Shown here: positions 1 through 64,000 of the stretch, piece by piece
Numbering within the stretch: position 1 is the first letter of the stretch
Layout: each line of letters begins with the position of its first letter
Assembly: GCA_951813545.1 (NCBI GenBank)
Contig: OX638352.1
Span: 5,551,966 to 5,615,965 of the forward strand
Source: an uncultured Poribacteria bacterium
GTDB lineage: Bacteria; Poribacteria; WGA-4E; WGA-3G
DNA length: 64,000 nucleotides
Direction of reading: 5' to 3'
Made by a program: the position numbers and the translations under genes
The notes under the pieces: generated by a model
Databases searched by the model: none
What the model was told of the DNA's origin: nothing
What the model saw: only the letters and a program-made list of their open reading frames with translations

Positions 1-1620
1 CTCCTCTGTTTTCGCAACAGTCGTTTCTTCCGATGGCTGCGCGGGTGCTGGGTCCGGTGCGGCGGTTGGTGTTTGCACAGCACCGTCATTTTCTGCTTGG
101 CGTTGCTCGCGCATTGCCCGGAAACGTGCGCGTTGTTCATCAGTCATATTCGCCATATCGCCACGGAATCCTCCACCTTGTCCCCTTCCTCCCCCACGTC
201 CAAAGCCTTGAGATGCTTGGGTAGCTTTGACATTTTTCAACTCGGAGGTTACTTCAAAGGTCGTCACATTCTGAAGGGATCTTCCCTGGGGCGCGATCTT
301 CAAGACTTCGCCCTGAAACGGCGTATCAGGATAGGCTTCGACCGTGATGGTCACGGGTTGTCCTATCTCTACCTTACCGATATCGGTTTCATCGACCTCT
401 GTTACGACATAAACAGTGTCAAGGTCTGCCATCGTGACAAGCGTCTGTCCTTCTTCTGAAGCGATTGAGGAGAGACGTGAAGTAATCACCTGTCCTTCTT
501 CGACGAGTTTTTCAAGAATCGTTCCAGAGATGGGTGCCTTGATGGTCGTATCGTTATACTCAATTTGACGGAGTTCCAGTTGCGTTTCGCTGCGTTTGAC
601 CGACGAGCGTGCGGTTTCCAGATCGCGCTCTTTACGCTCAATCTGTTTCTGATTCGCTCTTGCGAGTTTCAAAGACTCTTCAGCTTGCACAATCCGTTGC
701 TGCTGAAGTTCAATATCCATGTCTCGCGTGGCTTCTGCTTCTACTCTTTCCGTGGCAATTTCATGGTTGAATTCTGCCTTTCTAATATCGGCTTGCCCCA
801 ATTCAAGTTCAGCCTCAGTCGCAGGTTTCTCAACCAATTTCAGATTTTCAACAGCGGACTGATGCCTTGCCTTTGCTGATCTAAGTTGTGCCTGTGAAGA
901 CTCTAATGCCGCTTGTGAAATGAGTTCTTTCCCGTAAAGTTTCTTATTTCTCTCATGTTCTGATGTTACCAACTCTAAGTTTGCCTCTTCCTGCTCCAGG
1001 GAATTTTTCGCGCGCTGCCGATTTTCCTCCCGGACCTCATCAGAGGTTAGCAAGCTATATCGAATTCTGGCAATCTTGAGGCTGTTTTCAGCATCTAACA
1101 CACCGCGTTTGTTGGCTATCTTTTCAAGGCGAATTTGTTCCCTCAGCTGGACGAGTCGTTGCCTGGCTTCAGCGAGAGATTCTTCCGACTGACGAATCTG
1201 GATTGCCGACTGCTCTTTCTGAAGGTTAATGTCAATCTTTGCCTGTTCCAAGCGTGCCTCAGCAGATCTCAAATCGGCTTCAGCCTGCTCCAAACTAATC
1301 TGCACGTAGGTCGTTTCGATGACCGCAATGATTTCATCCTTCTCAACGTAATCCCCTGCGTCAACCTTGAGTTCCAGAATCTTTCCACTTGCTTTGGAAC
1401 TGACCTTAACAATATTCAACGGTTTGATAGTGCCGGTTGCGTCAATTGCTACCGAAATGTCGCCCCGTTCAACCATTGCGGTTTTTACTTCTGGTGTTTC
1501 AGCACTGTCTTTTCCACCTGTACCGGTAAATACGATGCGCCCTACAGCGACCGCAGCTACTACAAGCAGCACTACGCCGACAATCGCAATAATTTTCCAT
1601 TTTCCTAATTTTCCTATCAT
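1..1620 (-). CDS. HlyD/MacA-type membrane fusion protein (3' end beyond window)
   Basis: Periplasmic adaptor subunit of an efflux or export pump. The frame is open from an ATG at 1620 (RBS AGGAGGG about 8 nt upstream) to the left edge with no stop, so at least 540 residues are present and the C-terminus is missing. Order seen: short cytoplasmic start MIGKLGKWK, one hydrophobic anchor (IIAIVGVVLLVVAAVAVG), a first biotinyl-lipoyl half (DISVAIDATGTIKPLN...VKVDAGDYVEKDEIIAVIE), then a very long Glu/Ala/Arg-rich coiled coil of about 250 residues, the second lipoyl half and beta-barrel. It ends in a Gly/Arg-rich stretch (GFGRGGGRGQGGG) and a Pro/Ala/Glu-rich tail. The partner permease would be expected to the left, outside the window. 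The Gly-rich tail is unusual for MacA. Family is secure, transported substrate unknown. Confidence 0.88.
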   Translation of the reverse strand, partial: MIGKLGKWKIIAIVGVVLLVVAAVAVGRIVFTGTGGKDSAETPEVKTAMVERGDISVAIDATGTIKPLNIVKVSSKASGKILELKVDAGDYVEKDEIIAVIETTYVQISLEQAEADLRSAEARLEQAKIDINLQKEQSAIQIRQSEESLAEARQRLVQLREQIRLEKIANKRGVLDAENSLKIARIRYSLLTSDEVREENRQRAKNSLEQEEANLELVTSEHERNKKLYGKELISQAALESSQAQLRSAKARHQSAVENLKLVEKPATEAELELGQADIRKAEFNHEIATERVEAEATRDMDIELQQQRIVQAEESLKLARANQKQIERKERDLETARSSVKRSETQLELRQIEYNDTTIKAPISGTILEKLVEEGQVITSRLSSIASEEGQTLVTMADLDTVYVVTEVDETDIGKVEIGQPVTITVEAYPDTPFQGEVLKIAPQGRSLQNVTTFEVTSELKNVKATQASQGFGRGGGRGQGGGFRGDMANMTDEQRARFRAMREQRQAENDGAVQTPTAAPDPAPAQPSEETTVAKTEE

Positions 1621-1749
1621 GGAGATTCCCTCCTGATCTTATTAAATAGTATGCCCTTCCGTGCCACCCTCATTCGCTAAAAGTGTTCACTGTTGTTTAA
1701 GTTAGTCAGATCTGAAAGAGAAAAGTTCGTATTTCTGTTGCATTTGGTT

Positions 1750-2763
1750 CTACAATCGTGGCATATCAACGGCACTATCCCTGCGCTCGTGCATGTTCTT
1801 CTCCATTGCTTCAGGATAGCGATCCGGCAGATGCGAAACTTCGTTGAGTTTTCGGAGTGTGTCACCTTCAAGCCGCCACCCAGCCGCGCCGACGTTATCG
1901 CGCAAATGCTCCGCATGCCTTGCGCCTACAATCACTGAGGTCATCGCGCGCTGTTCAAGCACCCAACGGAGTGCAACTTGCGCAGGGCTATGTCCAAGTT
2001 CATCAGAAACATCAAGGAGTGTCTGCAATGTCTCATCGGCGTTGTCCGCAAAATAGTGTTCGGGATATGCCCATCCCTCTTCGGATCGAGTTCCACCTTG
2101 TGTCCGCTCGCCCGGCTTGTATTTACCGGAAAGGAATCCACCCGCTAATGGACTCCATACGACGATGCCTAACCCTTTAAGTTCGCAAAGTGGAACGAGT
2201 TCTTGCTCTATATCCCGCACAACGAGACTATATTGCGGTTGATAGCAGGCAAACTGTGCCCAATTGTTCGTATCGCTGAGCCATAACGCTTCAGATAACC
2301 GCCACGCTTGGTAGTTGCTACACGCCGTATAGCGGACTTTCCCTTGGCGGACGAGATCGTCCAGTGCTTGAAGCATCTCCTCTAATGGGGTTTGCGAATC
2401 AACGTGGTGAATATAGTAGATGTCTACGTAATCCATTTGTAGGCGTTTAAGGCTGTCATCAATCGCCTGCATAATATGGACGCGAGACATTCCAGAGTCG
2501 TTGGGGCCGGTGCCCATCGGGTTGAAAAACTTGGTGGCGATAACCGCATCGCGCCGCTTTCCTTTGAGTGCTCTCCCAAGCAGAACTTCAGATTCGCCAT
2601 CGGCATAAGAATTGGCGGTGTCGAAAAAATTGACACCGGCATCCAAAGCGAGATCCACCATGCGGTTCGCCTCTGCCTCGTCAGCACCGTGCCCAAAGGT
2701 CATCGTGCCTAAGCAAATTTCAGACACCTTGAGTCCACTTCTTCCGAGTCTCCTATATTCCAC
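1750..2763 (-). CDS. Aldo/keto reductase
   Basis: NAD(P)H-dependent aldo/keto reductase of 337 residues, a typical length for the Tas/YhdN-like (AKR11-14) groups. The N-terminus MEYRRLGRSGLKVSEICLGTMTFG and the FFDTANSYADGESE segment carry the catalytic Asp-Tyr region. VIATKF supplies the Lys and the YYIHHVDSQTPLEE segment the His position. The C-terminal VIVGARHAEHLRDNVGA is the cofactor-binding loop. The start codon is GTG at 2763, preceded by GGAGGAGAAAGC, which fixes this start. The gene lies 28 bp downstream of the ATPase at 2792-4525 on the same strand, so the two may be cotranscribed. The physiological substrate is unknown. A second AKR of the same family lies at 37976-38983. Confidence 0.93.
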   Translation of the reverse strand: MEYRRLGRSGLKVSEICLGTMTFGHGADEAEANRMVDLALDAGVNFFDTANSYADGESEVLLGRALKGKRRDAVIATKFFNPMGTGPNDSGMSRVHIMQAIDDSLKRLQMDYVDIYYIHHVDSQTPLEEMLQALDDLVRQGKVRYTACSNYQAWRLSEALWLSDTNNWAQFACYQPQYSLVVRDIEQELVPLCELKGLGIVVWSPLAGGFLSGKYKPGERTQGGTRSEEGWAYPEHYFADNADETLQTLLDVSDELGHSPAQVALRWVLEQRAMTSVIVGARHAEHLRDNVGAAGWRLEGDTLRKLNEVSHLPDRYPEAMEKNMHERRDSAVDMPRL

Positions 2764-2791
2764 GCTTTCTCCTCCGTTTTATTTCCATAGA

Positions 2792-4525
2792 CTACAAGTG
2801 GCACAACGGCACAGCCTTATTAGCGACTTCTAAAATACTATCCAACACCTTGGTAACTTCCGGATCAATATGTTCTGATGTCACGTACCGGACTAAAGTG
2901 TGATAATTTGTTTTTTGCATGAGATTCGGGATCTCCAATTCATCAAAGAAAGTTTCAAAAAGTCTGTCTAGGAAATCATCTGTCACTTTGATATCTGGCG
3001 ACCAAGGTGATTCTTGCCCCAGTGTTGCTCGTGCACTTTCAATTTCCGTAATCTTTTTCTCCAGTGTAGACACCCAGAATTCTGAGAACAATGGACCATC
3101 AGTTCGTTCCTCTGCCTCGGCATGTAACCATTCAATTAGCACCTGTTTGTTGGATATAATGTAATTCTCAATCTCTCGCTTTTGCCACGCGTACTCTATT
3201 AATTCAGGACGCGTCTGAAGTTCGTCCGAGATTCGATCAAAGAGACAGAACCCTACAAAATCAGGCTTTGCCTCGCGCAAACCATAAAAATGGTCACGGG
3301 CTTTCCCTGGTTGGTTACCAACATAGTGAACATAAGGACGTTCCAATACATTTATCACCTCGTGCGAGAGTTTTTCAGCAAATGCACGCAAGATTGCGAG
3401 ATCCGTTGAACCTTCAAGATAGAGAATCCATCCCTGCTGTTCAGCCTGATAATATTCTTCAAAACCAATCGTCCGAAGCGATTTGAGAAGTTGACTACCG
3501 CGCCCATCAATTCGGTGAGGCGTGCCGAGAAAAGCGATAACAACATCACGGTCTGCTGCTTCGTTCAGAATAACCTCAGAATGACTAGCGGCAACGATTT
3601 GACTGCCGTGCTCTCTCGCTAATTCTGTAAGGACCTGATAAATCTGGCGTTGCCGAAGGATCTCAAGATGGGCATCTGGTTCATCAAGCAAAAGGACAGA
3701 TCCAGGGTGCGCAGCGATGTAGGCAAGTAGCAGTAGCGTTTGTTGCAAGCCTCGCCCCGATGAAGAGAGGTCTAGAGAGATACCGGACCCATCGCGATAG
3801 TTCATTGCGATCTCCCCGCGCTCTTGAATATAATTGGGTTCATCAAGGCGGACACCGAATAACGAATGAATTTTCTCACAAAGTTTCTGCCACTCTTCGG
3901 CATCTTTTGAAACCTGATAGCAGAGATTACGCAGGACCTCTGCTGTTCGACCCTCTCCGATCCGGACATTAATTGCACCTTCATCAAGTCGTGTTTCATT
4001 GGAAGCGAGTCCAGACATCGGCGGAAGGAAGGCAACAGAAAGTTTTTCCGCTTCATCAGGAACAGGCATCCGCTCAATATCTTTCTCATCTGTTTGCGGT
4101 ATTCTCAAAGGGCGACAGTAAAAAGATTCCTGATTAGCATAATCGAACTCGAAACCACACCGCCAGTCTTTGCCATCAGTAACACCCTCCACAATAATAT
4201 CTATACGGACATTCTGGGTTCGTTGTTTACCCTCAATCCTTTCCACATCACGAACTTGCAAATCTCGCCAAAGTAATCGTGAGCTTGGTACGGGAACGGA
4301 GATGAGATCGCGCCGATTTATAGCAACACCTGGACGCTTTTCTGGATTTGCTTTCCCCTTGCGGTTCTCGTTCCATCGTCTGAGTGCTATCTCCCACAAA
4401 GCGAGTGCTTGTAACGCTGTTGTCTTGCCTGAATTATTTGGACCAATGAAGACAACTGGATTCCCCAATTCAATCTCAACTTCGCCAAAGTTTTTGAAAT
4501 TACGGCAAATCAGCTTCGTTAACAT
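2792..4525 (-). CDS. OLD-family-like ATPase with C-terminal TOPRIM-like domain
   Basis: 577-residue SMC/ABC-type ATPase. Walker A is GPNNSGKT (residues 28-35). The signature-like SSSGRGLQQ lies at 254-262, Walker B VLLLDEPD at 277-284 and the H-loop ASHSE at 314-318. The region after about residue 365 starts with YLEGSTD (E371, D375), continues to CLFD (D430) and includes KREIENYI (449-456). This matches the TOPRIM order seen in OLD-type overcoming-lysogenization nucleases, with E/D residues that could bind metal. OLD proteins are DNA nucleases, and several act in phage defence. No UvrD-like or reverse-transcriptase partner is adjacent, so it would be a stand-alone class-1-like OLD. ATG at 4525 with RBS GGAG. 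Family assignment is good; nuclease activity and defence role are inference. Confidence 0.8.
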   Translation of the reverse strand: MLTKLICRNFKNFGEVEIELGNPVVFIGPNNSGKTTALQALALWEIALRRWNENRKGKANPEKRPGVAINRRDLISVPVPSSRLLWRDLQVRDVERIEGKQRTQNVRIDIIVEGVTDGKDWRCGFEFDYANQESFYCRPLRIPQTDEKDIERMPVPDEAEKLSVAFLPPMSGLASNETRLDEGAINVRIGEGRTAEVLRNLCYQVSKDAEEWQKLCEKIHSLFGVRLDEPNYIQERGEIAMNYRDGSGISLDLSSSGRGLQQTLLLLAYIAAHPGSVLLLDEPDAHLEILRQRQIYQVLTELAREHGSQIVAASHSEVILNEAADRDVVIAFLGTPHRIDGRGSQLLKSLRTIGFEEYYQAEQQGWILYLEGSTDLAILRAFAEKLSHEVINVLERPYVHYVGNQPGKARDHFYGLREAKPDFVGFCLFDRISDELQTRPELIEYAWQKREIENYIISNKQVLIEWLHAEAEERTDGPLFSEFWVSTLEKKITEIESARATLGQESPWSPDIKVTDDFLDRLFETFFDELEIPNLMQKTNYHTLVRYVTSEHIDPEVTKVLDSILEVANKAVPLCHL

Positions 4526-4578
4526 TTTTTCTCCAAAGGAATGCTATGGTAAACCTACAATTACTTTATATTGTAGGA

Positions 4579-4599
4579 GGCGAGGTTCCAAACCTCGCC
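4579..4599. repeat. Dispersed GGCGAGG palindrome (MITE core remnant)
   Basis: A 21-bp near-perfect palindrome, GGCGAGGTT-CCA-AACCTCGCC, followed by the AGCGGCAGTGG motif found beside the same palindrome elsewhere in the window (27.5, 28.0 and 42.2 kb). It sits upstream of the ATPase gene between two minus-strand genes. The terminal TTATAGTAAAACC inverted repeat is not intact here, although TGGTAAACCTACAATTACTT at its left resembles it, so this is a degraded copy. Confidence 0.6.
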
Positions 4600-4650
4600 A
4601 GCGGCAGTGGAGCCCTTGTTCAAAGTATTCGCTATCTGTTTCAATCGCCC

Positions 4651-5697
4651 TTACAGAACAGGAACGGTTTCACCTTCTGAGCGGAGTCCCGCTTCATAAA
4701 CCTTCATTACCTCCAATGCGAACTCAAGCGATCCCTGTTTTGCCGGTTTGCCTTCCAGAATGCAGTCACAGAAATATCGCATCTCTTGATAGAACCCTTG
4801 GACGAAAAGTCCCTTGTTTTCAAGGGTGCCGAGACTGTATTGTGGCTCCCAAACGATAGCACCACTGTCAAAACCTTCTGGGACAAAACTGGTGCTGCCA
4901 CTATAATTGAAGGGCATGCCACGTTGTAGCAGCACCCGGTTGCTATTCCGAATTTCGGCGTGACAACCATCCCCGAAGAATTGGTAGAGTTCGGAAGGTT
5001 GTCCGTGCCTCGCGCCATCCGCCAAATGAAAGTTTCCGAGGGCACCGCTTTTATATTCCAAGATACACACGCCCCCGCCGCGTTGCCCTTGGCGGACGGT
5101 CACAGCTGAAACCTCTCCGCCGACTGCCACAAATAGCGACAACGGATGACACCCATTTTGGAGCCAATTTGTATGCTCTTTCTCACGCAGCACACGTTTC
5201 CCCTCGCTCGGAATCGTCATCGGATAGATGCCTAAAATGCTTCGTAAGGGACCGTATTCGTCAGTTGCGAAGATTTCGATAATCTTCTGTGTCGCGGGCA
5301 TGAACGCTTTTTTGAATCCGACAACGACGACGCGATCCTTTCGGTGCCGAATCATCTCCCTAACCTCATCAGCGAACATCCCGGGTGGTTTTTCCATCCA
5401 TACATGCATCCCTGCGTCCAGTGCTTCGCAGGCCAATTCGGGATGAAGACGCGGTGGGGCACAGAGAAAGATAGCATCTAATTCTTCGTTGCGAAACATC
5501 TCCGCCATACTCGGATAGCACGCCTTAACAGCGTATTGCTCGGCAGTGATACGGGCACGGTCAATATCGAGATCGCACAACGCTTTAAGCCGAATCGGGA
5601 GAAACGTTAGCGTCGGCAAGACATTGCGATAGCTGTGTGAACCGACACCGACGACTGCGACATTCAGTCTTTTCTCAAATTCTCTCTGATAACTCAT
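4651..5697 (-). CDS. Gfo/Idh/MocA family oxidoreductase
   Basis: 348-residue NAD(P)-dependent sugar or cyclitol dehydrogenase-like protein. The N-terminal Rossmann fold has [16 protein letters not shown] instead of the usual GxGxxG, and then [12 protein letters not shown]. The motif MEKPPGM is the EKP signature that positions nicotinamide. The C-terminal half (about residues 130-345) is the alpha/beta substrate domain with [13 protein letters not shown], in which the His replaces the common DxxxH. ATG at 5697 has only a weak RBS. It is the first of four proteins of this superfamily in the window (others at 9197, 14723 and this one; the fourth oxidoreductase type is SDR at 37089). Substrate cannot be inferred. 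Confidence 0.9.
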
Positions 5698-5713
5698 ATT
5701 TTTAATTTACCTT

Positions 5714-6263
5714 GCGGTTCGGTCAGGTAAACTCGGGATTTGATGTTCTTTTCCGTAAACCCGCCTGCGCCGCTGTTGCAGGCTACATGTCTGGTAGAAG
5801 GTTGTAGAGTGTTCTAAAATCTGTAAAGTCGCAAGCGCGTCTCTTTAAACTCGCAAACTTTAGCACACTTCGCAACTTTGAAACTTTCGTCTCGGTGCGG
5901 TTCGGTCAGGTAAACTCGGGATTTGATGTCCCGTTCCGTAAACCCGCCTGCGCCGCTGTTGCAGGCTACATGTCTGGTAGAAAGTTGTAGAGTGTTCTAA
6001 AATCTGTAAAGTCGCAAGCGCGTCTCTTTAAACTCGCAAACTTTAGCACACTTCGCAACTTTGAAACTTTCGTCTCGGTGCGGTTCGGTCAGGTAAACTC
6101 GGGATTTGATGTCCCGTTCCGCAAACCCGCCTGCGCCGTTGTTGCAGGCTACATGTCTGGTAGAAAGTTGTAGAGTGTTCTAAAATCTGTAAAGTCGCAA
6201 GCGCGTCTCTTTCAAACTCGCAAACTTTAGGACACTTCGCAACTTTGAAACTTTCGTCTCGGT
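5714..6263. repeat. Three tandem 183-bp repeat units
   Basis: Three almost identical units start at 5714, 5897 and 6080, exactly 183 bp apart; the third has one inserted base. Each begins GCGGTTCGGTCAGGTAAACT, contains the hairpin CCTGCGCCGCTGTTGCAGG in the middle (the loop reads CCGTTG in the third unit), and ends with TTTCGTCTCGGT. Differences are only a few substitutions. No open reading frame of length runs through the array. It occupies the whole gap between the S10 peptidase stop and the Gfo/Idh start. Confidence 0.95.
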
Positions 6264-6282
6264 TTCGGTTAAGGCATAGGGG

Positions 6283-7761
6283 TTACGGAAGCACGTCGTC
6301 AAGGAACGCATCCAAATCGTCTTTCATCTTGCGCAATTCCGCTTGGTCGATGTACATCATGTGTCCAGCCTGATAGTAAGCCATCGTCATGTTACCCTGT
6401 AAGGATTCATCAAGCCCCAAATGGCTGAAGGTATACTCCGATGCGAGAAAAGGTGTTGCCAAGTCGTAATAGCCGTTCGCCACAAAGACCTTCAAAGCAG
6501 GATTGATCGTCATCGCCTTGCGAAGCGTATCGGCGACGTTGACGTATTCGTTCTGATGGTCGCTATAGTCCCATGGATGAACACGGCGACTCAATATCTC
6601 ATAAGGCAAGTCAGACTCAAATTCAAGTTCGCCGCGGACGTAATTGTTGAGAGCGGCAGTATATGCCCCTTGGACGACTGCCGAGCTTGGGTCGTATTCA
6701 TAAGTTTCGCCCGCTGAATCCCGGTCAATCCCCTTGTATCGGCTATCAAAGCGTCCAACTGTGCATCCTTCATCTCGGAGCAGCTCCTTACAGAATCGCG
6801 CAATATTAATCCGTAAGTCTGTCCGTTCAAGGTATTCCGGTGTAAGTCCGGTATACTTTGCGAGTTGTTGAACGATGTCTGCACGTTGATCGGCGGTTAT
6901 AGCACTCCCCTGCATTAAGGCGAGGGTGTAATCGCCCATAGCGAAGGCTCTTACCTCGTCCATGAACGCTTCAAATTCGGTGTCAATTCCGTCTAACCTG
7001 TCGTGATAACGTGCAGTCGCTGCGTAGGTCGGTAGATAGAGGATATAGGGGAGATCATTGCCCGGCGCGAACCGAATCGTCTGAAAGTTAAGCACGACCG
7101 AAACCAGCATGATGGCGTTGAGGTAGGTCCCGTGCCGTTCCTGAAGATACCCGGCGAGTCCGCTCGCCCGCGTCGTTCCATAACTTTCACCGATGAGGAG
7201 TTTGGGCGACCCCCAACGTTTATAGCGTCCCAAATAGAGCAGGATAAAATCACCAACCGATTCAATATCCCTTTTGAACCCGTGGAATTGCTTCGCCTCT
7301 TCACCGGGGACCGCTCTGCTGAACCCAGTACTGACAGGATCAATGAAAACGAGATCGGTTTTGTCCAAAATAGAACATTCGTTATCGGTTAGCTCATAAG
7401 GGGGTTGGGGCAATTCGCCATCTTCATCGGATTTGACACACCGCGGTCCGAGGACTCCGAGATGCAACCACACGGATGAAGAACCGGGACCTCCGTTAAA
7501 GGAAAAAGTTATCGGACGCTTGGAAACATCCTCTACATCGTCTCGCGTATAGGCAACAAAGAAAACGGAGGCTTTTGGCTTTTCTCCCTCCTTGTCAACT
7601 TCCTCTTTCAGCACAAGCGTCCCTGTTGTCGCGGTGTAGCGAATCTCTTCGCCATCAATTGTGACGCTGTGATGTGTAACCGAGAGTTTATCTTCAGGCG
7701 TATCCGAATTTTTCTCTTCATCTTTCGTCTCTTCAGACTCTTTTTTTTCTTCTTGACTCAT
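6283..7761 (-). CDS. Serine carboxypeptidase-like protein (peptidase family S10)
   Basis: 492-residue alpha/beta-hydrolase of family S10, which removes C-terminal residues at acid pH in characterised members. FSFNGGPGSSSVWLHLG (87-103) is the oxyanion/substrate motif. LLIGESYGTTRA (188-199) holds nucleophile Ser193. VANGYYDLATPF carries the catalytic Asp and YYQAGHMMYID the catalytic His. The first 30 residues are highly charged (MSQEEKKESEETKDEEK) and there is no signal peptide, unlike most S10 enzymes, so it may be cytoplasmic. ATG at 7761 directly abuts the left end of the isrB element (7765-9022), and the nearest upstream bases contain no RBS. Expression may therefore be altered by the insertion. 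Confidence 0.9.
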   Translation of the reverse strand: MSQEEKKESEETKDEEKNSDTPEDKLSVTHHSVTIDGEEIRYTATTGTLVLKEEVDKEGEKPKASVFFVAYTRDDVEDVSKRPITFSFNGGPGSSSVWLHLGVLGPRCVKSDEDGELPQPPYELTDNECSILDKTDLVFIDPVSTGFSRAVPGEEAKQFHGFKRDIESVGDFILLYLGRYKRWGSPKLLIGESYGTTRASGLAGYLQERHGTYLNAIMLVSVVLNFQTIRFAPGNDLPYILYLPTYAATARYHDRLDGIDTEFEAFMDEVRAFAMGDYTLALMQGSAITADQRADIVQQLAKYTGLTPEYLERTDLRINIARFCKELLRDEGCTVGRFDSRYKGIDRDSAGETYEYDPSSAVVQGAYTAALNNYVRGELEFESDLPYEILSRRVHPWDYSDHQNEYVNVADTLRKAMTINPALKVFVANGYYDLATPFLASEYTFSHLGLDESLQGNMTMAYYQAGHMMYIDQAELRKMKDDLDAFLDDVLP

Positions 7762-7789
7762 CTAATCTTCGGGCAGGAAACCCAATCCT

Positions 7790-8914
7790 TTAGGTTTGGG
7801 AGGAATGCCCGCTCCTATAATCGAAATTAAGGCGTGTCAGCACCCTAAAATCACACGCCTTCGCGTTTTGGCACAAGCGTTTACCTCCCAGAGAATATAA
7901 CGCTATGCCGCGTTTACTAAACCCACTGATACGCGTTAGACCATACTTGAGGTGTCTCACCAAAGTGTTCTTGACCCATCCATCGCAAGTCGTGCCACCA
8001 TATCGGGGTCTCTTACCACCGTGCTGCGGATTCTGTCTGTGAAGCTCTCTTCTACGGATAGATATAGGGGAGATACAGAAAATAACCGTGTTATCTACAA
8101 TACCAGCACTCCCTATCGTCCGATATGCCAAGCACCAACTGTCTACACAATGCGCCTCAAAAGTATCCGATAGTTTCTTTGAAGACTTTTTCAGTCCTAA
8201 TCTATCGCGTGTCTCTTGAGTTTGCCAACCTTGTAAAGTCCGCAACTTCCAACGCTTTCGGATTTCAGTATAGAACCATTGCTTGCCGACTTCAAGTGGA
8301 CTGAAAGAGGTGTTCCATTTCTTGGCGCGCGCTATGGTTCGCGCCTTGATGTCCTCAACACAGATATGCGTTATCGGAAACATCTTTGAGAACCACCTCA
8401 AGACCCGAAGTTTCCAGTCCCATCTCGCACGCGTGCCAGCAGGAATACGCACTTTGTTCGCAAGACGATTCGCCCGGTGCTTGCGATTCGGACATTTCCG
8501 TGAACGTCTGCTCCTACGCAACTCACGACGCTTTGCAACTTTCTTGCTGACTTTGTTGTGAGCATCCGCTTGCACATTCAAGTAGGTATGAGATTTACTT
8601 TTGACGGTAAAGCCTTCTTTTTTACTACCGGGGTCTACACCGACAGCAATCTCTTGTTTATAGTCACCTGAAGGGTCAATATTTAATCTCACACAAAAAA
8701 CACCATTACACCAAAACGGGGTTGCCGTGCCGGCTTTGATCCACTTCCCGGCTCTCGCGGGTGTCGTGGGCATTAAGGGGTTTTGGGCTTTATCAACAAC
8801 AGGAACAAACACGGTTTGTAAACTCCCTTTCGGGTTGTGTATTGCCCCTTCCAGATCACATATCCAAGAGGAATCAGACGAGGGGAGTATCCGATACATT
8901 GTGTTAGCTACCAT
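7790..8914 (-). CDS. isrB: IsrB: HNH-less IscB-family RNA-guided nuclease
   Basis: 374-residue OMEGA-family protein. Residues 35-78 form the PLMP domain (VFVPVVDKAQNPLMPTTPAR). RuvC-I is VGVDPGSKKEG with D94, and the Arg-rich bridge helix contains RRSRR (133-137) and RKHRANR. RuvC-II is ICVEDIKA with E187, and RuvC-III is FEAHCVDSW with H255 and D258. IscB would carry an HNH domain between RuvC-II and RuvC-III. Only about 65 residues lie there (WNTSFSPLEVGKQWFYTEIR...), with no Cys-zinc or HNH residues, so this is IsrB rather than IscB. The C-terminal RRRELHRQNPQHGG and GGKRLCQNAKA segments are typical of the family. Characterised IsrB nicks the non-target strand guided by an omega-RNA encoded upstream. 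All RuvC acidic residues are present. The stop codon lies inside the element-end hairpin. A later start at residue 6 is possible. Confidence 0.85.
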   Translation of the reverse strand: MVANTMYRILPSSDSSWICDLEGAIHNPKGSLQTVFVPVVDKAQNPLMPTTPARAGKWIKAGTATPFWCNGVFCVRLNIDPSGDYKQEIAVGVDPGSKKEGFTVKSKSHTYLNVQADAHNKVSKKVAKRRELRRSRRSRKCPNRKHRANRLANKVRIPAGTRARWDWKLRVLRWFSKMFPITHICVEDIKARTIARAKKWNTSFSPLEVGKQWFYTEIRKRWKLRTLQGWQTQETRDRLGLKKSSKKLSDTFEAHCVDSWCLAYRTIGSAGIVDNTVIFCISPISIRRRELHRQNPQHGGKRPRYGGTTCDGWVKNTLVRHLKYGLTRISGFSKRGIALYSLGGKRLCQNAKACDFRVLTRLNFDYRSGHSSQT

Positions 8915-9022
8915 GCCAAGATATGCGATAGATTACTGTAGTCAACGGTTTAACCTGTGGAGTGGACGTTTGGTATACGCTTCGCACAAGCCCAAGTCTT
9001 TACACTTGGGTAGTTGACACTA
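8915..9022 (-). ncRNA. Candidate omega-RNA region of isrB
   Basis: In IscB/IsrB elements the guide RNA is encoded upstream of the nuclease gene with the guide at its 5' end. The only upstream space inside this element is the about 108 bp between the isrB start and the inferred right end. On the minus strand it begins with the stem CCCAAG/CTTGGG (9010-8992). The region is shorter than described IsrB omega-RNAs (about 300 nt), so the RNA would have to be compact or extend into isrB. The guide would come from the minus strand just right of 9022. Presence and limits are inferred from position only. Confidence 0.35.
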
Positions 9023-9035
9023 GATTCCTCTCTCT

Positions 9036-9078
9036 TATAATGATGTGCCAGTGTGCCAACTTTGACGAAATCATTATA
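9036..9078. promoter_or_regulatory. Inverted repeat with face-to-face -10-like boxes
   Basis: TATAATGAT (9036-9044) and its exact complement ATCATTATA (9070-9078) flank 25 bp that contain GTGCCA and GTGTGCCA. Each arm carries TATAAT, one reading on each strand. The minus-strand TATAAT (9073-9078) would face the displaced S10 leader. The arrangement could be an operator or overlapping promoters; no -35 match is convincing. Confidence 0.35.
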
Positions 9079-9148
9079 GCACATTTCGCAAAAACAGGGT
9101 GTCGAAAATGTATCTCTTGGTAATGAAGTCTCACACAACGCAAAAGAT

Positions 9149-9176
9149 TTGACATAATTGCGAAATATGCTAAACT
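9149..9176 (+). promoter_or_regulatory. Sigma-70-type promoter for the 9197 gene
   Basis: A consensus TTGACA (9149-9154) is followed after 16 bp by TAAACT (9171-9176), which lies 20 bp upstream of the ATG at 9197. Strong -35, moderate -10. Confidence 0.55.
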
Positions 9177-9196
9177 CTATACAAAGGAGACCCACA

Positions 9197-10252
9197 ATGA
9201 AAAAACCGATTCGCTTAGGACTGATTGGTTGTGGCGGGATTGTGCAAATTACACATGCCCGCGCTTATCGCGCCCTCGCAGACACCGTTCAGGTAGCTGC
9301 GCTCGCAGATGTCGTTCCCGAAAACCTGAAAAAAGTCGGAGAGCTGTTTAATGTCCCCGCGGAAAAGCAATATACGAATTATCAAGAGATGTTGGAACAC
9401 GCTGGAATCGATGTGGTGACGATTGCCACACCGCACTCATTTCACGCCGAGCAGGTCACCGAAGCCGCAAACGCAGGCGTGGCGGTCATCTCTGAAAAAC
9501 CGATGGCGACGACGCTGGAAGAAGCGGACACAATTATGGAGGCAGTTCGCCTTAACGGTGTGCCTTACACGGTGGTGCACAACTATATCTTCACTGCGGG
9601 AATGCGAGTGGCAATGACGGAGCTGGATGCCCTCGGTGAATCTCATTTCGGGCGGAGCGTAGGGATGGGGTTGAAGCCTGCAGACTTTTCAGCGGATCAC
9701 CCAACGCCTGCATTCGCGTGGCGCGCCAGCAAAGCGAAAGGCGGTGGCTGTATCATCGACACGAGTTACCATGAAATCTACTCCGTCTGTACACTGATGC
9801 AATCCCCGGTACGTTATGTTGAGGCACGGGTTCAAACACTACGGCTTGACATTGACGTTGATGACATCGCCATGCTGCTGTGTGAGCACGAAAACGGTGC
9901 TGTTACGACGGTCTCAGGGGCATGGTGCGTGCCCGGTACCGATTCCGGCTGGTGCGAGATGCATGCTGAAAATGGTTCTCTACGGGTCAATCATCGGCAC
10001 AACGTGGCGAACGCGCTCCGTCGCTTCACGAGAGCAGATGGATGGAAGGAGTTGGAACTCGCTGGGTTTAACGAAGCAGAGCGCACGGATGCAAGCGGAC
10101 ATGCCCGCTATTTCAAAGAGACCTTCAATGCGCTTGCTGCGAACACAACACTGCCGGTGCCTGCAGAGAAGGCGTATCATAACCTTGCGATTATTGAAGC
10201 AGCACGTAAAGCCACGACGGAACGCCGCGCCATTGAAATTCCGTCACCATAG
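9197..10252 (+). CDS. Gfo/Idh/MocA family oxidoreductase
   Basis: 351-residue NAD(P)-dependent dehydrogenase-like protein. The Rossmann motif is RLGLIGCGGIVQITHARAY, SEKPMATTLEEA is the EKP signature and GGGCIIDTSYHEIYSVCTL contains the substrate-domain His of the family. The start at 9197 is chosen because AAAGGAG lies 7 nt upstream; an in-frame ATG at 9158 has no RBS and falls within the predicted promoter. It is followed 16 bp later by a small membrane-protein gene on the same strand. It is separated from the isrB element by about 170 bp holding the inverted repeat at 9036. Substrate unknown. Confidence 0.92.
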   Translation: MKKPIRLGLIGCGGIVQITHARAYRALADTVQVAALADVVPENLKKVGELFNVPAEKQYTNYQEMLEHAGIDVVTIATPHSFHAEQVTEAANAGVAVISEKPMATTLEEADTIMEAVRLNGVPYTVVHNYIFTAGMRVAMTELDALGESHFGRSVGMGLKPADFSADHPTPAFAWRASKAKGGGCIIDTSYHEIYSVCTLMQSPVRYVEARVQTLRLDIDVDDIAMLLCEHENGAVTTVSGAWCVPGTDSGWCEMHAENGSLRVNHRHNVANALRRFTRADGWKELELAGFNEAERTDASGHARYFKETFNALAANTTLPVPAEKAYHNLAIIEAARKATTERRAIEIPSP

Positions 10253-10268
10253 GGACAAAGGAACTGAG

Positions 10269-10700
10269 ATGAAAAGAGGTCTGCTATTCCACACTTTGGT
10301 TGTTTTGACGTTAGGCCTGAGTTTGAACAGGTCCTTGCGCTGTTTAGCACAGCAAAACACGGTGGCTCTTGATGCAAAATCGGACGCTGAATATGATGCC
10401 GAAGACGACGTGAATACAACGTTGTGGCTTGCTGCCGGTGGGATTTTGGGTGTGGTGGGTAATCTTCCGCTTGGTGCTGTCGCTATCGGCGGTGCTTACC
10501 TTTACCAACCTGTTCCGCGAGCGGAACGGCTTCTCGGTAAACCGGCAGCATACGTCAGTGCTTACACAGATGCTTACAAGGCAAGCTCACGCAACCTGAG
10601 ATTGAACGCTGCCGCAAAGGGTGCACTCGGCGGTGCGACTGTGTTCTGCTTATTAGGGACGCTTAAGATAAAACCGTGGGCAGATTTTGTTGTGTGGTAA
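10269..10700 (+). CDS. Small predicted membrane/secreted protein of unknown function
   Basis: 144 residues. Begins with a hydrophobic leader (MKRGLLFHTLVVLTLGLSLNRSLRCLA) that could be a signal peptide, then an acidic patch rich in Asp/Ala (DAKSDAEYDAEDDVN). Two hydrophobic segments follow (LWLAAGGILGVVGNLPLGAVAIGGAYLY and GALGGATVFCLLGTL). ATG at 10269 is preceded by AAAGGAACTG. The reading frame is open far upstream, but that part is the opposite-frame shadow of the oxidoreductase. I do not recognise a family. It probably forms a two-gene unit with the gene before it. Confidence 0.6.
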   Translation: MKRGLLFHTLVVLTLGLSLNRSLRCLAQQNTVALDAKSDAEYDAEDDVNTTLWLAAGGILGVVGNLPLGAVAIGGAYLYQPVPRAERLLGKPAAYVSAYTDAYKASSRNLRLNAAAKGALGGATVFCLLGTLKIKPWADFVVW

Positions 10701-10723
10701 TGTAAAGCTAAGTTTGAAGCAAC

Positions 10724-10955
10724 GTAGGTTGGGTTGAACGGAACCGACTAAAAATCGCAGAAAGAATACACTTTCAAAGTCCATCAAGAAACCTAAAATC
10801 ACCCAAATACGAGTGAAACCCAACACATTCTCACACTACGACGTTCAAATTGTTGGGTTTCGCTACATCCATCTACACCAATGAGTCATCAAAGAGCGGA
10901 AGCCTCTGTATAAATAGGATGGGTTTTTGTCTTTTACTGCTCAACCCAACCTATG
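10724..10955. repeat. Repeat bounded by GTAGGTTGGGTTGA inverted ends
   Basis: A 232-bp intergenic segment starts with GTAGGTTGGGTTGA (10724-10737) and ends with TCAACCCAACCTAT (10941-10954). Inner copies GAAACCCAAC and GTTGGGTTTC make a second pair. It fills the gap between a plus-strand and a minus-strand gene that converge, so the transcribed RNA could fold and act as a bidirectional terminator. Confidence 0.65.
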
Positions 10956-10989
10956 CGCTTCAGTCGAACTCACGTTAAAATAGCACACA

Positions 10990-12111
10990 CTATCCACGCA
11001 AGAGATGCCGCAACGCGTTTGCGATGATATCCTCTTCTCCCGCATTCAGAGTATAGGCACTAATCACAATGGTCTCTTTGCCCTGCGTGTTCACCTTGAT
11101 ACGCGGCGTGCCAGCATCCAATTCGTGTGCGACCTGTGCAGCATCCTTGCCGCTTTTGGCAGTATCAAAAGTCACATGTAGATTTGACAAGGTATGGCTC
11201 TTTTCTTGGTAATGGACTTCGCACGACACACCATCAAGATTTTCGAGGTTTTCCGAAAGCACAGCATATCTTCCGTCCTGCTCTTTTGACCGTGCTTCAT
11301 GGTTTGTCGATAACCAGATGTCAATGGCAGTCACCAACCCGATAATCTCCTGCCGGTCTACCTTCATACCACGCCCAACAGGTCTCGGTCCGATGAACCC
11401 GTGTTTCCGCACGACTTCAATGAGATCCTTCCTTCCACAGACGAACCCTGTAGAGTGCGGCGCGTTGAAATACTTGCCACCGAAGCAAACGAGGTCGGCA
11501 GATTGGGCGTTCCGATAGAAGTACTCAAGCGGATAGATTTGAGAGGCAGCATCAGCAATCAGTGGCAAGCCGTGCGCATGCGCAATCCCAATCGCCTCCT
11601 TTAGTGGAACAGCGTTCCTTTGATTGGGTTGGATGAGATACGCGACTGCGGCTGTGTTCTCGCCGATAGCACTCTCTAACATCTCCGCGGTGCAGCCGTT
11701 TTCGTCACCCACAGATATGAGTTTACTCCCCGGAATTGTAAACGCCCGGTCGTAGGAGTAGTGTTGCATCTTCTGAAAAACGATTTCGTCCTTCAGTCCG
11801 GTGGTATCTGGAAGTTGTGCGCACTTGTCAGGATCGTTTCCAGTCATGACCGCTGCGGATGCCAAGACGAGTGCGGCATAGCACCCAGCAGTGACATAAG
11901 CGTCCTCAACCCCCAACTGCTCAGCGATGAATTGCCCCGATTTTTCGAGCAATTCTTCCATTTCAACGTAGCTTTCATCTGCTTGGCGCATTGCGTCTCG
12001 GACGGTTGCAGAGGGTGTAGAACCGCCGCGGACAGTCTGGTTGCCGGTCGCATTAATGACGGGGCGTGCGCCGAGTTTTTTGTAGATGTTTCCCCAACCT
12101 GTATTCGCCAT
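10990..12111 (-). CDS. SelA-like PLP-dependent enzyme (DgaE/aminotransferase class V fold)
   Basis: 373-residue fold-type-I PLP enzyme of the group annotated as L-seryl-tRNA(Sec) selenium transferase-like or D-glucosaminate-6-phosphate ammonia-lyase. N-terminus GARPVINATGNQTVRGGSTPS is typical. The glycine/aromatic cofactor loop is TAGCYAALVLASAA, the Asp that binds the pyridine nitrogen is in LIADAASQ, and the Schiff-base Lys is in VCFGGKYFNAPHSTG. ATG at 12111 has AAGGAGA 8 nt upstream. True SelA is longer (about 460 residues) and no selenocysteine genes are nearby, so a sugar-acid ammonia-lyase or related catabolic enzyme is more likely. Exact reaction unknown. Confidence 0.82.
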   Translation of the reverse strand: MANTGWGNIYKKLGARPVINATGNQTVRGGSTPSATVRDAMRQADESYVEMEELLEKSGQFIAEQLGVEDAYVTAGCYAALVLASAAVMTGNDPDKCAQLPDTTGLKDEIVFQKMQHYSYDRAFTIPGSKLISVGDENGCTAEMLESAIGENTAAVAYLIQPNQRNAVPLKEAIGIAHAHGLPLIADAASQIYPLEYFYRNAQSADLVCFGGKYFNAPHSTGFVCGRKDLIEVVRKHGFIGPRPVGRGMKVDRQEIIGLVTAIDIWLSTNHEARSKEQDGRYAVLSENLENLDGVSCEVHYQEKSHTLSNLHVTFDTAKSGKDAAQVAHELDAGTPRIKVNTQGKETIVISAYTLNAGEEDIIANALRHLLRG

Positions 12112-12304
12112 GAGACAGTCTCCTTGCGTAGAGTTTCTCTATAACTCAAATGAGAAAGCGTTAACGGTTTCGGATAAGGAATCTAAGCGTACTCTAACAA
12201 GAAAAATAGAATGCGTCAACCAATTTCTACTGTAGGGGATATAAATATTTCGGCAATGTTCCGTTATAGAGGCGATTTTTACCCCCACAGATCCTTCGTC
12301 AATA

Positions 12305-12440
12305 CGCATAGCACTCCGCTGGAGTGCCTCTACGAATAATGATTTCTATAGACATATCACGCCTCTGGCGTGAAGAAGTCTTTATCTGTAAAGAGACATC
12401 TTTGCTCCAGCGGAGCAACATGTCTATAGATAAAGACGGA
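12305..12440. repeat. Cluster of small CTCC(A/G)GCGGAG-type palindromes
   Basis: Within the 430-bp gap 12112-12543 there are at least three palindromes: GCACTCCGCTGGAGTGC (12311-12327), TCACGCCTCTGGCGTGA (about 12357-12373) and TTGCTCCAGCGGAGCAA (about 12401-12417). TATAGACAT lies next to the second and its complement ATGTCTATAG next to the third. The same family occurs at 19.1 and 39.0 kb. Nothing else is seen in this gap. Confidence 0.75.
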
Positions 12441-12543
12441 TCACCTTCTCGCACTTTCTTCGGCTTGCTATGTAAAAAGCATTAGAAAATGATGTGGCGA
12501 ATTTAGCGTTAAAAACTTTACACACCCTCTGTCATGTCCACAT

Positions 12544-13500
12544 TTAGAGAATCGTCAATTCATCCTCTTCACCACTCTCGTCTAAGACAATCTCTAACTC
12601 CTTCGCGACTTCGCCGAACGCTTCGGATTGTGGTGATTCTGGATGTCCAGCGACAATCGGCACGCCGATGTCACCCGCAGTACAGACCTCAGCATCAAGT
12701 GGAATCTGCCCCAAGAACGCCACGCCGAATCGTTCGCTGGTGTTTTTCCCACCATCTGCCCTAAAAATCTCTGTTTTTTCATTGCAGTGTGGACAGAGAA
12801 AATAGCTCATGTTTTCAATAATACCGAGGATAGGAACACCGAGGCGTTCAAACATCGCGACACCGCGTCGAACATCGGCGAGGGCAACATCTTGTGGGGT
12901 CGTAACAATGAGTGCGCCAGTGAGTGGAAGTGCCTGCGTTAGAGAGAGCGCAACATCGCCGGTCCCTGGTGGGAGATCAATGATCAGATAATCGAGTTCA
13001 CCCCAGTCTACGTCACCGAGAAGTTGACGGATGGCACCGTGTAACATCGGTCCTCGCCAGATCATCGCCTGCTCTTCTGGCACCATAAATCCGATTGACA
13101 TGAGTTTAATGTCGTGCCGAACGAGCGGAATAATCTTACGTTCTGGGCTGGTCTTCGGCTGTTCTTGAATCCCCATCATTGTTGGGATACTGGGACCGTA
13201 GGCATCTGCATCCAGCAAGCCGACTGTGCTCCCTGCATTCGCCAAGGAGATCGCGAGGTTGGTGGCGACCGTAGATTTTCCTACGCCGCCCTTTCCACTG
13301 GCAACCGCGATTTTATATTTGATATTTGGTAACGTTATATTCTGTTGTTGCTGCTGTGGCTGTTGCGGTGGTCTCTGTTGTTGGGGTTGCCGTCCAGAAA
13401 TCTGTGAGCCGCTGATGACCTGAAGGTCGGGATGTTCTTTCGTCTCAGAACTGGGCTGAGGTTTTGGCTTTTCTTTCTCGCCTTTTTTTAAAAATCTCAT
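12544..13500 (-). CDS. mrp: Mrp/NBP35-type P-loop ATPase (iron-sulfur carrier)
   Basis: 318 residues. The deviant Walker A KGGVGKST follows VASG, then LLDADAYGPSIPTMMG, GPMLHGAIRQLLGDVDWGELDYLIIDLPPGTGD and the C-terminal CPHCNEKTEIF with the CxxC that bridges an Fe-S cluster in Mrp/ApbC dimers. The N-terminal 50 residues are a Lys/Glu then Gln/Pro-rich linker (QPQQQRPPQQPQQQQQ) in place of the usual MIP18/DUF59 domain, so this is a short form. ATG at 13500 with AGGAG 7 nt upstream. Role by family: assembly or delivery of Fe-S clusters, relevant to the Fe-S enzymes at 43-47 kb. Confidence 0.92.
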   Translation of the reverse strand: MRFLKKGEKEKPKPQPSSETKEHPDLQVISGSQISGRQPQQQRPPQQPQQQQQNITLPNIKYKIAVASGKGGVGKSTVATNLAISLANAGSTVGLLDADAYGPSIPTMMGIQEQPKTSPERKIIPLVRHDIKLMSIGFMVPEEQAMIWRGPMLHGAIRQLLGDVDWGELDYLIIDLPPGTGDVALSLTQALPLTGALIVTTPQDVALADVRRGVAMFERLGVPILGIIENMSYFLCPHCNEKTEIFRADGGKNTSERFGVAFLGQIPLDAEVCTAGDIGVPIVAGHPESPQSEAFGEVAKELEIVLDESGEEDELTIL

Positions 13501-13667
13501 ATCTATTCTCCTAATTGATTCGATTTTATTGACAATGTTACAAATCTCGCCAGTGGAATTGCGCTGTGTTTAGATGTTACGACACAACACAAAATAGTTT
13601 AACATTTTTTCTCACAATTTTGTATAATATGTACACCAAAAAGTGAGCGATTCCAAGACTGACCGAT

Positions 13668-13810
13668 TTATAGTAAAACCCGAAAATAAGAGGGCACTTT
13701 GGAAAACACAAAACACCTCACCACCGCTGGCGAGGGGGTTTTTGCTTGGGTGTTTCCGCTAGTATCCTCGCCTCTTTGGAGTGTCTAATTAATTCTAAAC
13801 TTTACTATAA
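13668..13810. repeat. MITE copy 1 (TTATAGTAAAACC ends)
   Basis: 143 bp starting TTATAGTAAAACC (13668) and ending TTTACTATAA (13801-13810). It contains CACCTCACCACCGCTGGCGAG and later TATCCTCGCC, the core motifs of the family. It lies upstream of the ThuA gene, in the 358-bp gap 13501-13858. Its left half (AAAATAAGAGGGCACTTTGG and onward) is nearly identical, in inverse orientation, to the copy at 42.2 kb. Confidence 0.75.
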
Positions 13811-13858
13811 TCAAGCCCAATACGATCTCGCGTATCACAATATCACAAAGGAGTTTTT

Positions 13859-14524
13859 ATGAACATTCTGATGTTACGCCATTCCGCTGGCTTCGAGCAT
13901 ACCTACCTGCCGAATGCAGAGGTTACACTGAAGGAGATTGGCGCAGCAAACGGTTGGAACGTCACCACAACACACCGATGCGACCGGATTACGGCTGAAA
14001 ACCTCGAAAATCAAGACATCCTCGCGTTCGCAACGACGGGTAACTTGCCCTTCGACGCTGCTCAAAAAGAGGCACTGTTGAGCTTCGTGCGCAACGGAAA
14101 AGCGTTTTTCGGCATTCATAACGCAACAGATACATGTTACGATTGGCCCGAATACGGCGAGATGCTCGGTGGTTATTTCGCCGGACATCCGTGGCACGAA
14201 GAAGTCAACGTCATCGTTGAAGATAGTGACCACCCGGCAACTCGTATGCTGGGAAGCAGTTTCAAAGTTGTTGACGAAATCTACACGTTTAAAGAGTGGG
14301 ATCGCTCTAAAACACACGTGCTGATGCGTTTAGACAACGACTCCATCGATATCTCCCGCGGTAACCGTGAGGACCACGATTACGCGCTCGGCTGGTGCCA
14401 CACCTACGGCAAGGGACGCGTGATGTACACCGCATTGGGCCACCCTGACGCGCTCTGGAGCGAAAAATGGTTCCATGAACACATCATCGGATGTATTAAA
14501 TGGGCAGCGGGGTTGGAAGATTAA
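13859..14524 (+). CDS. ThuA domain protein
   Basis: 221 residues with the class-I glutamine-amidotransferase-like fold of ThuA (trehalose utilisation) proteins. Seen: NILMLRHSAGFEHTYL at the N-terminus, GKAFFGIHNATDTCYDWPEYGEMLGGYFAGHPWHEE in the centre and YALGWCHTYGKGRVMYTALGH near the C-terminus. This last is the family signature. ATG at 13859 follows AAAGGAG by 6 nt. No signal peptide. ThuA proteins are linked to oxidation of disaccharides, often next to Gfo/Idh dehydrogenases; one follows at 14723 on the other strand. Flanked on both sides by MITE copies in the same orientation. Confidence 0.88.
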   Translation: MNILMLRHSAGFEHTYLPNAEVTLKEIGAANGWNVTTTHRCDRITAENLENQDILAFATTGNLPFDAAQKEALLSFVRNGKAFFGIHNATDTCYDWPEYGEMLGGYFAGHPWHEEVNVIVEDSDHPATRMLGSSFKVVDEIYTFKEWDRSKTHVLMRLDNDSIDISRGNREDHDYALGWCHTYGKGRVMYTALGHPDALWSEKWFHEHIIGCIKWAAGLED

Positions 14525-14574
14525 CCAGCAGTCAGTGGTCAGCCATCAGCGATCAGATTTTTAGACATCAACCA

Positions 14575-14718
14575 TTATAGTAAAATCCAAAAATACGTTT
14601 ACAGTTCGTCAGGAAACAAACACCTCACCACTGCTGGCGAGAGAGTTTTTGCTGGTGTATTTCCCATAGTATCCTCGCCCTTGCGTCGGTGTATAGGTAA
14701 TTACGGGTTTTACTATAA
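14575..14718. repeat. MITE copy 2 (TTATAGTAAAATCC ends)
   Basis: 144 bp from TTATAGTAAAATCC (14575) to GGGTTTTACTATAA (ending 14718). Internal CACCTCACCACTGCTGGCGAG and GTATCCTCGCCC align with copy 1 at 13668 in the same orientation. It lies between the stops of two convergent genes, 4 bp from the stop of the gene at 14723, so it may also serve as terminator. An AGTCAGTGGTCAGCCATCAGC stretch (a separate repeat family) precedes it. Confidence 0.75.
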
Positions 14719-14722
14719 TGGG

Positions 14723-15724
14723 TTAACTCGGTATAACGCCCGTAGCCCGCAGAAGCGTTTCCTGCACCAGCAACTCATGTGATACTGGACGATCCGGTGG
14801 TTGGGCCCCTGCAATGGTCCCTAAAAACGCGTCAAGTTCAAGTTCATAGGTGCGTTGACGACTTTCACCATCTATCTCGACAATCTGTTCACCTTCCGAA
14901 TATCCACCTTTCTCTGTGTTTAAACAGAGACGAATCTTCAACCCCGGCTCAAAAGGTTCCACGATAATGGCACTCCCTTCACTCCCATAGACTTCAAAAC
15001 GGCGCGCAACCGGTCTCGGTTCCAAAGCAGAGATCGAGATGAACGCCATCGCTTTCTCAAATTCATACACAGTCAGGGTATTATCCTTGAAAGGTTCAAC
15101 CGAATCGCCGTCGTTTCGGAGGAAAGAGGTCACCTTCTCCGGCGGTCCGAGGAGCCAGAGCACTTGGTCAAGCACGTGTCCACCCAGATCGAAAAAGATA
15201 CCGCCGATGTGATGGCTGGGACGTGTGCGCGACTCGTGAGAAATATTGGTTGACATGTGAGCGCGAACGGAAAAAACATCTCCCAAAAAACCGGATTTCA
15301 CCCACTCTGCAACCTGCTTAAAGGCAGAGTGATACCTTAGCATATATCCCATCTGTACGTGTAAGGACTTTTCTTGGGCGGTATTAATAACGCGCTGCCA
15401 CTGCTCCCAGTTCTCGCCAGCAGGTTTGTCGTACCAGACGTGTTTGCCCGCGTTTACAATCTGTTCGGTCTGATCCAAACTTTCGGCGTTGTTGCCTTCT
15501 GAAGCAACTGCAACAATAGTCTCATCGCTGAGCATCTCCGCAGCATCCGCAAACCAGTGAACATCGGCAAATGTCCCTTCGCCATTTTGAAGTTTCTCGC
15601 GTTGTTGTGCGTCGGGTTCAAATACACCTGCGACTTCAACATCGGGATTCACAAGCATTGCCTGCATTTTGCCACGTGCGTGTCCGTGTTTCGTTCCGTA
15701 TTGTGCCATCCGTACTTTCGCCAT
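14723..15724 (-). CDS. Gfo/Idh/MocA family oxidoreductase
   Basis: 333 residues. The N-terminus KVRMAQYGTKHGHARGKMQAML is an unusual Rossmann start lacking GxGxxG. WYDKPAGENWEQWQ is a variant of the EKP motif with Asp instead of Glu. GGIFFDLGGHVLDQVLWLLG carries the DxGxHxxD active-site pattern. ATG at 15724, RBS GGAGATG. The C-terminal half is the usual beta-sheet substrate domain. Substrate unknown; the neighbouring ThuA gene suggests sugar oxidation. Confidence 0.88.
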   Translation of the reverse strand: MAKVRMAQYGTKHGHARGKMQAMLVNPDVEVAGVFEPDAQQREKLQNGEGTFADVHWFADAAEMLSDETIVAVASEGNNAESLDQTEQIVNAGKHVWYDKPAGENWEQWQRVINTAQEKSLHVQMGYMLRYHSAFKQVAEWVKSGFLGDVFSVRAHMSTNISHESRTRPSHHIGGIFFDLGGHVLDQVLWLLGPPEKVTSFLRNDGDSVEPFKDNTLTVYEFEKAMAFISISALEPRPVARRFEVYGSEGSAIIVEPFEPGLKIRLCLNTEKGGYSEGEQIVEIDGESRQRTYELELDAFLGTIAGAQPPDRPVSHELLVQETLLRATGVIPS

Positions 15725-16291
15725 AGTTCATCTCCAAAATCTGAAATTTGCAAAGTCGTGTTGTATGGCTATTATACGGACATCAGATTGAGTGTCAAGG
15801 AAATATTCAGCGTTTAAATATTTTGCTGAAAAGTGGCTGCGTGATCTTACTCGCGGCATATCTTACTTTTTCTGTTTTATGATGTCTTCTGTCGTCTTTC
15901 TACACGCCTATCCAGGACAAAGGCAACACCTGCTAAAACTATCTCTGCAGACAGCATCCAGACTCGACACAGCAGCGCAACGAATGTTGCTTGCGGTGGT
16001 GGCATATAGTTTGCTAATAATAACGTGAGTTTGAAAAAAAATAAAAAAATTTGTTTTTTTGACCTTAAATGCACCCTTTTTGCAATAAAGTGTGTCTTTT
16101 AATTAAAAAGGGCAGCATAATGTTCTTAAGTATGGTATACGTACGCTGGTACCATCACATACTGGGCATATTTTAGTAGGTTTCATGAACTTGAGGTAGG
16201 GTTGATATCCTGAGAATCTGTACATTTTGCCACCGAGAAGCATATCACCCGTAACTCAAACTCAACCTATAGTATAGTACGGAGAATTCTG
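15725..16291. other. 567-bp gap with no gene seen
   Basis: The stretch between two divergent genes is AT-rich near 16030-16110 (runs of A and T). It has no convincing coding frame, RNA gene or repeat. The sigma-factor gene's RBS (ACGGAG) is at its right end. A possible 12-bp complement of a sequence beyond that gene is discussed under rejected items. Confidence 0.6.
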
Positions 16292-19027
16292 ATGGTAGAA
16301 AACAATGTTCAACTGATTCGCAGAATTTTGTCAGGGGATGACGCGGCTTTCAGTACATTAATGCGGAAACACCAAAAGGGTGTTCATGCACTTATATGGC
16401 GGAAAATTGGGGATTTTCATATTGCGGAGGAAATTACCCAAGATACCTTTATCCAAGTCTACAAAAAACTTGGGACATTAGAGGATCCAAACCGATTTGA
16501 AGGATGGCTTTATGTCATCGCGAATCGACGCTGCATTAATTGGATAAAGCAGCATAAAGTTAAAATGGACAAATTGAATATGCAATCCTTAGAGGACACA
16601 CATCCGGAAGAAGTTGAAAAAGCTTCCTACGAATATCATATATCGCATCAACGTGAAACTGAGATTACGAATCATCGCCAGAATCTCGCCAAAACGCTCC
16701 TACAGCAACTACCGGAGAGCGAACGTACCATCGTGACGCTCCATTATCTCGGTAAAATGACATCGAAGGAGATCAGCAAATTTTTAGGTGTGTCGGTGAA
16801 TACAATTAAGAGCCGACTTCGCCGTGCTCGCAAGCGTTTACAAAAAGAAGGAGAAATATTGATACGCGAAACGCTTAACGGTGTGCAATTATCTGATAAT
16901 ATCATTGAGAACGTCATGCGACAGATTGCCGACCTGAACCCGACACCGGCACCACCCACTAAGAAACCCTTACTTCCTTTGGCAGCTTTCGGTGCTGCAG
17001 TGGTCTTGGTAATACTTTTCGGCATGGGCAGTCAATACCTCATCCGGTCCCAGCAGCCCTATAGTTTTGACGCACAATCTGAACCTACCATTGAAATCGT
17101 TGACACACCCGTTCTCCATAATATCATATCAAAACCTGATGTGCAAAATCGAGTTGGAAGCGATCCTATCCCCGGTAGAAACAGTAACAAAGGTCTACCA
17201 ACAGGAACTAAGTCTATGGAAAATAATATAGCACAAGAATCTATGCAATGGAATCTACCAGAAGATGCTAAAGCACGCCTCGGTAAAGGTAAGATAAGTG
17301 AAATACAGTATTCTTCCGATGGGGCACTTCTCGTTGTGGCAACGGGTATCGGTATTTGGCTCTACGACACAACAACATATCAAGAGGTTGCACTTCTTAC
17401 AGCACATACGAGTGCAGTCAAGTGCCTTGCCTTCAGTCCTGATGGACACATCCTTGCAAGTGGTGGCGAGGATGGCACCATTCTACTGTGGCATAGAAGC
17501 ACAGGTGCCCAAAAAGTGCTCACTGAGAGTAAGGAATCGGTCTCAAACTTGGCATTCAGCCCTGATGGACAAACACTTGCAAGTGGAAGTGGGGGGACTA
17601 TCCGATTTTGGGATATCATCACTGGAGAACAGAAAGGCACGCTCACAGGACTTCCAGAACATATCAGCGATTTATCATTCAGCCCGGATGGAAAAACAAT
17701 CGTGAGTGTAACTTGGGGTGGCGACATCTGTATATCGGATACGATCACCGGTAAACCCAAGAAAACATTCACTGTTCGTATGGCAGATAATGTATTTAAC
17801 ATAGCCTTCAGTCCGGATGGAGAAACAGTCGCTATTGGCAGTCGCGATGGTAACATCTACCTCTCAGATTTAAACACAGGTAAACTTAATCGAAAACTCA
17901 CTGGCCATTCGGAGGACGTTCAAAGGGTCGTGTTTAGTCCTGATGGAAAAACGCTCGCAAGTTCATCATATTTAGACGAAACAGTGCGTCTCTGGGATGT
18001 CCACACCGGCGAACACCGGCGAACACTTACTGGACATACAAGGGATATTGAGGGTTTAGCTTTCAGTCCTGATGGAAAAACGCTCGCAAGTAGTGGAAGT
18101 GGCGATGGCACTATCCGCTTCTGGGATGTCCGCACAGGTAATGAAAAACATGCAGTCACTGGACATATAAATGGTGCTTCTAGCGTAGTGTTCAATCCCG
18201 ACGGAAAATTTGTTGCAAGTGGATATGGTGGTGGTGTTATTCGATTCTGGGATGCGGACACAGGACGATACTTGAAAACACTGAAAGGGTTAAATAACGA
18301 TGCATATCGTCTGGTATTCACCTCAGATGGAAGCACACTCGCTTGCGCAGATAGCTTAAACATCCGTCTGCAGGATGTCCATACCGGGGAAGAAAAAATG
18401 CTACTTACCGGGCATGAGTGGGGTATTCATAGCATGGTGCTCAGTCCCGATGGAGATGTGCTCGCGAGTGGCAGCGAGGATACGACCATTCGCTTGTGGG
18501 ATATACACACTGGTGAGCATAAGAAAACGCTCAATGGACATACACACAGAGTCTATAGCGTAGCCTTTAGTCCGGATGGCAAAACCCTCGCAAGTGGCAG
18601 TGATGACAATACTGTACGATTATGGAATGTTGACACTGGCGAGACTCAGATGATACTTGTCGGACATACCCATGAATTTGAGGGTGTCAAGAGTGTTGCC
18701 TTCAGTCCGGATGGCAAAACGCTTGCGAGTGGCGGTGGTGATAAGGTCATCCACCTATGGGATATGGATACAGGGAAAATTAATATGACACTTATCGGAC
18801 ATACACATTGGGTGTTCAGTCTGGCGTTCAGCCCGGATGGTAAAACACTTGCGAGTGGCGGTGTTGACAGCGTTATCAACTTATGGGATGCATACACTGG
18901 TGAGCATAAGAAAACATTGAATGGCCATTCCGCTTGGGTCAGAAGTATCGCTTTCAGTTCGGATGGTAAAACCCTTGTTAGCGGTAGTGATGATGGCTCG
19001 GTGCTTCTTTGGAAAATCGATCTCTAA
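16292..19027 (+). CDS. ECF sigma factor fused to a transmembrane segment and 14 WD40 repeats
   Basis: 911 residues. Residues 1-85 are sigma region 2 (DDAAFSTLMRKHQKGVHALIW...AEEITQDTFIQVYKKL...FEGWLYVIANRRCINWIK). Residues 125-185 are region 4 (LLQQLPESERTIVTLHYLGKMTSKEISKFLGVSVNTIKSRLRRARKRL). One membrane segment lies at about 227-248 (PLLPLAAFGAAVVLVILFGMG). After a linker, 14 WD40 repeats run from about residue 330 to the end, enough for two seven-bladed propellers. Most have FSPDGKTLASG and end W(D/N). The layout puts the propellers across the membrane from the DNA-binding part. Comparable WD40-tailed ECF factors are known in Planctomycetes. No anti-sigma gene is adjacent. ATG at 16292, RBS ACGGAG. 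Confidence 0.92.
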   Translation: MVENNVQLIRRILSGDDAAFSTLMRKHQKGVHALIWRKIGDFHIAEEITQDTFIQVYKKLGTLEDPNRFEGWLYVIANRRCINWIKQHKVKMDKLNMQSLEDTHPEEVEKASYEYHISHQRETEITNHRQNLAKTLLQQLPESERTIVTLHYLGKMTSKEISKFLGVSVNTIKSRLRRARKRLQKEGEILIRETLNGVQLSDNIIENVMRQIADLNPTPAPPTKKPLLPLAAFGAAVVLVILFGMGSQYLIRSQQPYSFDAQSEPTIEIVDTPVLHNIISKPDVQNRVGSDPIPGRNSNKGLPTGTKSMENNIAQESMQWNLPEDAKARLGKGKISEIQYSSDGALLVVATGIGIWLYDTTTYQEVALLTAHTSAVKCLAFSPDGHILASGGEDGTILLWHRSTGAQKVLTESKESVSNLAFSPDGQTLASGSGGTIRFWDIITGEQKGTLTGLPEHISDLSFSPDGKTIVSVTWGGDICISDTITGKPKKTFTVRMADNVFNIAFSPDGETVAIGSRDGNIYLSDLNTGKLNRKLTGHSEDVQRVVFSPDGKTLASSSYLDETVRLWDVHTGEHRRTLTGHTRDIEGLAFSPDGKTLASSGSGDGTIRFWDVRTGNEKHAVTGHINGASSVVFNPDGKFVASGYGGGVIRFWDADTGRYLKTLKGLNNDAYRLVFTSDGSTLACADSLNIRLQDVHTGEEKMLLTGHEWGIHSMVLSPDGDVLASGSEDTTIRLWDIHTGEHKKTLNGHTHRVYSVAFSPDGKTLASGSDDNTVRLWNVDTGETQMILVGHTHEFEGVKSVAFSPDGKTLASGGGDKVIHLWDMDTGKINMTLIGHTHWVFSLAFSPDGKTLASGGVDSVINLWDAYTGEHKKTLNGHSAWVRSIAFSSDGKTLVSGSDDGSVLLWKIDL

Positions 19028-19081
19028 ATATTACTATCTTTACGGTGGGCAATGTCTATTTATTTCATAATGCTTAAGAGT

Positions 19082-19275
19082 TATTTTATAACCCAAGTTG
19101 CCACCTATTTACTTACATAGCACTCCGCTGGAGTGCGAGACGTTGATGTGCCTTTTTCTATAGACATAGCACCCCTCTGGGGTGGGAAAAGTGTTTGAAA
19201 AACTGTGTTGAAATACGCAGAAATACCCAAGCAAAAACACCCAAACCCGTTAGTAGCAACTTGGGTTATTTTATA
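19082..19275. repeat. Repeat bounded by AACCCAAGTTGC / GCAACTTGGGTT with inner palindromes
   Basis: Inverted ends TATTTTATAACCCAAGTTGC and GCAACTTGGGTTATTTTATA enclose palindromes GCACTCCGCTGGAGTGC (19120-19136) and CACCCCTCTGGGGTG (19170-19184), the second preceded by CTATAGACATAG. The same layout, with larger inner insert, occurs at 39.0-39.35 kb. It lies downstream of the sigma-WD40 gene in the gap 19028-19450. Confidence 0.75.
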
Positions 19276-19290
19276 CTAAAGTTTGGACAA

Positions 19291-19375
19291 TCTATAGTAA
19301 AGATCGAAACAGGTTTTCAGGAAAGCAACGCTCATCGCTGCTGGCGAGGATTGTATCCTCGCCTTCCGATAATCG
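19291..19375. repeat. Partial MITE copy with GGCGAGGAT palindrome
   Basis: Starts CTATAGTAAAGATCG and holds CATCGCTGCTGGCGAGGATT with the 21-bp palindrome GGCGAGGATT-G-TATCCTCGCC region (19343-19363). No right terminal repeat is seen. It sits between the sigma-WD40 gene and the convergent CDP-alcohol transferase gene. Confidence 0.55.
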
Positions 19376-19450
19376 CCAAATAATGCTGCCCTTTACCATA
19401 AGTGTATTTGAGGCACAACTTTCAAGCCTTTTGATATTTTTCTATCAGTT

Positions 19451-20002
19451 TCACGGGAGCCTAGCTCGGGGAAAAACGCAAATAAAAAAGAATGGCAACC
19501 CACGGAGGAGACAGAACCCAACGGCGATGGTAGCAAGTATGAGACTTCCTTGTGCCAAGGCAGGGGTTTTCAAAAGACTCGCGCTCGCAAGACTCGCAAA
19601 GGCTAACATTTTGGTGATGCCCGAAAGGGCACGACTGATGCGTGAACGCGTGAGGGCGTGTGTCCATCCGCTTTCTGGATATCCAAAAAACCGTTGCAAA
19701 CTGTCTGTGATAAATCCCCGTGCCATAACAACGATAGGCATCCATAACGGGAGGTGTCCTGTCGCAGTAAAGTAAATCCAAAAGGTGTTTTCGATGATTC
19801 TATCCGCGACAGTATCAAGAACTTCGCCGAGTTTCGATGTCTCGTTGCGTCTGCGGGCAATATATCCATCGACTCCATCAAGCGCGAAGATAATCGCAAT
19901 AGTTGCAATCAACGCCATATCCAGTGTGTGATGTGTGCCGAATAGGACAATAACGACGAAAGTTAGCAACAAGCGGCAGAGCGTTATGGTGTTTGCAATC
20001 AT
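19451..20002 (-). CDS. CDP-alcohol phosphatidyltransferase family protein
   Basis: 183-residue membrane enzyme that would transfer a phosphatidyl or similar group from a CDP-alcohol. The complete family signature D-x2-D-G-x2-A-R-x8-G-x3-D-x3-D is present: DGVDGYIARR...KLGEVLDTVAD (residues about 41-66). Several hydrophobic helices surround it. It could be a PgsA-like or phosphatidylinositol-phosphate-type synthase; the acceptor cannot be told. It is the last gene of a minus-strand run after the STT3-like gene (22-bp gap containing GGGGTTACAAACCCC). Start ATG at 20002 has no strong RBS. Confidence 0.85.
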   Translation of the reverse strand: MIANTITLCRLLLTFVVIVLFGTHHTLDMALIATIAIIFALDGVDGYIARRRNETSKLGEVLDTVADRIIENTFWIYFTATGHLPLWMPIVVMARGFITDSLQRFFGYPESGWTHALTRSRISRALSGITKMLAFASLASASLLKTPALAQGSLILATIAVGFCLLRGLPFFFICVFPRARLP

Positions 20003-20024
20003 GTGTCGGGGTTACAAACCCCTC

Positions 20025-22046
20025 CTACGGTTCTGTTGCGAGATATTTTGGATTTGGTTGGATATCCGGCGGATAGTGAATCTCCCACACCTTGGCTCTT
20101 GCCTCCGTAAAGTTCTCAGTTGGATAGACAGGAACAAACGCCTCGCTCAACTCGCCTTGTAGAAATACTTCCGGGGGTTGACTTTGTGTTAGCATAAGAT
20201 GTGTCGCTTCGTGGGTTTTTAGGAATTCCAACGCGTCTCGTGCATCGGTGGCATCGCTGATATATGTGTTAAAGAGATGGATCCAGTGCTGGATGTAATG
20301 ATCCTGATCAATAACGGTTTTGACACCACCGAGGACGTTCAGTTGACTACCCGAACTCCACCCCGCAGCAATGACAGCAGTGTGTGGTAGTTCTGCTTTC
20401 ATCCACTCAAAAGCCTTTGCAGCCGGTGTATCTCCCGGAGCGGCTCGACGCATCTCTGTTGCGGCAAAAGTTGCGCGTTTCGCGTGTTCCCCTGCGGGTG
20501 CCCAGTACATGAGAGCAGTGACGATAACGACAACGATGCCGATTTTTATGACACGCAACGGCAACCGTTCTCTGACATCTGCGTTGAGGAATTGGGCGTT
20601 TTTGAGGTTTTCAGTTATATAGGTGCCGACACGGCGTATCAAGTCAGTGGTGAAGAACGCAATGGGAAGTCCAATAAAGAAATCATACCGTTTCGCATCA
20701 CGCGAAAGTGCCACCCATACCAAAAACCAAACAGCCAGCGCAATATAGATGAATTCATATTTCGGTACTTCGTGCTGTCGCCATGCGATGAAGAGGAGCA
20801 CAAGAGAAATGCCTGCAAGCGATATGAAAAAGAGGATATTGCACCCGGATGCCCCTAAAAGCGTCTCAAGTCGCGTTTGAAAAAAGGTAGTGAGCATGAA
20901 CAAAAACACAAATACTGCTAACACCGTACCGCTGTTCTTCCAGAAATGGATGCCGACACCGATGAAACCCAAACTTCCCAAGAAAAAGAGGCTGCCGTAT
21001 CGAAATACCCAATACCTATAATCCGGCGTGTCGAGTTCTCCCACGGTTTGCATCAGTGCGTTTTGGCTTAGCGGGACGGTGGTGCTGGCGAAGGTGTCCA
21101 ATTGTATCCAAACGTACCCGAGGGCAAGCACAAAACTCGCAAGCACTAACCCAAGAGACAGATTTTTGGTGTGTGGACGGAATTTGTTTGCAAGCGACGA
21201 TTTTGTGATTAAAACGTGTCGGAGGGCACGAATCCCTAATAGGACGAGCGGTGGTACCAACACAAAGGCAAAAAGATGTGTTGTGAAACCCTCTCCACTT
21301 CGATAGGCAGGCGATGCAAGGTATAGCGTCGGCACGAAGGTACACACCCAGAGGGCATATAACCGTAAACCTTCCTCCTTTTCAGATGTGACGAATTTCC
21401 ACAGTTCTACACAAAGGATAATGCTGAGGAAAACACCGAAGCCCTCCCAACTCATACCCCCGAGAAAGACGGTAAAGCCGCTAATAAGTGTCCACAAAAG
21501 TCGGCTGCGCGGGCGTTGTGCTTGTAGGGATACGAGATAAGTTGTGACGGCGAGTATGCCGAGCATGAGACACCAACTGTCCCTATCGCTGAACCCAGCG
21601 GCACTGCGTTCAACGACCCCCGGGAGCGTTGCTAAAAATATACCAACAACGCTTGAAAAAAGCAATCCAAAGGTCCGATAAAGGAAGAAGCAAAGCACTC
21701 CCAACCCTAACACAAAACAGACAGCAGGCGAAAACAGTGAGACTTGATAGAGAGAGACATTCGGAAAGAGAACTGTTATCGCTTTGTGCGTATAAGCGAC
21801 ACCATAAGCATACGCGGTCATGCTTTGTCCATAGTCTCTGCCGAGGGGGAGCCAGCGGTACATATCCCGCGCCGGCAGCCTGCCCTGTTCAGACACGATT
21901 TGTGCCTGCCAATAGTGGAGATACGGATCGTGTCCAGTAAATTGTCCTTCTGGAATGTTCGGAACACCCTGAATCCGAATCCAAAAGGCGATAATGAGAA
22001 TAGCACCCAAGAGTGCCCACGGTATCAGTTTTTGTAGAAGTTTCAT
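20025..22046 (-). CDS. STT3/AglB/PglB-like oligosaccharyltransferase
   Basis: 673-residue polytopic membrane protein of the GT-C fold. The first external loop has TGHDPYLHYWQAQIVSE (D40) and LPARDMYRWLPLGRDYG, matching the metal-binding DxD-type loop of STT3. Near residue 125 is ERSAAGFSDRDSWCLM, the second acidic motif. About 11-13 hydrophobic helices follow. The soluble C-terminal part has AAGWSSGSQL (562-566 = GWSSG) where STT3 proteins have WWDYG, then DQDHYIQHWIHLF. The family would transfer lipid-linked glycan to Asn of exported proteins. The degenerate sequon-binding motif makes the acceptor uncertain. Starts 6 bp after the permease stop, so probably cotranscribed. Confidence 0.8.
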   Translation of the reverse strand: MKLLQKLIPWALLGAILIIAFWIRIQGVPNIPEGQFTGHDPYLHYWQAQIVSEQGRLPARDMYRWLPLGRDYGQSMTAYAYGVAYTHKAITVLFPNVSLYQVSLFSPAVCFVLGLGVLCFFLYRTFGLLFSSVVGIFLATLPGVVERSAAGFSDRDSWCLMLGILAVTTYLVSLQAQRPRSRLLWTLISGFTVFLGGMSWEGFGVFLSIILCVELWKFVTSEKEEGLRLYALWVCTFVPTLYLASPAYRSGEGFTTHLFAFVLVPPLVLLGIRALRHVLITKSSLANKFRPHTKNLSLGLVLASFVLALGYVWIQLDTFASTTVPLSQNALMQTVGELDTPDYRYWVFRYGSLFFLGSLGFIGVGIHFWKNSGTVLAVFVFLFMLTTFFQTRLETLLGASGCNILFFISLAGISLVLLFIAWRQHEVPKYEFIYIALAVWFLVWVALSRDAKRYDFFIGLPIAFFTTDLIRRVGTYITENLKNAQFLNADVRERLPLRVIKIGIVVVIVTALMYWAPAGEHAKRATFAATEMRRAAPGDTPAAKAFEWMKAELPHTAVIAAGWSSGSQLNVLGGVKTVIDQDHYIQHWIHLFNTYISDATDARDALEFLKTHEATHLMLTQSQPPEVFLQGELSEAFVPVYPTENFTEARAKVWEIHYPPDIQPNPKYLATEP

Positions 22047-22052
22047 TTCTTT

Positions 22053-23324
22053 TTAGTTCTCGGCACGAAGTGCATCAATAGGTGAAAGTCGCGCTGCCCG
22101 CATTGCGGGGTAGACACCAAAGCCAACACCCATAAAAATCGAAAAGATAACGGAGATCAGTATCCAATGTCCAGAGAGGACGACAGGCCACGTCGGCACA
22201 ACTGGAACGATACGGACAGCGAGGCGTGCCATACCGTGTGCTGCTAACCAGCCGCCCGCAATTCCGAGAAGTGTACCACAAAAACAGAGACAGATTGATT
22301 CCGTTAAAAATTGATAGAAAATGTCAATCCGTTTCGCACCGACTGATTTCCGTAAGCCTATCTCCCGCGTCTTTTCTCCAACAGACACAAGGCAGATATT
22401 CATGATGCCGATGCCGCCGACAAATAACGAGAACCCAGCAATGCTGCCCAGAGAAATTTGAATGACCCTTTGGATGTGCTCCAAGTGCCGAATAGAGCGG
22501 TTGGGTAGCCGATAACGGATAAAGTCATCTTTTCCCCGGTGCCTCTTACGTAGGACATCTTTAACTGAATCAATGACCCTATAAACGTCTGCGCCTTCTT
22601 GAAAAAAGAGGGTGAACCTCATAATGTCATCCTCTCCGGAGAGTCGCTGCTGGTGTGTTGTTAACGGCACGCAGACAATATCATCCAGTGAGTAGTAGTT
22701 ATGAAGGCTTCTTCCCTTTGGTGCCATGATACCGACGACACGACACCGGATCGCGGGGTGTCTCCAACTGAACCTAATTTTTACCTCTTCTCCGATAGCG
22801 AATGCTTCCCCAAACAAGTCTACAGCAGCTTCTGCACCCAGTATACACACCCGCGCACCCATCTCAATATCATTCTCAGAGAAAAATCGCCCGTGTTGCA
22901 CCTCCCAATGCATGCCTTGGGCATAGTCGGGTGTCACACCTTCAACATAAGTCCGTGTTTGCCCGCCGTATTGACTCGTGACAGTACTCCTCCTGTATCT
23001 ATCAGCCGCTGTGGGTAAGACAAAAAAAACAGAGGGACATTCTGCCTCAATTGCAAAAATATCCTCAAAAGTGTATCGTTCGGTAGTGCGCCGCACGAGA
23101 TGCCCGCGTTTCCAGATAGCAGTGTGCGTATCGAACAGAATTCGGTTAGAACCCCCAAACTTTTTCAGGTCGTCCGTAATGATTTTTTTCCCACCATCGC
23201 CAATAGCCATCATACAAAGCACACTCGCAATCCCAATAGAAATGCCGAGGATAGATAATCCTGCGCGGAGTCTGTTTTGAGAAAGGTGAACAATACCTGC
23301 AGCGATAACATCACGGGCTTTCAT
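22053..23324 (-). CDS. MacB/FtsX-type ABC transporter permease
   Basis: 423 residues. One N-terminal helix (LSILGISIGIASVLCMMAIGDGG), a large periplasmic MacB-like domain (about residues 45-280) and three C-terminal helices with the FtsX signature (VGGIGIMNICLVSVGEKTREIGLRKSVGAKRIDIFYQFLTES). ATG at 23324 lies inside the last codons of the WD40 gene (14-bp overlap), a sign of translational coupling. No ATP-binding subunit is in the window next to it. A type-VII ABC exporter would also need a MacA-like adaptor such as that at 1-1620. Confidence 0.9.
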   Translation of the reverse strand: MKARDVIAAGIVHLSQNRLRAGLSILGISIGIASVLCMMAIGDGGKKIITDDLKKFGGSNRILFDTHTAIWKRGHLVRRTTERYTFEDIFAIEAECPSVFFVLPTAADRYRRSTVTSQYGGQTRTYVEGVTPDYAQGMHWEVQHGRFFSENDIEMGARVCILGAEAAVDLFGEAFAIGEEVKIRFSWRHPAIRCRVVGIMAPKGRSLHNYYSLDDIVCVPLTTHQQRLSGEDDIMRFTLFFQEGADVYRVIDSVKDVLRKRHRGKDDFIRYRLPNRSIRHLEHIQRVIQISLGSIAGFSLFVGGIGIMNICLVSVGEKTREIGLRKSVGAKRIDIFYQFLTESICLCFCGTLLGIAGGWLAAHGMARLAVRIVPVVPTWPVVLSGHWILISVIFSIFMGVGFGVYPAMRAARLSPIDALRAEN

Positions 23325-25371
23325 TTTGTAGATAAGGCTTCAGATCCCACAAGAGAATAGTGCCATCGAAACTTGCACTTGCCAAAAGTGTGTTATCTGG
23401 AGAAAAGGCGAGATCTTGGATGTCCGTCGGATGACCAGGGAGTGTGGCGAATTTTTCCAGAGTGGGGATATTTCCCTCTGTGTCAACTTCCCATAACTCA
23501 ATGGGGGCTTTCTCTCCAGCATACCACGAAGAACCAGATGCTAAATACCGACCGCAAGATGAAAACGTTAGCGCAAACGGCTGCTGACACTCATACGGCG
23601 GAAGGATCGCCATGAGGAGCTCATAATTTGTGGCATCCCACACCCGAATCTCGCGGTGCATTCCACCAACAATAAGACTTCCACACGGTGAAAAAGCAAC
23701 TGCCTCCATTGTGATAGGACGTGCTGCTGTGTCTCCTCTGGTGTGCCTTTCATGCTGCAACCGAAGTTTACGCTGTTTTTGCGCTGCATCCCCAACATAG
23801 TTTTCCGATTCTAAAGTTAAATCAAAAGGTGCTAACGGAAGTGTAGCAACCTCTTTACCAGAGACAACATCCCAGATCCGAGCGGTTCCGTCGGTTGAGC
23901 CACTCACCAGTCGTTTTCCATCTGGATCAAATGCTAAGGACCGAATTAAATCTGTATGTCCCAACAACGCCATCTGTTTTCCTCGCGTATCCCATATATA
24001 TAGTCCCCCTTTTGTATCCCCACTCGCAAAAGGCTCACCCGCGGGGGCGAAGGCAAAGGTCCGAACGAATTCTTGATGTCCAGCAAAGGTCGCGATTGTT
24101 TCGTCGGTATCAACATCCCAGACAAGGAGGTTGTTTTCAATGCTACCCAACGCGCGGATGCGACCCGTTGATGAGATATAGACGGAACGAATTTCTGTAT
24201 TCAAGCGGGCAATCGATCGCTGGCGTCGTTTCTCGGCAACATTCCAACAGGTCGTTCCAGCAGAGTCAACGCTCACCAATGTCTGCCCATCCGGTAAAAA
24301 CGCCACGAAGTGCGGATAGTGAACTTCTCTGGAAATCGAAGCGACAGCGCGGGGATTCTCCGTATCCCACACTTTGATCTCCCGTTCGCTTGCGAAAATC
24401 AGAGCAGGTTCCAGTCGACTCCCAGATGGAGATTTTTCAGTTAAAAGGCGTAGAACATGGATGCTCCCATGATACTCAAAGATGTTGAGTTTCTCATCGT
24501 TTTCCACATTCCAGACGGTGAGTGTGGATTGATGCACACCAGCAGCAAGAAGGCTTCCTGACCCTGAGTAAGTCGGCGTTATCCGTCGATATTCAGGATA
24601 TGAGAACTCCCTCATCTGGGTACCTGCGGTAACATCCCACTCTCGCAAGGTGCCGCCAGACAAATCACCTGCGGCAAGGTATTTCGCACACGGTGAAAAG
24701 TCAAGCGCATATACCCGTGCCGTATGTCCTCTAAGGGAAGCAATCTGTTCGCCTGTTTCCACATGCCACACCGTGATGACATCGGCAGTGCCTTCACTAT
24801 CCGCGGGCGTTGGACAGGCGAGGAGCTGCCCATCATCGGAAAAGCAGAGCGGACGCGGAACCCCCCCTTGCCACCGGACTGTTATGTCAGGGTCGGCTTG
24901 GAACTCGGCAATTTGCTCCCCTGTTTCGGCATGCCAAAGATGAACGATACCGGTGAGTGGCTCAGAAGTGGCGATGCACTGACTGTCATTGGAAAAGACA
25001 ACCCGGCTAAGTCTCAATCTAACTTTTTCACATTCAATGCTGGTAATGCTTTTTCGTTGATTGATGTCCCATACCTTAAGGATCTCGTCAAAGTTGCCAA
25101 TGGCAAGCCATTTGCCATTTGGAGAAAAATTGAGACGGCAACTCATGCCACGTTCTGTTTCCCACAAATGGATGGGCGTCATCGTTGGGAGCTCATACAA
25201 CCAGACCCCCATATAGGTGGCAACAACCAGCGTCTTCCTATCTGGCGAAAGCACTAGGTCCCTCACACATCCGCGTCCAAAACGGATTATAGCCCCCTCT
25301 GGGAGTGCCCATGTACGGACTGCCTTATTTATTTCGTCCGCACTCTGAATCTGTGAGAGTTGGTTTTCCAC
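23311..25371 (-). CDS. WD40 repeat protein
   Basis: 686 residues, almost entirely WD40 blades (for example VYALDFSPCAKYLAAGDLSGGTLREWD, RSLAFDPDGKRLVSGSTDG, DIQDLAFSPDNTLLASASFDGTILLWD). There is no signal peptide or membrane helix, so it should be cytoplasmic. The first blade, WALPEGAIIRFGRG...LVVATYMGVWLYELPT, closely parallels the first blade of the sigma-fused propeller at 16292 (WNLPEDAKARLGKG...LVVATGIGIWLYDTTT). Start is GTG at 25371 with GAGGAG 8 nt upstream. It is the first gene of the operon with the permease and STT3-like genes. Role probably scaffolding or regulation; ligand unknown. Confidence 0.9.
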   Translation of the reverse strand: MENQLSQIQSADEINKAVRTWALPEGAIIRFGRGCVRDLVLSPDRKTLVVATYMGVWLYELPTMTPIHLWETERGMSCRLNFSPNGKWLAIGNFDEILKVWDINQRKSITSIECEKVRLRLSRVVFSNDSQCIATSEPLTGIVHLWHAETGEQIAEFQADPDITVRWQGGVPRPLCFSDDGQLLACPTPADSEGTADVITVWHVETGEQIASLRGHTARVYALDFSPCAKYLAAGDLSGGTLREWDVTAGTQMREFSYPEYRRITPTYSGSGSLLAAGVHQSTLTVWNVENDEKLNIFEYHGSIHVLRLLTEKSPSGSRLEPALIFASEREIKVWDTENPRAVASISREVHYPHFVAFLPDGQTLVSVDSAGTTCWNVAEKRRQRSIARLNTEIRSVYISSTGRIRALGSIENNLLVWDVDTDETIATFAGHQEFVRTFAFAPAGEPFASGDTKGGLYIWDTRGKQMALLGHTDLIRSLAFDPDGKRLVSGSTDGTARIWDVVSGKEVATLPLAPFDLTLESENYVGDAAQKQRKLRLQHERHTRGDTAARPITMEAVAFSPCGSLIVGGMHREIRVWDATNYELLMAILPPYECQQPFALTFSSCGRYLASGSSWYAGEKAPIELWEVDTEGNIPTLEKFATLPGHPTDIQDLAFSPDNTLLASASFDGTILLWDLKPYLQNESP

Positions 25372-25455
25372 CGTAAATCTCCTCTTTTAAAAACGGGGAC
25401 GCTCGGCCAAGCAACCCCGTTTTCGGATGACAAAGTCTTCTTTTAGTTCATTGTT

Positions 25456-25493
25456 CCGTACAACAGCCGTTAGTCCGTACAACAGCCGTTAGT
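25456..25493. repeat. Perfect 19-bp tandem duplication at the 3' end of the Cys-rich gene
   Basis: CCGTACAACAGCCGTTAGT occurs twice without a gap (25456-25474, 25475-25493). The duplication spans the stop codon of the Cys-rich gene. Confidence 0.95.
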
Positions 25494-25841
25494 CCCCCCA
25501 GAACATTTAATAAGATCAGAACTAGTAGGACCGCCACATACGTTCTTACACTCGTGACACTTACCAGGGAAATTACAACCATCTGCGCAGCCTTTCCGCC
25601 TTCCATCACAGGCATCGTCGTATGAACAAGAACTACAAGTGCTGCCCTGCTCACAGTTACAACAGCTGCTAGATGAGAAAATATCCTCCGCACCACACGT
25701 AGTAGAACCACAGCAGCCGGAGGCTTCTGTTTCTACAACAAACCCATTAAACGCGCCCGCGAATACGACTCCGCCAGCAAAAAGTAGGACGATCATCAGT
25801 CGCCCTATGACATTCGGGGGTGAGAAAAAATTTCTGATCAT
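25470..25841 (-). CDS. Cysteine-rich secreted or membrane-anchored small protein
   Basis: 123 residues from ATG 25841 (AAAGGAG 9 nt upstream). A hydrophobic N-terminal segment (VIGRLMIVLLFAGGVVFAGAF) is followed by a mature part with 17 Cys in about 85 residues: GCCG, TTCG, SSSSCCNC, TCSSCSY, ACDG, GCADGCNFPGKCHECKNVC, IKC and GCC. The spacing suggests disulfides or metal binding outside the cytoplasm. I recognise no family. A longer reading from 25895 would begin upstream of the predicted -10 box and is rejected. The C-terminus has been changed by a 19-bp duplication. It stands alone, with the WD40 operon 98 bp downstream. Confidence 0.65.
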   Translation of the reverse strand: MIRNFFSPPNVIGRLMIVLLFAGGVVFAGAFNGFVVETEASGCCGSTTCGAEDIFSSSSCCNCEQGSTCSSCSYDDACDGRRKGCADGCNFPGKCHECKNVCGGPTSSDLIKCSGGTNGCCTD

Positions 25842-25865
25842 TTTAAGATTCTCCTTTATGTAAAA

Positions 25866-25892
25866 GAGACGTGAATCAGTATAGCACGTCTC
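25866..25892 (-). promoter_or_regulatory. Inverted repeat around a -10 box of the Cys-rich gene
   Basis: On the minus strand GAGACGTG (25892-25885) and CACGTCTC (25873-25866) form a perfect 8-bp inverted repeat separated by 11 bp that contain TATACT. It lies 24 bp upstream of the start codon. This is the geometry of an operator overlapping a promoter. No good -35 box at normal spacing is seen. Confidence 0.5.
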
Positions 25893-25929
25893 CATGAATT
25901 ATATCCAAACAATTAACAGGACAGACGCG

Positions 25930-26075
25930 CAAAGTGCCTATCCAAGGATGGAAGATTGGAAGCAACCTGCTTCCAGCCACCCGTTTTTTCCTATCCAATG
26001 GAAGGATGGAGGGTAGTGGGATAGGTATTTTCTCCACTCTTCCTGCCTTCCACTCTTTCTATCAAGCAAGGATTT
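25930..26075. repeat. GGAAGATTGGAAG-type low-complexity inverted repeat
   Basis: GGATGGAAGATTGGAAG and later CTTCCAGCC, CCTATCCAATGGAAGGATGG, and TTCCTGCCTTCCACTC give multiple complementary purine/pyrimidine arms. A related sequence (GGAAGATTGGAAGATTG...CTTCCATTCTTCC) lies at 47738-47808. Part of the gap 25896-26328, in which I see no gene. Confidence 0.45.
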
Positions 26076-26285
26076 GGTTTATATGATTAAGCAAGAACTG
26101 TGCCAATCGATGAAACCGTGATATCCAGTCCTGTTATAACTGTGTCCGCCAAGGCGGTACGCGGGATACGGGCTGTACGCCGTGTGATGCGCTCGCTTAA
26201 AGTTTTTTTCGTCAATCGTCCCAAAATGAGACAAGTTTGAAAGGCGTATCGACGACAAAGCCTTTTATAACACGAGTTACGGCGT

Positions 26286-26324
26286 GTTGTCTCAATATGA
26301 TACATTATCCCATATTGAGACAAC
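26286..26324. promoter_or_regulatory. 14-bp perfect inverted repeat beyond the sigma-54 activator stop
   Basis: GTTGTCTCAATATG (26286-26299) and CATATTGAGACAAC (26311-26324) with an 11-bp loop lie 4 bp beyond the stop of the activator gene. On the minus strand no T-run follows; on the plus strand ATTTTTAC follows. It could be a terminator for plus-strand transcription, a stabilising 3' hairpin for the activator mRNA, or a binding site. Confidence 0.5.
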
Positions 26325-26328
26325 ATTT

Positions 26329-27309
26329 TTACGGTAGCAGGTTATATTCCTTCAATTTCCGATAAAGTGTGGATCTACCGATGCCCAACGCTCGCGCTGC
26401 ATCGGGGATATTACCGCCCTTCACTTTGAGAGCGTTGACGATGGCTCTCCGTTCAGCTTCCTTAAGTGTAAGAATATCGGTGGTATCCGTCGGACTGCTT
26501 ATAGCGGCTTGTGAACCCTCTTGTATCAGATCCGGCGGGAGACTCTCTCGTTGCAGCCGGTCTGTCGTCTCAAGCAAAACAGCCCTTTCAATGGCGTGTT
26601 TCAGTTCGCGCACATTGCCGGGGAAGTCATGCCGTGTTAACACGTGTAAGGCATCATCAGAAATGGTGCGAATGGATTTTTTATCTTCTGCGGCAAATTT
26701 TTCCAGGAAATGATGTGCCAAGATAGGAATATCTTCGCGCCGTTCTCTCAGCGGCGGAACCACGATGGGAAACGCCGCAAGGCGATAGTACAAGTCCTCA
26801 CGGAAAGATCCCTCTCTGATAGCATTTCCTAAATCCTGATTCGTAGCAGCCAGTACCCGGATGTCAACAGAGATGGTGCTTTTGCCACCGATCCTCTGAA
26901 ACTCCCGTTCTTCTAACACACGCAGCAACTTAGCTTGCAAAGTGAGTGGCATATCCCCAATTTCATCAAGAAAAAGCGTTCCGGTGTTCGCTTGCTCAAA
27001 CTGTCCGATCCGCCGCTCGATTGCCCCGGTGAAAGCCCCGCGTTCATTGCCAAATAACTCACTCTCAATCAACTCGGCTGGTATCGCAGCACAATTAACC
27101 CCAACGAAAGGGGCTGTTTTTCGCGGGCTGTTATCGTGTATTGATTTTGCGACCAGTTCTTTGCCGGTCCCGGTTTCGCCTTGAATCAGGACGGTAATAT
27201 TGCCTGCTGCCGCTGCTCGAATCTGGGTGAACACCTGCTGCATTTTTTCGCTTTTGCCGATGATTTCACCAAAGGACTGGTTCGTCTCAAGTTCGGTCTG
27301 TAACGCCAT
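26329..27309 (-). CDS. Sigma-54-dependent activator without sensory domain
   Basis: 326 residues, compared with about 450 for NtrC types. The AAA+ domain starts almost at once (FGEIIGKSEKMQQVF). Walker A is GETGTGKE (43-50), the sigma-54 contact loop is GAFTGA and Walker B is GTLFLDEIGD. Sensor/arginine-finger segments VLAATNQDL and FREDLYYRL follow. The C-terminal Fis-type helix-turn-helix is GGNIPDAARALGIGRSTLYRKLKEYNLLP. No receiver, GAF or PAS domain is present, so activity must be controlled by another protein or by amount, as for PspF. ATG at 27309, RBS AAGGGAG. The target promoter is not evident. Confidence 0.93.
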   Translation of the reverse strand: MALQTELETNQSFGEIIGKSEKMQQVFTQIRAAAAGNITVLIQGETGTGKELVAKSIHDNSPRKTAPFVGVNCAAIPAELIESELFGNERGAFTGAIERRIGQFEQANTGTLFLDEIGDMPLTLQAKLLRVLEEREFQRIGGKSTISVDIRVLAATNQDLGNAIREGSFREDLYYRLAAFPIVVPPLRERREDIPILAHHFLEKFAAEDKKSIRTISDDALHVLTRHDFPGNVRELKHAIERAVLLETTDRLQRESLPPDLIQEGSQAAISSPTDTTDILTLKEAERRAIVNALKVKGGNIPDAARALGIGRSTLYRKLKEYNLLP

Positions 27310-27347
27310 AATCTCCCTTTCATCCGCTGGATATGAACATCTTTATA

Positions 27348-27427
27348 CTTATATAGACAAAATTTTTTGCGGTTTCGTGCATAAAATGAAAAAAATGTCA
27401 TAAATTATCGAAAAATTACGTAAAAAA
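27348..27427. repeat. Upstream region copy A (direct repeat with 27586-27676)
   Basis: CTTATATAGAC, then a T-run, then TTTCGTGCATAAAATGAAAA, AAAATGTCATAAAT and TATCGAAAAATTACG. It starts 39 bp upstream of the activator start. The same order of blocks recurs at 27586-27676 with small indels, and a MITE copy sits between the two. Confidence 0.85.
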
Positions 27428-27447
27428 GTAGCGTGTCTTAGGGCTAT

Positions 27448-27567
27448 TTATAGTAAAACCTACAATTAATTAGACATTGTAGAAGGGCGAGGTTGCAAAC
27501 CTCGCCAGCGGTGGTGGGGACCTTGTTCCTTGACGACCGGCAAACATATTTTCAGGTTTTACTATAA
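27448..27567. repeat. MITE copy 3 (120 bp, intact terminal inverted repeats)
   Basis: Starts TTATAGTAAAACC and ends GGTTTTACTATAA: 13-bp perfect terminal inverted repeats. The centre has GGCGAGGTTGCAAACCTCGCC and AGCGGTGGTG. No coding capacity. This is the best-preserved short copy of the family and defines its ends. Confidence 0.85.
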
Positions 27568-27585
27568 ACATACATCTAACGCTAT

Positions 27586-27676
27586 CTTATATAGACCCAC
27601 TTTTTAACCCCTTTTCGTGCATAAAATGAAAAAAATGTCATAAATCACATAAATTATCGAAAAATTACGCAAAAAA
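27586..27676. repeat. Upstream region copy B (direct repeat with 27348-27427)
   Basis: Second copy of the block series beginning CTTATATAGAC and ending ATTACGCAAAAAA. Compared with copy A it has an extra CACATAAAT inserted before ATTATCG. Confidence 0.85.
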
Positions 27677-27682
27677 TAGATC

Positions 27683-27756
27683 GTAGGGGCGGGGTCCCCT
27701 CGTCCTCGTTAGGATCCTCCTATCCGATAGCAAGGGCGGGGAGACCCCGCCCCTAC
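27683..27756. repeat. GTAGGGGCGGGGTC inverted repeat
   Basis: GTAGGGGCGGGGTC (27683-27696) and GACCCCGCCCCTAC (27743-27756) are perfect 14-bp inverted ends around about 46 bp. Its GC content is much higher than the surrounding AT-rich DNA. Another dispersed palindrome family; function unknown. Confidence 0.8.
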
Positions 27757-27977
27757 GTACAGGTGCCCACTGGAGCTTAGGTGCATTTCAAAATCGGGAT
27801 TGAAAATGCTCCTACAAAGAACGCGGATAGTTCAATGTCAAAACTTTACACGCCCTCGTATCAGACGTTGATTGACTTTTTTTCCTCGGTATGCTTCAAT
27901 ATTGTTCACAACCAAATGTTCGATATGGTATCTTCTGCCACTATATCATTATTCTACACAAAACCCTCCACACCTTG

Positions 27978-28102
27978 TTTAGAGGAAAATATGAACTTTA
28001 TAGCCAAGCCCGTAATTATCTATACACCAACCAAAGGGCGAGGATACAATCCTCGCCAGCGTCGGTGCGGATTTTGTTATTTAGAGGAAAATATGAACTT
28101 TA
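27978..28102. repeat. 23-bp direct repeats around a GGCGAGGAT palindrome
   Basis: TTTAGAGGAAAATATGAACT followed by TTA occurs at 27978-28000 and 28080-28102. Between them is a 79-bp insert holding the palindrome GGCGAGGATACAATCCTCGCC (28037-28057). The direct repeat contains the RBS (AGAGGA) and start codon region of the TonB-receptor remnant, so the insertion duplicated the translation start. Confidence 0.8.
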
Positions 28103-28587
28103 ATAAACACTTTTATGCTTTGGCTTTCTTGATGATACTCTCTATATCTTTACCAACTGTTGCTGAGGAGGAAACCGACGAAGTTATTAGAATGGAAGAG
28201 GTCGTGGTTACTGCCCGTAAGCGTGAGCAGCGGTCTTCTGAAGTGCCGCTCTCGGTTTCAACGCTTCAAGGTGAGCGATTCGATACCTTGCGCTCATCGG
28301 GTATGGACGTGCGTTTCTTGTCGAACCGTACCCCCAGTTTTCAGATGGAGTCGTCGTGCCGAGTGCGGTTCTTACTCTACAATTCTGTGGAATATGCCGA
28401 TGATTGGCTCTTGGAGGGCGGTGTCCGGCTTGCTTGTCTACTCCCACACGCCGACGTAGAGGTAGCAATTATCGGGCGCAATATCCTCAACGACACATCT
28501 CCAACTGGCGGTATCGACTTCAACAATCTCACTGACTATGTCAATGAACCGCGGTTTTGGAGTCTTGAAGCGGTGCGGCGTTTCTAA
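28093..28587 (+). pseudogene. TonB-dependent receptor with large internal deletion
   Basis: 164 residues in one open frame. Residues 1-24 are a signal peptide (MNFNKHFYALAFLMILSISLPTVA). EVVVTARKREQRSSEVPLSVS is a TonB box and start of the plug, continuing to RFLSNRTPSFQMES. The sequence then jumps to the typical last strands of a beta-barrel (EYADDWLLEGGVRL, VEVAIIGRNILNDTSPTGGIDFNNL) and ends in Phe after Arg-Arg, as outer-membrane barrels do. A complete receptor has about 650-800 residues, so around 500 are missing, and the deletion kept frame. It cannot form a barrel. The start at 28093 lies in the second copy of a 23-bp repeat; the first copy at 27991 is also an in-frame ATG. Confidence 0.8.
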
Positions 28588-28600
28588 ACAATAGCAAAGT

Positions 28601-28629
28601 TTGACAAAAAAGCATATCCGCTTTAGAAT
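28601..28629 (+). promoter_or_regulatory. Sigma-70-type promoter for the 28657 gene
   Basis: TTGACA (28601-28606), 17-bp spacer, TAGAAT (28624-28629), 27 bp upstream of the chosen start codon. Near-consensus. Confidence 0.6.
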
Positions 28630-28656
28630 AGATGAAAAATGAAAGTAGGACACAGC

Positions 28657-29466
28657 ATGAAAATTGCAATATGCAACGAAATGTTTGAAAATTGGAAAAT
28701 CGAAGATGTTTTTACCTATGCGGCTGACCTCGGTTACGAGGCAGTCGAGATCGCACCGTTCACCTTAGCAGACTCGGTCTTGGACATCAGTGATGCCGAA
28801 CGTACCCGCATCCGTAAAGCAGCAGAAAGTGCGAAGATAGAGATTGCCGGACTCCATTGGCTGCTTGTCTCACCACCCGGACTGTATGTTAACCACTCAG
28901 ATGCAGAAATCCGAGAGGAAACGCGGGACTATTTCCTCGCACTGATTAACTTATGTGCGGATTTAGGCGGTAAGGTGATGGTGATCGGTTCGCCACAACA
29001 ACGGAACGTGATGGAGCCACTCTCATTTGAAGAGGCGTGGGAATATGCGCGTGCGACTTTCTCAGAAAGTGCGGCACTCGCAGGCGAAAGAGATGTGATG
29101 TTGTGCATGGAACCCTTGTCAAGCGACCAGACGAACTTCATTACGAACCCCGACAAAGCGGCTGAGATGGTGAACGCTGTCAATCACCCGAATTTCCAGA
29201 TGATTCTGGATGTGTGTAGTACTGCGAAAGAGGGTTTGGATATGCCGACGCAGATCCGTAACCACGCGCAGCACGTTGCGCACTTCCACTCCAACGACGA
29301 TAACGGCTATCTGCCCGGTTCTGGGAACGTAGACTATCCACCCATCATCGAAGCACTGAAAGAGATTGACTACAGCGGCTATGTCTCTACAGAGGTTTTC
29401 GACTTCAATCCGGATCCACAAACGATAGCGAAACGAAGCATCGAATTTGTGAAATCACTGCTGTAG
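28657..29466 (+). CDS. Sugar phosphate isomerase/epimerase-like TIM barrel
   Basis: 269 residues of the xylose-isomerase-like / AP-endonuclease-2 superfamily. Segments seen in order: KIAICNEMFENW, DLGYEAVEIAPF (metal/substrate Glu), IAGLHWLL, MVIGSPQQRN, LCMEPLSSDQTNFITN (conserved Glu), QMILDVCSTAKEG (Asp), VAHFHSNDDNGYLPGSG (His) and YVSTEVFDF (Glu). Together these give the usual Glu-Asp-His-Glu metal site. ATG at 28657 with AGGA 8 nt upstream is preferred to the in-frame ATG at 28639. The next gene starts 9 bp after the stop. Substrate unknown. Confidence 0.88.
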   Translation: MKIAICNEMFENWKIEDVFTYAADLGYEAVEIAPFTLADSVLDISDAERTRIRKAAESAKIEIAGLHWLLVSPPGLYVNHSDAEIREETRDYFLALINLCADLGGKVMVIGSPQQRNVMEPLSFEEAWEYARATFSESAALAGERDVMLCMEPLSSDQTNFITNPDKAAEMVNAVNHPNFQMILDVCSTAKEGLDMPTQIRNHAQHVAHFHSNDDNGYLPGSGNVDYPPIIEALKEIDYSGYVSTEVFDFNPDPQTIAKRSIEFVKSLL

Positions 29467-29475
29467 GAGAGAGCA

Positions 29476-31044
29476 ATGAACGGCATTATCCATGAATGCT
29501 ACGAGGCATATAGCACACTTAGAAACGAAATGGGACGGTGGTTGAAACAGAGCATGCTGCTCGACCCGCCAGGTCCAAACGACGGTGGCGAGGACGAGGC
29601 GAACTACGCCCTCGCATGGTTTCCACATTATCTTATCACTGATGATGCGACTGTCCTGCAACATTTTGATACACTGAAAACGGCATTGCTCGGTTGGGTG
29701 AAACGCGATTGTCTCCACGGCTATGAACCGAAGGCGGAAGCACATCACGGACCGGAACCGTTTCTCCTTTTCTTGCCTCGTTACATCGGTCTGATGCCGA
29801 CAGATACAGAAGCGATCACGCTTCTGACGGATGCGGCGGAACATATCGGGAACTGGGTGCCGGAGATTCCGCCTTGGTATGACTACGACCGAGATACGTT
29901 CATCGGTTATAACATCGGTAGCCGAGATGTAGCAAATGACGAAAAAAACGCGTATGAAATGGCGGAACATTTTCGATTTATCCATATTGCAATCGCGGCA
30001 TATCGTGTGACAGGTGAAGACCGCTATCTGACGTGGGCGTTACGGTATGGGAGCAAACGCGCCGAGCAGCTTATTGCGGCACCGGACCCAATGCCATTGC
30101 TGTGGACGCACGACGGAGAGGGACTCGACGAAGCAGCCGTCAACGAGAAGAATTTAAATCGACTCACCGCAAGCACACACCATATCCCCGGTGATCCGCT
30201 CGCTGGCATTGAAGTCTTGCTGGCTTCTGGTGCTATTTATGCATTGGGTGACCTCCATCTGCTGTCTGGAGAAGAGATTTTCAAAACAGCGGCAAAGCGG
30301 ATTGTAGAACCGTTAGTGTCATCGTTGAGCGATCCGTATAACGATCCGGCAGCGGCAGCATTGAGTTACTATCGTTGGACATTCGAGGATACCGAATTTG
30401 ATGAGGAAATCCGTGAGGGATTGGTGGAACTTCCTGATGAATCGCCCGAGCTGCTGGCGTTGATTTTCCCACAAGAGACACGCCGTCGGGAACCCGGTGT
30501 CGGTAAACGGGCGGATATGGCATATTGGGGCGAATGGTCAGATGAAGGATCTGTGAAACCGATTCAGGAACCGTCAACTGCGACTTTAACACTTGCCTAC
30601 CAAGTGACAGGCGAAATTGCTTATGCGATGCGAGCATTGCGAAGTGCTGCGACGCGTCTAAATATTGCGAGGCGTGTGTTACGAGGTGGACGGGAACACG
30701 CCGATATGGGCGGCGCAGTCTGCTCAATTGCAGCGGGACATGGACGGAATTGGGGACAAGGCGCGGTCACAGCGTGTTATGGTCCACTGCTTCTCGGCAC
30801 GCGTGAGGTCCAGAGCGAAGTTACACAACTCCTGGAGATTCGACACGGCGACCAACAAAACCATCCGCAGACGCTTCTTTCTCTGGTGCGACCGCTTCTC
30901 GAAACAGAAAAGACGGCAGAGGTCGTCTTCTACAACGGTGGCGATTCACCACTCACGTTTTCATGGCGATTGCAAATCGGTGAAGAGGCTGCGTGGCAGA
31001 CAGTAACACTTGGTGCTGGCGAAACGAAACAGGATTGGATGTAA
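29476..31044 (+). CDS. Large protein of unknown function, possible alpha/alpha-barrel sugar-active enzyme
   Basis: 522 residues, no signal peptide. Rich in aromatic and acidic residues with repeated helical segments (EDEANYALAWFPHYLI, NAYEMAEHFRFIHIAIAAYRVTGEDRYLTWALRY, TLAYQVTGEIAYAMRALRSAATRL). This pattern resembles the (alpha/alpha)6 toroids of glycoside hydrolases or lyases. A short C-terminal segment (AEVVFYNGGDSPLTFSWRL) looks like a beta-sandwich end. No catalytic motif is recognised. ATG at 29476 with TAGGAGAG upstream, 9 bp after the isomerase stop, so a two-gene operon for carbohydrate breakdown is likely. Confidence 0.75.
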   Translation: MNGIIHECYEAYSTLRNEMGRWLKQSMLLDPPGPNDGGEDEANYALAWFPHYLITDDATVLQHFDTLKTALLGWVKRDCLHGYEPKAEAHHGPEPFLLFLPRYIGLMPTDTEAITLLTDAAEHIGNWVPEIPPWYDYDRDTFIGYNIGSRDVANDEKNAYEMAEHFRFIHIAIAAYRVTGEDRYLTWALRYGSKRAEQLIAAPDPMPLLWTHDGEGLDEAAVNEKNLNRLTASTHHIPGDPLAGIEVLLASGAIYALGDLHLLSGEEIFKTAAKRIVEPLVSSLSDPYNDPAAAALSYYRWTFEDTEFDEEIREGLVELPDESPELLALIFPQETRRREPGVGKRADMAYWGEWSDEGSVKPIQEPSTATLTLAYQVTGEIAYAMRALRSAATRLNIARRVLRGGREHADMGGAVCSIAAGHGRNWGQGAVTACYGPLLLGTREVQSEVTQLLEIRHGDQQNHPQTLLSLVRPLLETEKTAEVVFYNGGDSPLTFSWRLQIGEEAAWQTVTLGAGETKQDWM

Positions 31045-31063
31045 TCCCGTGAAGTTCTATGCC

Positions 31064-31984
31064 CTATTTTTCTTTAATGGCTGCCCACCTTGTTGTTAAC
31101 AACGAGGTTTGAGGTTGAACAGGTAAGAGCTCCGGATCAAACCAATCTGCGCCAGAATTGGCTGTCTCGCCGCGTGTGAGCCGCGTAGATCTACGGTTAC
31201 CGATATTGAATTTGAAAAGGTGACCATTTCCTTGATAAACAAGCTCATCGCCGAGCGGGGACCACGCTGGATAGACTCCATCTGTAAGACGTTTCAAACC
31301 TTTGCCATCACTATTCACAACGTAAACACCCTTCCCACTCCAATAAAACGCTATACGAGTAGCATCCGGAGACCAAACTGCCCCCCAAAGAATCCCCAGT
31401 TTACCACCTGAAAGTAGTACCCTCTCTTTACGCGTCTGGAGGTTGATAACCTTCAATTGATGTCCTGCTAGCTTGGTTGTCGACGCAAAGACTATCTCGG
31501 ATCCATCTGGAGACCATGACGGACAGCCACCGAGAAAGCCTGGTGAAGCCACACGTTCCTCCTGCTCACCATCTATCGTGCTGATATAGATGCCCCAATC
31601 GTCGCGGCGCAAGTAAGCAAGCCGCTGCCCATCTGGAGACCAATCAGGGCACTCTCTAAGTGCCAAATGCCGAAACGCCTTCTGCACATTCCCTCCATCT
31701 GCATCCATCAGGTAAATGTCATAAACGCCATTACGGTTGGAATTAAAAGCGATGTGTTCACCCGTTGGAGACCAGGCAGGATAAAAATCTCTTGAGGCGT
31801 GCCAAGTTAAGTTAATCTGCTTACTCCCATCTGGATTCATAATATAGATTTCCAAATTGCGGTCACGGGTGGAATGAAACGCAATCTTCGCTGTCTTCGG
31901 AGCTTTGGCAAAAACATTGCAGAGTTGTGTGCCGCCCAGCATTAATACCGAGACACATAAAAGAACGCAAAATCGGCATTTCAT
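31064..31984 (-). CDS. Secreted TolB-like (PD40) beta-propeller protein
   Basis: 306 residues with signal peptide (MKCRFCVLLCVSVLMLGGTQLCNVFAKA). At least five PD40/WD40-like blades: IAFHSTRDRNLEIYIMNPDGS, PAWSPTGEHIAFNSNRNGVYDIYLMDADGG, PDWSPDGQRLAYLRRDDWGIYIS, PSWSPDGSEIVFAS and AVWSPDATRIAFYWSGKGVYVVNSDGK. The pattern WSPDGxxIAF matches the TolB C-terminal propeller; the TolB N-terminal domain is absent. ATG at 31984, RBS AGGAG. Periplasmic or extracellular; partner unknown. Confidence 0.85.
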   Translation of the reverse strand: MKCRFCVLLCVSVLMLGGTQLCNVFAKAPKTAKIAFHSTRDRNLEIYIMNPDGSKQINLTWHASRDFYPAWSPTGEHIAFNSNRNGVYDIYLMDADGGNVQKAFRHLALRECPDWSPDGQRLAYLRRDDWGIYISTIDGEQEERVASPGFLGGCPSWSPDGSEIVFASTTKLAGHQLKVINLQTRKERVLLSGGKLGILWGAVWSPDATRIAFYWSGKGVYVVNSDGKGLKRLTDGVYPAWSPLGDELVYQGNGHLFKFNIGNRRSTRLTRGETANSGADWFDPELLPVQPQTSLLTTRWAAIKEK

Positions 31985-32032
31985 TGAAATCTCCTAAACG
32001 ATTGTAGCGGCGATGGAACTCATCTTATACTT

Positions 32033-32839
32033 TTAATTCCCAAAATTCTGAACAATCAGGGTCAAATCGAGAATATTAACGGTGCCATCACCATTTACAT
32101 CAGCCTTCGGATCTGTCTCTCCAAAGCGAGAAGCCACAAAGACGAGGTCCAAGACATTCACAACGCCATCCGCATTCACATCATAAGGCATATCGGGCGC
32201 AAGCAAATTTGAACGGACCAATTCAAAGACGATATCCTGACTTGTTTCAAACTTGACGGGTCCAAGGTCTGGCGCAAGCCACTGGTAGGTGGTGGAGCGA
32301 CTTGTACCTATCGCAGCAGCCGTTTTTGTACGCATCCGAATTTTTAAGCAGTTCTCGAACGCTCCTGCCGATGTAGTGACGTTCTCAACAGCAACAACTT
32401 CATTCACACTGGAGACCGTAACAGCACCTATTAAATCTACCTCTGTTTCCCCACGCGTCTCCCAAACTTCTCCAAGTTGAAGCGTTTCGGGAAAAAGGAT
32501 GACAGGCGGTGAGAAGTCTACACGCGCCACACCGAAAACATCACCCAGTTCTGCGACAATCCTATGGAGCTTCATCCCTTTTTCTCCCACCTGAACAAGG
32601 AAAGTGTTTGTATTGATCGTGCTTGTGCCAAGGACTTCTGTTGTAAGCTTAAGGATACGGACCTCTTCGCCATCAACGGGTTCGTCGGCAGCCTCAATTG
32701 CGTAAGTGACGTGTTCGGCACCGTCTTCACTCTCCAAAACCCAAGTATTCCCGACATCCGCGGGGTAATAGTTCTGTGCATCGGTTACGGTGACAAAAGC
32801 GCAAAGTAACGTGATGAGTAATAGAGCATTCCTAATCAT
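32033..32839 (-). CDS. Secreted protein with C-terminal type-I dockerin
   Basis: 268 residues. Signal peptide MIRNALLLITLLCAFVTVTDA, then the domain shared with the genes at 32950 and 35940 (QNYYPADVGNTWVLESEDGAEHVTYA...). The last about 55 residues are a dockerin: DVNADGVVNVLDLVFVASRF and DVNGDGTVNILDLTLIVQNF, two calcium-loop/F-helix repeats. Dockerins bind cohesins or act as calcium-dependent modules on extracellular proteins. ATG at 32839 is preferred because AAAGGGGA lies just upstream; an ATG-less extension to 32857 is possible. No cohesin is in the window. Confidence 0.88.
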   Translation of the reverse strand: MIRNALLLITLLCAFVTVTDAQNYYPADVGNTWVLESEDGAEHVTYAIEAADEPVDGEEVRILKLTTEVLGTSTINTNTFLVQVGEKGMKLHRIVAELGDVFGVARVDFSPPVILFPETLQLGEVWETRGETEVDLIGAVTVSSVNEVVAVENVTTSAGAFENCLKIRMRTKTAAAIGTSRSTTYQWLAPDLGPVKFETSQDIVFELVRSNLLAPDMPYDVNADGVVNVLDLVFVASRFGETDPKADVNGDGTVNILDLTLIVQNFGN

Positions 32840-32949
32840 TTCATTCCCCTTTGCCAAAGTAGGCGTTCCTACAAACTAACGAAGCGCGCCGAAAAAACGC
32901 CCTGATGGTGACACCAAGGCGTTTGCGTGAATTATGTTTGCTATATCCC

Positions 32950-35571
32950 CTATTTGAGGATAACCATACGTCGGGTTGCAGCAAAGTCTGCAGTCTGGAG
33001 TGTGTAGAAGTAGATACCACTCGCGACACGCTCACCTACAGCATTCCTGCCGTCCCAATACGCAGCACTTGATGGTGTCATATACGAACCCGTTGGCTGC
33101 CAACCCAAATCTAACGTCCGAACCATACGACCCGAGACGTCATATATCTGGATCGACACTTCTGTCGGCTGACTCAACTGATACGGTATCCATGTCTCTG
33201 GATTGAACGGATTCGGGAAGTTCTGTGCAAGAATCGTATCTTGCGGCTGCACATCACCAACCCTCAGTTCCAGATTCAGGAACGCATCACGGATATCTGT
33301 TGTTGAAACGGTGCGCTGGAAGGGACCAGAAACGATATTACCACGTTCATCGTACAGCGCGATTTTCAGTTTATCGCCTGCCTCAACAACACTCTTGCGA
33401 TTGAGGTCCGCCCAGACAGCAGAGGAGCGTTTCACGTCGCTGGTGACGTTCTCCGTGGCGATCATGCCGGTACGGAGGTTCTCTGCGACGAGGGTGTATG
33501 TCGTCCCAGTTTCCATACCTTGTATTTCACTGGTGACAATAAACGCCCACGCACTTTTAAGTGTGGAAAGTGCTGGGGCAGCAGGTGCAACCTCTTCAGC
33601 AGCTGGCTCTTCAGCGGCAACCTCTTCTTCAGCAGCCGGTTCTTCAGCAGGTGCAGCTTCTTCAGCGGCTGGTTCTTCGGCAACCTCTGGCTCTGCTGGC
33701 GGTTCTTCAGCGGCTGGTTCTTCTGGCGGCGGTTCTGGCGGTTCAGGTTGGTTATCCCACGCATCACCGGTGAACTTCACCATCCCACCAGACGGTGTAT
33801 TCACGATATAACCTTTGCCACCCTTAATACCAAAGCCATCACTCTCATCAGCAACCGTGTAACCAACGAAACTCTGCGTCGCCGTATCAAGCTGAATAAC
33901 AGTTGTAGCACCCAGCATTTCTGCCAACGATTTCGCTGTATACGGTTCTGCCGGCATCAACGGAATAGAAATCATGTTCAAGCCGGGTTCAAGTGTGACA
34001 TCGAAACCGGGAATTATCGGCTCCGGTGGTGGTTCAACAGGCGTAATCGTCAACATCGCCGTCGGTTCATCCCAAGCATACGCTTCACCAACATCAGCGC
34101 CACCTTGAATACCCTCATGCGGCGCAATCACGCCACCTTCGGTCGGCACGCGTTCATTGCTTTCTGGAGGATCCGTAGCTTCATCTAAACCCAAAGGACC
34201 CGGAATATCAGTAGCCTTCTCTGTGTTTTCTTCACTACCGGCATCATACGCATTCAAGTCAATACTTGCCGAAACAGGCGCGCCATTCTCATCAAAAAGT
34301 GCCACGTCGGTAGCAGCGATGAATGCGTCATTTGTTGAAACCAACATCGAACCGACAGAGAGCGAAGAGTTTACCATATCAGCCGTCACGGTAACGGTAA
34401 CAGATCCACCGGGCGGAACAACACCATCAGCAACTGCGCTGTTTGCACCAACTGAGGCTGCAAGCGCAAGGAGCATTGAAGTATCTCCGTTTTCAGCAAG
34501 CGCAACAAGCGGATCAATCGCTGGCTCACCAACCGTGGCAATTTTTACACCTGCTCTGTGCGCTACAAAGATGGGTGGTGAAAGGATTTGTCCGCCGGTT
34601 CCGTCTTCGGCACCAGTGAGGTTCGTGAGCGTAATCTCGAACATCTGGCTGACAGGTTCAGGGGCAGGTTCTTCAACCGGTGCTTCCTCAGTAGGGGGTG
34701 CCTCCTCAACAGGCACATCCTCAGGGGTTGGTTCTTCAACAACCTCTGGCTCTACCGCTGGTTCTTCAGGGGTTGGTTCTTCGACAACCTCTGGATCTGC
34801 TGGCGGTTCTTCAGGGGTTGGTTCTTCAACAACCTCTGGCTCTACCGCTGGTTCTTCAGGGGCTGGTTCTTCGACAACCTCTGGCTCTACCGCTGGTTCT
34901 GCAGCCGATGCTGCGACTAAATTGTAACTCTCCAACTCAAAAACAATGTCGTTTGAATCTTGGAATTTAACGGGACCAACATCAGGCGCGAGCCATAGGA
35001 TCTCATGCTCACGTATAACTGTAAGTGCTGTGACGGCTTTTCGGTTCGTCTCCACCTTAACACAGTCTTTGAATACGCCGATCGGGGTTTCAACGTCCTC
35101 GATTCCAACAACCTCTAAAGTGCTGGTAGTGGTCGCTGCTCCGACCAGTTTTAGTACTGTTTCCGTCACAACCACCCACGTATGTCCTAATGGTAACGCG
35201 GCGGGGAAACTAAGAACCGGTGGATCATAAGTCGACTCGGCGATGCCAAATGTCCCTCGGTCGAAGGCAACTTGATGTAGTAATTGATCACCATTTGCAT
35301 CAACAGTTATCCAGGAATTGTCAAACGCAATTACGTCTGTTCCTACTGTCTCCTTGGTGATCCTCAGGAGGATAAGTTCCTGACCGTCAACAGTTTCGGG
35401 TCCCCCAAAGGCATAGGTGCGTTGCTCCGCACCGTCGGTACTAAAGAGAACCCACACATTACCGACCTCCGCCGGATAATAATTTTGTGCCACCGCTGTA
35501 AACGTGAAACTACAGACAAGGCTTAACACCAAAATTGGCATCAGCCGAGACACAAATTTGGTAACTTTCAT
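32950..35571 (-). CDS. Large secreted protein: paralogous N-domain, Pro/Glu repeats, spondin-like domain, FlgD/T9SS-like C-terminus
   Basis: 873 residues. Signal peptide to about residue 28. Residues 29-220 are the same QNYYPAEVGNVWVL domain as in the two neighbours. An acidic Pro/Glu repeat follows (EEPTPEEPAVEPEVV units), then a spondin-N-like domain (FEITLTNLTGAEDGTGGQIL...GSVTVTVTADMVNSSLSVGSMLVSTNDAF). A domain with FDVTLEPGLNMISIPLMP follows, then a second Pro/Glu/Ala repeat. The C-terminus is QNFPNPFNPETWIPYQL...VSIQIYDVSGRMVRTLDLG...GIYFYTLQTADFAATRRMVILK, an FlgD-Ig/type-A sorting-like module. Probably a cell-surface or extracellular protein. ATG at 35571, RBS AAGGAG. Confidence 0.88.
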   Translation of the reverse strand: MKVTKFVSRLMPILVLSLVCSFTFTAVAQNYYPAEVGNVWVLFSTDGAEQRTYAFGGPETVDGQELILLRITKETVGTDVIAFDNSWITVDANGDQLLHQVAFDRGTFGIAESTYDPPVLSFPAALPLGHTWVVVTETVLKLVGAATTTSTLEVVGIEDVETPIGVFKDCVKVETNRKAVTALTVIREHEILWLAPDVGPVKFQDSNDIVFELESYNLVAASAAEPAVEPEVVEEPAPEEPAVEPEVVEEPTPEEPPADPEVVEEPTPEEPAVEPEVVEEPTPEDVPVEEAPPTEEAPVEEPAPEPVSQMFEITLTNLTGAEDGTGGQILSPPIFVAHRAGVKIATVGEPAIDPLVALAENGDTSMLLALAASVGANSAVADGVVPPGGSVTVTVTADMVNSSLSVGSMLVSTNDAFIAATDVALFDENGAPVSASIDLNAYDAGSEENTEKATDIPGPLGLDEATDPPESNERVPTEGGVIAPHEGIQGGADVGEAYAWDEPTAMLTITPVEPPPEPIIPGFDVTLEPGLNMISIPLMPAEPYTAKSLAEMLGATTVIQLDTATQSFVGYTVADESDGFGIKGGKGYIVNTPSGGMVKFTGDAWDNQPEPPEPPPEEPAAEEPPAEPEVAEEPAAEEAAPAEEPAAEEEVAAEEPAAEEVAPAAPALSTLKSAWAFIVTSEIQGMETGTTYTLVAENLRTGMIATENVTSDVKRSSAVWADLNRKSVVEAGDKLKIALYDERGNIVSGPFQRTVSTTDIRDAFLNLELRVGDVQPQDTILAQNFPNPFNPETWIPYQLSQPTEVSIQIYDVSGRMVRTLDLGWQPTGSYMTPSSAAYWDGRNAVGERVASGIYFYTLQTADFAATRRMVILK

Positions 35572-35615
35572 AACTTAGCTTCTCCTTTTGAAAAAAATAT
35601 AAACTTGAATAATAC

Positions 35616-35825
35616 TTAACAATACTTATAACATTGCCGCTGCGAAGCCGCAGCGTGAACAGGTGCAAGCACAAATAGCGAGTCTATTGTGTTAGAAGGC
35701 TCATGCTGTCCGTCAGGAGATATGTCATCCTGTTCCGAAACGTACCGGTATCCGAACCACATCCCAATTGCTATTGCCAAAGCAGCAATGATAATAACAG
35801 CCAATACCACTTTCCAATTTACCAT
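35616..35825 (-). CDS. Small single-span membrane protein
   Basis: 69 residues from ATG 35825: MVNWKVVLAVIIIAALAIAIGMWFGYRYV is one membrane helix, followed by an acidic then neutral tail ending QRQCYKYC. Upstream GGAAAAG is a weak RBS. A longer in-frame start at 35891 exists but has no RBS. It sits between two paralogous secreted-protein genes on the same strand. No family recognised; could be a chance frame. Confidence 0.4.
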   Translation of the reverse strand: MVNWKVVLAVIIIAALAIAIGMWFGYRYVSEQDDISPDGQHEPSNTIDSLFVLAPVHAAASQRQCYKYC

Positions 35826-35939
35826 ACTGATTCTTTTCCAGACGACGCGTAATAATGCCCAAATGTTAACACATTCATCAAAGATTGGCAAGAAAAAATA
35901 GCAGGTTGGAGCACTTCAGTTATCACAGGATTTTCGAGG

Positions 35940-36875
35940 TTAATTGCCGATATTCTGTGCAATAAGGACTAAATCCAAAATATTAACAGTACCATCACCT
36001 GTGACATCCGCATCCGAATCAGATTCCCCGAAACGAGTCGCCACGAAAGTGAGATCCAAGATATTTACAACGCCGTCCCCTGTCACGTCGTAAGGGACCG
36101 GTTCAGGCATCGGGTCTTCCTCAGGCGGCGGTTCGGGTGTAACGTCTTCCTCTGTCGTCCCGTCTGGCTCTGTTGTAGTATCGGGTTCCTGAGGTTCCGT
36201 GAGTAGGTTGAAGGTTATTAAGCTAAAAATCAAGCCATCGCTATTTTCATATTGCACAGGACCCACACCGGGAGCTAACCATTGGTAGGTAGTCTGATCG
36301 ATATCGAGATTAAGGAATCCGCCAGCAGCAGTGAGACGCAAATCTAACTGAACTTTGGCGCAGTCTTGGAACGTTCCAGCCGGTGTTACTACGTCCTCAA
36401 ATCCAACAACTTCCAAATCAGTGGTGCTTTTGCCAGGTATTGTGAGTCCGACTACTAATTTCGCTTCTGCATCCGCTACTATCTGCCACTTATCGCCCAG
36501 TTCTAATTGTAGAGGAAAAAAAGTTGCGGGCGTAGGGAAATCCGCAGTCAGGGTGGCAACAGCATCCTCTAAGATAATACTATGGAGTTGAATCGTGTCA
36601 CTGTCAACAGTCAAAAAATATTGATCCGTCTCAGCCTCACCCGTGCTGATCTCCTCAGTCTTAATCTTCAAGAGGATACGCGCTTCACCATCAGCAGTCT
36701 CGGATCCTTCAAGCGTGTAAGTACTCCGTTCGATACCATCACTGCTCTCTAAAACCCACATATTCCCGATGTCTGCCGGATAATAATTTTGTGCCGTCGC
36801 TGCAAATGCAAAGAAATAAGCGAAACTTAAAACCAGAACCGGCTTAAGCCAACGCAAAAATAGGGACTTTTTCAT
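35940..36875 (-). CDS. Secreted protein with C-terminal type-I dockerin (paralogue)
   Basis: 311 residues. Signal peptide to about residue 28 (VLVLSFAYFFAFAATAQ), the shared domain QNYYPADIGNMWVLESSDGIERSTYTLEG to about 230, an acidic Pro/Glu/Thr linker, then the dockerin DVTGDGVVNILDLTFVATRF / DVTGDGTVNILDLVLIAQNIGN. The same domain order as the gene at 32033, and an N-terminal domain shared with the one at 32950. ATG at 36875 with AAGGAGA 8 nt upstream. The promoter region towards 36960 is shared with the divergent SDR gene. Confidence 0.88.
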   Translation of the reverse strand: MKKSLFLRWLKPVLVLSFAYFFAFAATAQNYYPADIGNMWVLESSDGIERSTYTLEGSETADGEARILLKIKTEEISTGEAETDQYFLTVDSDTIQLHSIILEDAVATLTADFPTPATFFPLQLELGDKWQIVADAEAKLVVGLTIPGKSTTDLEVVGFEDVVTPAGTFQDCAKVQLDLRLTAAGGFLNLDIDQTTYQWLAPGVGPVQYENSDGLIFSLITFNLLTEPQEPDTTTEPDGTTEEDVTPEPPPEEDPMPEPVPYDVTGDGVVNILDLTFVATRFGESDSDADVTGDGTVNILDLVLIAQNIGN

Positions 36876-36960
36876 TTTTCAATTCTCCTTATATCGACTA
36901 CCTTCAGCAAAATAACAAAAAAATCACAATGAATACTAATTTTCAACGCAATCTGATGTG

Positions 36961-36989
36961 TTGACTTTTTACAAGCTTCGTGTGATAAT
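36961..36989 (+). promoter_or_regulatory. Candidate promoter for the SDR gene
   Basis: TTGACT (36961-36966), 17-bp spacer, GATAAT (36984-36989), 100 bp upstream of the ATG at 37089. Good hexamers, rather long leader. Confidence 0.4.
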
Positions 36990-37088
36990 AAGACTATATT
37001 ATCACATTTATTGCAATTTTGCAAGCAAGAAAAGAGCGCAGTGCTGACTCGACTGCGTGCCACTCAAAACAGAAAAGGAGAAACATAC

Positions 37089-37820
37089 ATGCGTTTAGAA
37101 GGACAGGTTGCGATTGTTACTGGCGGGGGCGGGGGTATCGGTAAAGCAACATGTCTCGCATTCGCCGAGGAAGGTGCAAATATCGTAATCCCGGAAGTAA
37201 ACATAGCGAATGCGGAAGCGGCGTCAGCAGAAATAACTGCGCTCGGTAGGCAATGTCGAGTCATTGAAACGGACGTAGCGGATGGCGACTCTGTACGTAA
37301 GATGGTTCAGGAAACACTTGACACGTTTGGACGGATAGATATTTTAGTCAATAACGCCGGTATTTTTAGTTATACACGCATCGACGAATGTACGGAAGCG
37401 GAATGGGATCGGATGATGGCTGTGAACCTTAAAGGTCCATTCCTCTGTTCACAAGCGGTAATGGAGACGATGAAGGCACAAAAGTCTGGACGGATTATCA
37501 ACCTCGGTTCGTTGGCTGGACAGGTCGGCGGACTGGTCGCCTCTGCGCCATATTCTGCCTCAAAAGCGGGTGTCATGTGTCTCACAAAATCGCTGGCACG
37601 TGTGCTTGGGGAGTATAGCATCACGGTGAATTCTATTGCCCCCGGCGTTGCAGCGACAGAGATGGCAAAGAATCATCCTGACATGACTGATCAAATTCCA
37701 CTCGGACGCGTCGCCGATGCCTCGGAGATTGCGAGTGCTATTCTGTTTCTCGCTTCCGAAGAGGGACAGTACGTGACCGGCGCGACACTTGATGTTAACG
37801 GTGGGATACGGATGGCTTAA
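37089..37820 (+). CDS. Short-chain dehydrogenase/reductase
   Basis: 243-residue classical SDR. Cofactor motif VTGGGGGIGKA (10-20), NNAG for the central strand, and catalytic Ser in NLGSLAG with YSASK (Tyr and Lys). The C-terminal NSIAPGVAATEMAKNHPDM...FLASEEGQYVTGATLDVNGG is typical of FabG-like proteins. ATG at 37089 is preceded by AAAGGAG; an in-frame reading upstream to 37011 is not supported. Probable oxidoreductase of a sugar, polyol or ketone; no fatty-acid genes adjoin it, so FabG itself is unlikely. Confidence 0.92.
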   Translation: MRLEGQVAIVTGGGGGIGKATCLAFAEEGANIVIPEVNIANAEAASAEITALGRQCRVIETDVADGDSVRKMVQETLDTFGRIDILVNNAGIFSYTRIDECTEAEWDRMMAVNLKGPFLCSQAVMETMKAQKSGRIINLGSLAGQVGGLVASAPYSASKAGVMCLTKSLARVLGEYSITVNSIAPGVAATEMAKNHPDMTDQIPLGRVADASEIASAILFLASEEGQYVTGATLDVNGGIRMA

Positions 37821-37975
37821 GTGGTTGTCAGTCTTCAGTTATCGGTTCTCAGTTATGAGGTTTCCTGTAACAATCTACCCTCACTCGCAATGTGCCAAAG
37901 GATGCATGAATTGTGAAACCTCTTGAACCGACCGCCAACCGCTGATAGCCATTAGCGATAAAAAGGAGAAATGAT

Positions 37976-38983
37976 ATGGAATATAAAACACTCGGACGCG
38001 CAGGTGTGAACGTTTCACCCCTCTGCCTCGGCACAATGATGTTCGGGGGTCCCACAAACGAAAAGGACTCAATTCGGATTATTCACAAAGCGTTGGACGC
38101 TGGCATTAATTTTATGGACACCGCGAATGTCTACAATGACGGTGAATCGGAACGGATCATTGGGAAAGCCGTCCGCGAAAACCGAGAGAAATGGGTTATT
38201 GCAACGAAGGTACACGGCTCAATGGGCGAAGATGTGAACGCAAGTGGTTCACACCGATTCAACATCATGTCAGCCGTGGAAGCGAGCCTCAAACGCCTTG
38301 ACACAGACCACATCGATGTCTATTATCTGCACCGTTGGGATGCCTCCACGCGAATTGCGGAATCGTTGCGGGCTTTGGACGATTGCGTGAGACAGGGAAA
38401 GGTCCGTTATATTGCCTGCTCCAACTTCGAGGCGTGGCGCGTTTGTGAGGCATTCTGGACGAGCGAAAAGTACGGACTGGAGGAGTTTGTGTGCGTCCAA
38501 CCGCTTTATAACATCGTAAACCGGGATCCTGAGGTAGAGCTGCTGCCTTTCTGTGAGAAGTATGGTGTGGGCGTTGTGCCGTATAGTCCGTTGGCGCGAG
38601 GTGTGTTAGCAGGGAAGTATCTGTCCGGCAAAAAGCCACCAGCGGGTTCCAGGGCAGCGCGAAAGGACAGGCGGATTTTACAGACAGAACTTCGTGAGGA
38701 GAGTTATGAGGTGGCACAAAAGTTAAAACCACTGGCGGATGCACACGGCAAAACACTCACCCAATTTTCATTGGCGTGGGTGTTGGCAAATCCGACGATC
38801 ACTTCTGTTATTATTGGACCGCGCACGATGGCACAATTAGAGGACAACTTGGAGTGTTTAGATTGCACGCCCACGGAAACCGATGAAACAACCATCAACG
38901 AGTTGGTGCCACCGGGCGAACATACTGGGAAAGGGTATAACGATCCGGCGTATCCGGTGCTGGGAAGGTTAACACAAGGCTAA
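37976..38983 (+). CDS. Aldo/keto reductase
   Basis: 335 residues. MEYKTLGRAGVNVSPLCLGTMMFGG, NFMDTANVYNDGESE (Asp, Tyr), VIATKVHG (Lys), YYLHRWDASTR (His) and SVIIGPRTMAQLEDNL (cofactor loop). RBS AAAGGAG 6 nt before ATG 37976. Related to but distinct from the AKR at 1750. It follows the SDR gene by 155 bp that contain an imperfect TGAGGTTTC...GAAACCTC inverted repeat, so cotranscription is possible but not certain. Confidence 0.93.
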   Translation: MEYKTLGRAGVNVSPLCLGTMMFGGPTNEKDSIRIIHKALDAGINFMDTANVYNDGESERIIGKAVRENREKWVIATKVHGSMGEDVNASGSHRFNIMSAVEASLKRLDTDHIDVYYLHRWDASTRIAESLRALDDCVRQGKVRYIACSNFEAWRVCEAFWTSEKYGLEEFVCVQPLYNIVNRDPEVELLPFCEKYGVGVVPYSPLARGVLAGKYLSGKKPPAGSRAARKDRRILQTELREESYEVAQKLKPLADAHGKTLTQFSLAWVLANPTITSVIIGPRTMAQLEDNLECLDCTPTETDETTINELVPPGEHTGKGYNDPAYPVLGRLTQG

Positions 38984-39000
38984 AACGCGCAGGCGTGTAA

Positions 39001-39355
39001 TTTTAACGCAAGTTGCCACGTTTTTATAGACATAGCACTCCGCTGGAGTGCAGTGTCTTGACGGCACGATTTTCTATAGACATATCACCCCGCTGGGGTG
39101 AGGAACGTGTTGGAAAAACCTTGTCGAAACGTTTATAGTAATGTGCAGTGTCCATTGTCAGAATCAGGATTTACAGGATTTTAGGATTTGCAGGATAAGA
39201 GAACCCTCTTGATTGAAAATTCTCCTGTATAGAATTACCCGAACATTTTATTAAACTTCATCAAACCCCGCCAGCGAGGGAGGGGTTGTTGTTTTCTAAA
39301 GTGTCAACATATCTTCGGGCTTTACTATAAAACTCGTTAGTAGCAACTTGGGTAA
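39001..39355. repeat. Composite repeat: palindrome pair plus MITE-like insert
   Basis: The left end TTTTAACGCAAGTTGCCAC and right end GTAGCAACTTGGGTAATTTT match the ends of the 19.08-kb repeat. Inside are GCACTCCGCTGGAGTGC (39035-39051) and TCACCCCGCTGGGGTGA (39085-39101), each preceded by TATAGACAT. Further right, a MITE-like part with CCCCGCCAGCGAGG ends in CTTTACTATAA (about 39230-39330). It fills the gap 38984-39447 between convergent genes. Confidence 0.7.
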
Positions 39356-39447
39356 TTTTAATGTGACGCACGGATCCACAGCCCTTAGCATAGGCAAAAC
39401 GGATCCGTGGTGAATCATGATACGATAAAATGGTGTGAAAACACACC

Positions 39448-40311
39448 TCACTTGAGAGACTTGAGGTTCCCCCATGTAGTCGCTAACTTTCCTTGCGGTT
39501 CAACATCCAACAATTCACCGAACCGATTGGTGATGAGTTCGCCGATTTCCAATCCGACCTGTGCGAGATAATCGTCAGGTTTATTGCCGAGTGTTTCCAT
39601 GTGGAAATGGACGAAATAGCCTTTCATGTCTGGTGCGGCAAAGAGGATCGGATCAGCAGAGTTGCCGGCTTCAGCATAGACTTCGATGGGGTCGCACTTC
39701 TCTGCTTCCAACACGTTGATCAGTCCTGGACGATTCGGATTAAAGGGTTCCAAACTGGGAATCAGTTTTTTTCCCTCGTCGGTCGGTTTGACAGCCGCAG
39801 CGGTGGTTGTGATGTACTGTGCCGAAAAGTTGAGAACATCCATTACACCCTGATTGCCGGGGACAATCTTCTGTCCGGGTGCATCTTTTTTTCCAACGGC
39901 ATAGAACGGCGTATCACCAGAATAGATGAGCACACCACCACCAAACAGGAAGTTCTCCATCGGACTGTCATCCTTCATGCCAATCGTGTAAACGATTTCG
40001 GGAACAACGATTGGAGAAACAATAACGCCCTCAGGATTCTCCTCCATATAAGCGAGGAAAGCATCCGCATCACCAACAACAGAGGCGATTTTTGCCTCGT
40101 CTAATTCAGCGATAACGGCATCTTCAATCTTCTTCGTTGAGTTCCAATCTCCCCAACCGTCAGGGTTAAAGCCATAGTTTTCATCGTAATAGAGGAACAC
40201 TTCGGGGGCTGCCCACGTTGCGGTGGAAGCTCCTAAGAAAATTCCAATCAGCAGGAAAATCTTGAATTGCAAGGACAACTTGCAAAGGCTACTATAGATG
40301 CTACGTCTCAT
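39448..40311 (-). CDS. Secreted protein of unknown function
   Basis: 287 residues with a clear signal peptide (FKIFLLIGIFLGASTATWA). The mature part has PEVFLYYDENYGFNPDGWGDW, VVGDADAFLAYMEENPEGVIVSPIVV and FLFGGGVLIYSGDTPFYAV. The alternation of strands and helices could be a ThuA- or amidotransferase-like Rossmannoid domain, but no catalytic residues are evident. ATG at 40311 with AAAGGAGG 7 nt upstream. Monocistronic. Function not assigned. Confidence 0.7.
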   Translation of the reverse strand: MRRSIYSSLCKLSLQFKIFLLIGIFLGASTATWAAPEVFLYYDENYGFNPDGWGDWNSTKKIEDAVIAELDEAKIASVVGDADAFLAYMEENPEGVIVSPIVVPEIVYTIGMKDDSPMENFLFGGGVLIYSGDTPFYAVGKKDAPGQKIVPGNQGVMDVLNFSAQYITTTAAAVKPTDEGKKLIPSLEPFNPNRPGLINVLEAEKCDPIEVYAEAGNSADPILFAAPDMKGYFVHFHMETLGNKPDDYLAQVGLEIGELITNRFGELLDVEPQGKLATTWGNLKSLK

Positions 40312-40429
40312 GACAAAAACCTCCTTCGTTTTTTGTCTGATTTGTCCCGTGCCTCAGAAGTGCCTCCCACGCAACTTTGCGTGTGCTATTTCCAAAATGT
40401 CGCCGTGGTTCACACAAAAAAGGCTTGAC

Positions 40430-41305
40430 CTACCGCAGCCACGGTAAGATTCTGGAAAAGGCACGGGAATGCTCTTTGACAAGGAAGAAATTCCTTCTTG
40501 TTGTGTCAGAGAGCTTCTCACATCGCTGGATAGAATGTTTCTCGATTTCGTAAAGTTGATACCCTAAATCTGAAATGTAGTCTTCAATCTCTCCGTAAAT
40601 AGCACGATTCGTTTCACCGACATCCTTCAGTTCCGCCATTAAGAGCGGGGCATGCGTTTTTAAGTAGTATTCACCACCTTTCAATACTTCTAACTGATAT
40701 CCTTCTACATCAATTTTGACAAAATCCGGAGCCGATAGTTCGCGAAAAAGGTTGTCAATCGTATCAAGCGTTACGCGTTCGGATGCTGTTCGCTTGTTAG
40801 CATAGTTTAATGAGGCAGTGCCTTCGGCGAGTCCAGCTTCGGAGTAGTAGAGATGTCGTTGTTCCGCTTTGTCGCCGATCCCTTTATTAACAACAGTGAC
40901 GTTTGTAAACTTATTTAGAGAGACATTTTCGTGGAGATACCCACAGGTGCGCGTCGCCGGTTCAAATGCCACAACTGCGCCAGTATCCCCAACCTGTGAG
41001 GCGAGAAGGCACGTATAAAACCCGATATTCGCTCCGATGTCCCAACAGATGTCCCCCGGTTGAATAATCCTCAGCAGTTTCGTAATGATATACCTTTCAT
41101 CATGCGTACCATAGAAATAGAGGTACTGGTGCTCAGGATTCGCAAGGTTGGCTTTCAGTTGGAACTGATACTTGGTTTCAAAGACAGCAATCGGGTCTTC
41201 AGGCGTAATCCAATCTTTCGTCAACCTTAAAAGGAAACGCTTCCCATCAGTGACCGGACACCATCGGAGGTAGCTGCGTACAAGCCGGTTGAGTTGCGGG
41301 TTCAT
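40430..41305 (-). CDS. FkbM family methyltransferase
   Basis: 291 residues. S-adenosylmethionine-dependent methyltransferase: motif I is WDIGANIGFYTCLLA, followed by VVAFEPATRTCGYL (acidic loop), LNKFTNVTVVNKGIGD and FVKIDVEGYQLEVLKGG, the FkbM signature. FkbM enzymes O-methylate sugars or polyketides. ATG at 41305 overlaps the TGA of the PhyH gene as ATGA, which argues for this start and translational coupling over the GTG at 41311. No signal peptide. Confidence 0.9.
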   Translation of the reverse strand: MNPQLNRLVRSYLRWCPVTDGKRFLLRLTKDWITPEDPIAVFETKYQFQLKANLANPEHQYLYFYGTHDERYIITKLLRIIQPGDICWDIGANIGFYTCLLASQVGDTGAVVAFEPATRTCGYLHENVSLNKFTNVTVVNKGIGDKAEQRHLYYSEAGLAEGTASLNYANKRTASERVTLDTIDNLFRELSAPDFVKIDVEGYQLEVLKGGEYYLKTHAPLLMAELKDVGETNRAIYGEIEDYISDLGYQLYEIEKHSIQRCEKLSDTTRRNFFLVKEHSRAFSRILPWLR

Positions 41306-42120
41306 CCCCACGTCTCAAGTCCTAACAACTTTTTGCCGAGTTCGGTCAGATACGCAGTTTCTCCTAATTCATGCTCTTTTTCTGCCCGCTCGCCGCTGAA
41401 ACCTGCCATACGTTCTTTCCACGCGTTGATGCGGCGTTCGCGTGCCTCCGGATTTGCCTCGCCTGTCGGGGACATCGTAATGTATTGCGCGACGCGTGGT
41501 GCATCGGCGGTATTGATGCCTGCACTATGCGGTAACGCGCTGTGCCAAATAACGAGATCACCAGCTTTTCCAGGCACTGGCACTGCGCCGAGTGCTACCA
41601 AATCTTGCTGCCTCGGATCGGCATCCTCTGGAAGACTTTTTAGCCATTCATCAATTTTATTATGGAACCCTGGCACACAAGTGAACGCGCCCTGGTTGGC
41701 TGCGGTATCGGTGAGATAGAGAACACCTTGCACATGGAATCGGACGGGGACCTCCACAGACATGTCCCAGTGGAGTCCTAAGTTCGTACGTTCAAATTTA
41801 CCGGAGACATTGGGTGGACTCATGCTCGCGCGGTCGAAACTCACCCATAGTTTTTCAGTGCCCCGAATTTCAGCGAAAGCCTGATGCACACGTGGGAATT
41901 GGCGAGTTGCCCACAACGCTGGGTGCTGATAGATTTCGACCATAATGCTCTTACGAGGCGGATCGGGATACCAAGTGTCCTGATTGTTAGCATCCATCTC
42001 AAGGAAATCCCAAACAGCCTGTTGTACATTCTGTATCAACTCTGGAGGTGCTGCATCGTGGATAACGACATAACCGTTTTCTTCCCAGAAAGCGCGATCT
42101 TCAGAACTCAAAACTGCCAT
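41302..42120 (-). CDS. Phytanoyl-CoA dioxygenase (PhyH) family protein
   Basis: 272-residue Fe(II)/2-oxoglutarate oxygenase. The metal ligands are HWD in NLGLHWDMSVEVP and the distal His in DLVIWHSALPHSAGINT. The Arg of DAPRVAQYITM would bind 2-oxoglutarate. N-terminal FWEENGYVVIHDAAPPELI is typical. Start ATG at 42120 with GGAGG 5 nt upstream; a TTG at 42132 is less likely. Overlaps the FkbM gene by 4 bp. Substrate unknown; the coupled methyltransferase suggests modification of one metabolite. Confidence 0.92.
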   Translation of the reverse strand: MAVLSSEDRAFWEENGYVVIHDAAPPELIQNVQQAVWDFLEMDANNQDTWYPDPPRKSIMVEIYQHPALWATRQFPRVHQAFAEIRGTEKLWVSFDRASMSPPNVSGKFERTNLGLHWDMSVEVPVRFHVQGVLYLTDTAANQGAFTCVPGFHNKIDEWLKSLPEDADPRQQDLVALGAVPVPGKAGDLVIWHSALPHSAGINTADAPRVAQYITMSPTGEANPEARERRINAWKERMAGFSGERAEKEHELGETAYLTELGKKLLGLETWG

Positions 42121-42149
42121 TTTTTCCTCCAATTGTATTGTGCGGAAAA

Positions 42150-42288
42150 TTTTCGGGCGGGAGATTATAGTAAAACCTACAATTAATTAGACATTGTAGA
42201 AGGGCGAGGATACAATCCTCGCCAGCGGTGGTGAGGTGTTTTGTGTTTTCCAAAGTGCCCTCTTATTTTCTTTTCGGGCGGGAGATTA
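42150..42288. repeat. MITE copy 4 flanked by 18-bp direct repeats
   Basis: TTTTCGGGCGGGAGATTA at 42150-42167 and 42271-42288. Inside, TTATAGTAAAACCTACAATT starts at 42165. It continues through GGCGAGGATACAATCCTCGCC to CAGCGGTGGTGAGGTGTTTT and CCAAAGTGCCCTCTTATTTT. The right terminal repeat is missing and replaced by the second direct repeat. Its right half is the reverse complement of the left half of copy 1 (13668). Confidence 0.75.
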
Positions 42289-42304
42289 ATATTTCAGTAG
42301 TCTT

Positions 42305-42763
42305 TTACCCCAACCGGCGCAAAAATGCAGACAGAAAAATAACTATTAATCCTAAAATCACAGTAAGATTGAGCCACGGTGCTGGTTTCTTCTGAAATAC
42401 ATCAAAAACGGGATATGGAAATGTTAAGACAATTGCCAATGTAAATATTAAAAAAACAATGAAAAGTTTGACACCCAAAACGAGGATGTAAAGTGAGTAA
42501 TCCGATACAAACGTTCCAGCGGCAGCAACGGAACGTGCTGCCCGAAAGAAGGTGATGAAATTATATAATCCCGATATGAGAACGGTTAACAATGCCGTCC
42601 AGACGATACCACCGAAACGTCGGAGTGCCGATGAAATCAAAGCGTCCGATTCGGAGTGTCGGTTGGCAATCGGGAGAAAAACAACGCGAAAAAAGAAGAA
42701 CCCTCCTATCATCAGAACGACGGATCCAACATGTATCCACTGTATCAACGACTTTAGAAACAT
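42305..42763 (-). CDS. Four-helix membrane protein, CopD/DUF4149-like
   Basis: 152 residues with four predicted membrane helices: IQWIHVGSVVLMIGGFFFF, GGIVWTALLTVLISGLYNFI, YILVLGVKLFIVFLIFTLAIVLTF and WLNLTVILGLIVIFLSAFL. A His in the first helix (WIHVGS) and the four-helix size fit the CopD-like / putative heme-containing membrane family. ATG at 42763 lacks a strong RBS. Nothing in the surroundings shows the role. Confidence 0.65.
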   Translation of the reverse strand: MFLKSLIQWIHVGSVVLMIGGFFFFRVVFLPIANRHSESDALISSALRRFGGIVWTALLTVLISGLYNFITFFRAARSVAAAGTFVSDYSLYILVLGVKLFIVFLIFTLAIVLTFPYPVFDVFQKKPAPWLNLTVILGLIVIFLSAFLRRLG

Positions 42764-42770
42764 CTTTTAG

Positions 42771-42870
42771 TGGCTTTCGGTTGTCGGCTGACAGCCATCA
42801 GCAAAGAAGTTTCCGTGACAACCACAAAAACCTCTTTACCGATAGCCGACGACTGACGGCTGACAGCCAT
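42771..42870. repeat. GGCTGACAGCCATC repeat (inverted pair)
   Basis: TTCGGTTGTCGGCTGACAGCC near 42776 and GCCGACGACTGACGGCTGAC near 42845 give complementary arms. Related AGCCATCAGC/CTGATAGC sequences occur at 14531, 37920 and 61093-61228. Confidence 0.55.
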
Positions 42871-42877
42871 CTTGAGG

Positions 42878-43117
42878 TTATACCACCGGTTCTCCGCCAA
42901 CGGGGTTAAAACAGGGGCGCGACTGCGCGCAAGCATCTGGCGACACAAATTGGTCGTCTGGACCAACGACTTGCATAGTGCAATTGCACCAATAATGCGA
43001 ACCGGGATTGTTTTCAAAGAGGTTCTGCAAGTTGCCACCCGGAATGTAAATTGCCTTCGTCCGAAGGTACTGGCATATCGGGCGATTAAAGATTGGAAGT
43101 GCTTTTCCTTGTAACAT
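42878..43117 (-). CDS. 79-residue Cys-containing protein of the molybdenum hydroxylase operon
   Basis: MLQGKALPIFNRPICQYL at the start and HYWCNCTMQVVGPDDQFV, DACAQSRPCFNP near the end. The five Cys, including CNC and CxxxxxC, and a His suggest metal or Fe-S binding. ATG at 43117 has AAAGGAG 6 nt upstream. The gene begins 12 bp after the FAD-subunit stop, so it is very likely the fourth gene of that operon. No signal peptide. Homologues are not recognised; a maturation or electron-transfer role is only a guess. Confidence 0.65.
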   Translation of the reverse strand: MLQGKALPIFNRPICQYLRTKAIYIPGGNLQNLFENNPGSHYWCNCTMQVVGPDDQFVSPDACAQSRPCFNPVGGEPVV

Positions 43118-43129
43118 ATCAATACTCCT

Positions 43130-44110
43130 TTAGCTTGCAGCCATCATTGCGGCTCGACTGACGAGATTCTGTGTTAAGGTTACCTTGTAAGCGTTGTCGT
43201 TCAAGGGTTGCGCGTCCTTGACAGCATCGGATCCAGCCTGTTGACTCACCGATTCGTTAATCATCTTGCCAGTGAGCGCAGCCTCTGCCTCCTTAGAACG
43301 CCAAGGCGCAGGTGCAACACCACCGAGAACGATACTGGCGGTTTCACAGGTTTTTCCATTCATCGCAAAAACCCCGGCAACACTCGCCAATGCGAAGTCA
43401 GGTGCGCCTTTCTCGCGCGCCTTTAAATAGAAACTTCTCGTATTGGACTTTGGTGCTGGAACGCTAACCTCAACGACAATCTCATTGGGCTCAAGCACAT
43501 TTTCTCGGAACGGATTTGCAGCCGGCAACGTAAAGAATTCCTCAAGCGACATATTCTTCTCGCCTTCGGGTCCGACGATTTTGACCGAGGCACCCAAGGC
43601 TATCAACGCCGGTGCAAGATCCGAGGGATGCACGATGTAAACCGGATCACCACCAAGGATCGCATGATATTTGCTCAAGCCATCAACCGCATAACAGGTA
43701 TCTCCACCCTTTTTCAGACAATTGGTGGATTCATCTCGATAATACCAGCACCGCGGGCGTTGACAGAGATTTCCGCCGAGCGTCCCGACGTTCCGAATCT
43801 GTGGTGTCGCGACAGAGACAGCAGCTTGCGCCAGAACAGTATAGTGATGCTGAATCGTCGGATGCATAGCGATGTCAGTAACAGTGGCTAACGCGCCGAT
43901 TTTCAAACCAGACGCATCCGCTTCAATGCTATCCATTCCGGGCAACGTCTTAAGATTAACAAGCGTCTTCGGAGCCTCAATGTACTCTTTGAGTTCCGCG
44001 AGCAGATCCGTGCCGCCGGCGATAAGCATAACTTCACCCCATCCGCTTTCACTCAGGAGGGAAGTGACCTGTTCCAGACTGGTAGCGTTAACGTAACTAA
44101 ATTTTTCCAT
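43130..44110 (-). CDS. FAD-binding subunit of molybdenum hydroxylase, PaoB/YagS-like
   Basis: 326 residues. FAD contacts: MLIAGGTDLLAEL (28-40) and VGTLGGNLCQRPRC (108-121). Between residues 116 and 139 are Cys116, Cys121, Cys131 and Cys139 (CQRPRCWYYRDESTNCLKKGG), matching the insertion that carries an extra [4Fe-4S] cluster in E. coli PaoB. The C-terminal CO_deh_flav_C domain follows (KARE-GAPDFALASVAGVFAMNG). ATG at 44110 with GGAGG upstream, 12 bp after the large-subunit stop. No signal; such subunits travel with the Tat-exported partner. Confidence 0.9.
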   Translation of the reverse strand: MEKFSYVNATSLEQVTSLLSESGWGEVMLIAGGTDLLAELKEYIEAPKTLVNLKTLPGMDSIEADASGLKIGALATVTDIAMHPTIQHHYTVLAQAAVSVATPQIRNVGTLGGNLCQRPRCWYYRDESTNCLKKGGDTCYAVDGLSKYHAILGGDPVYIVHPSDLAPALIALGASVKIVGPEGEKNMSLEEFFTLPAANPFRENVLEPNEIVVEVSVPAPKSNTRSFYLKAREKGAPDFALASVAGVFAMNGKTCETASIVLGGVAPAPWRSKEAEAALTGKMINESVSQQAGSDAVKDAQPLNDNAYKVTLTQNLVSRAAMMAAS

Positions 44111-44121
44111 TGCTTACCTCC

Positions 44122-46239
44122 TTACGCCTTCTTCTCGGCAAGCGCGTCAAGAATCTTATCGGGTGTTATTGGTAGTGATCGAATCCGCACGCCAATTGCA
44201 TTGTAAACGGCATTCGCAATAGCCCCAGGGGTTGGAATACACGGTGGTTCACCAACACCTGTAACCTTCCGATGCGTATCGAAAACGATGGATTTAATCT
44301 CAGGGATCTCCAAGGTCCCCGGGACTTTGTAATCCTCAAGGTTGGCGTTGAGCATTCGTCCAGTCACCGCATCCATGAACCGCTCTTCAAGCAACGCTTG
44401 ACCCAACCCCATAATAACACCGCCATTAATCTGGCTCTCTGTTGTCAACCTGTTAATTGCCAATCCGCAATCCTGAACGGCGACAATTTTGATAACCCTG
44501 ATAGCCCCGGTCTGTGTATCAATTTCAACTTCAGCGAATTGGGCACCTGCGGCACCCCCTTGGCGGAGGTCCTCATCCCAAGTCCCGCCCTCGCTAATGC
44601 TCTCCATGCCGAGCTGCCCGGCTGCCTGTTTCCACGTAATTGTCTTTGTCCTATCAGAGACGACGTAGATAGTGCCCGTGCCGACACGGAGATCCTCAAT
44701 CGGTGCCTCAAGCAGTGGCGCGATACGTTCAAATAATTTCTGTTTCGCTGCCGCTGCTGCGGTTTTGATGACAGGAGCCACTGAGGGAGTTGTTTGACTG
44801 CCACCACTGCCACCAGAGGGCAATCCGGGTGCGCTATCACCAACCGTCACACGGATATCGGTAGGCGCAAGACCGAATTCTTCAGCAACAATAATCGCAA
44901 TAACTGTACGGACACCTGTGCCGATGTCCTGCGTGCCTGTGACGGCTTCAACGGTGCCATCAGCATTGATGGTAACGCGTGCTTCTGTGCCACGACCACC
45001 ACCGCCGCCCCATTGTCCGCTGCCAAGTCCCATGCCACGCTTTTTCACGTCTGTGCCGGAGCCTGGTACCCTGTTACGGCGATGCCACCCTATCTCTTGC
45101 GCACCAAGCGTATATTGCGCTTGACGTACTTCGTTTGGATCATTGATACGCCGGAACTCCAGCGGGTTCATTCCGAGTTTCTCGGCAAGTTCATCCATCA
45201 GGGAATCCATCCCGAACGCACCCTGCGGGTGTCCAGGAGCACGCATCGCGCGTTGATTACCGGCGTTGGTAGCCACGTTAACCCGTTCTGCCCGACTGTT
45301 TGGAACATGGTAGACGTAAGGTCCCGTGAAACCTGCGCCGCTGGAGATACCGCCTGTACCGTAACCCTTCATATCATAAGCGATGAGTCGCCCGTCGCGT
45401 GTTGCTCCCGCGCGGACATGTTGGGTCATTGAAGGTCTATTGCCAGCAACGAGGTGCTCCGCTTTCCGGGTCAGCATTAACTTGACTGCCTTACCGGTGA
45501 TACGTGACAATTCAGCGGCGGTGTGACCTTCTACGCCAGGTCCGAATTTGCTCCCAAATCCGCCCCCCATGTGTTCCGTAATGACTCTAACTTGGTTTGC
45601 TGGTAACTCAAAGCGCTGTGCGAAATCGTTGCGGACACCAAAAACACCTTGTGTCGATGCCCAAACGGTAAGATTCTGTTCATCTTCCCATTTTGCGACA
45701 TGTCCATGTGTTTCCAAACAGACGTGTGTCTGAACAGGTGTGTGATAGGTCGCCTCAACCTCAACGGCAGCTTCGGCAAATCCGGCTTCAAGGTCGCCAT
45801 CTTCCCTGATATTCGGTTCGCTCTGATTGCTTGGCCAATCCCGAATTTCCGGTGCGCCGTCCGCCATCGCGTCCTCTTCCGTGACGGCGTGCGGTAGTTC
45901 TTCCAGATCAACGCGAATGAGCCGGATCGCGTCTTTGGCAATGTCATCCGTTTCGGCAGCGACAGCGGCAATCTCCTGCCCTTGGTAACGGAGTTTCTTA
46001 CCAACTTCAATGAGTGGAATAACCGCTTTGACACCGGGTAATGCCTCTGCATCGCTCATATCAACGCCCATAACGGTTGCGTGCGCGACTTCAGAACGCA
46101 AGATACGTCCGTAAAGCATCCCCGGTTCATTTATATCAAAAGTATACTTCGCTTTTCCAGTGACTTTATCCTTACCGGACAAACGGGTTACCCGTTTTCC
46201 GATAAGACGAGATTCACTTGCTTCTCCCCATGATGCCAT
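44122..46239 (-). CDS. Molybdopterin-binding large subunit, PaoC/YagR-like
   Basis: 705 residues of the xanthine-oxidase family. Seen: N-terminal aldehyde oxidase hammerhead domain (RVTRLSGKDKVTGKAKYTFDI), ASTQGVFGVRNDFAQ, EHMGGGFGSKFG, MRAPGHPQGAFGMDSLMDELA, ATGTQDIGTGVRTVIAIIVAEEFG and SGGSGGSQTTPS. The C-terminal GVGEPPCIPTPGAIANAVYNAIG contains the catalytic Glu. Start ATG 46239 follows GGAGGAGAACGC; a TTG at 46302 would add 21 residues and cover a repeat, and is rejected. Together with the FAD and Fe-S subunits it forms a heterotrimer oxidising aldehydes or N-heterocycles. Confidence 0.92.
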   Translation of the reverse strand: MASWGEASESRLIGKRVTRLSGKDKVTGKAKYTFDINEPGMLYGRILRSEVAHATVMGVDMSDAEALPGVKAVIPLIEVGKKLRYQGQEIAAVAAETDDIAKDAIRLIRVDLEELPHAVTEEDAMADGAPEIRDWPSNQSEPNIREDGDLEAGFAEAAVEVEATYHTPVQTHVCLETHGHVAKWEDEQNLTVWASTQGVFGVRNDFAQRFELPANQVRVITEHMGGGFGSKFGPGVEGHTAAELSRITGKAVKLMLTRKAEHLVAGNRPSMTQHVRAGATRDGRLIAYDMKGYGTGGISSGAGFTGPYVYHVPNSRAERVNVATNAGNQRAMRAPGHPQGAFGMDSLMDELAEKLGMNPLEFRRINDPNEVRQAQYTLGAQEIGWHRRNRVPGSGTDVKKRGMGLGSGQWGGGGGRGTEARVTINADGTVEAVTGTQDIGTGVRTVIAIIVAEEFGLAPTDIRVTVGDSAPGLPSGGSGGSQTTPSVAPVIKTAAAAAKQKLFERIAPLLEAPIEDLRVGTGTIYVVSDRTKTITWKQAAGQLGMESISEGGTWDEDLRQGGAAGAQFAEVEIDTQTGAIRVIKIVAVQDCGLAINRLTTESQINGGVIMGLGQALLEERFMDAVTGRMLNANLEDYKVPGTLEIPEIKSIVFDTHRKVTGVGEPPCIPTPGAIANAVYNAIGVRIRSLPITPDKILDALAEKKA

Positions 46240-46316
46240 GCGTTCTCCTCCTATAGGCGACCGCTCCAGCGGAGCGATAGACTTTTGCGTCTCATAAGCC
46301 AAGTCTTGCTTTCAAA

Positions 46317-46952
46317 TCACATCTTCTGTGACGCGGTTTTCACAGCATCGAAGATAAACGGATAGGTGCCGCATCGACAAGTATTTCCAGATAAACCGAC
46401 TTTAATTTCTTCGAGCGTCGGTTTCGCATTTTCATTCAATAACGCTGCGGATGAAACAACAAAACCGGGTGTGCAGAATCCACACATCAGCGCGTCATGT
46501 TGGATGAATGCTTCCTGAACCGGATGTAAATCGTCGCCGTCTGCTAAACCTTCGACAGTTGTTATCTGCTTGCCTTGCGCATCAATCGCGAGCATCATAC
46601 AGGCGTAGACAGACTTTCCATCTACCATGACGGTGCAACCCCCACATTCACCACGATCGCAAATTAGTTTGGCACCGGTCAAGTCAATGTTATTTCCGCC
46701 TGTATCCATTCCGTCACGCAAAACAGTTAAGAGTGTTGTGCGCGCTTCAACTTCAACCTGATATGACTTCTCATTGATATTAAGTTGGATTGTCGCGCTC
46801 GCAACGGCATCGCCCATTTGGGCATCGGCAGTTTTCTCATTGCTGATTAGAACACTGGGTGCAACGGTTGCGGCGACGGTACCGGTACCCACGCCTTTCA
46901 AGAAATTCCGGCGCGAGATATTCGTCCCCTGCTTTTTCTCTTTATCAGGCAT
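46317..46952 (-). CDS. Tat-exported [2Fe-2S] subunit, PaoA/YagT-like
   Basis: 211 residues. Twin-arginine signal SRRNFLKGVG (13-22) with a hydrophobic core ending near APSVL. The plant-type [2Fe-2S] set is CDRGECGGCTVMVDGKSVYAC and the second cluster set CGFCTPGFVVSS...CRCGTYPFI, as in all xanthine-oxidase small subunits. ATG at 46952 with AAGGAGG upstream. First gene of the order Fe-S, Mo, FAD, 79-aa; E. coli paoABC is Fe-S, FAD, Mo. Only this subunit carries a signal, so the folded complex should be exported to the periplasm as a unit. Confidence 0.94.
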   Translation of the reverse strand: MPDKEKKQGTNISRRNFLKGVGTGTVAATVAPSVLISNEKTADAQMGDAVASATIQLNINEKSYQVEVEARTTLLTVLRDGMDTGGNNIDLTGAKLICDRGECGGCTVMVDGKSVYACMMLAIDAQGKQITTVEGLADGDDLHPVQEAFIQHDALMCGFCTPGFVVSSAALLNENAKPTLEEIKVGLSGNTCRCGTYPFIFDAVKTASQKM

Positions 46953-47251
46953 ACGGTGCCTCCTTCTAATTGTGAGCTCAGATTAACGTTATACACATCG
47001 CGTTGGTTAAAAATTCGTTATCTCTCAATTTCCTTCAATATAGCACATTTTATATTTTTTCTCAAGAAAAAAACGAGAGAAGATTAATTTGGTTTCGGTT
47101 TCCAGATTATGATAAAATCAATACGATTTCATTTTCAAGGGTGAACAGCGAGGTTACAAACCCCGTCAACGATGCGGATACTTTTCTATAAAATTTTTCT
47201 TCACCGGACTAAAATACGGAAAATAATCCGCTCCAAGAAAATGAAAATTGA
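46953..47251. other. Gap with MITE remnant
   Basis: The stretch between the Fe-S subunit gene and thioredoxin holds a degraded member of the GGCGAGG family (AACAGCGAGGTTACAAACCC, 47146-47165, with TATGATAAAATC on its left). No gene is seen. Confidence 0.5.
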
Positions 47252-47281
47252 TTGGCAATTTTTATCAGAATAGAGTATCAT
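47252..47281 (+). promoter_or_regulatory. Candidate promoter for thioredoxin
   Basis: TTGGCA (47252-47257), 18-bp spacer, TATCAT (47276-47281), 100 bp upstream of the ATG. Confidence 0.4.
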
Positions 47282-47380
47282 ATTAATGTCTTGATGCACT
47301 CATAAGAGGAATTGCTCAAACATAATATTACGAAGAGGCAGTTTGCCTACCAGATTGATTCCAAAGAAAAAGGAGCTACC

Positions 47381-47707
47381 ATGGCTGCAAATACTTTCGA
47401 AATTAGTGACGATACTTTTGAAGGAACGGTACTTACATCCGATACGCCTATTGTTGTTGACTTTTGGGCGGAGTGGTGCGGTCCCTGCAAAATGATTGCC
47501 CCCATCCTAGAGGAACTTGCTGAGGAGAATTCGGAGACCTTCAAAGTCGGGAAAGTCAATGTTGATGATAATCGACAGACCGCAATGCAGTACGGCGTTC
47601 GGAGTATCCCAACACTACTTGTGTTCAAAGATGGCAAAGTTGCTGGGCAGATTGTCGGTGCAATGCCCAAAGATGCACTCAAGAAAAAAATCTTAGACGT
47701 ACTGTAA
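47381..47707 (+). CDS. trxA: Thioredoxin
   Basis: 108 residues, the exact size of TrxA. VVDFWAEWCGPCKMIAPILEELA contains the WCGPC redox site (32-36). The cis-Pro is in VRSIPTLLVFKDGK, and the C-terminal GAMPKDALKKKILDVL is usual. ATG at 47381 follows AAAGGAG by 6 nt; an in-frame upstream ATG at 47312 has no RBS. Cytoplasmic thiol-disulfide reductase. Followed 107 bp later by waaA on the same strand. Confidence 0.96.
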   Translation: MAANTFEISDDTFEGTVLTSDTPIVVDFWAEWCGPCKMIAPILEELAEENSETFKVGKVNVDDNRQTAMQYGVRSIPTLLVFKDGKVAGQIVGAMPKDALKKKILDVL

Positions 47708-47814
47708 TCACCCACGCTTCGTAATCACATCTCTGGAGAATGGAAGATTGGAAGATTGCGGAATTAGATTTTCGCTTCCATTCTTCCTATCTTTTTGTCC
47801 TTCCAAGATTCATT

Positions 47815-49101
47815 ATGTTTTGGCAACTCCTCTACAATGTGTTTGCTGTCCCCGCTATGTTCGTTGGTTTTCATGGCGCGGGGTGCTGCAACCCCAAGAT
47901 TCAGGAGGGCATCAAAGGACGGAAAGGGGTGTTTGCGGAACTTGAGAATCAACTTCAGGCAGCCCGACATTTAGAGAAGACGGTATGGTTTCACTTTACC
48001 TCTGTCGGCGAATTTGAACAGGCGAAACCGCTTATCGAGGCGATTTACGAAGAGACCCGGATTGTTCTAACCTTTTTCTCACCCTCCGTTGCCCCTAATG
48101 CCCGATCCTACCGCTACGCCGATGCCGCCGTTTATCTTCCGTTGGATACACCGCGCAACGCAGAACGTATGGTCCGGCTTATTGAACCGGCGTTAATCGT
48201 TTTTTCCAAATTCGACATTTGGCCCAACCTCGTTTGGAAAGCCTCTAAACACGAAATTCCGATTATCGTAGTCGCTGGAACACTGCACGCTGAATCGAAA
48301 CGGCTGTCCCATTTTACGAAACCCTTTTTTCGGAGTGTGCATCAGTATATCCAGGTACATTGCGCTATTTCGGAAAGCGATGCCGCTCGTTTTCAAGAAC
48401 TCTGCTCACCAGCACATGAGATCGTTGTCACAGGAGACACGCGCTACGAGCAGGTCTATCGACGCGCACACGCAGTCGAACCTGATACCGAATTTTTCCA
48501 CGGACAGCCAAGTCTGAAACGTTCAATCCTCATCGCTGGTAGCACTTATGCAGAGGATGAAAAGGTGTTATTGCCGGCTTACCAACTGCTGCGCCAGAAT
48601 ATACCCGAAGACTTCCCACACCTGATTCTGGTTCCGCACGAACCGACACCTGAACGAATAAAAGAGATTCGTGGACATCTGGATCGGGAAAAATTGGCGC
48701 ATCTCTGCTTTTCTGAACTTGAAGCTGAAGTAGATTTATCGGCGGTGGATGTCCTTATCGTTGATAGAGTGGGGCTTCTTGCGAAGTTATATACGTTGGC
48801 AGACATAGCGTTTGTCGGCGGGAGTTTCCGCGGAAGCGTTCATAACGTGATGGAGCCTGCTGCGATGGCGAAACCTGTCCTGTTCGGTCCGACCATCCAG
48901 AACGCGTATGAAGCGTCTTTACTCGTGGAGCGGGGTGGCGCGAAACTGGTTCACACTGCCCCTCAATTGGCAGATGCTATCACAACGTGGCTGAAGGATA
49001 CAAACGCAAGCGTCACAGCAGGACGTATCGGGCAGGAGTTGATTGAGGAAAATTTGGGGGCAGTGGAGCGGACTTTAGTGCATCTACGGAAATATGTGTA
49101 G
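47815..49101 (+). CDS. waaA: 3-deoxy-D-manno-octulosonic-acid (Kdo) transferase
   Basis: 428 residues, the normal length of WaaA/KdtA (about 425). N-terminal membrane anchor MFWQLLYNVFAVPAMF, then the GT-B glycosyltransferase: WFHFTSVGEFEQAKPLIEAI, LTFFSPSVAPNARSY, VVTGDTRYEQVYRRA and FVGGSFRGSVHNVMEPAAMAKPVLFGP (donor-binding). Transfers Kdo from CMP-Kdo to lipid A precursor, so it indicates an LPS-type outer membrane. The start at 47815 is chosen because the frame upstream (to 47740) is a GGAAGATT repeat; no strong RBS is visible. The Kdo synthesis genes are not in the window. Confidence 0.92.
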   Translation: MFWQLLYNVFAVPAMFVGFHGAGCCNPKIQEGIKGRKGVFAELENQLQAARHLEKTVWFHFTSVGEFEQAKPLIEAIYEETRIVLTFFSPSVAPNARSYRYADAAVYLPLDTPRNAERMVRLIEPALIVFSKFDIWPNLVWKASKHEIPIIVVAGTLHAESKRLSHFTKPFFRSVHQYIQVHCAISESDAARFQELCSPAHEIVVTGDTRYEQVYRRAHAVEPDTEFFHGQPSLKRSILIAGSTYAEDEKVLLPAYQLLRQNIPEDFPHLILVPHEPTPERIKEIRGHLDREKLAHLCFSELEAEVDLSAVDVLIVDRVGLLAKLYTLADIAFVGGSFRGSVHNVMEPAAMAKPVLFGPTIQNAYEASLLVERGGAKLVHTAPQLADAITTWLKDTNASVTAGRIGQELIEENLGAVERTLVHLRKYV

Positions 49102-49504
49102 CAATATCGGAATAAGTGGTTTAGAACTTGGAATAGTTAATTGAGGGTGTTTCATAAATGGTTAATTTTTATCGAAAGACGGTTTTGATGTGAGTTACAT
49201 TTCGGGTGGGTAACCGACATCGGACATTCATTAACATTGCGAGTTGCAACAACAGAATGCCAATGCCCAAAAAACTCGAAACATACGCCACCCCTCGCAG
49301 CGGTAAAGGCTTATGCGCACTAGAGGATTGCCTCTCCCATATCCTTTAAGATTTACCAGTTACAGTCCGTTTTACCTCCTACGAAGGTCGGATGGGCGGA
49401 CATATCCCGTTGGACTCGGAACGCGGTTCAATCTCCATTTGACTCTAAAGCTCGTTGGAAATCCTCCGCGCTTTCTGTTAAGATTGCGGCTGCTCACAAA
49501 TATA
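49102..49504. other. 403-bp gap with no gene seen
   Basis: Between the convergent waaA and Rpn-like genes. Two plus-strand frames of up to 93 codons have no RBS and a composition unlike the neighbours. A GGTTCAATC string at 49427 was tested as a tRNA T-arm and does not pair. Confidence 0.55.
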
Positions 49505-50350
49505 TCAATTGTTATTTTCCGTCAGTCCCTGTGCAAAGTCGTCAAGTGTCTCTGCAAGGATCGCTGCGCGATGCAATTGCGCGAGTCTATCTAAGTCCTC
49601 AATCGTCTCGAGTGTGGGCTTGAAGACAGTCGCTGCATACGGCTTTAATCGGAGTGTAAGCACTTCAAGAATGTCTTTTAGGGCGCGTTCTCTGGCACCT
49701 TGTTCAATACCTTGTTCAATACCTTGTTCAATACCTTGCTGCAGTGCTTCTGCCGCGAAGTGTTCAGAAATAGAAGAGCGTTCCATAGTTTCCTCCGAGA
49801 TAATATTCAAAATCATTTCCGGTTCATAGACTAAACTACCTAAAACCGCCAATGTCTCAAGATAAGCGGTTTTGTTCTCTACATTTACGCTCTCTGCTGT
49901 CTGTACACAACGCCGCAACCATGCTTCTGCACTTACGTCCGTAGGACGTTTCATTAAAGGTGTAAAGGGCAGAAGCCCCATGGGCTTTGCTTCTAAGATG
50001 CTTTGCCCATGCATCTCAATCAGACGAAAAACCTTGTATCGAGTCAAAACCTCATGTCCGGCTATATCTTGTACAAATCGTCCGGGGTCGCTGCGGCCTG
50101 CATCCGGGCGGAGATAGATAACATTAGAATAAACCTCTAATCCATAAGTTTCAAAGTGTACAATTACCTGTTTTCCACCGATTTCTGCCTTAATGACGAC
50201 ATCCGCTTGGCGCATGTCGACCGTGGGTTGTTCCGGTTGGATGAGTTCGGCATCAATGATGTTGCTTGTCTCAAAACCGAAGCAGAGATGAACGAAACCT
50301 TTAGGAGATATTTCAGCGGTTTTCTTAGAGGCCGTATCAAAGTTTGCCAC
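49505..50350 (-). CDS. Rpn/PD-(D/E)XK nuclease family protein
   Basis: 281 residues of the Rpn (recombination-promoting nuclease / putative transposase) type. The N-terminal half has FDTASKKTAEISPKGFVHL, ADVVIKAEIGGKQVIVHFETYG (D...ExK-like core, here HFETYG) and RYKVFRLIEMHGQSIL. The C-terminal half carries four QGIEQ-type repeats (LQQGIEQGIEQGIEQGARERAL), a common feature of this family, encoded by perfect 12-bp units. Start GTG at 50350 lies directly after a stop codon with AAGGGAT upstream. In E. coli Rpn proteins degrade DNA, and an internal small product can regulate them; no internal start is obvious here. Confidence 0.75.
   Translation of the reverse strand: MANFDTASKKTAEISPKGFVHLCFGFETSNIIDAELIQPEQPTVDMRQADVVIKAEIGGKQVIVHFETYGLEVYSNVIYLRPDAGRSDPGRFVQDIAGHEVLTRYKVFRLIEMHGQSILEAKPMGLLPFTPLMKRPTDVSAEAWLRRCVQTAESVNVENKTAYLETLAVLGSLVYEPEMILNIISEETMERSSISEHFAAEALQQGIEQGIEQGIEQGARERALKDILEVLTLRLKPYAATVFKPTLETIEDLDRLAQLHRAAILAETLDDFAQGLTENNN
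49697..49732. repeat. Three perfect 12-bp repeats in the Rpn-like gene
   Basis: ACCTTGTTCAAT three times in tandem (49697-49732), with a partial fourth, encodes IEQG repeats on the minus strand. Being a multiple of three, gain or loss of a unit keeps the frame and changes only protein length. Confidence 0.9.
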
Positions 50351-50426
50351 TTAAATCCCTTCGTTGGTTCAGCACATTTCTTGTAAGACAAATTATATCA
50401 TAATACAAGCGATTTATGTCCATTTT

Positions 50427-51530
50427 TTATTCCTGTGCCTCGATTCTGACAGGTGGCTGTGTCTGGTAGCGGATTGTTAACATCGGACGTAGGTTTTCAT
50501 CGGTTGCTTCTTTTGAAGAAAAAACAACTGGTGCGGTGCCATCTCGCAAAGCAAAAAGGTACCCGTAGTTGTAATCGGGGTTTGCTACCCAAAAACGGAC
50601 CGCGTCCGTGAGCAGCTCGCTTTTAAACGTATAATGTCTCCCTGCCCCTTGAATCTCGCACGTACCATCAATCCGATGTGCGACATCCTCAGAACCGTTG
50701 TAATCGCTCTCATTATCGCCATCTATCCCAGCTAACATCGCTTGTGCGGGAGACTTATTCCAAGGGAGGTTGCGATGCAATGCACTATTGTAGGTGAGTT
50801 CGTTATTTTCAGCGCGTGTCGATGTCCCTCTGCCCTCTTTCCACGGAAGCAGCACACGACGGAAGATGACGGTCTGTGCAGCATCGGTATTAGACTGCTG
50901 CACATGTAGACGTATCGTTGCTTCCAAGACCTGTGTTGGTTCTCGGATGCCCATATCTTCAAACGCATCAAACAGATCAAAGGCAATAAAAAAGACACTT
51001 CCTGTCGGATTACAGAAGAGGTTTGGCTCCCCGCCGGCATTGTTATTTCGGGTTTTTCGATCTTTATTGACGAGGAGCGTCGTGTCCTGTAAACCTCCTG
51101 AGAACGTAACGGAGTCGCCTGCACCAAAGGTTATCTCGTTTACGGGTGGAAGTGTTACTGTTATTCCTGTTTGTGAATTTGGAAGCGTGAGGCGATAGGT
51201 CTTCTCTATCTCCAACGGTGTCGTGAGCAGCAAAACGCGGTTCAGTCGCTGATCCAGTAGGGCATATTCGAGTTGGACATCCGGGGCAATTAAATAATTA
51301 TCAAGATTTTCGGCGGCTTCTGCTTGCAATTGTTCATCAAATCGTAACTGAATCGCTGTTTGCGAAAGCGGGACTGCCTCCAGCAGTTTAGGGGTATCTG
51401 CTGCATTGACGGCTAAGATAGTGCAAAAGAGGAGTGATAAAAATATTAGAAACCTGTACGCTATTTTCAAGATACGTCTCCGAGGTTGTCTGTTGCGTCT
51501 ACTGCACATCTGCTGTGATAAAGACAGCAT
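50427..51530 (-). CDS. Secreted protein with Ig-like and DNRLRE-type domains
   Basis: 367 residues. A basic N-terminus precedes a signal segment (FLIFLSLLFCTILAVNAA). Residues about 48-125 resemble a bacterial Ig/SbsA-like domain (KLLEAVPLSQTAIQLRFDEQLQ...YRLTLPNSQTGITV). The rest resembles a DNRLRE/CBM96-like beta-sandwich (DTTLLVNKDRKTRNNN...EATIRLHVQQS...LPWKEGRGTSTRAENNELTYNSA). Overlaps the end of the gene at 51499 by 32 bp if the first ATG is used; ATG at 51509 is an alternative. Extracellular adhesion or carbohydrate binding is a guess. Confidence 0.7.
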   Translation of the reverse strand: MLSLSQQMCSRRNRQPRRRILKIAYRFLIFLSLLFCTILAVNAADTPKLLEAVPLSQTAIQLRFDEQLQAEAAENLDNYLIAPDVQLEYALLDQRLNRVLLLTTPLEIEKTYRLTLPNSQTGITVTLPPVNEITFGAGDSVTFSGGLQDTTLLVNKDRKTRNNNAGGEPNLFCNPTGSVFFIAFDLFDAFEDMGIREPTQVLEATIRLHVQQSNTDAAQTVIFRRVLLPWKEGRGTSTRAENNELTYNSALHRNLPWNKSPAQAMLAGIDGDNESDYNGSEDVAHRIDGTCEIQGAGRHYTFKSELLTDAVRFWVANPDYNYGYLFALRDGTAPVVFSSKEATDENLRPMLTIRYQTQPPVRIEAQE

Positions 51531-52698
51531 TCAAAACATCCCGCTCCTGCTGTCCGGAAGGTTTATTGGCGACCTCACCGTTAACAACGAAGGTACTGGA
51601 GGAACCACCATCGAGATTAATCGCTTCTGTTGCACCGAGTTCGATGAGAATGCTGGCGAGTTCGTAGAGTGTCAAACCGTTGCTATACTTCGGTTGCCGT
51701 CCGTCAGCAACGACTAAAAAGAGTTTGTCCGCATTATAACCAAGTGCGGTTCGAGGCTCATGGCTGAGATTCAGCATCGATGCGCGTTTGCCGGGGGTAT
51801 GTCGTTTTTCGGCGTGGTGCATCTCCGCAAGTGTTTCATTTATTTTCCCATCCTTGAGGAGTCGGAGTCTGCCACCAATGGCATGTCGGACTTGATTCCA
51901 CTCAGGGGGTGAGAGGGTGAGGGTAAGCGTGCCGCCAGCGCCAGCATCAAATTGAGAAATGCTTGCGTCTTTCAGTCGAGCGTTAATCCAAAGGACTGCC
52001 CCGTCCCTTGGAATAGCGCTGTTACCATCACGTGAGACTCCCGCTACACGGTAGGCGTGTGTGTAATCTGGTGTCAAAGGGAGTGGAAGTCCACCGAGTA
52101 TCACCTCGCTGCCTCGGCGGCGGTTGGTGTGCGTTGATTCGCCGAGCCGTGGTGTGTAGAGCGTCACCTGACACCCATCAAGCCGCCGTTGGTTGATACA
52201 TCCGAGTGGAAGCGTGTGTGTGCCTATTTGCAAGCTGGCTTTCATTTGAACGGGGGTGCTCAGGAATTCACCGGACTCGGTTACACCGAAGCACGCCTCG
52301 GTATCGGTTGGCTGTGTAATCAGTTCGCCATCTTGGATATGCAGGTTCTCTAATACGCCGCCGTAACCCCGCATGTCCCCGAGGACACCGAAACCACCAT
52401 TGACTGCAACGAGAACACGCCGGTCTCCGCGTTGCGTACGACGGTTCGCCATCGAACGGACGGTCTCTTTGCCGAGCACTTGCGCATTTGCGAGCATAAC
52501 CTCAAAGTGCAGCGACGATTCATGACGGGACATCTCGGCAACGTAAAGAACACACGTTTCAACATCCCAATCGTAACGATAGAGATGCAGACCTGGTGCC
52601 AAATCTTGAAACAGTGCTTTTTTTTCGCCACCGGCTTGCGTGACAGTGGCTATCATCAACAATAACAGTAAACAGATGATGACCCGAAATTTACGCAT
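51499..52698 (-). CDS. Phosphodiester glycosidase (NAGPA-like) family protein, secreted
   Basis: 399 residues with signal peptide (VIICLLLLLMIATVTQA). The family core is present: VLVAVNGGFGVLGDMRGYGG, ALGYNADKLFLVVADGRQPKYSNGLTLYELASILIELGATEAINLDGGSSSTFVVNGEVANKPSGQQERDVLNAVFI. This corresponds to the uncovering-enzyme fold (GlcNAc-1-phosphodiester alpha-N-acetylglucosaminidase), found in bacterial exopolysaccharide and cell-wall contexts. ATG 52698 overlaps the folB stop by 8 bp and follows it in the same operon. Substrate unknown. Confidence 0.85.
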   Translation of the reverse strand: MRKFRVIICLLLLLMIATVTQAGGEKKALFQDLAPGLHLYRYDWDVETCVLYVAEMSRHESSLHFEVMLANAQVLGKETVRSMANRRTQRGDRRVLVAVNGGFGVLGDMRGYGGVLENLHIQDGELITQPTDTEACFGVTESGEFLSTPVQMKASLQIGTHTLPLGCINQRRLDGCQVTLYTPRLGESTHTNRRRGSEVILGGLPLPLTPDYTHAYRVAGVSRDGNSAIPRDGAVLWINARLKDASISQFDAGAGGTLTLTLSPPEWNQVRHAIGGRLRLLKDGKINETLAEMHHAEKRHTPGKRASMLNLSHEPRTALGYNADKLFLVVADGRQPKYSNGLTLYELASILIELGATEAINLDGGSSSTFVVNGEVANKPSGQQERDVLNAVFITADVQ

Positions 52699-53047
52699 TA
52701 CGAAAAATCTCAACTGCAAAATAATTAATCGGTTGTTCTATGGGGGGATTCAGTTTCTTGACAGTGAGACGCACCTCATCCACCGGGAATTGTTCTAAAA
52801 TCACTGTGGCTATTTTTTCAGCGAGTGCCTCAATAAGCTGGAAGGAGTGCTGCGTACCGATCTCAACGATACGCGCGACGACTTCGGCATAGTCGATTGT
52901 GTCGGCGAGTGCGTCCGTACTGCCGGAGTTTTTAAGAGCGCATCCTAAGATTGCATCAATTTCATAGGAGCCACCAACTTGGCGTTCCGCTTCGGGAACG
53001 CCGTGGTAGCCATGAAATCGGATGCCTTTGAGGATGAGTTTGTCCAT
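52691..53047 (-). CDS. folB: Dihydroneopterin aldolase
   Basis: 118 residues, normal for FolB. DKLILKGIRFHGYHGVPEAERQVGGSYEIDA contains the catalytic Tyr/Glu region, followed by ADTIDYAEVVARI and LIEALAEKIATVILEQFPVDEVRLTVKKLNPPI (catalytic Lys). It converts 7,8-dihydroneopterin to 6-hydroxymethyl-dihydropterin plus glycolaldehyde in folate synthesis. The stop overlaps the next gene's start. No other folate genes are in the window. Confidence 0.94.
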   Translation of the reverse strand: MDKLILKGIRFHGYHGVPEAERQVGGSYEIDAILGCALKNSGSTDALADTIDYAEVVARIVEIGTQHSFQLIEALAEKIATVILEQFPVDEVRLTVKKLNPPIEQPINYFAVEIFRNA

Positions 53048-53099
53048 TTTTCGCGTCGTTAAAAAGGTCGGGGTTAGAAACCCCTCCTACAAGTCAACC

Positions 53100-53729
53100 T
53101 TATTCTTCGGGAATTTCTCCAAAGGTATGGGCAGGCTCAATAAGGTCCTTAACCTGTTTTCCGTGCTTCCCTCCAGTGTAATCAATGGCACGGATTTTCC
53201 AATCTTCCCCATTTTTTTCTTTTTCAAGTGTGGAGATAAGATCGCCTTTCTGATTACCCCAACTATACGCACCCCGCAAAACGGCTTCTTTGCCCTTACT
53301 ATCAATAGCGATGTAAGTGATGTCAACCACCATCTTCCCACCACGTAGCCGGAAGATACCCTCCCATGCATCGTTTACATCCTTCCATCCCTCATTTTTC
53401 TCAAAGGTGCCAGCCCAGAAGGTCCAAGCGGTAAAAACCTCATCTTCTTTTTTTTCGCTTTTGAACCAAACGTCTCCGAGCACATCAACATCCTGATCAC
53501 CGTGGGCGACAGCGTATTCCGCATAAAGGTCGCGGATTGCTTGCTCCTCAATAGCAAAGTCAACCTCCCTGACAGCAGCGACCTCTGGTTGCGCTGTTTC
53601 GGAGGGTGTTGTCGCTGTCGGCTGGGTCTGCTCATCGGGTGTTTCTGCATCATCGCTGTCACCGCCGCAAGCCATCAGTCCAGCGGCAAGCAAAACGAGG
53701 ATGAAATAAAAAATCGCTTTCGGTCTCAT
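53100..53729 (-). CDS. Lipoprotein with SnoaL/NTF2-like domain
   Basis: 209 residues. Lipobox GLMAC (18-22) after a hydrophobic signal marks a lipoprotein. A Thr/Pro/Glu-rich linker (DDAETPDEQTQPTATTPSE) follows. The domain starting EEQAIRDLYAEYAVAHGDQDVDVLGDVWF...WKIRAIDYTGG matches the SnoaL-like / NTF2 fold used for dimerisation or small-ligand binding. ATG at 53729 with GGAGG 6 nt upstream. Located at the envelope; function unknown. Confidence 0.8.
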   Translation of the reverse strand: MRPKAIFYFILVLLAAGLMACGGDSDDAETPDEQTQPTATTPSETAQPEVAAVREVDFAIEEQAIRDLYAEYAVAHGDQDVDVLGDVWFKSEKKEDEVFTAWTFWAGTFEKNEGWKDVNDAWEGIFRLRGGKMVVDITYIAIDSKGKEAVLRGAYSWGNQKGDLISTLEKEKNGEDWKIRAIDYTGGKHGKQVKDLIEPAHTFGEIPEE

Positions 53730-54071
53730 AGTTTACCTCCTGCGTTACATACAAACACAAACAGGTGAATTTCGGATTCACGCCAAGTGCTTTTATTATA
53801 CCAGAATGTCCAATAAAAATCAACACAATTTTAATCTGTCACCGATATTCATTTTATTTCCAGTGAAAAACGGACGCGTTTCTCAACAGCACTTACAATA
53901 AGCGGTTGCTTCATAACCAATTTTGTGCTATACTTTATCTAATCTTCCGCTACAAACCCCACTCCTTTAGGTTTGGGATGTAGTAGCGGCGAACGGTCTG
54001 GTATATCATAAAACTAATAATTTTTACGAATTGCCTTGACAAAACCTAATCTTTGTGGTATAACTAATAGT

Positions 54072-54485
54072 ATGAAAATTGCTAACGATGACCACAAGTA
54101 TATTTCAACAGGCACGACAGTATATGCTTGTGAATACCATATCATTTGGTGTACCAAATATCGGCGTTCTGTTCTGTCTCCTGAAATCCAAGAGAGATTA
54201 AAGGCGTTAATTTTTCAACAACAAGACGCGTATCGCTACATTGTCCGTGAAGTTGAAAGTATGCCTGACCATATCCATTTGCTTGCCAGCATTCCGCCTG
54301 AAGTATCTGTTACGAGCGTGATAGGTAAAATCAAAGGCTATACGGCAAAGACACTCCGTAATGAGTTTCCAACACTGAGGCGACGCTTGCCATGTCTATG
54401 GACCCGTTCAAAGTTTGTTGCGAGTGCTGGGACAGTGACACTTGAAGTTTTGGAACAGTATATTGAGGCCCAAAAAGGTGTATAG
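54072..54485 (+). CDS. tnpA: IS200/IS605 transposase TnpA (Y1 HUH)
   Basis: 137 residues, within the 130-150 range of the family. The HUH motif is DHIHLL and the catalytic Tyr is in EVLEQYIEAQK. N-terminal YACEYHIIWCTKYRRSVL is the family signature. ATG at 54072 is preferred; the frame is open to 54036 but the extra residues do not fit the family. It excises and inserts single-stranded element circles via end hairpins. The gene looks intact. It ends with TAG directly before the tnpB ATG. Confidence 0.93.
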   Translation: MKIANDDHKYISTGTTVYACEYHIIWCTKYRRSVLSPEIQERLKALIFQQQDAYRYIVREVESMPDHIHLLASIPPEVSVTSVIGKIKGYTAKTLRNEFPTLRRRLPCLWTRSKFVASAGTVTLEVLEQYIEAQKGV

Positions 54486-55727
54486 ATGCCAAGTTTCTAC
54501 CGCACCCAAACCGTGAAAATAGAAGCACAACCGATATTCTCCGAAGCCCATGCTGCGTCTGCTGCGCTTTGGAATGCCTGTTGCTATCAAATGGATATGT
54601 ACCAGTGGCAGCGGGGGTATCCTCACGCTCACAGAGACTTCTATTTCGGTAAAGACTGCGAAGGTTGGATAGACCGGAAACTCTCTCATCCACTCTTGCA
54701 TTCCCAAAGTCGGCAAGCGGTTCGGGAGCGTTACTTCAAGTCTTGGAAATCCTACGCCGCCTTGAAAAAGAGCGGTGGTATTGAGAAACCGAAACCTCCG
54801 AACAAACCAAAGAGATATATGACGACCCGTTGGAAAAAGGCTGCTATCCGATTTGTAGATGGAAACCGTCTTTTTCCTAAACGCGTTGAACTCTCTATGG
54901 CATCAGGTCAACCGAAAATAGAGATACCTTTGCCAAGTAACTTTGATATGTCGAAAGCGGCACACATCGCAACGATTGATTTGTGCTATAACTATGGTCA
55001 ATGGACACTCCATTTCTCGTATTTGTATCACACCGAAACAACCGAAATAGGTAAAGAAGTCATAGGCGTTGATATTGGCGAAATACACCCGATTGTCTCT
55101 CACGATGGGCAAGACACACATATCTACAATGGACGGTATATCCGCTCACTATACCGCTATAGAAACAAAGTGTTTGCCGAGTTCAGTCAGGCGATAAGTC
55201 AGTGCAAACGCCATTCCAAACGCTGGTGGCGACTCACGCGCCGTAAGTGGAAGCGTATCAGAAAGATTGATAACCAAATCAAAGACGCCCTCCACAAACA
55301 GACGACAAAGTTCGTCAAATACTGCCAAGCGCAAGGTATTGGCACAATTGTGCTTGGAAACCTTACAGGTATCCGAAACCCCATAGACTACGGTAAAAAG
55401 ACGAACCAGAAACTCCACCAATGGGCTTTCGCCAAGATTGCCGAGTTGATAACCTATAAAGCCAAAGCGTTAGGTATCAAAGTCAAAGTCATTGACGAAT
55501 CCTATACCTCTCAAACTTGCCCGAAATGTGGCAACCGAAAGAAACCTAACAATCGCAACTATACCTGCAAATGTGGTTTCAAATATCACCGCGACGGTGT
55601 AGGTGCTATCAATATCAGAGAAAAGTATCTCGGCCACTTCGGTGTCCCCGTAGTGGCGGAAATGGGTCTTGCCCGCATGACACCGCCCTTGGGCTTTCGT
55701 TTGCAAGTCCCTGTTGCCTCGTCTTAA
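54486..55727 (+). CDS. tnpB: TnpB, RNA-guided nuclease of IS605 family
   Basis: 413 residues. RuvC-I is EVIGVDIGEIHPIV with D196. The RuvC-II strand is TIVLGNLTGIRN, with Gly291 where active TnpB has Glu. KVIDESYTSQTCPKCGN has E338 and starts the zinc ribbon (C345, C348, C361, C363), and RuvC-III is YHRDGVGAIN with D370. The N-terminal wedge/REC part (1-190) has Arg/Lys-rich helices. ATG immediately follows the tnpA stop. TnpB is guided by an RNA made from the 3' end of the element. Intact by length; whether catalytic depends on E338 replacing the RuvC-II Glu. Confidence 0.92.
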   Translation: MPSFYRTQTVKIEAQPIFSEAHAASAALWNACCYQMDMYQWQRGYPHAHRDFYFGKDCEGWIDRKLSHPLLHSQSRQAVRERYFKSWKSYAALKKSGGIEKPKPPNKPKRYMTTRWKKAAIRFVDGNRLFPKRVELSMASGQPKIEIPLPSNFDMSKAAHIATIDLCYNYGQWTLHFSYLYHTETTEIGKEVIGVDIGEIHPIVSHDGQDTHIYNGRYIRSLYRYRNKVFAEFSQAISQCKRHSKRWWRLTRRKWKRIRKIDNQIKDALHKQTTKFVKYCQAQGIGTIVLGNLTGIRNPIDYGKKTNQKLHQWAFAKIAELITYKAKALGIKVKVIDESYTSQTCPKCGNRKKPNNRNYTCKCGFKYHRDGVGAINIREKYLGHFGVPVVAEMGLARMTPPLGFRLQVPVASS

Positions 55728-55795
55728 ACACGAGGAATGTTCCTAAAAGGAACAAAAGAACCCCAGGTCTCCTTTAGGCTTGGGAGTATGTCAGC
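55640..55795 (+). ncRNA. Candidate reRNA/omega-RNA region of tnpB
   Basis: TnpB guide RNAs cover the end of tnpB and the right end of the element, with the guide taken from flanking DNA. Here that is the tnpB 3' part, GAATGTTCCT/AGGAACA stem (55735-55753) and the CCCCAGG...CTTGGG hairpin. The guide would begin at about 55796. Placement is by family rule only. Confidence 0.4.
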
Positions 55796-55847
55796 GGTAC
55801 AGTTTATACCCTGTTAACCTCCAAAACTCTGTTGAAAAGGAATCGCT

Positions 55848-56102
55848 ATGAACGTCACAGTTAAATACTTTGCCGTATGCCACGAAATGTTAGATAGATC
55901 CGAAGAAGAGATGGAACTTCCGGACGGTGCCACCGTAAACACAATCTTAAAACGCCTTGAGGAAGAATGGCCTGAAATCGCCGAGTTTTATGAAGTGATG
56001 CAAATGTCTGTCAATTGGGAATACGCTACGGAAAACACCGAACTCGCTGAGGGGGACGAGGTCGCTCTAATCCCACCTGTAACGGGAGGCTGTGATGTTT
56101 AA
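55848..56102 (+). CDS. moaD: Molybdopterin synthase small subunit MoaD
   Basis: 84-residue ubiquitin-like sulfur carrier. NVTVKYFAVCHEMLDRSEEEMELPDGATVNTILKRLEEEWPEI and EGDEVALIPPVTGG are typical. The protein should end at Gly-Gly, whose carboxylate is thiolated, but here three more codons (Cys-Asp-Val) follow before TAA. ATG at 55848 with AAGGAAT 7 nt upstream. The moaE start lies inside these last codons. The operon makes molybdopterin for the hydroxylase at 43-47 kb. Confidence 0.9.
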   Translation: MNVTVKYFAVCHEMLDRSEEEMELPDGATVNTILKRLEEEWPEIAEFYEVMQMSVNWEYATENTELAEGDEVALIPPVTGGCDV

Positions 56103-56556
56103 GATAATCAGCGAAGTCATCACAGGTGAGGAGGTGCGTGAAGCAGCGGAAGGACCGGATGCCGGTGCCGTGGTGCTATTCCTCGGCACGGTTCGGAATA
56201 ACACCGGTGGTAGACCGGTAAAATGTCTTGAATATGAGGCATATCCACTGATGGCAGAGAAAAAAATGGCAGAGATCGCACAAGAAATCTCGGACAAATG
56301 GGGCCTTGATCGTGTCGCAATGGTTCACCGCGTCGGAAAATTAGAAATCGGTGAGGTGAGCGTAGCAGTCGCAGTTGCATCGCCACATCGTAAAGACGGA
56401 TTTGAAGCGTGTCAATACGCGATGGATCGCCTCAAGCAGATCGTGCCTATCTGGAAGCGCGAAGTGTGGGCAGATGGCGAAGCAGAATGGGTGAAGCCGG
56501 ATGCCGTCTTTTTTGATGCGCCTAAGCCACACAAAACCGCTTCACAAATTGACTAA
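56095..56556 (+). CDS. moaE: Molybdopterin synthase large subunit MoaE
   Basis: 153 residues. GAVVLFLGTVRNNTGGRPVKCLEYEAYPLMAEKKMAEIAQE, VAMVHRVGKLEIGEVSVAVAVASPHRKDGFEACQYAMDRLKQIVPIWKREVW (substrate-binding Arg/His/Lys region). It combines with MoaD to insert dithiolene sulfur into precursor Z. Start ATG 56095 (or GTG 56092) overlaps moaD by 8 bp. The 3' end overlaps the convergent argE-like gene by 35 bp. Confidence 0.94.
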   Translation: MFKIISEVITGEEVREAAEGPDAGAVVLFLGTVRNNTGGRPVKCLEYEAYPLMAEKKMAEIAQEISDKWGLDRVAMVHRVGKLEIGEVSVAVAVASPHRKDGFEACQYAMDRLKQIVPIWKREVWADGEAEWVKPDAVFFDAPKPHKTASQID

Positions 56557-57646
56557 AGATTGAGATCCCCTGTGGAAACTGATCCAACGCCATCCACTCA
56601 TCCACCGTATGCGCTTGCAGAATACTGCCGGGTCCGATGATAACGGTTTCCATGTGCTGTGCGAAGACGGCAGCATCGGTGCCATAGGCGACGGTTTGGG
56701 GTTCAGCCTCACCGGTTATTTCAAGTGCTGCTTGGATAATCTCCGCATCGGGTGGTGTGCGTACCGGCGGCGCGTCAATATACAAATCGAATATTAACCC
56801 ATGCTTTTCAGCCGAGTCCCGCGCGCGGTCTATCCATTCTTGCGAATTGTCCCCCGGCATTGGACGGTAATTGATACAACACACGCTTAACGGCGAAGTA
56901 ATATTCCCTGGACACTCGCCATCACTGATAGTGATATTCCAATCCGTAAAAGCTGGCGTGAATTCATCGTTGAAATACCGAGTATCGGTTGTCAATTCGT
57001 GATAAATATCCCGCATTTCTGCGAGAAACGGAATTAACTTTAGATTCGCGTTGTCGCCTTCACCTGTACTGCTGTGCGCTGCACGCCCGTGGGCTGTGGC
57101 AGTAAAGCGGACAGTCCCTTTGTGGGCATATACTGCATGGAGTTCTGTCGGTTCACCGATGACCCCATACTTCGGAAAGCCGTGCTTTTTGAACATCTGC
57201 GACTTTTCGGCAACGGCTGTTGCCCCGAGGTAGCCCACCTCTTCATCAGCGGTGATGACGACGTATAGGGGTGCCGACAAGTCAGAGTCAGCGTAGTGCG
57301 ACGCGACCTCAATCATACAGGCAACGCTGCCTTTCATATCGCAACTGCCTCTGCCGTACATTTTTCCATCGGCAATCCGTGCCTCAAACGGATCCATCGA
57401 CCAACCGATGGCAGGAACAGTATCTATATGCCCAAGCAGTGCAAGCCCGCGTTCACCGTTCTCCGGTCCTTTGCGTCCGATCAGATTTACTTTCAGTACA
57501 CCGGCTGGGTCCTTGTATTCAACCCGCTCCACCTCACAACCAACGGATTCCAACGTTCCAATCAGAAAATCCATGACTTCAACGTTGCTGAGGGGACTTA
57601 CTGTATTATACCCGATGAGGGTTTTGGTCAATTCTTTTGCATCCAT
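56522..57646 (-). CDS. argE: M20 family peptidase, acetylornithine deacetylase-like
   Basis: 374 residues. Metal ligands: LLGHIDTVP (H73, with D75), GRGSCDMKGSVA (D103) and ITADEEVGYLG (E135/E136). GVIGEPTELHAVYAHKG and TAHGRAAHSSTGEGDNANLKL (dimerisation domain, His) match ArgE more than DapE or carboxypeptidase G2. ArgE hydrolyses N-acetylornithine to ornithine in arginine synthesis; ArgE-like paralogues act on other N-acyl substrates, and no other arg genes are near. ATG at 57646. Converges on moaE with a 35-bp overlap. Confidence 0.85.
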   Translation of the reverse strand: MDAKELTKTLIGYNTVSPLSNVEVMDFLIGTLESVGCEVERVEYKDPAGVLKVNLIGRKGPENGERGLALLGHIDTVPAIGWSMDPFEARIADGKMYGRGSCDMKGSVACMIEVASHYADSDLSAPLYVVITADEEVGYLGATAVAEKSQMFKKHGFPKYGVIGEPTELHAVYAHKGTVRFTATAHGRAAHSSTGEGDNANLKLIPFLAEMRDIYHELTTDTRYFNDEFTPAFTDWNITISDGECPGNITSPLSVCCINYRPMPGDNSQEWIDRARDSAEKHGLIFDLYIDAPPVRTPPDAEIIQAALEITGEAEPQTVAYGTDAAVFAQHMETVIIGPGSILQAHTVDEWMALDQFPQGISIFSQFVKRFCVA

Positions 57647-57724
57647 AGTTAGGAATTCTATAAGAAACGGTGAAGTTTGTCAATGAATTTTTTAGAGTAA
57701 AGCGTTGTGATTCGGGAATTACGC

Positions 57725-58465
57725 CTACAACTGATATTCATAGGCGGCAACGGCGACGGCTACAATCGCTGCGGTTTCCGTCCGTAAGATGTTTGCGCCG
57801 AGCGTCACAGGAACGCATCCACTTTCAATCGCGGCGGTGACTTCTTGATCAGAAAAGCCACCTTCAGGTCCAACAAAGAGCGCGATAGCAGTAGGGTCAG
57901 AAACCGTTCGCAAAACTGTCTTGATATGCTGTGTTTGTGATTCTCCACCATGATTGGGGCTGATGAGTAACAAACGGAGTGAAAACTTTTCGAGTTGTAC
58001 GAGGGATGCCTCAAACGTTTGCGGAGTGCATAACTCAGGTAACCATGGGCGTTGGCACTGCTTTGTGGCAGAGATAACAACACGATGCCATCGCTCATAT
58101 CGGTTCTGACTCGGTTTTTGTAAAGCATACTTTGAGCGCATCGGCACAACCCGTGCAATGCCGAGTTCCGTCGTTTTTTGGAGAATCAATTCCATCTTAT
58201 CATTTTTCGGCAGCCCTTGAAACAGGGTGAGCGAACACAATCCCTTTGGGTGAAATTCATGGGTGAGAATTCGGGCTTGGCTTAAAGGTTGATTCGTATC
58301 TGTCCCAAGCACTTCTGCGGTATAGACCTTACCTTGCCCGTCAATAATTCGGATAGTCTCGCCCGGCGTTGTACGGAGGACATTACGGAGATGATGATGT
58401 TCCGAACCGGTAATCGTAGCAATATCGGTTTGGATCTGAGAAGAAGGAACATAGAAAGTGTGCAT
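57725..58465 (-). CDS. rsmE: 16S rRNA m3U1498 methyltransferase
   Basis: 246 residues, SPOUT fold. N-terminal PUA-like part with TGSEHHHLRNVLRTTPGETIRIIDGQGKVYTAEVLG, then LFQGLPKNDKMELILQKTTELGIARVVPMRSKYAL and the knot ALFVGPEGGFSDQEVTAAIESGCVPVTLGANILRTETAAIVAVA. These are diagnostic of RsmE. ATG at 58465, 15 bp after the rpe stop, so the last gene of the long minus-strand housekeeping run. Confidence 0.95.
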   Translation of the reverse strand: MHTFYVPSSQIQTDIATITGSEHHHLRNVLRTTPGETIRIIDGQGKVYTAEVLGTDTNQPLSQARILTHEFHPKGLCSLTLFQGLPKNDKMELILQKTTELGIARVVPMRSKYALQKPSQNRYERWHRVVISATKQCQRPWLPELCTPQTFEASLVQLEKFSLRLLLISPNHGGESQTQHIKTVLRTVSDPTAIALFVGPEGGFSDQEVTAAIESGCVPVTLGANILRTETAAIVAVAVAAYEYQL

Positions 58466-58480
58466 CTTGCGAGCAACACC

Positions 58481-59140
58481 TTAGGTCGTGCCTGTGCGAA
58501 GTTGTTGAATAACTGTCTCTGGCTGCTGACTGCCGAAGATAGCCGTTCCTGCGACGAGAATCGTTGCGCCTTGATCAATAGCGAGGGGTGCAATTTCTGT
58601 CGTTACGCCGCCGTCAACGGAGATATCAAGCCGCAGGTCCAATTTTTGGATTATTTGACGCAATTCTGCTATCTTTTCGAGGGTGTTCGGTTGGAAGGCT
58701 TGACCTCCAAATCCGGGTTCAACACTCATCCGTAGGATCAAGTCAACGTCTGAAAGATACGGGATGACTGCAGAGATTGGCGTTTTCGGTGAGAGTGCCA
58801 AACCGGGTTTAACGCCTTGCGCTTTGATCGCCGAAATGACTTCATCCGGTGCGTCAGCACTTTCGATGTGAAATGTAATGAGATTCGCGCCCGCCGCGAC
58901 AAGTGCGTTGATATAGCGGAGCGGATGTGTCACCATAATGTGGACATCAAACGAGACCTGAGTAATTTGGCGAACAGCGGCAATGAAAGGTGGACTGATA
59001 CCAAAGTTGGGGACAAATTCACCGTCCATCACATCGAAGTGAAGCATATCCGCCCCAGCATCGACTATCCTGCTGACCTCTTCACCAAGATGACTGAAAT
59101 CTGCAGCGAGTAATGAGGGAGCAATTTTAGGCGTAAGGAT
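58481..59140 (-). CDS. rpe: Ribulose-phosphate 3-epimerase with non-canonical start codon
   Basis: TIM-barrel enzyme interconverting ribulose-5-phosphate and xylulose-5-phosphate. MLHFDVMDGEFVPNFGISPPF, DVHIMVTHPLRYI, LALSPKTP, LILRMSVEPGFGGQAF and DISVDGGVT give the metal/catalytic His, Asp, Met and phosphate loop. The essential N-terminus TPKIAPSLLAADFSHLGEEV lies in frame upstream of the first ATG (59047), but no ATG, GTG, TTG or CTG precedes it before the stop codon at 59168-59170. AAGGAG lies 7 nt before an ATC at 59140, which would give 219 residues, the usual length. A start at 59047 would lose the catalytic Ser and strand 1. Confidence 0.85.
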   Translation of the reverse strand: MLTPKIAPSLLAADFSHLGEEVSRIVDAGADMLHFDVMDGEFVPNFGISPPFIAAVRQITQVSFDVHIMVTHPLRYINALVAAGANLITFHIESADAPDEVISAIKAQGVKPGLALSPKTPISAVIPYLSDVDLILRMSVEPGFGGQAFQPNTLEKIAELRQIIQKLDLRLDISVDGGVTTEIAPLAIDQGATILVAGTAIFGSQQPETVIQQLRTGTT

Positions 59141-59163
59141 TGGTAAACTCCTTCGGTTGCGTG

Positions 59164-60141
59164 CTATCTATAAAGCACTTCAGGTAGTTTTTCACCATCT
59201 TCATAGACGATCACCCGTATTTTGCCGAAAACGCGAAATCCTTTTTGTTCCAAATCAACCACTGTGCCGGGTGCGTAGCGTTGATTAACTACAGTGCGCT
59301 CGCCATAGTCATCAATTACAACGATTCTAACCTGACGTGAGAGATCTCCTTCTTCACCAACCGTATGCTTAAAAGGTAGTAATCTACCGATGTCTCCGGT
59401 CGATCCCTGCACACCGCTAATCTCAAGGCGGACCAAGTCTCCGGTTTTCATCATCACGTCGCCAGGTGGTTCATGGGCAATAATTGCGCCTTCAGGGATT
59501 TTGGGGTGAGAACTGTATTTGGTTTCAACGTTTAGCCCAACAGCTTCAAGTGCGACGAGGACATCAGCAGCAGGTTGACCTTGGAAGTTCGGGAGCTCAA
59601 TGAATTGTGGTGTGGGTCCGAGGCTTACTAAGAGATTAATCGGACTTCCGCGCCGTTGACCGCCCCCTTCTGGTGGGGTTTGCGCAATGACGGTATCTTG
59701 CAGATAATCCTCGGAATGGACGAAAGCAATCCGATTTGGACGAAAACCTGTAGTTGTGAGGGTATCAAAAGCGGCTTCCTGCGATTTTCCAATGACAGAC
59801 GGAACAGGTGCTAACTCCGATCCTATGCTGACTGTGATCTTAACCGGCTGATACGATTTTATTCTAAAGTTCGCTTCTGGATTTTGTGCAACGATTTCAC
59901 CCTTGGGCGCATCACTACTCGCTTCCTGGATCGTCTTATCAGGTCGAAGACCTGCGTCATCAAGGATCCCCACGGCAACATAGTAAGTTTTGCCGATAAT
60001 GTTTGGTACAAGCACCTCCTCGGTCCTGACCCATCTCGGAATAACAACGAAAATCGCTAGCACGGCAATTATACCAAGGAGAATTAGGAGATAGAGCGAA
60101 ACCTTGAACGTCGCGAATAGGGTGTTATTAAGGGTATTCAT
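59164..60141 (-). CDS. Membrane-anchored PASTA-domain protein
   Basis: 325 residues: one N-terminal membrane helix (VSLYLLILLGIIAVLAIFVVI), then three PASTA domains outside: VPNIIGKTYYVAVGILDDAGLRPD..., VPSVIGKSQEAAFDTLTTTGFRPN... and LPNFQGQPAADVLVALEAVGLNVE.... A C-terminal beta-rich tail follows. There is no kinase or penicillin-binding domain attached. PASTA repeats bind peptidoglycan fragments or beta-lactams in kinases and PBPs. ATG at 60141, 2 bp before the fmt stop; the rpe RBS lies just after its stop. Confidence 0.88.
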   Translation of the reverse strand: MNTLNNTLFATFKVSLYLLILLGIIAVLAIFVVIPRWVRTEEVLVPNIIGKTYYVAVGILDDAGLRPDKTIQEASSDAPKGEIVAQNPEANFRIKSYQPVKITVSIGSELAPVPSVIGKSQEAAFDTLTTTGFRPNRIAFVHSEDYLQDTVIAQTPPEGGGQRRGSPINLLVSLGPTPQFIELPNFQGQPAADVLVALEAVGLNVETKYSSHPKIPEGAIIAHEPPGDVMMKTGDLVRLEISGVQGSTGDIGRLLPFKHTVGEEGDLSRQVRIVVIDDYGERTVVNQRYAPGTVVDLEQKGFRVFGKIRVIVYEDGEKLPEVLYR

Positions 60142-60143
60142 AA

Positions 60144-61088
60144 CTATGATAATGTTAAAAATTGCTCGCCTGTTTGCAATTGATAACCGTTGATAAAATC
60201 GGACGCTTCCATAGCTTTTTTCGTTGCCGGTTGAACTTCCAACAACCGGAGTGCTCCATCTCCTGTAGCAACAATTAACTCTTGTCTTTTGACTATCTCA
60301 AGCGTTCCTGATTGTGCAGCGAGTGTCCGCCGCAGTGGTTGACAGCGGACAATTTTCAGCCGAAGCTTCTCTCGGAAGAACGTATAAGCACCAGGCCAGA
60401 TTGCTGTGCCTCTGACAAGATTGTGAATCGTGGTCGCCGGTTGATTCCAATCAATATGCCCTGTTTCCTTTGTTAGACGCGGGGCGTGGGTTGCTTCCGC
60501 GTGGTTCTGCGGAATCGCTGGTGGCGGTACCTCACCCGACATATCGGATAAACATCGGACGAGTTGCTTTGCGCCAAGCTGCGCTAACTGCTCCGTCAAT
60601 GTGAAAGCGGTATCCTCGTCTCGAATCGGAATTTGGTCTGTGGAAATAATATCACCCGTATCCTCGCCTGCATCCAACAGCATAAGCGTCACACCTGTCT
60701 CGGTTTCACCACTGATTAATGCCCACTGAATCGGGGCAGCACCGCGGTACTTTGGAAGAAGAGAGGGATGCAAATTGATAGTACCACACGGTGGAATATC
60801 CAAAACGGTTTGGGGCAAAAGTTGACCAAAGGCGGCGACAACAATTACATCCGGTGCGAGGTGTTTAAGGGTTTTTACAAAATCCGGTTTTCTTACCTTC
60901 TCAGGTTGATAAACCGGTATATTGTGTTCTGCGGCAACTATCTTGACAGGTGGTGGGTTGAGCCGTTTCCCGCGCCCGCTCGGTCGATCAGGTTGTGTGA
61001 CAAGCCCGATGAGTTCAAATTTGTCGGAGATAAGCTCCTTGAGCGCTGGAACAGCAAACTCACTGGTGCCCATAAAGAGAATACGCAT
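60144..61088 (-). CDS. fmt: Methionyl-tRNA formyltransferase
   Basis: 314 residues, standard. GTSEFAVPALKELI, LVTQPDRPSGRGKRLNPPPVK, VVAAFGQLLPQTVLDIPPCGTINLHPSLLPKYRGAAPIQWALISGETETGVTLMLLDAGEDTGDI (folate site with SLLPKYRG) and the C-terminal OB-like part GHIDWNQPATTIHNLVRGTAIWPGAYTFF. Formylates initiator Met-tRNA with 10-formyl-THF. ATG at 61088; a repeat-rich 145-bp gap lies upstream. Confidence 0.96.
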   Translation of the reverse strand: MRILFMGTSEFAVPALKELISDKFELIGLVTQPDRPSGRGKRLNPPPVKIVAAEHNIPVYQPEKVRKPDFVKTLKHLAPDVIVVAAFGQLLPQTVLDIPPCGTINLHPSLLPKYRGAAPIQWALISGETETGVTLMLLDAGEDTGDIISTDQIPIRDEDTAFTLTEQLAQLGAKQLVRCLSDMSGEVPPPAIPQNHAEATHAPRLTKETGHIDWNQPATTIHNLVRGTAIWPGAYTFFREKLRLKIVRCQPLRRTLAAQSGTLEIVKRQELIVATGDGALRLLEVQPATKKAMEASDFINGYQLQTGEQFLTLS

Positions 61089-61092
61089 TTTT

Positions 61093-61228
61093 TAACTCGG
61101 CTATCAGCCATCGGCTGTCGGCTTTCAGAGGAAAGGCTACCGGAAATCGTCGGAAATCTTCAGTAAAGAGATTTTCTGATAAATCAGAGTTCTCTTGCTG
61201 ATAGCTGCCCGCTGACTGCTGATGGCTA
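61093..61228. repeat. CAGCCATCGGCTG/CTGATAGC repeat
   Basis: CTATCAGCCATCGGCTGTCGG at the left and GCTGATAGCTGCCCGCTGAC at the right, with GGAAATCGTCGGAAATC between. Member of the imperfect TCAGC-rich family also seen at 14531 and 42771. Lies between fmt and the 61234 gene. Confidence 0.5.
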
Positions 61229-61233
61229 TTATT

Positions 61234-61800
61234 TTAAAAGCGAATTTGAATGACGGGTATCGCCAAACCGACAGGGCGTTCATCTGCCCACCCATTCAGC
61301 TGCTTATTTATCGAGTCTTGTAGAGACATATCTCTATATCTTGCTGTATATGGGCTGGTTTCGGACAGTCGTGCGAGCGTCCCCTCCACGGGTTCCTCAT
61401 CTTCAATAGGTGGGGGTGTTTGAGGTTCCGGGATACGTGGCGCTGACCGGTCAACATTGCGAGTATGCAACCAATCCCATACACCAATGAACACAGACAA
61501 CGAAACCGCACCAATGCCAATTATACGATAGTCCTGCGTGGACAATTCAGGTGAAAACTTATTTTCACGAAACATTTTCACCGCACGCGTTATCCCGTAA
61601 CTGTGAATAGCGGTAAATGGTAGAGAACTCAACGTGACAATCTCAAATCGCCGTAAAGCACTTTCGCTGTACGCCTCCGGTTCCGTTTGTTCTGTTTCCT
61701 CTGATGGAGGCTCTGTCTGAAATTGCGCCGTTGCCTGTGGAACTATTATAAAAAGAAGGGCTATGTTAAGCAAAAACAATCGAACACTAAGTTTATACAT
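61234..61800 (-). CDS. Exported or membrane protein of unknown function
   Basis: 188 residues. Signal peptide MYKLSVRLFLLNIALLFIIVPQATA, acidic Glu/Thr/Pro stretch, two weak hydrophobic segments (FEIVTLSSLPFTAIHSYGITRAV and IIGIGAVSLSVFIGVWDWLHT), a Pro-rich linker and a short ending GLAIPVIQIRF resembling a barrel-type C-terminus. ATG at 61800 with AGGAGGG upstream. Located between lspA and fmt, an arrangement that suggests an envelope role, but the family is not recognised. Confidence 0.65.
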   Translation of the reverse strand: MYKLSVRLFLLNIALLFIIVPQATAQFQTEPPSEETEQTEPEAYSESALRRFEIVTLSSLPFTAIHSYGITRAVKMFRENKFSPELSTQDYRIIGIGAVSLSVFIGVWDWLHTRNVDRSAPRIPEPQTPPPIEDEEPVEGTLARLSETSPYTARYRDMSLQDSINKQLNGWADERPVGLAIPVIQIRF

Positions 61801-61848
61801 GGATTACCCTCCTATACAAAAGTTGTGTTGCATTTCTTATAATCAAGT

Positions 61849-62349
61849 TTACTGGGCTTGATCGCGGTTTCGGAAAAGGTAAACGATTAGCATCCCTGCG
61901 CCAATACAAACAGAAACATCAGCAACGTTAAAGGTTGGCCAAAAGAGTCCTTTGCTGGCTATACCGAATTGGAGGAAATCAACGACTGCCCCCAAATAGA
62001 GTCGATCAATGAAGTTTCCAACAGCCCCACCGAGTAGAAAACCGAGTGCGACTTGCATCCAACGGCTCTCCCTGAATCGAAGATAATAGCTGAAAATGAA
62101 GATTAAAGCGACAATCGTAATGAGAATGAGTAAAACTCTATGCCCAGCGAGCACACCAAAAGCCGCTCCCGTATTTCTGTCGTGCCGAAGGTTGAAAAAA
62201 CCCGGAATAATCGGAATTACCTCTATAACCTGAGCGATGTAGGTTTGTACGAGCCACTTGCTCACCCAATCCAGTATTAACACCGGAATCGCTACGCCGA
62301 TTAAAGGGAGGAGTGTCTGCCATGTACCTTTCTTAGGACTTTGCATCAT
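61849..62349 (-). CDS. lspA: Lipoprotein signal peptidase (signal peptidase II)
   Basis: 166 residues with four membrane helices. Conserved blocks: DWVSKWLVQTYI, FFNLRHDRNTGAAFGVLAG, LGFLLGGAVGNFIDRLYLGAVVDFLQF (catalytic Asp) and FNVADVSVCIGAGML (second Asp). It cleaves prolipoproteins before the lipid-modified Cys; the lipoprotein at 53100 is a possible client. The start ATG at 62349 overlaps the end of the IleRS-like gene; an in-frame longer start at 62388 lies inside that gene and is less likely. The ileS-lspA order is common in bacteria. Confidence 0.94.
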   Translation of the reverse strand: MMQSPKKGTWQTLLPLIGVAIPVLILDWVSKWLVQTYIAQVIEVIPIIPGFFNLRHDRNTGAAFGVLAGHRVLLILITIVALIFIFSYYLRFRESRWMQVALGFLLGGAVGNFIDRLYLGAVVDFLQFGIASKGLFWPTFNVADVSVCIGAGMLIVYLFRNRDQAQ

Positions 62350-64000
62350 AGGTATTTTTGAGCACCTCCCATTCCGCTTTTGCATCATCCGTTTCTATAT
62401 CGGAAATGTGCAAGGTTTGCCCATCAACAGGCGAGAGTAGGTGCCAATTTCTCTGAAAAATGCTATGGTTCTCGGTTACACCCTCTGCAGAAATGAGACG
62501 ATAGAAATGTTCTGCCAAAAAAGGAGTCAAGGGTGCGAAACGTTGCAGGAGTGCTGTCCCGATTTGTGCCAAAGTAGTTTGCGCCTCATGTAGGGTTGTC
62601 GCAGGCCGTGATTCCATGGTACCGATATAAAAGCGAAGGTCCTTCTCACAGAAATCGGTCAATAGTGTCCACATCTCATAAAAATTTGCATTTTGGTAAG
62701 CCTGCTGTACCTCTTCTAAAAGCTGAGAGGTAAGAATTAGCACCAATGAATCAATCGGAACAATTTTCTCGGTAGTGGCGAGATGTTTCTTACTTTGACG
62801 TTCTTTCCGAGATGCAGCTCCAGGTTTTGTTTCGTTTCCATTTCGTAGAAAATCGTAGAGACAACTGCTTATATCGTCCAATAGCACCTGCAATTGCTGA
62901 TACTCAACCAAGTAGTCTTTTGCGAGTTTCTCAAGTTGTTTTTGGGTCACCTGTTCCGTTCCAACGCTCGGAGTTATTGCGACAAGGCGTGCCACGTCAG
63001 CTGGATATTTGTTGAGGAATGCGTCTTCAACCTGCATTTCGCTGTCAATATTCGGCATTGTATTAAGCTTTAGTTGCTTAAAGGGTTGACTTTCTTTAAT
63101 TGGACGACTTCTGCTAAGTGCAGCGGAGATGACACTGATTTCTGCCAACCATTCTGTCCATTTAGAATCGGCTATATCCGTTTCCGGCACAAACATGACA
63201 CTGGTGTGTCCACCGAGGGGTTTCTTGAAGTCAGAATTGTCAATAATTTGCAGTAAATTGGCAAAATGGCTATCAATAAGGGTAGCCTCCTTGCGAAAGT
63301 CACTTGAATTACAGTTCAGACACCGTGTGTCCGCAGGTAAAAGTTCTTCAACACTCAAACGGAACCAGAATTCAAATCCGCGCTGTATAGAATTTCGGAT
63401 AGCATTGAGTGTATTTTTATCAGTGAGAGGTTCATCACACTGGTCGCAGAGGAGGATCGGGAGTGGCATACCCCACTGACGTTGCGCTGAAACTTGCAAG
63501 TCTCTGAAATTGAGGACGGCATTTTGTACATCGCGTATATCTTTATGCTCGGTGTCACCATAATTGTCCCAATATTCCTGGGCGTTGAGCAGCTGAACAG
63601 TGGCGTGGTTCTTGGAGATAGAGAATACCCATTTTGAACACGGTCGAAAAACAGCCAACTCCTTACAGCGCGGACAGTGGGGTTCAGGCATTTCATCGTT
63701 CAGCGCCTTTAGGAGATATCCGTACCTGTCCAATTGCGGAACAATGAACTTCTCAGCATCAAACAGATACAAGCCACACAATTGCCCTGCTTCCTCAGTG
63801 AATCTACCAGTTTCATCGAAAATAGGCGTAGCATTCATGTCTAACGCTTGGGCGATATTGTAACTCGGTTGGTGATGGGCAGGATTTAGGGGCATAACGC
63901 CGGATTCTAAGGAAGTTGCTGATTTGCTGTGGTTAGCATCTGCTGTTAGGGTCTCAGGAATTAGTGTAATCTTCAAATCTTTCGATGGAAAGAGTGGATG
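62333..64000 (-). CDS. Isoleucyl-tRNA synthetase-like protein, C-terminal part (5' end beyond window), motifs degenerate
   Basis: The frame is open to the right edge, giving 555 residues of a protein aligned to IleRS from the editing domain on. Seen: LFDAEKFIVPQLDRYGYLL, HCPRCKE, FRDLQVSAQRQWGMPLPILLCDQC (IleRS: RDWCISRQRxWGVPIP), TRCLNCNS and TLIDSHFANLL where IleRS has DxWFDSG. The segment that should carry KMSKS reads TMPNIDSEMQVEDAF. In the editing region the usual THxAPGHGxxDY is replaced by MPLNPAHHQPSYN. The C-terminal anticodon-binding domain is recognisable (NFYEMWTLLTDFCEKDLRFYIG...LAPLTPFLAEHFY). It lies before lspA as ileS does. Could be a divergent IleRS or an inactive paralogue. 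Confidence 0.75.
   Translation of the reverse strand, partial: HPLFPSKDLKITLIPETLTADANHSKSATSLESGVMPLNPAHHQPSYNIAQALDMNATPIFDETGRFTEEAGQLCGLYLFDAEKFIVPQLDRYGYLLKALNDEMPEPHCPRCKELAVFRPCSKWVFSISKNHATVQLLNAQEYWDNYGDTEHKDIRDVQNAVLNFRDLQVSAQRQWGMPLPILLCDQCDEPLTDKNTLNAIRNSIQRGFEFWFRLSVEELLPADTRCLNCNSSDFRKEATLIDSHFANLLQIIDNSDFKKPLGGHTSVMFVPETDIADSKWTEWLAEISVISAALSRSRPIKESQPFKQLKLNTMPNIDSEMQVEDAFLNKYPADVARLVAITPSVGTEQVTQKQLEKLAKDYLVEYQQLQVLLDDISSCLYDFLRNGNETKPGAASRKERQSKKHLATTEKIVPIDSLVLILTSQLLEEVQQAYQNANFYEMWTLLTDFCEKDLRFYIGTMESRPATTLHEAQTTLAQIGTALLQRFAPLTPFLAEHFYRLISAEGVTENHSIFQRNWHLLSPVDGQTLHISDIETDDAKAEWEVLKNTYDAKS

What the first reader, a model, noticed from the sequence alone, without database searches (positions are those of the whole stretch)
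7765..9022. Lone isrB (OMEGA) element whose ends match a distant tnpA-tnpB element
The isrB element has no transposase. Its left end shares TCTAATCTTC and the inner hairpin AAACCC..TCCTTTAGGTTTGGG with the IS605 element at 53.9 kb. The outer stems differ in sequence (GGGCA/TGCCC versus CCGCTAC/GTAGCGG), yet both pair, so the structure has been conserved by compensation. This suggests one TnpA serves both an IsrB and a TnpB element, two different guide-RNA nuclease types, in one genome.
Basis: partly seen in the sequence, partly recalled or inferred. Interest (0 to 1): 0.7.

Follow-up and report, generated by a model that had tools for sequence, protein, structure and literature searches.

The report
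IsrB transposons with matched target codes
In what is most likely a sponge-dwelling bacterium, small jumping genes that carry an RNA-guided nickase spell their landing site in a short DNA guide at one end, and the nickase's DNA-reading amino acids change in step with that guide, so both halves of the element appear to keep recognising the same site.

Summary
The left-end similarity is real. The isrB element is 7762-9018 (target TCAT), the tnpA-tnpB element 53939-55794 (target TTAT). isrB runs against the TnpA orientation. Right ends and targets differ, but this does not exclude a shared TnpA: for both cargo types the target is spelled by a guide flush with the end hairpin, as in IS608 (b2:y 99 of 101 isrB left ends, 50 of 51 tnpB and tnpA-tnpB left ends). 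TnpB-only elements share both end types with isrB elements, and another isrB here has the tnpA-type left end.

Larger finding: in 142 isrB rows, target and TAM-reading residues co-vary. Middle base C: Arg at the DtIsrB R323 position, 123 of 124; T: Gln or His, 17 of 18. Preceding base C: Arg at +3, 15 of 17; T: 1 of 125. Switches recur on the tree. The TAM-reading domain is encoded beside the guide, and the two diverge together. TCAT-targeting isrBs often sit at start codons: 38 of 70 against 26 of 496 control sites. The mobilising TnpA, the TAMs and nicking are untested.

The parts
7758..7761 (+). target tetranucleotide TCAT, kept outside the element; its complement is the start codon region ATGA of the gene at 6283-7761 and, on the isrB strand, the predicted TAM ATGA
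   Evidence: limit set by the pairing rule
7762..9018 (.). isrB element, without a transposase gene
7771..7810 (+). left-end structure: outer stem GGGCA (7771-7775) with TGCCC (7806-7810), inner hairpin 7781-7800
7777..7780 (+). left DNA guide y z w N = GAAA, pairs with TCAT (y-b2, z-b1, N-b4)
7790..8914 (-). isrB, 374 aa; RuvC residues D94, E187, H255, D258; no HNH insert
7877..7879 (-). codon of Arg346, aligned with DtIsrB R323 (reads TAM base 3)
   Evidence: function from PMC9581776
7868..7870 (-). codon of Gln349, at +3 from Arg346 as Q326 from R323 in DtIsrB (reads TAM base 4)
   Evidence: profile leaves a one-residue gap here
8986..9018 (+). right end: guide CAAG (8987-8990), hairpin 8991-9010, cleavage site TGAC (9015-9018)
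53935..53938 (+). target TTAT of the tnpA-tnpB element
53939..55794 (+). tnpA-tnpB element: left guide AAAC (53954-53957), whose N does not pair with b4; right end TCAG (55791-55794)
54072..54485 (+). tnpA, IS200/IS605 Y1 transposase
54486..55727 (+). tnpB

Best explanation
The isrB unit is a non-autonomous IS200/IS605-type element, moved in trans by a Y1 TnpA. Its landing site b1 b2 A b4 is chosen by DNA-DNA pairing with a guide y z w N flush with the left-end hairpin: y pairs b2, z pairs b1, N pairs b4, as in IS608. Read on the other strand the target is the IsrB TAM, comp(b4)-T-comp(b2)-comp(b1): NTGA for TCAN. A copy keeps working only if nickase and guide agree, so a changed guide goes with changed TAM-reading residues: b2 = C with Arg, b2 = T with Gln; b1 = C with Arg at +3, b1 = T with Gln, Thr, Leu and others. 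isrB is antisense, so its TAM-reading C-terminus is encoded right beside the guide and one recombination tract can swap both. Shown by sequence: guide-target covariation, residue-target covariation, repeated switches, joint divergence of the 3' end. Inferred: TnpA acting in trans, the TAM of each protein, nicking, selection as the cause.
For: Guide-target pairing: b2:y 99, b1:z 93, b4:N 98 of 101 automatically called isrB left ends (margins alone 81.3, 76.7, 92.3; control b0:w 34, margins 39.0); b2:y 50 and b4:N 46 of 51 tnpB and tnpA-tnpB left ends (margins 30.9, 16.5; b1 never varies there). Right ends follow the rule in four versions, TGAC/CAAG, TCAC/GAAG, TCAG/GAAC, TCAA/GAAT (picked by eye from a noisy list). 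Residues: b2 = T has Gln/His 17 of 18, b2 = C 0 of 124; b1 = C has Arg at +3 15 of 17, b1 = T 1 of 125. DtIsrB R323 and Q326 read TAM bases 3 and 4 (PMC9581776 passages); the Arg column aligns with R323. Tree without the C-terminal columns: 8 changes of b2 and 8 of the residue; independent pairs 4-5 of 5 the same way, none opposite; b1 and +3 residue 5-6 of 8, none opposite, median p 0.031. 3' module: TTA and TCA copies 37% alike in the second 100 bp but mostly 67-86% beyond the fourth window.
Against: Both sets lean on one bacterial family: 58 genomes, 39 with isrB. 45 of 148 rows were called by hand. With the hand rows both guide positions fit in 127 of 140. The b2 sign test has only 5 supported pairs and cannot reach 0.05. 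Exceptions: L260 (TTA, guide GGAG, Arg), L289 (CCA, guide GAAA), L237 (guide GCGG), L013 and L318 (guide GTAA), L290 (TCC), L304 (TCG), and L030 among tnpB elements. The window tnpA-tnpB guide itself breaks b4:N. Guide z has more changes (14) than b1 (10), and a few pairings go the opposite way. No readable tnpA-bearing element targets TCA (0 of 21). The exact joint was not confirmed by an empty site (inconclusive). No TAM or cleavage was measured.
Confidence: 0.75

Rival explanations
1. One reading: the 54-kb TnpA itself moves both its own element and the 7.8-kb isrB element. It does not conflict with the code, only with the choice of TnpA.
For: Shared left-end lead and inner hairpin; guide-coded target makes the target difference harmless; another isrB in the genome has the tnpA-type left end.
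Against: Right-end guide and cleavage site differ; all 21 readable tnpA-bearing elements target TTA; one single-contig relative, G010, has 12 isrB matches but only one weak TnpA match, E 3e-5, so isrB spread does not need this TnpA to be present now.
Confidence: 0.3
2. No functional coupling: TCA and TTA lineages differ in guide and protein only by shared descent, and the match of residue to base is coincidence.
For: The b2 test has only 5 independent supported pairs; many rows are close relatives.
Against: No residue pair goes the opposite way; four target types each have the residues expected from the DtIsrB structure; the body of the protein does not group the TTA copies.
Confidence: 0.12
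3. The isrBs have become RNA-guided regulators of the neighbouring gene, parked at its start codon, and their ends are relics.
For: 38 of 70 TCAT isrB sites look like start codons against 26 of 496 controls; 12 of 16 sites picked in other phyla open a frame of 90 or more codons; isrB and that gene point the same way.
Against: Three copies alike over the whole element at different sites in one genome speak for recent movement; RuvC residues are invariant in 23 aligned proteins; the neighbouring frames differ from copy to copy.
Confidence: 0.1

Closest known systems
IS608 (IS200/IS605, Y1 TnpA) with DNA guides
   Same: Guide 5' of the hairpin foot pairs with the cleavage site; published pairs AAAG/TTAC and GAAT/TCAA fit the rule found here (PMC5934647 passages)
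   Different: Here natural copies show several guides and targets in one genome, with isrB, tnpB, tnpA-tnpB or no protein gene as cargo, and an extra outer stem around guide and hairpin
DtIsrB, OMEGA nickase (8dmb)
   Same: RuvC without HNH, same TAM-reading positions, TAM NTGA equal to the complement of target TCAN
   Different: Poribacterial relatives include Gln at the R323 position and Arg at the Q326 position, matched to other targets
TnpB whose TAM equals the TnpA target
   Same: Transposase and nuclease read one sequence; their co-evolution has been proposed (PMC11043419, introduction passage)
   Different: Here IsrB, with the bases and residues that change together
Geobacillus elements with TnpB and IscB (Meers et al. 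2023; recalled, paper not held)
   Same: As recalled, two nuclease types on related elements in one genome
   Different: IscB instead of IsrB; I could not check what it says about guides or TAMs

Membership tests
IsrB | RuvC catalytic residues D, E, H, D present | tested here: met
   D94, E187, H255, D258 invariant in 23 proteins
IsrB | no HNH domain, about 350 aa, N-terminal PLMP | tested here: met
   374 aa, 68 residues between E187 and H255, PLMP present; IscB model under cut-off
IsrB | closest solved relative is IsrB | tested here: met
   8dmb first, E 1.8e-37 and 3.4e-46 with the profile
IsrB | omega RNA of about 300 nt | not tested
   no Rfam match in the window at gathering score; no structure search made
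IsrB | TAM NTGA and nicking | not testable with these tools
   TAM only inferred from the target
IS200/IS605-type non-autonomous element | subterminal hairpins, retained target on one side, no terminal inverted repeats needed | tested here: met
IS200/IS605-type non-autonomous element | guide-cleavage-site pairing as in IS608 | tested here: met
IS200/IS605-type non-autonomous element | precise empty site | tested here: inconclusive
   frame rejoining gave no clear offset
IS200/IS605-type non-autonomous element | moved by a Y1 TnpA in trans | not testable with these tools
   needs biochemistry

The most novel reading that the evidence does not exclude
The transposon carries a swappable specificity cassette: the TAM-reading domain of IsrB and the DNA guide used by TnpA lie side by side at one end and are exchanged together, giving four matched target/TAM codes (TCA, CCA, TTA, CTA). 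In the commonest code the target is the reverse of a start codon (TCAT = ATGA), so elements come to lie just upstream of a gene's ATG, in the gene's own direction, leaving its reading frame intact.
Probability: 0.6. Interest if true: 0.85.

Novelty: new variant of a known kind. Interest (0 to 1): 0.75.

Why it matters
It turns the proposal that transposase and RNA-guided nuclease co-evolve into a base-by-base, residue-by-residue code that can be tested. It offers natural TAM variants of a very small nickase (predicted NTGA, NTGG, NTAA, NTAG) with the residues thought to be responsible, suggests how two recognition systems can switch together, and points to a gene-sparing position at start codons.

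Tried and rejected
Frame rejoining to find the exact joint: of 96 loci with both ends, 37 had a long frame across the joint; offset 0 was best in 14, -1 in 10, -2 in 12 (ties counted more than once); inconclusive. Automatic right-end calling was too noisy (115 calls, b1 and b2 at chance) and was dropped; a pattern list was used and its real right ends were picked by eye among 129 candidates. A first left-end caller that took the leftmost match gave many false targets and was replaced. b4 values held a search bug, corrected. A regex survey of tnpB left ends was mostly wrong and was replaced by a hand-set table checked back against the sequences (L053 not found and left out; tnpB loci without a readable left end are not in it). 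Rfam gave nothing in the window. Outer-stem compensation as proof of one shared TnpA was rejected, since that stem varies in all classes.

Rows dropped before counts: 161 distinct isrB rows, 148 kept by a C-terminus pattern. L215 and L226 (both target TTA, both Gln) were lost by that pattern and are not counted, although they fit. Six of the 148 have no YYA target. Residue labels of L214 and L216 were set by hand in the script after a shifted first alignment, and agree; L227 was set to no target. The automatic count uses 101 rows only. The 87 sites include at least one wrong row (second L252 entry). In one search the target strings were picked by eye for 16 of the 18 loci printed. In the tree most support is local: 39 of 136 inner branches are starred.

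Full report
Setting. The window lies in a 6.1-Mb genome of three contigs. A scan of named genomes with the window IsrB kept 80 of 102 loci, mostly Candidatus Poribacteria MAGs, then cyanobacteria, two Chloroflexi and one Gracilibacteria locus; the genome is therefore most likely a poribacterium (the window's own record may be left out of that list; sponge habitat is recalled). It holds 10 isrB matches, 58 TnpB matches and 6 Y1-transposase matches, of which 3 match the window TnpA.

Observation. Of 18 exact TCTAATCTTC in the genome, 10 are true ends by eye: 6 isrB, 2 tnpA-tnpB, and 2 without a protein gene, one of about 50 nt and one of about 430 nt. isrB is antisense to the end called left, and its stop codon lies inside that hairpin. 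Three isrB copies (L014-L016), alike from left end to right end, diverge just after TTGACT; the other copies diverge after TTGAC. Together with the pairing rule this sets the window element at 7762-9018.

Cargo and ends. The isrB at 7.8 kb and the tnpA-tnpB element at 54 kb share only the left-end pattern. The TnpB-only element at C2:70780 has the isrB-type left end and a right end identical to that of isrB L013: ACAAG, the 20-nt hairpin, TAGT, TGAC. The isrB at C1:5046820 has the tnpA-type left end, target TTA, and the isrB-type right end. Ends and cargo are mixed.

The guide code. Reading the ends together gives one rule. The bases y z w N, flush with the end hairpin, pair with the retained target b1 b2 A b4: y with b2, z with b1, N with b4. 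For 101 isrB left ends called automatically, 99, 93 and 98 are complementary at b2:y, b1:z and b4:N, where the base make-up alone would give 81.3, 76.7 and 92.3; the control position b0:w gives 34 (39.0). For 51 tnpB and tnpA-tnpB left ends from a hand-set table, b2:y is 50 (30.9) and b4:N 46 (16.5); b1 does not vary there; b0:w is 29 (25.8). In one search, 30 of 31 tnpB rows and 19 of 21 tnpA-bearing rows obey at b1 and b2, and all 21 tnpA-bearing rows target TTA. These 21 are the readable ones of about 43 tnpA loci looked at. Right ends show four matching versions. IS608's published guides AAAG and GAAT with sites TTAC and TCAA fit, and its TnpA does not recognise the site directly (PMC5934647, passages). 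So different targets do not refute a shared TnpA.

The TAM code. DtIsrB has TAM NTGA; R323 reads base 3 and Q326 base 4 (PMC9581776, abstract and passages). NTGA is the complement of TCAN. A profile of 23 IsrBs aligns their Arg/Gln column with chain residue 473 of 8dmb, which is R323 if Met1 is 151; Q326 is then residue 476, where the profile leaves a one-residue gap. Of 148 isrB rows with a C-terminus, 142 have a YYA target. With b2 = C (124 rows), 123 have Arg and one residue is unreadable. With b2 = T (18 rows), 16 have Gln, 1 His, 1 Arg. With b1 = C, 15 of 17 have Arg at +3; with b1 = T, 1 of 125. All four combinations occur: TCA with R..Q or R..T mostly, CCA with R..R, TTA with Q..L mostly, CTA with Q..R. 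The published Q326R mutant, which accepts TTGG and ATGG, agrees with +3 Arg in CCA copies. In 140 rows with a guide, both guide positions fit in 127. Exceptions are listed under evidence against.

Independence. On a tree of 143 proteins without the C-terminal columns, b2 and the R323-position residue change 8 times each, b1 10 times, the +3 residue 8 times, guide y 8 and guide z 14 times. In independent supported pairs the residues never go the opposite way: 4-5 of 5 for b2 (too few for p 0.05), 5-6 of 8 for b1 (median p 0.031). For guide z a few of the 200 pairings hold one opposite pair. The rows come from a family search of 58 genomes, 39 with isrB, plus a few from earlier calls. DNA identity in 100-bp windows from the left end shows TTA and TCA copies (L012 with L183 and L014) 37% alike in the second window but mostly 67-86% beyond the fourth, whereas L012 and other TTA copies are 83-92% alike in the second window. 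The CTA/CCA pairs are 73-83% alike there. So guide and TAM-reading domain part company from the body together in the first case, and less clearly in the second.

Start codons. The complement of TCAT is ATGA. In the window this is the start of the neighbouring gene, on the isrB strand. Of 87 such isrB sites, 56 open a frame of 90 or more codons, against 241 of 844 similar sites on the same strand and 55 of 607 on the other. Asking also that the upstream frame be closed within 40 codons, 38 of 70 isrB sites look like start codons (5 look internal, 27 have short frames) against 26 of 496 controls. Of 16 sites picked from cyanobacteria, Chloroflexi and Gracilibacteria, 12 open such a frame, without the upstream test. 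Of the six TCAT tnpB elements in this genome none does, and the two elements without a protein gene both do; these numbers are small. One isrB sits exactly at the ATG of the C2 tnpA. Whether TnpA prefers such sites or other insertions are lost is unknown. The sites are related, so the p values overstate.

Literature. I saw search listings and abstracts or passages of four papers: PMC9581776, PMC5934647, PMC11043419, PMC10711439. The proposal that TnpA and TnpB co-evolved to read one sequence is in print (PMC11043419, introduction passage). I did not meet this residue-level code or the start-codon placement in those listings and passages, but most subscription papers are not held, including Meers et al. 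2023 and Altae-Tran et al. 2021 (recalled).

Verdict. The stronger result is a matched pair of recognition codes, one in DNA and one in protein, that change together. Movement in trans, TAMs and nicking remain to be shown.

Noticed in passing
C2:220.5-221.9 kb of the genome (L016, L102): An isrB element lies directly before the ATG of a tnpA; the left end of that tnpA-tnpB element was not found next to the gene.
   Followed up: partly
C1:25552 (L002): A left end of isrB type runs straight into TTGAC within about 50 nt: a minimal element without cargo, at a possible start codon.
   Followed up: partly
C1:1604252 (L059): A left end of isrB type and a TnpB-type right end about 430 nt apart, without an ORF of 90 codons between them.
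   Followed up: partly
L027, L028 (tnpB), L203 (isrB): Left ends in which guide and spacer have become part of a long perfect palindrome, so that the guide is lost or paired.
   Followed up: no
G010, single contig of 5.8 Mb: 12 isrB matches but only one weak TnpA match (E 3e-5): isrB copies without a close TnpA in the genome.
   Followed up: no
L030, C1:2725146: The one tnpB row off the code: target TTGA with guide CAAG.
   Followed up: no
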